Position numbers and translations under genes: made by a program. This document shows, one piece after another, positions 1 to 12,316 of a DNA stretch of 12,316 bases. Each line of letters begins with the position of its first letter. Positions within the stretch are counted from its first letter, which is position 1. This DNA comes from Tychonema litorale BBK16. GTDB taxonomy: Bacteria > Cyanobacteriota > Cyanobacteriia > Cyanobacteriales > Microcoleaceae. The notes under the pieces were generated by a model. The model made no database searches. It was not told the origin of the DNA and saw only the letters and a program-made list of their open reading frames with translations. The DNA is taken from assembly GCF_021648855.1 (NCBI RefSeq), contig NZ_JAKJHX010000143.1, forward strand, positions 1-12,316, given 5' to 3'.

Positions 1-9
1 ATCAAGAAA

Positions 10-48
10 AGCCGTCCTAAAAGGACGGGGCTTGTATCCCCTTTTTTT
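10..48. terminator. Hairpin with T-runs on both sides, terminator-like
   Basis: CCGTCCT (12-18) and AGGACGG (22-28) form a 7-bp stem with an AAA loop. Read on the minus strand the stem is followed by CTTTTC, so it could end transcription of the response-regulator gene that stops at 128. On the plus strand GGGG (27-30) can instead pair with CCCC (38-41), followed by seven T residues. The shape also resembles the end hairpins of IS200/IS605 elements, but no transposase is visible and the window edge cuts the left flank. Terminator is the simpler reading. Confidence 0.45.
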
Positions 49-127
49 GGTCAAATTTGTACTTTGGGCACGTGAGACCCACTTGAGCCTACAAATTAGA
101 CAGAGTTTCCGGATCTCAATGATTTTT

Positions 128-1339
128 CTATAATTTTTTTGACAGATGAGCGTCCCCGATCGCCGGAGGATAGCCAGGTCCCACATATTTTTCTACCAGC
201 ATTAATAACTCACTTTCACCAAAAGGTTTCGTGATGTATTCAGTCGCACCCGCCATCCGCGCTTGAACGCGATCGATAAAGCCGTCAATCCCCGTTAACA
301 TGACGATCGGTGTCTGTCGGAAAGCACTAGAGCTACGCAGCATAGCGCAAATTTCATGACCATCTAGTTCCGGCATCGCAATATCGCACAAAATTAAATC
401 AGGTTTGAGCTTAAAAACTAAACTCAGGGCTTCAAGCGGGCTGCTGATGCCAGTAACTTCGTAACCATGTTCATTTAAAATTGACTCCACTGTTTTGCGA
501 ATCACATTATCATCATCAATACAGACAACTCTCGGAACTTTAGTTTTGGGAAGATACAAATCTTTTTTGTTGTTAGCTGGGGTAACAGACTCGAAAAATA
601 CCTGCACCAATCCCTGCTGCACAAAGGGGTAAATTGCCTTAGCCACAGTCAACACATCTCGGTTCAGGTAGCGCGCCATTTGGCGGATCGAAGTGTGCCC
701 GTCAGCCCAGCGTTTGAGAGTATTAAAAGTATTGACCGGCAGTGCAACTTGCAACTTGGCGGGATCTGAAATCACCGGACATTGGTTAGGCGACTGAATA
801 TGAGGATGAAACTGCTTCCACTGCTGCACCTGTTTCACAATCTTCGCCAGCAGAGAGCTAATTTCTAAGCTGGTTAATTGAGGAGCTAAGGCAGACCCCA
901 TTTCAAAGGTGAACGAACCCTGGTGGAGACTGAGCAAGTCAAATAGGGTTTCGTGGATCATGCTGTGGATAATATTGCGCCCTTGAGCTGGGGTGAGGAT
1001 ATGTTTTTCTAGCAGAGCCCACAAGTAGCCGTATTCTGGGGCATTGGTAGATGCCATATAGGGAACTTCGAGCTTGTCTAGGGTTTTCTCTGCTTTGTAT
1101 CGGCGCAGGTAATCGCGCAAGCGAAACAAACTTCCCGCACTTTGGGTAGCGTAAATAATCTGACCGTTGAAGCAGAAAACATACCAGGATTGTCCTGCCT
1201 GTGACCGCTGGGTAGGCTGAGTACCCATGCTGTTGCCGTTTGAGCTGTAGGCTTCTACGAACAGTTCTCCGGTTCGCTGACCCAACTCAATCAGTTGCAG
1301 GATGCTGCGGATGTCAATTTCACTCAAATTTCCCTGCAT
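128..1339 (-). CDS. PATAN-domain response regulator (PatA/PilG/HmpA-like)
   Basis: Response regulator of 403 aa. Residues 1-170 form the N-terminal PATAN/DUF4388-like domain, opening with MQGNLSEIDIRSILQLIELG. Residues 195-250 look like a small helical region. Residues 269-388 are a receiver domain with the acidic pocket IDDD (274-277), phospho-acceptor D319 in LILCDIAMPELDG, T349 and K371-P372, so it should be phosphorylatable. No DNA-binding output domain is present. In cyanobacteria, PATAN regulators act on type IV pilus motors in phototaxis and gliding. Its divergent placement to hmpF suggests an HmpA role; the other hmp genes would lie left of the window, so this cannot be checked here. 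ATG at 1339 has AAGGAG at 1355-1360, 15 nt away, which is rather far. Family assignment is firm, the specific ortholog is inferred. Confidence 0.9.
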   Translation of the reverse strand: MQGNLSEIDIRSILQLIELGQRTGELFVEAYSSNGNSMGTQPTQRSQAGQSWYVFCFNGQIIYATQSAGSLFRLRDYLRRYKAEKTLDKLEVPYMASTNAPEYGYLWALLEKHILTPAQGRNIIHSMIHETLFDLLSLHQGSFTFEMGSALAPQLTSLEISSLLAKIVKQVQQWKQFHPHIQSPNQCPVISDPAKLQVALPVNTFNTLKRWADGHTSIRQMARYLNRDVLTVAKAIYPFVQQGLVQVFFESVTPANNKKDLYLPKTKVPRVVCIDDDNVIRKTVESILNEHGYEVTGISSPLEALSLVFKLKPDLILCDIAMPELDGHEICAMLRSSSAFRQTPIVMLTGIDGFIDRVQARMAGATEYITKPFGESELLMLVEKYVGPGYPPAIGDAHLSKKL

Positions 1340-1519
1340 GGAGCTAAAGTTTTCTCCTTAAAACCGTTTGCGTCTGAGTTCAGAAAAGCGATGTGCTGAT
1401 GCTATATTACTTTTTGTTTCCCATCTAAACATCAACTGACAACAAACCATTATGTGACCAATATTCAAAAAACCATTCACATCAGCATTTGTTTTGCTGT
1501 CAGATTTTGGTGCGTGAAT

Positions 1520-1552
1520 GCCTGTTTGCTCTCCTGGGGCTAGCAAACAGGC
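1520..1552 (-). terminator. 11-bp stem-loop after the small ORF
   Basis: GCCTGTTTGCT (1520-1530) and AGCAAACAGGC (1542-1552) are perfect inverted repeats with an 11-nt loop. On the minus strand the hairpin begins 7 nt after the stop codon of the broken small ORF at 1560. That position suits a terminator, but no U-tract follows (ATTCACGC), so a processing or stabilising stem is equally possible. Confidence 0.45.
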
Positions 1553-1559
1553 TAAGGCG

Positions 1560-1782
1560 TTACCCTATTGTGACATAGTCCCTGACTGATTCAGAACCGA
1601 ATTCAGTGGCGGCTTCCCAACGAATCTTGCTACCGATCGTGGGCGTGTTGTGTAAGCGCACAACGGCATGACCCTCTGTCAGATTTTTTACTATCGGAAA
1701 CGAAAGCTTGAAAGCTCAGTCTATTATTTTTATACGGATGATTTAGTTCGTGTAGTTGAAAAGACTTTTCGAGATCAATCAT
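1560..1782 (-). pseudogene. Small unidentified gene with apparent frameshift (about 73 aa if restored)
   Basis: ATG at 1780-1782 is preceded by AAGAGG (1793-1798) with 10-nt spacing. The first frame gives MIDLEKSFQLHELNHPYKNN and runs to a stop at 1630-1632 (50 aa). At the six-base A run on the minus strand (1684-1689 on the plus strand), loss of one base moves reading into a frame that continues codon-like as NLTEGHAVVRLHNTP, then IRWEAATEFGSES, and stops with TAA at 1560-1562. A strong hairpin follows directly. Good start signal, coherent downstream peptide and terminal hairpin together suggest a real small gene with a one-base insertion. I recognise no family. Alternatives are a sequencing error, transcriptional slippage on the A run, or two unrelated fragments. 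The second half is visibly more GC-rich than the first. Confidence 0.42.
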
Positions 1783-1970
1783 AAATTTTATACCTCTTGA
1801 AAAGGGTAGTTATTTTTGTCAAAAATCTGTTTTTCCACAAGGTGAATTTGGGTTTATGGGTTTGAGATTATCTGGCTGTTGAAATTAGAATAGATTTAGA
1901 TAAATATCTGGATATTACCATCTTTGACTATAAAATGAATGAAGTTTTGTAATACTATGGTGCGGGACGA

Positions 1971-1999
1971 TTGCTATTCCAGCTCAAGGCTGGTATAAT
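1971..1999 (+). promoter_or_regulatory. Candidate extended -10 promoter for hmpF
   Basis: TTGCTA (1971-1976), a 17-nt spacer and TATAAT (1994-1999) match a sigma-70 type promoter, with TGG just before the -10 hexamer giving an extended -10. The spacer holds a short inverted repeat, CCAGC (1979-1983) with GCTGG (1989-1993), that could be an operator. Transcription would begin near 2006 and leave a leader of about 315 nt before hmpF. Predicted from sequence only. Confidence 0.5.
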
Positions 2000-2071
2000 A
2001 GTTGAAATTTTTTGACATAGAGACAAAAAAAACAGTAATCGAGAAAGCAAAAAGTCGGCGATCGCGCTTTC

Positions 2072-2134
2072 TTGACCCTCTGAGTCAGTCAGTGCTCTCG
2101 CTTGCTGCTAAAGTTGAGAAGGGTCAATTTTTAT
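2072..2134 (+). promoter_or_regulatory. Terminator-like fold in the hmpF leader
   Basis: TTGACCCT (2072-2079) pairs perfectly with AGGGTCAA (2120-2127), enclosing about 40 nt, and is followed by TTTTTAT (2128-2134). An overlapping alternative stem exists just upstream: GAAAGC (2043-2048) with GCTTTC (2066-2071), around a HIP1 site. Mutually adjacent stems plus a T-run in a long leader are compatible with attenuation. The wide loop makes it a weak intrinsic terminator. Confidence 0.3.
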
Positions 2135-2321
2135 AGACTGCTGGATTATATTAGGGAAAGTTAGACTCGAAACTACGCCTGTGGACTAGAAGGAGCTGAC
2201 TCCCTAGGGGGAAGCAGGAAGTGAAGATTAAGTCTGCTTGATGTAGATGCGATCGGGTTTGACAGAACGGATACTGCTATCGACGAATTGGGCAAACGAC
2301 ACCAAAGAGAGGACTATTAGT

Positions 2322-4064
2322 GTGCTGTATCTAGCAGAAGTACAAAAACAGAGAAGCGGCTTTGGTCTCGGTGGCGGTAAAGCTGAACTAAAACTGCTAG
2401 CTTGTCAGCGGGGCGAACATAATTGGAGCGCTGTACCTGGGGATGATGCAATTCCAGTAGAGGAGGCGAATAAGTTTAACGACGGTACCCTCGTGCTGGT
2501 GGAGTTGAGCGCTAGTAAGCAAGTGCAGCGAATTCAGGAAGCTGCCCGCCAGTTGGTGAGCATTCTGCAAAATTTCTCGCGGTTGCAGGACAAGTTTAAG
2601 GACAAGGAAGAGGAAATTGAACAGTGGAAGGCTTCTCTGACGTTTTCGAGTCAGGAACTTAATCGCCGGGAAATGGAAATGCAAGCCCGCGAAGAGCAGT
2701 TGGCTCAAATGGTGGATGAGTTGGAGCGGCTGGAGGCGCAGCGCTCGGAAATTGAAAATACTCGTGATGAAGCTAACCGATTGCGGGAAGAAGTTGATCG
2801 CTCACGCGCGCAAATGGAGACGGCTTGGGAACAGTTGCGGGGCGAGCAGCAGCAAGTGGAGCAGCGACAGTCTCAGGTTCAACAAGGGGCGGTAGTAGAC
2901 GAGGGGCAGGCTCAAAGGATTCAGGAGTTGATGAACAAGCTTTCGGGGGCGATTGCTTCGGTTCAAGGGGTGCGGGAACAATGGAATCAGTCTTTGGGTG
3001 TGGTGGGTGCTCAGCAGACAATTTTGGATCTGCACTGGCGACAGTTGGAGCAACAACGGACACAGGCTCAGCAGCAGCAAGCAGAGGTCGATCGACTTTA
3101 TCCAAATATTCAAAACCGCTGGCAAGAGTGGTATCAAGCTGCTGATGCTTTGACGCAAGCGAAGGTGGAACTCAAGGGGCGGCAAAGTACCCTGAGTGCG
3201 AAGGAGGAGCAGGTGCAGTTTTTGTCTGTGCAGGGGCGGGCTCTTGAGGCTCTAACCAGACAAGTTTCCGGGCTGGCTCAAGGTTCTGGGGCTGGATTTA
3301 CGGATCAAAGTGTAGATGTGCAAGCTCTGGAGAAAATGCCTGTAGAGGAGTTGCAGGGGCTAGTTCAACACTTGCAACAGGATTTGGAAAAGGTGTTTCG
3401 GTTTGTTAACGATCAAGAGGAGGAGTTGACTCTCCAGCGGGAAACAATCGAGGAACTGCAAGAGAAAATTCAAGCGGCTTCCGAGTACGATCGCATGGCG
3501 CTGGAAAATGAAATGGCAGATGAACTTGAAAGTTATCAGATGTTGAACGAAACTCTGGTAGGACAGCGACTCCGTTTGCAGGAACGGGAGGATGTTTTGA
3601 AACAACATCAGGCGGTGCTATGGAAACGGCTGGGTACTGCCAATCCTGCGTCGCGAGATGGAGAGATTGATTTGGGGCCGGTCATTGCACAACTTGATAC
3701 CCAGCGCCAGCAGCAGGGACAAGATTTACAGCGCCTGGAGCAGGAAATTGGGCAGTTGCGGGAAGTAATTGCTCAAATTGAGAGCAATGTCAATCGCCAA
3801 ACTGGGGAACAGGAGGGGAAGCGCAACGAGATCAAGCAGTTGGAGCAGAATTTGTTCAACCAGAAAAGTGCTCTGGGGGAACTCTTGGGCAGGGTGAATG
3901 TTTATCAAGAGATGTTGCAGCCGGTGCAGGACAATTTGAGTGGGCTGCGCCAAAAGTTGGAGGCTGTGGGGGGGGAACTCGATCGCATTCAGCAAACTGG
4001 AGAGCAACAGGATGAGACGATTTCTCAGTTGCAACAGGTGATTTCTGGTTTGATTGGTGGTTGA
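2322..4064 (+). CDS. hmpF: Pilus motility taxis protein HmpF, coiled coil
   Basis: HmpF is needed in filamentous cyanobacteria for type IV pilus driven gliding and, in published Nostoc work as I recall, localises to cell poles under control of the Hmp chemotaxis-like system. The 580-aa protein begins (V/M)LYLAEVQKQ, followed by a short conserved N-terminal region with GGGKAELKLLACQRGEHNWS. From about residue 75 to the end it is almost entirely Gln/Glu-rich coiled coil, with no signal peptide or membrane segment, so it is cytoplasmic. I chose GTG at 2322 because family proteins start at this peptide and AGAGAGGA (2305-2312) is well spaced. The in-frame ATG at 2247 would add 25 unconserved residues and lacks an SD. 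It is divergent from a PATAN regulator, in line with a joint motility role. Confidence 0.88.
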   Translation: MLYLAEVQKQRSGFGLGGGKAELKLLACQRGEHNWSAVPGDDAIPVEEANKFNDGTLVLVELSASKQVQRIQEAARQLVSILQNFSRLQDKFKDKEEEIEQWKASLTFSSQELNRREMEMQAREEQLAQMVDELERLEAQRSEIENTRDEANRLREEVDRSRAQMETAWEQLRGEQQQVEQRQSQVQQGAVVDEGQAQRIQELMNKLSGAIASVQGVREQWNQSLGVVGAQQTILDLHWRQLEQQRTQAQQQQAEVDRLYPNIQNRWQEWYQAADALTQAKVELKGRQSTLSAKEEQVQFLSVQGRALEALTRQVSGLAQGSGAGFTDQSVDVQALEKMPVEELQGLVQHLQQDLEKVFRFVNDQEEELTLQRETIEELQEKIQAASEYDRMALENEMADELESYQMLNETLVGQRLRLQEREDVLKQHQAVLWKRLGTANPASRDGEIDLGPVIAQLDTQRQQQGQDLQRLEQEIGQLREVIAQIESNVNRQTGEQEGKRNEIKQLEQNLFNQKSALGELLGRVNVYQEMLQPVQDNLSGLRQKLEAVGGELDRIQQTGEQQDETISQLQQVISGLIGG

Positions 4065-4081
4065 AAAATAGGATGATATCA

Positions 4082-4100
4082 ATTCCGGTGTAACCGGAAT
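4082..4100 (+). terminator. Small hairpin downstream of hmpF
   Basis: ATTCCGGT (4082-4089) and ACCGGAAT (4093-4100) form a perfect 8-bp stem with a 3-nt loop, 17 nt after the hmpF stop. ATC and GAT at the base may extend it past a bulged A. No T-run follows, so it is at most a factor-assisted terminator or a 3' stabiliser. Confidence 0.4.
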
Positions 4101-4107
4101 GATACAG

Positions 4108-4172
4108 AGGAGACGGCAGTGCCGTTTCCCTACCCAAAATAACATTGTAGGGATACGGCACTGCCGTCTCCT
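4108..4172. repeat. 65-bp inverted repeat, copy 1 of a palindromic repeat family
   Basis: Two 26-nt arms (4108-4133 and 4147-4172) are reverse complements at 25 of 26 positions around a 13-nt AT-rich loop. Each arm carries its own inner palindrome, ACGGCANTGCCGT (4113-4125 and 4155-4167). The left arm is identical over all 26 nt to 12179-12204. It lies between the convergent hmpF and PD-(D/E)XK genes and may terminate both. It looks like a non-autonomous MITE or REP-type element. Confidence 0.85.
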
Positions 4173-4182
4173 AATTTCTTAA

Positions 4183-4788
4183 TCAACCATCGCGTACCAT
4201 CCAAACCAACATTCCCAAAATTTCGTCCACTGGAGGTAAGGCATAGTCATTAAGGTCGATCGATACAATTTTGTCCTCTAGTTTGAGAAATCGCCACTGT
4301 GTACCATTACTGACACTGCCATAAATCACTGAAATTGGTTTACCCTTCGCTTCATTAAACTTCTGCATTGCCACCATTTCGGCAACACACTGTCCAATTC
4401 CTGTCTTCAAATCAGCTTTTTTTGCCTCAACAACTGCCACTGCTGGTGCTTCAATCTCCAACATTTCTGGAGAGCGACTAATCAAATAATCACAAATTCC
4501 GTTTAGTCCGGTTTTGTAATCAACCGTAAAGTCTTCCCCGGAAAACAAGCTAATACTCCGTTCCAAAATCTTTCTGACTTCCAGCAAGACAGGAGTAATA
4601 ATCATTTCCGATCGCGCTTTTTCGCTACCTGTGGCCACAGCTACAGGTAAACTATTCGCCAAAAAATCTGTCAGGGTGGCACTCGGAGCGATCGGATTTA
4701 TTTGCGGTAGAAATCGCGGGCCTTCTACAGTTGTTAATCCAAAGGCTTGTTTGACTTTGACAATTGTCGTGAACTCGCTATAAGACAT
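4183..4788 (-). CDS. PD-(D/E)XK nuclease-like hypothetical protein
   Basis: The 201-aa protein has no signal peptide or membrane segment. The central part fits the PD-(D/E)XK nuclease fold: E61 in SEMIITPVLLEV on the first core helix, D100 in GICDYLIS, E121-A-K123 in VAVVEAKKAD, then Q133 in GIGQCVAEM. This resembles the N-terminal nuclease domain of type I restriction HsdR proteins, but no helicase or methylase is nearby. Such stand-alone proteins are common in cyanobacteria without known function. The start lies 3 nt after the cofH stop, so the two are probably cotranscribed and translationally coupled; only a weak AAGAGA precedes the ATG. Stop TGA is 10 bp from the hairpin repeat. Catalytic activity and substrate are inferred, not shown. 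Confidence 0.75.
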   Translation of the reverse strand: MSYSEFTTIVKVKQAFGLTTVEGPRFLPQINPIAPSATLTDFLANSLPVAVATGSEKARSEMIITPVLLEVRKILERSISLFSGEDFTVDYKTGLNGICDYLISRSPEMLEIEAPAVAVVEAKKADLKTGIGQCVAEMVAMQKFNEAKGKPISVIYGSVSNGTQWRFLKLEDKIVSIDLNDYALPPVDEILGMLVWMVRDG

Positions 4789-4791
4789 TGA

Positions 4792-5982
4792 TCATTTTCT
4801 CTTACTACTTACTGCTGCAAGTTTGTCAACCCCTAAAGGTCGATAAATTGTATCTCTTTGTTGATAACTCCGCCCCAAAGAAGTAATCGCATTTTGCAAA
4901 TCTTCGACGGATTGACAACTGCCACCAACTGCACCGGCCATTGTGGTAATGTGTTCTTCCATCAAAGTGCCGCCGATGTCATTGCAACCCCATTTCAGCG
5001 CTTCTGTAGCTCCATCTAAACCTAATTTCACCCAACTCGGCTGGTGATTGGGAATCAAATTTCCTAAGAAAATTCGAGATACGGCGGTGAGTAATAAAGT
5101 GTCTGCTAAAACTGGTTGATCGCGACCAACTCGACTCCGCAAAGGTGCCGGTGCTGCTTGTCCGACAAATGGTAGTAAAATGAATTCTGTAATGCGGGCT
5201 GGATAGTTTTGGTCGATCGCGCTTTGTTGGAGCGATCGCACTTTTTCTAAATGCAAAACCTGCTGTTCGGCCGTCTCAATATGCCCGCAAAGCATTGTAC
5301 TTGTTGTCGGCAAACCCAGACGGTGAGCAGTGCCGACAATTTCCAGCCAAGTTGCCGAATTGAGTTTTTCTGGGCAAATCACCCGTCGCACAGAATCGTC
5401 GAGAACTTCCGCCGCGGTTCCCGGCATCGAACCGACTCCCGCATCCTGCAAAGCCGAAATTACATAGCTGAAACTAAGATTATCTTTTCTGCTAATAAAT
5501 TCTATTTCTTGTGGCGAAAAAGCGTGCAAGTGCAACTGCGGAAACTTGTCCTTAATAGTTTTCACCAATTGCAGATAATAAGGCAAAGATCCGCCATTTA
5601 GTTTAGCTTGAACATTTAAGCCACCCTGCATACAAATTTCTGTTGCACCTCGTTGCACTGCATTAGTTGCTTTTTCGAGAATTTGGTCTGCATTTAACCA
5701 AAAAGCGCCCTCATCTCCTTCGTCGCGGCGGAATGCACAAAAACTGCAATGCTGCTCGCAAATATTTGTGAAGTTAATATTATGATTGACAACATATGTA
5801 ACGGTATCCCCTGATTGTCGGTGCCGGAGCAAGTCAGCGGTTGTTTGAATAGAGGCGATCGCATTTGGCTCTTTTTGTTGCAAAAGTACCAGCGCGTCTG
5901 CGGTGGAGAGGTTGTATCCTTGTAAAGCGCGATCGAGAAGTGCATCCACAGTTTTATTTTCCGGTTCAATCACAGAATCCAC
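4792..5982 (-). CDS. cofH: FO synthase subunit 2, CofH (radical SAM)
   Basis: CofH joins 5-amino-6-(D-ribitylamino)uracil to L-tyrosine (4-hydroxyphenyl transfer) by radical SAM chemistry; CofG then closes the ring to FO, the 8-hydroxy-5-deazaflavin used in cyanobacteria as photolyase antenna. The 396-aa length is usual. The cluster motif CX3CX2C is C75, C79, C82 in [12 protein letters not shown]. Further family signatures are [18 protein letters not shown] and, late in the protein, [13 protein letters not shown]. The start is GTG at 5982 with AGG only 2 nt away; GTG at 5973, 11 nt from the same AGG, is a reasonable alternative. No cofG, photolyase or F420 gene is in the window. It leads a two-gene unit with the PD-(D/E)XK gene and is divergent from the GT2 gene across 110 bp. 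Confidence 0.95.
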
Positions 5983-6092
5983 TACCTAGAATTAAAGGCG
6001 TTTTTATATCTTAACAAATCAACTCTGGACGAAACATATTCTTAAGTCTAAAGTCATAACAAAATATCTTTTATTTTCCCAAAACTGAAACT

Positions 6093-7310
6093 ATGAGCAT
6101 CAACCAATTAAATCACCTGTTAGCAGTACCACCTGATCCTTTGCAAATTCCCACAACACCGACTGTAACTTCAACTGCTACTACAGATGCAGGCGAACCG
6201 CCAATTTATTTTTCCCTGATAATTCCCACCTACAACGAGTGCAAAAATGTCAAGACGATTATCGAGAAACTCAGCCAATTGCTCGACGGGAGTATTCCTG
6301 GTGACTATGAACTGATTGTAGTCGATGACGATAGTCCCGATCGCACCTGGGAAGTAGCCCTGTCCCTAACACCCGACTATCCGCAGTTGCGGGTGATGCG
6401 GCGCGAGCACGAGCGGGGACTCTCTACAGCCGTGATTCGTGGATGGCAAGTGGCCAGAGGTGAGATTTTGGGTGTCATCGATGCCGACTTGCAACACCCC
6501 CCGGAGACGCTGTTGCAGCTTTTGGCAGAAATTAAGCGGGGAGCCGATTTAGCTGCTGCTAGCCGCCACGTTGGCCAGGGAGGTGTCAGCGACTGGAGTG
6601 TGATCAGGCGATTTTTATCGCGGGGAGCTCAGACTGTGGGATTGGTGATACTACCGGGTGTTGTGGGCAGAGTGTCGGATCCGATGAGCGGCTATTTTAT
6701 GGTGCGCCGCAGTTGTATCGCTGGCAAAACGATGAATCCAGCCGGTTACAAAATTTTGATTGAAGTGCTAGGTAGAGGCGATATCCGCTGGATTGGAGAA
6801 GTTGGTTATGTGTTTCAGGAGCGCCAAGAAGGGGAGAGCAAAGTTACCTGGAAACAGTATATTGAGTATTTGCGGCATTTGCTTAGATTGCGGTTTTCCC
6901 GCTGGCCGATGGGCAAGTTTGTACGATTTGGTATCGTGGGTTTCAGCGGGGTGTTTGTGAATATGGGGGTTTTGTACGTGCTGCGGGATATGCTCAATTG
7001 GGAGCTGACTCGCAGTCTGATTTTTGCTGCTGAATTGGCAATTATCAGTAACTTTTTATGGAATGATTTATGGACTTTTGGGGATATTTCTAAGCGCCAG
7101 CCAGGAAAACGCCAGCGATTGAAACGACTGTTGAAATTTAATACGATTTGCTTGATGGGTTTGATTTTGAATGTGCTGCTGGTTAATTTAATGTTTAATG
7201 TTTTTGGGATGAATGCCTATTTGGCTAACTTAATTGCGATCGTGGCTGTGACTCTGTGGAATTTCTGGATCAATATGAAGCTGAGTTGGCGGGTGACGGA
7301 TGTTAATTAG
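6093..7310 (+). CDS. Polyprenyl-phosphate sugar synthase (GT2, DPM1-like) fused to GtrA domain
   Basis: The 405-aa protein has two parts. Residues 40-265 form a GT2 domain of dolichol-phosphate mannose synthase type: IPTYNE (44-49), VVDDDSPD (76-83), the metal-binding DAD (130-132) in [11 protein letters not shown], and SDPMSGYF (195-202). Residues 274-400 form a GtrA domain with about four membrane segments, beginning [20 protein letters not shown]. By family it transfers a hexose, likely mannose or glucose, from a nucleotide sugar to polyprenyl phosphate at the inner membrane; the GtrA part may anchor or flip the product. The low-complexity Thr/Pro-rich first 35 residues are probably unstructured. 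There is no clear SD before the ATG. The next gene is a GT39-type enzyme that could use such a lipid-linked sugar. Sugar identity cannot be read from sequence. Confidence 0.92.
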
Positions 7311-7372
7311 GGAATGGGGAATTGGGAATTGGGAATTGGGAATGGGGAATTGGGAATGGGGAATTGGGAATT
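7310..7372 (+). repeat. Nine-unit heptad tandem repeat GGGAAT(T/G)
   Basis: Nine contiguous, perfectly phased 7-mers GGGAAT followed by G,T,T,T,G,T,G,T,T fill 63 bp. The first G is the last base of the TAG stop of the GT2 gene. This matches the short tandemly repeated repetitive (STRR) class of filamentous cyanobacteria. A few ACCAATA-type units follow at about 7380-7397. Confidence 0.93.
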
Positions 7373-7404
7373 GTCAAAATAACCAATAACCAATAACCCT
7401 TTAA

Positions 7405-7430
7405 ATCGAAGCGAACGACTTCGCTCAGGG
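7405..7430. repeat. Palindromic CGACTTCGCTCAGGG-type repeat, intergenic copy
   Basis: CGACTTCGCTCAGGG (7416-7430) matches 14 of 15 bases with 8929-8943 inside the next gene. A local stem is possible between AGCGAA (7410-7415) and TTCGCT (7420-7425). It probably belongs to a dispersed palindromic repeat family. Confidence 0.55.
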
Positions 7431-7452
7431 CGACGCCAATAACTCACAACTA

Positions 7453-9171
7453 ATGACTAAATTAATGATTAGGAATAAACAACTGTTGTTGGTGTTACTG
7501 TGGACTGCGATCGCCTTTGTTTTGCGCTTTGCCAATTTGGACTCGAAACCGCTGTGGACAGATGAGTTTTCGACTTTAGTATTTAGTTTGGGCAACAGTT
7601 TTCGAGGTGTGCCGATCGATCGCGCGATCGATCTTTCTACCTTACTCGAACCGCTACAATTTCGACCTAATTCTAACACGGCCGATGTACTGCGTAATTT
7701 GCTGCTAGAAAGCAATCATCCTCCAGTTTATTTTATGCTGGCTCACTGGTGGATGCGGTTGTTTGGGCCTTCTGAGGATAGTTTAGTCTGGATTGCGCGA
7801 TCGTTCCCAGCTTTATTAGGTGTAATTTCAGTGCCAGCTATTTACTTTTTGGGCAAGTTTGCTTTCAATTCTCTTTTAGTTGGTCAATGTGCCGCCGCAA
7901 TGATGGCAGTTTCTCCCTACGGTATTTATCTCGCTCAAGAAGCTCGCCATTATACTTTAGGAATTTTATTAGTTATTGCTTCTCTATTTTGTTTAGTCTT
8001 AACAATCAAAAAATCTCGAAGTAGCACTCTATTGCCGATTTGGGCTGTTCTGATTTGGGTAATACTCAACTGTTTAGGAATAGCTATTCATTACTTTTTT
8101 GTCCTGACTTTATGTGCGGAAGCAATGGTTTTAATTTCATTATTATGGCAACAACCTTTTAGATTGGCACTTCCTCTATATTTTCGCATCTTAGCAGTGG
8201 GTTTAGGAAGTTTAGCAGGCGGTTTAGTTTGGTTGCCGATATTTTGGTCTAATAAATATGGGAGTGAATTAACTAATTGGATTGTCAGTGGCAATCACAC
8301 ATTTTTGAATTTAATTAGTCCAATATTTCAAGCTTTGGCTGGATGGATTACTGTGATGTCTTTGCTACCTGTTGAATCACCAAATCTTCCGGTAGCAATT
8401 GTGTCTTCCATCACTATGACAATATATTTTATCTGGGTGCTTCCCCTGATACTTCATGGGATTAAGATTGCCTTGACAACACAAGATAATCGTTTAGGTA
8501 CTATCATTTTCGGCTGCTTTGTGATAGCATCAATTGTGATATTCTTTGGTTTTACATATATTTTAGGAATTGATCTAACTCGCGGTGCTAGATACAATTT
8601 TGTTTACTTTCCGGGTGTGATATTAGTGTTGGGTTCTGCCCTAGCAACGATTGTCAATACACCCAAAGTAAAAAGTCAATGGTTTAATTTGCCTTCTATC
8701 GAGATTTCTGGAAAAACAACTGTTTTAATAATTATATTAATGGGTTTTGTGAGTGGTATAACAGTAAATTCTAATCTCGGTTATCGCAAATATTATAAGC
8801 CAGACCTTTTAGTTCCAATTATCCGCGAAGTATCGCAAGTCCCTATGCTGATTGCTACTACTCAAAAGACTCATGTGGAAATCGGAGAATTGATGGGGAT
8901 TGGGTGGGAAATTAGGAAGAATGCCCTTCGACTCCGCTCAGGGTACTGGGATTCTCCTTTATTTCTTGTGGCTAATCTGAAAAGAGAGACACCGGAAATA
9001 GCATCTGGGACACTTGAGAAAACAATCAGTCAATTGGATAAGCCACTCGATTTGTGGTTGGTGAATTTTCGCGCACCTATTGATTTGAAAGCGCAAAGTT
9101 GTGAGGTTGAATCGCGACAATTGCCGGCGGTGGATGGCTATGAATATCAAGTTTATCATTGTTCTAGTTAG
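7453..9171 (+). CDS. Membrane glycosyltransferase of the GT39/ArnT-like superfamily
   Basis: The 572-aa multipass protein has about ten or more hydrophobic segments, the first at residues 9-27. Family marks are the catalytic-type acidic pair D37-E38 in PLWTDEFS in the first outer loop, HPP (89-91) in ESNHPPVYFMLAHWW, and SPYGIYLAQEARHYTLG (154-170). The C-terminal 120 residues are soluble. By family it moves a sugar from a polyprenyl-phosphate donor to an acceptor (protein, lipid or glycan) on the outer face of the membrane. The preceding GT2-GtrA gene could supply the donor. Odd points: residues 491-498 (ALRLRSGY) are encoded by a dispersed repeat, a 20-bp palindrome lies at 7614-7633, and the ATG is embedded in heptad-like sequence with no SD, so ATG at 7465 is an alternative start. 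The acceptor is unknown. Confidence 0.88.
   Translation: MTKLMIRNKQLLLVLLWTAIAFVLRFANLDSKPLWTDEFSTLVFSLGNSFRGVPIDRAIDLSTLLEPLQFRPNSNTADVLRNLLLESNHPPVYFMLAHWWMRLFGPSEDSLVWIARSFPALLGVISVPAIYFLGKFAFNSLLVGQCAAAMMAVSPYGIYLAQEARHYTLGILLVIASLFCLVLTIKKSRSSTLLPIWAVLIWVILNCLGIAIHYFFVLTLCAEAMVLISLLWQQPFRLALPLYFRILAVGLGSLAGGLVWLPIFWSNKYGSELTNWIVSGNHTFLNLISPIFQALAGWITVMSLLPVESPNLPVAIVSSITMTIYFIWVLPLILHGIKIALTTQDNRLGTIIFGCFVIASIVIFFGFTYILGIDLTRGARYNFVYFPGVILVLGSALATIVNTPKVKSQWFNLPSIEISGKTTVLIIILMGFVSGITVNSNLGYRKYYKPDLLVPIIREVSQVPMLIATTQKTHVEIGELMGIGWEIRKNALRLRSGYWDSPLFLVANLKRETPEIASGTLEKTISQLDKPLDLWLVNFRAPIDLKAQSCEVESRQLPAVDGYEYQVYHCSS
7614..7633. repeat. Perfect 20-bp palindrome in the GT39 gene
   Basis: GATCGATCGCGCGATCGATC is fully self-complementary and encodes part of VPIDRAIDLS. 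It consists of overlapping CGATCG cores related to HIP1. It may be an accumulation of HIP1-like methylation or repair targets rather than a protein-binding site. Confidence 0.8.
8924..8943. repeat. CCCTTCGACTCCGCTCAGGG repeat translated within the GT39 gene
   Basis: The 20-nt unit has CCCT and AGGG ends, and its right 15 bases recur at 7416-7430 with one change. It is read in frame as part of ALRLRSGY. Motifs of this look are dispersed in many bacterial genomes, so it is probably an inserted repeat rather than ancestral coding sequence. Confidence 0.6.
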
Positions 9172-9185
9172 GAAGGAAGTTCGGC

Positions 9186-9213
9186 AACGGATTCTGTAAC
9201 GGATTTAACGGAT
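9186..9213. repeat. Three AACGGAT copies at the tilS 3' end
   Basis: AACGGAT occurs at 9186-9192, 9198-9204 and 9207-9213 in the 33-bp gap between the convergent GT39 and tilS genes. The third copy covers the first base of the tilS stop codon (TAA at 9207-9205) and the adjacent codons. No terminator hairpin is visible in this gap. Confidence 0.5.
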
Positions 9214-10302
9214 GGATGGAGGTTCGGCAATATATCTGATTGTAATCCAAGGTTTTTCGACGCTAGCGATCGCACCTGATGGAAATGGATCGGTTTGCGA
9301 TCGATTAGGTGCTACGATCAAAGCAGTCAGTTTTTCTACGCTTTCAAAACTGGGAGCATTTGGCAGTATGTGTTGTAGTAGCTGTCGCATTGCGCGTCGC
9401 TGCAAGGAAAGGGGTGCTGCTTGCAAAATCTGGCGATTTAACTTGACTGGAAGTTGAAAATTTATGTGCTCTCCTTGGTTAATTTCTGACATGGCTTGTT
9501 GTAGCAAGTCGGTTGCTGCAAGTTCGAGATATTCGACGTCGGCGCGCAGGAGTTCGGCTGTTTGAGCTAACGCTTGTTGGGTTTTTGGGTTAAAATGAGT
9601 TTCTAAATAAGGCAATAATTCCGATCGAATGCGGTTGCGGGCATATCTTAAGTCCTGATTGGTGGAATCTTCCCAAATTGGTAGTTTTTGCTCTTGACAA
9701 AATTGACCTGTTTGCGATCGAGTTATTTCTAATAAGGGACGAACCAGAGTGATTTTCGATTTCTGATTTTCATGCGGATTTCCCAATCCAAAATCTAAAA
9801 TCGGCAATCGAAAATCTGCCAGGGGGCGAACCCAAGTGAGGGCAGAAAGTCCGTCTGCGCCGCTACCGCGAATTAGGTTGTAGAGGAGGGTTTCAGCGCG
9901 ATCGCTCGCTGTATGACCTGTAATAATGTAGGGGTAGTTGTTGGCGATCGCAATTTCGGTTAAACTTTGATATCGCCAGTTGCGGGCTGATGCTTCTGTT
10001 GTTGGAATGCGATCGGCTGTTTTTTGATAATAGCATATTCCCCAGTTTTTAGCTAAACTTGCTACATGATTTGCATTAGCTTCCGAGTCCGAACGCCAAC
10101 GGTGATCGCAGTGAGCAATTGCTAATTCCCAGCTCCATTTTGACTGCAAATCTAGGAGTAATTTGAGTAAACACAGGGAATCTTGTCCACCGGATACTGC
10201 TACTAAGAAGCGCTGATTTGGTGGCAAAACTTTTCGTTGCAGCAGTGTCCGGTGCAGTTGAGCATGGAGTTGTGTCCATTTTCCATTTGGAAGATTGGGC
10301 AT
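9205..10302 (-). CDS. tilS: tRNA(Ile)-lysidine synthetase TilS
   Basis: TilS attaches lysine to C34 of the CAU-anticodon tRNA-Ile using ATP, converting its decoding from AUG to AUA; it is normally essential. With ATG at 10302 the protein is 365 aa. The PP-loop motif SGGQDS is residues 37-42, followed by AHCDHRWR (63-70), SARNWRY (105-111) and ITGHTASDRAETLLYN (127-142). Residues 163-184 are an insertion made by a 66-bp palindromic DNA unit at 9751-9816, between VRPLA and LVRPLLEI. Upstream in-frame starts (ATG 10323, TTG 10362) would add residues coded by heptad repeats, and even ATG 10302 lies within a repeat unit and has no SD, so the start is uncertain. It ends 33 bp from the convergent GT39 gene. 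Function is firm. Confidence 0.95.
   Translation of the reverse strand: MPNLPNGKWTQLHAQLHRTLLQRKVLPPNQRFLVAVSGGQDSLCLLKLLLDLQSKWSWELAIAHCDHRWRSDSEANANHVASLAKNWGICYYQKTADRIPTTEASARNWRYQSLTEIAIANNYPYIITGHTASDRAETLLYNLIRGSGADGLSALTWVRPLADFRLPILDFGLGNPHENQKSKITLVRPLLEITRSQTGQFCQEQKLPIWEDSTNQDLRYARNRIRSELLPYLETHFNPKTQQALAQTAELLRADVEYLELAATDLLQQAMSEINQGEHINFQLPVKLNRQILQAAPLSLQRRAMRQLLQHILPNAPSFESVEKLTALIVAPNRSQTDPFPSGAIASVEKPWITIRYIAEPPSIR
9751..9816. repeat. 66-bp nested palindrome inside tilS (22 codons)
   Basis: Outer arms GATTTTCGATT (9751-9761) and AATCGAAAATC (9806-9816) are perfect 11-bp inverted repeats. Inside them GATTTT (9765-9770) pairs with AAAATC (9797-9802), and GGATT (9776-9780) with AATCC (9785-9789) around a TCCC loop. 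The unit starts exactly at a codon boundary and has a length divisible by three. The GATTTTAGATTTTGGATT pattern on the minus strand looks like intergenic repeats of filamentous cyanobacteria. Confidence 0.78.
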
Positions 10303-10331
10303 AGGGAATGGGGAATAGGGCATTGGGCATT
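10297..10331. repeat. Five-unit heptad repeat covering the tilS start
   Basis: Phased 7-mers GGGCATA, GGGAATG, GGGAATA, GGGCATT, GGGCATT run from 10297 to 10331. The tilS ATG (complement of CAT at 10300-10302) lies in the first unit. Same STRR class as 7310-7372. Confidence 0.8.
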
Positions 10332-10367
10332 GGTTCTTATAGATAACAGTAACAAGTAACAACTAAC

Positions 10368-10409
10368 TAATGACCAATGACCAATGACCAATGACTAATG
10401 ACTAATGAC
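10368..10409. repeat. Six-unit heptad repeat (C/T)AATGAC
   Basis: Six contiguous 7-mers (TAATGAC, three CAATGAC, two TAATGAC) occupy 42 bp and end 2 bp before the stop codon of the KGK gene. Irregular TAACAAG/TAACAAC-like units lead into them from about 10340. Confidence 0.9.
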
Positions 10410-10411
10410 TT

Positions 10412-10834
10412 TTAACTCCACATTCCTACACTGTTAGGGTTAGTATTACGATACTTATAAATAGGAAAATTAGTATTTACATCTGTCGATTCGCTAATAT
10501 TTGAGTCTTTATTTGCGTCAATTTCGTCTGAGCTATTTTGGTTGTACTCTTGTGTGCTATCTGAGTCCTCAGAGGCGGCAGGAAGGGATTTTTGTTCTAT
10601 GAGTTCCTGGTCAGGACAAAACTCTAGACGCACTATAACTTTTCCTTTTGTCCATGATTTGCCTGAACTTAAAAGCTCGCAATCCATACCGTCTACAAAC
10701 AATCTTTCTTCTAGCAGTTTTGACTGCATAATAGTCAAGAATTCGCTGACTTTAAATGTGCATTGATACATCAAAGCGCTGGCGGGAGTAGACAAAACAT
10801 CGTCTTCTTGGAGAAATATTTGTGGACTTTTCAT
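10412..10834 (-). CDS. KGK-domain protein
   Basis: The 140-aa protein carries the cyanobacterial KGK domain, named for its KGK tripeptide. Here it is residues 63-65 in WTKGKVIVRLEFCPD (61-75), preceded by a helix-like stretch (FKVSEFLTIMQSKLLEERLF). The family has no established function that I know of. Residues 80-140 form an acidic, Ser/Asp/Asn-rich tail that is probably disordered. There is no signal peptide or membrane segment. The ATG has no SD. Heptad arrays flank it on both sides, so it sits between ccsA upstream and tilS downstream on the same strand without tight spacing; independent transcription is likely. Confidence 0.85.
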   Translation of the reverse strand: MKSPQIFLQEDDVLSTPASALMYQCTFKVSEFLTIMQSKLLEERLFVDGMDCELLSSGKSWTKGKVIVRLEFCPDQELIEQKSLPAASEDSDSTQEYNQNSSDEIDANKDSNISESTDVNTNFPIYKYRNTNPNSVGMWS

Positions 10835-10843
10835 TTTAGGAAA

Positions 10844-10976
10844 GTGTTGAGTGTTGACTGTTGACTGTTGGCTGTTGACTGTTGACAGTTGGCTGTTAGT
10901 TATTAGTTAGCAGTTACCAATAACTACTAACTAATAACTACTAACTAATAACTACTAACCAATAACTGTTAACTGC
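10844..10976. repeat. Nineteen-unit heptad array with a central hairpin
   Basis: A strict 7-bp phase holds for 133 bp. The left part consists of GTGTTGA/CTGTTGA/CTGTTGG units. It shifts through CTGTTAG, TTATTAG, TTAGCAG and TTACCAA into alternating TAACTAC/TAACTAA units. At the switch, 10897-10916 pairs with 10921-10940 (19 of 20 positions) around loop CCAA. It occupies nearly the whole gap between ccsA and the KGK gene. Confidence 0.9.
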
Positions 10977-10981
10977 TTATC

Positions 10982-12052
10982 TTAGAAAAACCAACCGTAG
11001 GAATGTAAACCTTTGCCTAATAGATTAACACCTAGATAACAAATCCAAACCACCACAAAACCTGTGGCGGCTAAAATTGCTGGGCGTCTTCCTTGCCAGC
11101 CGCGTGTGATGCGGGAGTGGAGGTAGGCGGCAAACACTAACCAAGTAATCAATGCCCAAGTTTCTTTCGGGTCCCAACTCCAGTACGAGCCCCAAGCTTC
11201 GTTTGCCCAAACGCCGCCTGCAATAATCCCAATAGTCAGCAAAGGGAATCCTAAACCGATAATCCGATAGCTAATGTTATCAAGAGTTTCTGCTAGATTC
11301 AAGCGCTGGGGCGATAGAATTTCTGTGGTTTGAGATTGACTGTTTGCAGAGGTTTGAACTGTTGCGAGTTCTAGGACTGCTGTGTTGCTGAAACCGTTAT
11401 TGCTGGAGTTGAAAGATGGTTCGCTGAATGCTAATCCGCTGTCGGCTAAGGTTTCAATGGTTTGAGGTTCGGAGTTTTGAGGGCGTTGGAGGCGATAGTT
11501 GCTGTTGCGATTGCCGTTGGTACCGAAGGAACTGCCGGTGAGTTCGATTTTTTTGCCGCGGGTGACGACTAAAAATGCGATCGCCAATAATGCTCCTACC
11601 ATCAATGTTGCATAACTCAGCATCATGACGCTGACGTGCATCATCAGCCAGTTGGATTTGAGGGCTGGTACTAGGGGCTCAGCGGACTGCATAGTTGCGG
11701 GTAAGGTGAGGGCGGCAAAGGCAGTAATTGCCATTGCTACGGGCGATGTGGCTACTCCTACTAGGCGCGATCGACTCATGTTCTCGGCGACTAGGTGGAT
11801 GGCGGTGATTCCCCACACTAGGAAAAATAGGGATTCGTAAAGGTTACTGAGTGGGAAGTAGCCGGCTTCTATCCAGCGGGAACCGAGTAAAGCGGCGATG
11901 GAGAGATTCGCGATCGCCATTCCGGCGCTACCTAGGGCTGATAAGTAGGGAATACCAGGAAAAGCGGCTCCTGTCCAGTAAACCAGCATTGTTGAGAATA
12001 GAACGGCAAAGGAGATATTGTCCAGCCAGTTCTGGAGTACAACCAGATCCAT
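10982..12052 (-). CDS. ccsA: Cytochrome c biogenesis protein CcsA (named CcsB in some schemes)
   Basis: This system II protein carries and presents heme for covalent attachment to c-type cytochromes (cytochrome f, c6, c550) on the thylakoid lumen or periplasmic side, working with the Ccs1-type partner. The 356-aa multipass protein has the tryptophan-rich WWD motif WGSYWSWD (287-294) in [20 protein letters not shown], and candidate heme-ligand histidines H139 (LMMHVSVMM) and H350 (GKGLHSYG). A hydrophilic linker of about 90 residues (166-255), rich in Asn, Ser, Gln and Thr, joins the two membrane halves; such a variable linker is usual in cyanobacterial homologs. ATG at 12052 has GGAG (12061-12064) at 8 nt, the best SD in the window. 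No Ccs1 partner gene is in view. Confidence 0.95.
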
Positions 12053-12090
12053 AAAAATTACTCCGGTAAAGTTTTTACTTAGTTTATGCC

Positions 12091-12102
12091 ATCTATATAG
12101 AT
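12091..12102. promoter_or_regulatory. 12-bp palindrome in the ccsA leader
   Basis: ATCTATATAGAT is a perfect palindrome between the candidate ccsA transcription start (about 12127) and its SD (12061-12064). It may be an operator or may be chance in AT-rich DNA. Confidence 0.3.
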
Positions 12103-12133
12103 CGTACTGGGATTCGGGAGTTTTGGGTTGAGG

Positions 12134-12142
12134 ATTATACCA
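12134..12142 (-). promoter_or_regulatory. Candidate extended -10 promoter for ccsA
   Basis: On the minus strand TGGTATAAT (12142 to 12134) is a perfect -10 hexamer with the TG extension, the same nine bases as in the hmpF promoter. The -35 region (AATTCC at 17 nt) is poor. It would give a leader of about 75 nt. Confidence 0.45.
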
Positions 12143-12178
12143 AATCCGATCGCCTCGGAATTAATATTACTCACAGCT

Positions 12179-12242
12179 AGGAGACGGCAGTGCCGTTTCC
12201 CTACCATTAATCTGGCGTAGGGAGACGGCATTGCCGTCTCCT
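12179..12242. repeat. 64-bp inverted repeat, copy 2 of the palindromic family
   Basis: Arms 12179-12204 and 12217-12242 are inverted repeats, differing only by two G-T type pairs, around loop CATTAATCTGGC. The left arm is identical to 4108-4133. Inner ACGGCANTGCCGT palindromes are at 12184-12196 and 12225-12237. It lies upstream of ccsA. Confidence 0.88.
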
Positions 12243-12254
12243 CTGTATCTCACT

Positions 12255-12316
12255 AGGACACGGCATTGCCGTCTCCCTACCATTAATCTGGCGTAGGGAA
12301 ACGGCACTGCCGTGTC
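12255..12316. repeat. Inverted repeat, copy 3, cut by the window edge
   Basis: The left arm is 12255-12280, the loop CATTAATCTGGC (12281-12292) is identical to copy 2, and the right arm runs from 12293 and is truncated at 12316. Inner palindromes are at 12260-12272 and 12301-12313. It is separated from copy 2 by 12 nt, so the copies form a tandem pair that may continue. Confidence 0.85.

Follow-up and report, generated by a model that had tools for sequence, protein, structure and literature searches.

The DNA analyzed here, a 12,316-nucleotide window from the draft genome of Tychonema litorale BBK16 (5.27 Mb, 226 contigs), carries the gene for tRNA(Ile)-lysidine synthetase, tilS, and within it a palindromic segment (Table 1). 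The tilS open reading frame (ORF) scores 193.1 bits against its TIGRFAM profile, for which the cut-off is 93.6, and thus qualifies as TilS; the PP-loop motif SGGxDS is present as SGGQDS. Translation likely begins at the ATG at 10302, giving a protein of 365 amino acids, with a TTG at 10362 as the alternative (385 amino acids). As a basis for the ATG start we counted protein P0001, which begins MPNLPNGKW.

Table 1. Features of the tilS locus in the T. litorale window
Feature	Position in the window	Strand	Basis or remark
tilS, tRNA(Ile)-lysidine synthetase	9208..10362	-	ORF, TIGR02432, Pfam PF01171
In-frame heptamer hairpin, 22 codons, DFRLPILDFGLGNPHENQKSKI	9751..9816	-	
Hairpin 5' arm (coding strand), GATTTTCGATTGCCGATTTT	9797..9816	-	inverted repeat and fold
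Hairpin 3' arm (coding strand), AAAATCAGAAATCGAAAATC	9751..9770	-	inverted repeat and fold
AAAATCTAAAATC, exact match to the genome-wide heptamer dimer, antisense to tilS	9790..9802 (= L001 1550-1562)	+	
Further heptamer repeats surrounding the likely start codon of tilS and lying upstream of it, families D1-D4	10280..10412		context only

The palindrome keeps to the reading frame. A codon starts at position 9816 (10362 - 9816 = 546 = 3 x 182), so that the segment comprises 22 whole codons, corresponding to residues 163 to 184 of the 365-residue protein, or 183 to 204 if the TTG is used. Its arms, each 20 nt long, are 90% complementary in a repeat search. Folded as DNA, the segment forms nested stems of 11, 1, 6, 2, and 6 pairs (26 pairs in all; -14.3 kcal/mol; z of -3.59), and none of 200 dinucleotide shuffles does as well. 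The fold as RNA in an 86-nt context is weaker (z of -1.84; 12 of 200 shuffles as good), while the 30-residue T. litorale loop as RNA, set against 500 codon-matched synonymous versions, has a z of -3.11, with 3 of the 500 as low. Coordinates, arms, and fold all agree with an earlier note on this DNA, which described a nested palindrome of 22 codons lying on a codon boundary in tilS. The note also took 22 codons as the size of the insertion, but relative to the usual spacing of 11 residues, described below, the net gain is 19 codons. As a palindrome lying in frame inside a protein-coding gene, the segment shares one defining feature with the Rickettsia palindromic elements (RPEs).

The 66 bp contain three TDNGATT words on the coding strand, in the 5' half, and one on the complementary strand. 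With TDNGATT words in one half, their complements in the other, and arms that pair, it is built like a Class I heptamer hairpin, and the segment is a degenerate hairpin of the heptamer AAAATCY/TDNGATT.

We searched the T. litorale genome with an 86-bp segment and obtained at least 45 matches, namely tilS itself, its own two arms, and 42 partial ones. Among the 40 of 192 first-look candidates that were scored, the best other match to the palindrome covers 40 bases (85%), and a second full copy of the 66 bp, the discrete unit expected of an RPE, was not found. A fixed 66-bp mobile unit was rejected on these grounds, and the proposal of the earlier note that a single such unit had moved in is not supported, as this search recovered partial matches only. 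The 29 other loci that were retrieved mostly show runs of AAAATCY or its complement, and in 28 of them no stop-to-stop frame of at least 100 amino acids crosses the match. The dimer AAAATCNAAAATC has 325 matches in the genome, overlapping within arrays; its backward control has 196, but the control sequence itself occurs within AAAATCT arrays and so provides no clean background for the 325. We also examined 76 distinct arrays, a sample drawn from 30 BLAST loci, 30 pattern loci, and 22 fetched stretches rather than genome-wide (pattern loci and fetched stretches came from the first 100 dimer places listed), and 64 of them lie outside ORFs of at least 100 amino acids. The intergenic style that the earlier note saw in the repeat is therefore borne out, both by these arrays and by the loci with no spanning frame. 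By eye, the 12 arrays inside such ORFs comprise three that are internal and repeat-like (tilS, L088, and L240), five at gene starts (L023, L097, L234, L249, and L251), and four in ordinary coding sequence (L030, L081, and two in L244).

AAAATC arrays also adjoin start codons, on one strand only (loci L002-L030, L081-L110, and L233-L254). In this same sample, which is not genome-wide, 29 of the 76 arrays are followed 0 to 12 nt downstream by the ATG of an ORF spanning at least 100 codons, at exactly 2 nt in 16 of them; on the opposite side start codons are found in 0 of 76, and at random positions in 395 of 16,400. Among these 29 ATGs, one is in fact an internal Met codon of PPDK. In their placement these arrays resemble the TAACTGA repeats, which lie mostly just upstream of start codons in one Beggiatoaceae genome and give a mixed picture in cyanobacteria, as far as the available text of PMC4679880 describes them.

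A peptide search of the same genome returned tilS (E of 9.9e-4) and seven weaker matches (E of 0.27 to 4.4), of which only one falls in a long open frame. That frame, of 2230 amino acids, holds two such heptamer tracts; it may be TamB-like. Peptides like the tilS insert (KNPKSKIQNPKS and KNLKSKIQN) are encoded by heptamer arrays in unrelated proteins of this genome.

To place the segment in the enzyme, we consulted an AlphaFold2 model built from 22 sequences. The segment runs between two short strands (residues 158-160 and 185-187), with pLDDT below 50 at residues 167-180. The model as a whole is moderate (mean pLDDT of 74.9; pTM of 0.54), and residues 213-227 and 240-254 are low as well. In a sequence alignment, the solved TilS structure 3a2k has a gap opposite most of the segment. 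The heptamer segment is probably a fast-changing, floppy loop in an essential tRNA-modifying enzyme.

The length of this loop (loop 1) was compared across cyanobacteria as the number of residues between the loop tryptophan and RPLLEI, a spacing readable in 151 of 160 loci; the nine dropped for want of a readable anchor all lie outside the genus of Microcoleus/Tychonema type to which T. litorale belongs. Outside this genus the spacing is exactly 11 in 80 of 98 loci, and the other 18 comprise 17 at 13 to 26 residues and one that reads 62 only through an altered end motif. Within the genus the loop is enlarged in all 29 genomes read, to between 23 and 92 residues. A further 23 named loci were assigned to the genus by judgement, giving 27 distinct loops in 53 loci; because the loops of these 23 are identical to those of the 29 genomes, they add no independent count. 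Records with identical loops carry the names Microcoleus, Tychonema, Lyngbya CCAP 1446/10, Filamentous cyanobacterium Phorm 6, and several MAGs. No heptamer insert was seen at the loop 1 site in the 98 loci of other cyanobacteria, so one outcome that the earlier note had named as fatal to its idea, the same insertion conserved in distant cyanobacterial TilS, did not appear. The note also proposed testing whether homologs lack the extra residues: outside the genus most have 11, and within it the enlargement is not private to this strain.

The genus-wide enlargement bears directly on age. In a TilS tree computed with the loop removed, the 29 genomes form one clade with support of 100/99, and the presence of the enlarged loop in every one of them makes the insertion old rather than recent, dating it to the stem of the genus or earlier. 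For this reason we rejected a recent insertion confined to this strain. It is accordingly quite improbable that a single mobile palindrome of fixed length, of the Rickettsia type, recently entered the tilS of this strain: the segment is in frame, palindromic, and repeat-like, as such a unit would be, and relatives do have unit-like insertions (two copies of a 21-bp palindrome in the tilS of genome G029 and a 42-bp SDR5-like repeat in that of G014 and G020, both described below), but the enlargement of 29 of 29 loops and the failed search for a second full copy speak against it. An assembly or sequencing artefact, which the draft state of the genome in 226 contigs might suggest, can practically be dismissed, since the site is enlarged in many separate assemblies, including the complete Microcoleus vaginatus HSN003 chromosome (L129).

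Loop 1 of TilS is hypervariable in the genus. Nine two-row sister pairs in the genus tree comprise three of equal and six of unequal loop length, the latter differing by 7, 7, 7, 6, 17, and 45 codons, that is, by 21 bp in three pairs and by 18, 51, and 135 bp in the others. Support for the three 7-codon pairs is 94/74 and 93/72, which is weak, and 99/95. When the tilS DNA of T. litorale is aligned with that of Tychonema bourrellyi, the two differ by a clean step of 21 bp in the 3' arm. The heptamer consensus has a counterpart in RNA, as the excerpt of PMC4476775 describes TDNGATT as the Class I heptanucleotide repeat of the P6b stem-loop in the Nostoc trnL intron, a stem likewise built of repeats, with gains and losses of 7- and 14-nt repeats. 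That stem belongs to a structured intron RNA, whereas the tilS segment is protein coding, so that a change by heptamers must here be divisible by three as well; 21 bp, or three heptamers, is the smallest step that keeps the frame. The loop lengths are compatible with heptamer slippage filtered for frame. The pairs differing by 6, 17, and 45 codons, together with the weak support for two of the 7-codon pairs, mean that heptamer slippage alone is insufficient, and other events occur too.

To ask how far the DNA words are kept, we compared each loop with codon-matched versions of itself; as the species are related, the counts that follow for words and hairpins are not independent. The number of AAAATC/GATTTT words is reached by at most 25 of 500 codon-matched versions in 20 of 29 tilS loops, and in the remaining nine the words are not above the codon null at that level. 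Hairpin energy beats the null by the same measure (at most 25 of 500) in 13 of 29 loops, with a mean z of -1.39, negative in 22 and zero or above in seven. SMC, a second protein with such a loop, has 117 words observed against 24.3 expected over 22 genomes, with 17 of the 22 at or below 50 of 1,000 codon-matched versions. Over 406 species pairs, fourfold sites in the TilS flanks average 67% identity, where saturation would give 28%; the gene has thus diverged without being saturated. The repeat is retained or renewed beyond what codon use explains. The suggestion of the earlier note that the repeat was tolerated because it is open in this frame is plausible, but with words above codon expectation in 20 of 29 loops, tolerance alone may fall short.

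Such word retention is what one would look for if the repeat were kept as a nucleic-acid element in the mRNA or the gene, acting in pausing, in stability, or as a protein-binding hairpin, with the peptide a by-product. In favor of this explanation, repeat words are in excess of codon expectation (5% level) for 20 of 29 tilS and 17 of 22 SMC loops, hairpin energy lies under the null mean in 22 of 29, and arrays elsewhere adjoin start codons on one strand (29 of 76 versus 0 of 76). We nonetheless consider it unlikely, as length and pairing vary widely and seven of the 29 hairpins are no better than the null. Moreover, other lineages hold other repeats in the same loop, so that no particular element is required. 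It is very improbable that the segment is instead an ordinary functional protein insertion under amino acid selection and palindromic by chance. Some residues, SKI and DFRL among them, are shared between species, which speaks for it, yet the length ranges from 23 to 92, codon choice preserves the DNA words in 20 of 29 loops, model confidence at the segment is low, and similar peptides arise from heptamer arrays in unrelated proteins of the same genome.

The explanation that we favor, and hold to be very probably correct, is that the 66 bp are an old insertion of heptamer repeat (TDNGATT/AAAATCY), partly folded back as a hairpin, in a loop of the TilS catalytic domain. Repeat DNA would have entered a single time, no later than the stem of the genus, and later lengthening and shortening would have come about by slippage and by recombination between repeats. 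Selection on an essential protein would remove the outcomes that break the frame, and the enzyme presumably tolerates the peptide as a disordered loop away from the active site.

A different small repeat provides both filled and empty sites in tilS. In the tilS of genome G014, GCG and ATCGC are separated by a 42-bp repeat (14 codons), which recurs in frame in a neighboring gene 765 bp away; G020 also has a copy in tilS. In both genomes the insertion lies between bases 3 and 4 of the HIP1 site GCGATCGC, which at this position of tilS is intact in 24 of the 29 genus genomes, filled in two, and neither in three (G007, G009, and G015). A 22-base piece of the repeat has, with at most two mismatches, 21 matches in G014, 21 in G020, and one in T. 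litorale, as well as 4, 16, and 8 in three other genomes. By eye, loop 1 of the G014 TilS contains another such piece, of 21 bp, between GCG and ATCGG. Small dispersed repeats, with SDR5 in HIP1, were reportedly described by Elhai et al. in 2008. The 42-bp repeat of G014 and G020 is called SDR5-like here for its site, the excerpt of PMC4390886 giving the insertion point of SDR5 as between bases 3 and 4 of HIP1. The insert of the window differs in this respect, for when checked for such placement it was found outside HIP1; the 42-bp repeat is another element at another site. The filled and empty sites nevertheless establish that small repeats do enter tilS of this genus in frame.

Insertions elsewhere in TilS were mapped relative to the reference L077 (182 loci tried, 169 with a usable ORF and 13 dropped, 132 distinct TilS proteins). 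The 132 proteins contain 75 insertions of at least eight residues, some proteins being counted more than once; loop 1 accounts for 39 of these and loop 2 for another 30, so that the two loops together hold 69 of the 75. Loop 2 is built of other heptamers in other organisms: GGGGACT and CCCAATT in two genomes of genus g18, with 58 and 72 amino acids between anchors; AAAATCC words in G190 (genus g88); and CCCCACT in Nostoc FACHB-892 (L198) and G196 (L210). The loci of other genera at which this second loop was seen filled with other repeats are L229 and L075 (G113, G045), L231, L232, L322, L198, and L210. Genome G029 (genus g2) has a 21-bp palindrome in open frame in both TilS loops, and its loop 1 measures 16 residues rather than 11. 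This palindrome has 88 matches in the G029 genome at one mismatch or fewer; 10 of 59 genomes have any match to it, and T. litorale has none. In G089 (genus g32) a large purine-rich repeat with stops and runs of N lies at loop 1. The tilS of this genome (L326, L328) is split there by about 1.1 kb, which may reflect a fault of assembly, an insertion, or a gene that is broken. Separately, a third place in TilS is affected in G077 (L327), whose tilS encodes 33 inserted residues close to reference residue 87, in DNA with CCCTTCGACTTC-like word repeats.

In the T. litorale genome, internal repeat-like arrays were recognized by eye in tilS, in smc (identified by Pfam SMC_N and hinge), and in a PlsY-PPDK fusion (Pfam G3P_acyltransf and PPDK_N). 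The SMC loop spans 62 to 126 residues in all 22 genus loci read and 36 in the one parseable locus of eight from the outgroup, loop parsing having failed in 7 of 30 SMC loci. The PPDK loop, for which parsing failed in 3 of 29 loci, spans 32 to 88 residues in the 19 parseable of 21 genus loci and 20 in the seven parseable of eight outgroup loci. In other species the PPDK loop holds GGGCATC heptamers, as in the sister genome G006, or GAAGAAG-type repeats. That of T. litorale (L286, C1:83803-86175) is different, an in-frame palindrome of CCCTTCGACTACGCTCAGGG type whose 20-bp arm has 159 genomic matches at two mismatches or fewer, L286 included. Besides TilS, at least two core proteins of these bacteria have thus taken up repeats in much the same manner. 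With recurrence in TilS loops 1 and 2, SMC, and PlsY-PPDK, the general idea of the earlier note, that repeat-derived peptides are a source of loop insertions, is supported; its history of one recent insertion is not.

A wider proposal, which we think quite possible without counting it probable, is that a few surface loops of essential proteins in filamentous cyanobacteria (TilS loops 1 and 2, SMC, and PlsY-PPDK) serve as standing landing pads. Unrelated families of small mobile or self-expanding repeats would enter them in frame repeatedly, with renewal of the DNA outpacing its decay, and so go on building peptides that are hypervariable and disordered. The evolution of these loops would then be driven by the repeats instead of by amino acid selection, possibly with a nucleic-acid role of their own.

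In-frame repeat palindromes are known mainly from Rickettsia, with few other cases. The Rickettsia elements were reportedly described by Ogata et al. in 2000 and 2002 and by Claverie and Ogata in 2003. According to PMC6649704, they share with the tilS segment palindromic repeat DNA that lies in frame inside protein genes without destroying the protein. The tilS palindrome differs in being built of heptamers with no fixed unit, in being genus-wide, and in changing by length steps. Furthermore, RPEs lose their repeat identity over time, according to the accessible portion of PMC6649704, whereas in 20 of the 29 tilS loops the words still exceed codon expectation. By analogy of features, the tilS element would work like an RPE, though a repeated full-length unit was not found in the genome search, and its material is a cyanobacterial heptamer repeat. 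Genome-scattered and mostly intergenic heptamer arrays are a further likeness, shared with the TAACTGA arrays and with the GGGGA(C/T)T heptamers of Nostoc, which are 68% intergenic and have an intragenic share above that of xanthomonads (excerpt of PMC4692102); the available portions of PMC4692102 and PMC4679880 differ from the present case in giving no account of hypervariable core-protein loops built from repeats. Inverted repeats or repeat elements inside coding sequence are also reported for nematomorph mitochondria (PMC6649704), for Coxiella MITEs (PMC5896051), and for a palindromic amphipathic repeat (PMC2996958), in each case in other organisms and with other repeats. Among the listed titles and abstract openings of open-licence literature, we found no description of heptamer-built loops in cyanobacterial TilS, SMC, or PPDK.

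In cyanobacteria with genomes of about 5 to 8 Mb, core genes thus contain loops made of repeats from several families, with sites both filled and empty and with length steps that can be measured, so that an old question, whether selfish or slippage-prone DNA feeds new protein segments, becomes testable in a living genus. The same loops carry a warning: kept in alignments, trees, and structure models, they represent repeat DNA and not conserved protein.

Other parts of the window are also rich in repeats. Heptamer-spaced arrays of GGGAATT, CCAATGA, TGTTGAC, and CTAATAA types, apparently intergenic, lie at 7300-7397, 10340-10410, and 10845-10966, and nested palindromes of GAGACGGCAGTGCCGTTTCCC type, in several copies (I1-I9), at 4101-4173 and 12177-12316. 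In addition, the minus-strand ORF at 10982-12052, a putative c-type cytochrome assembly protein, has a long polar middle stretch at about residues 170-250.
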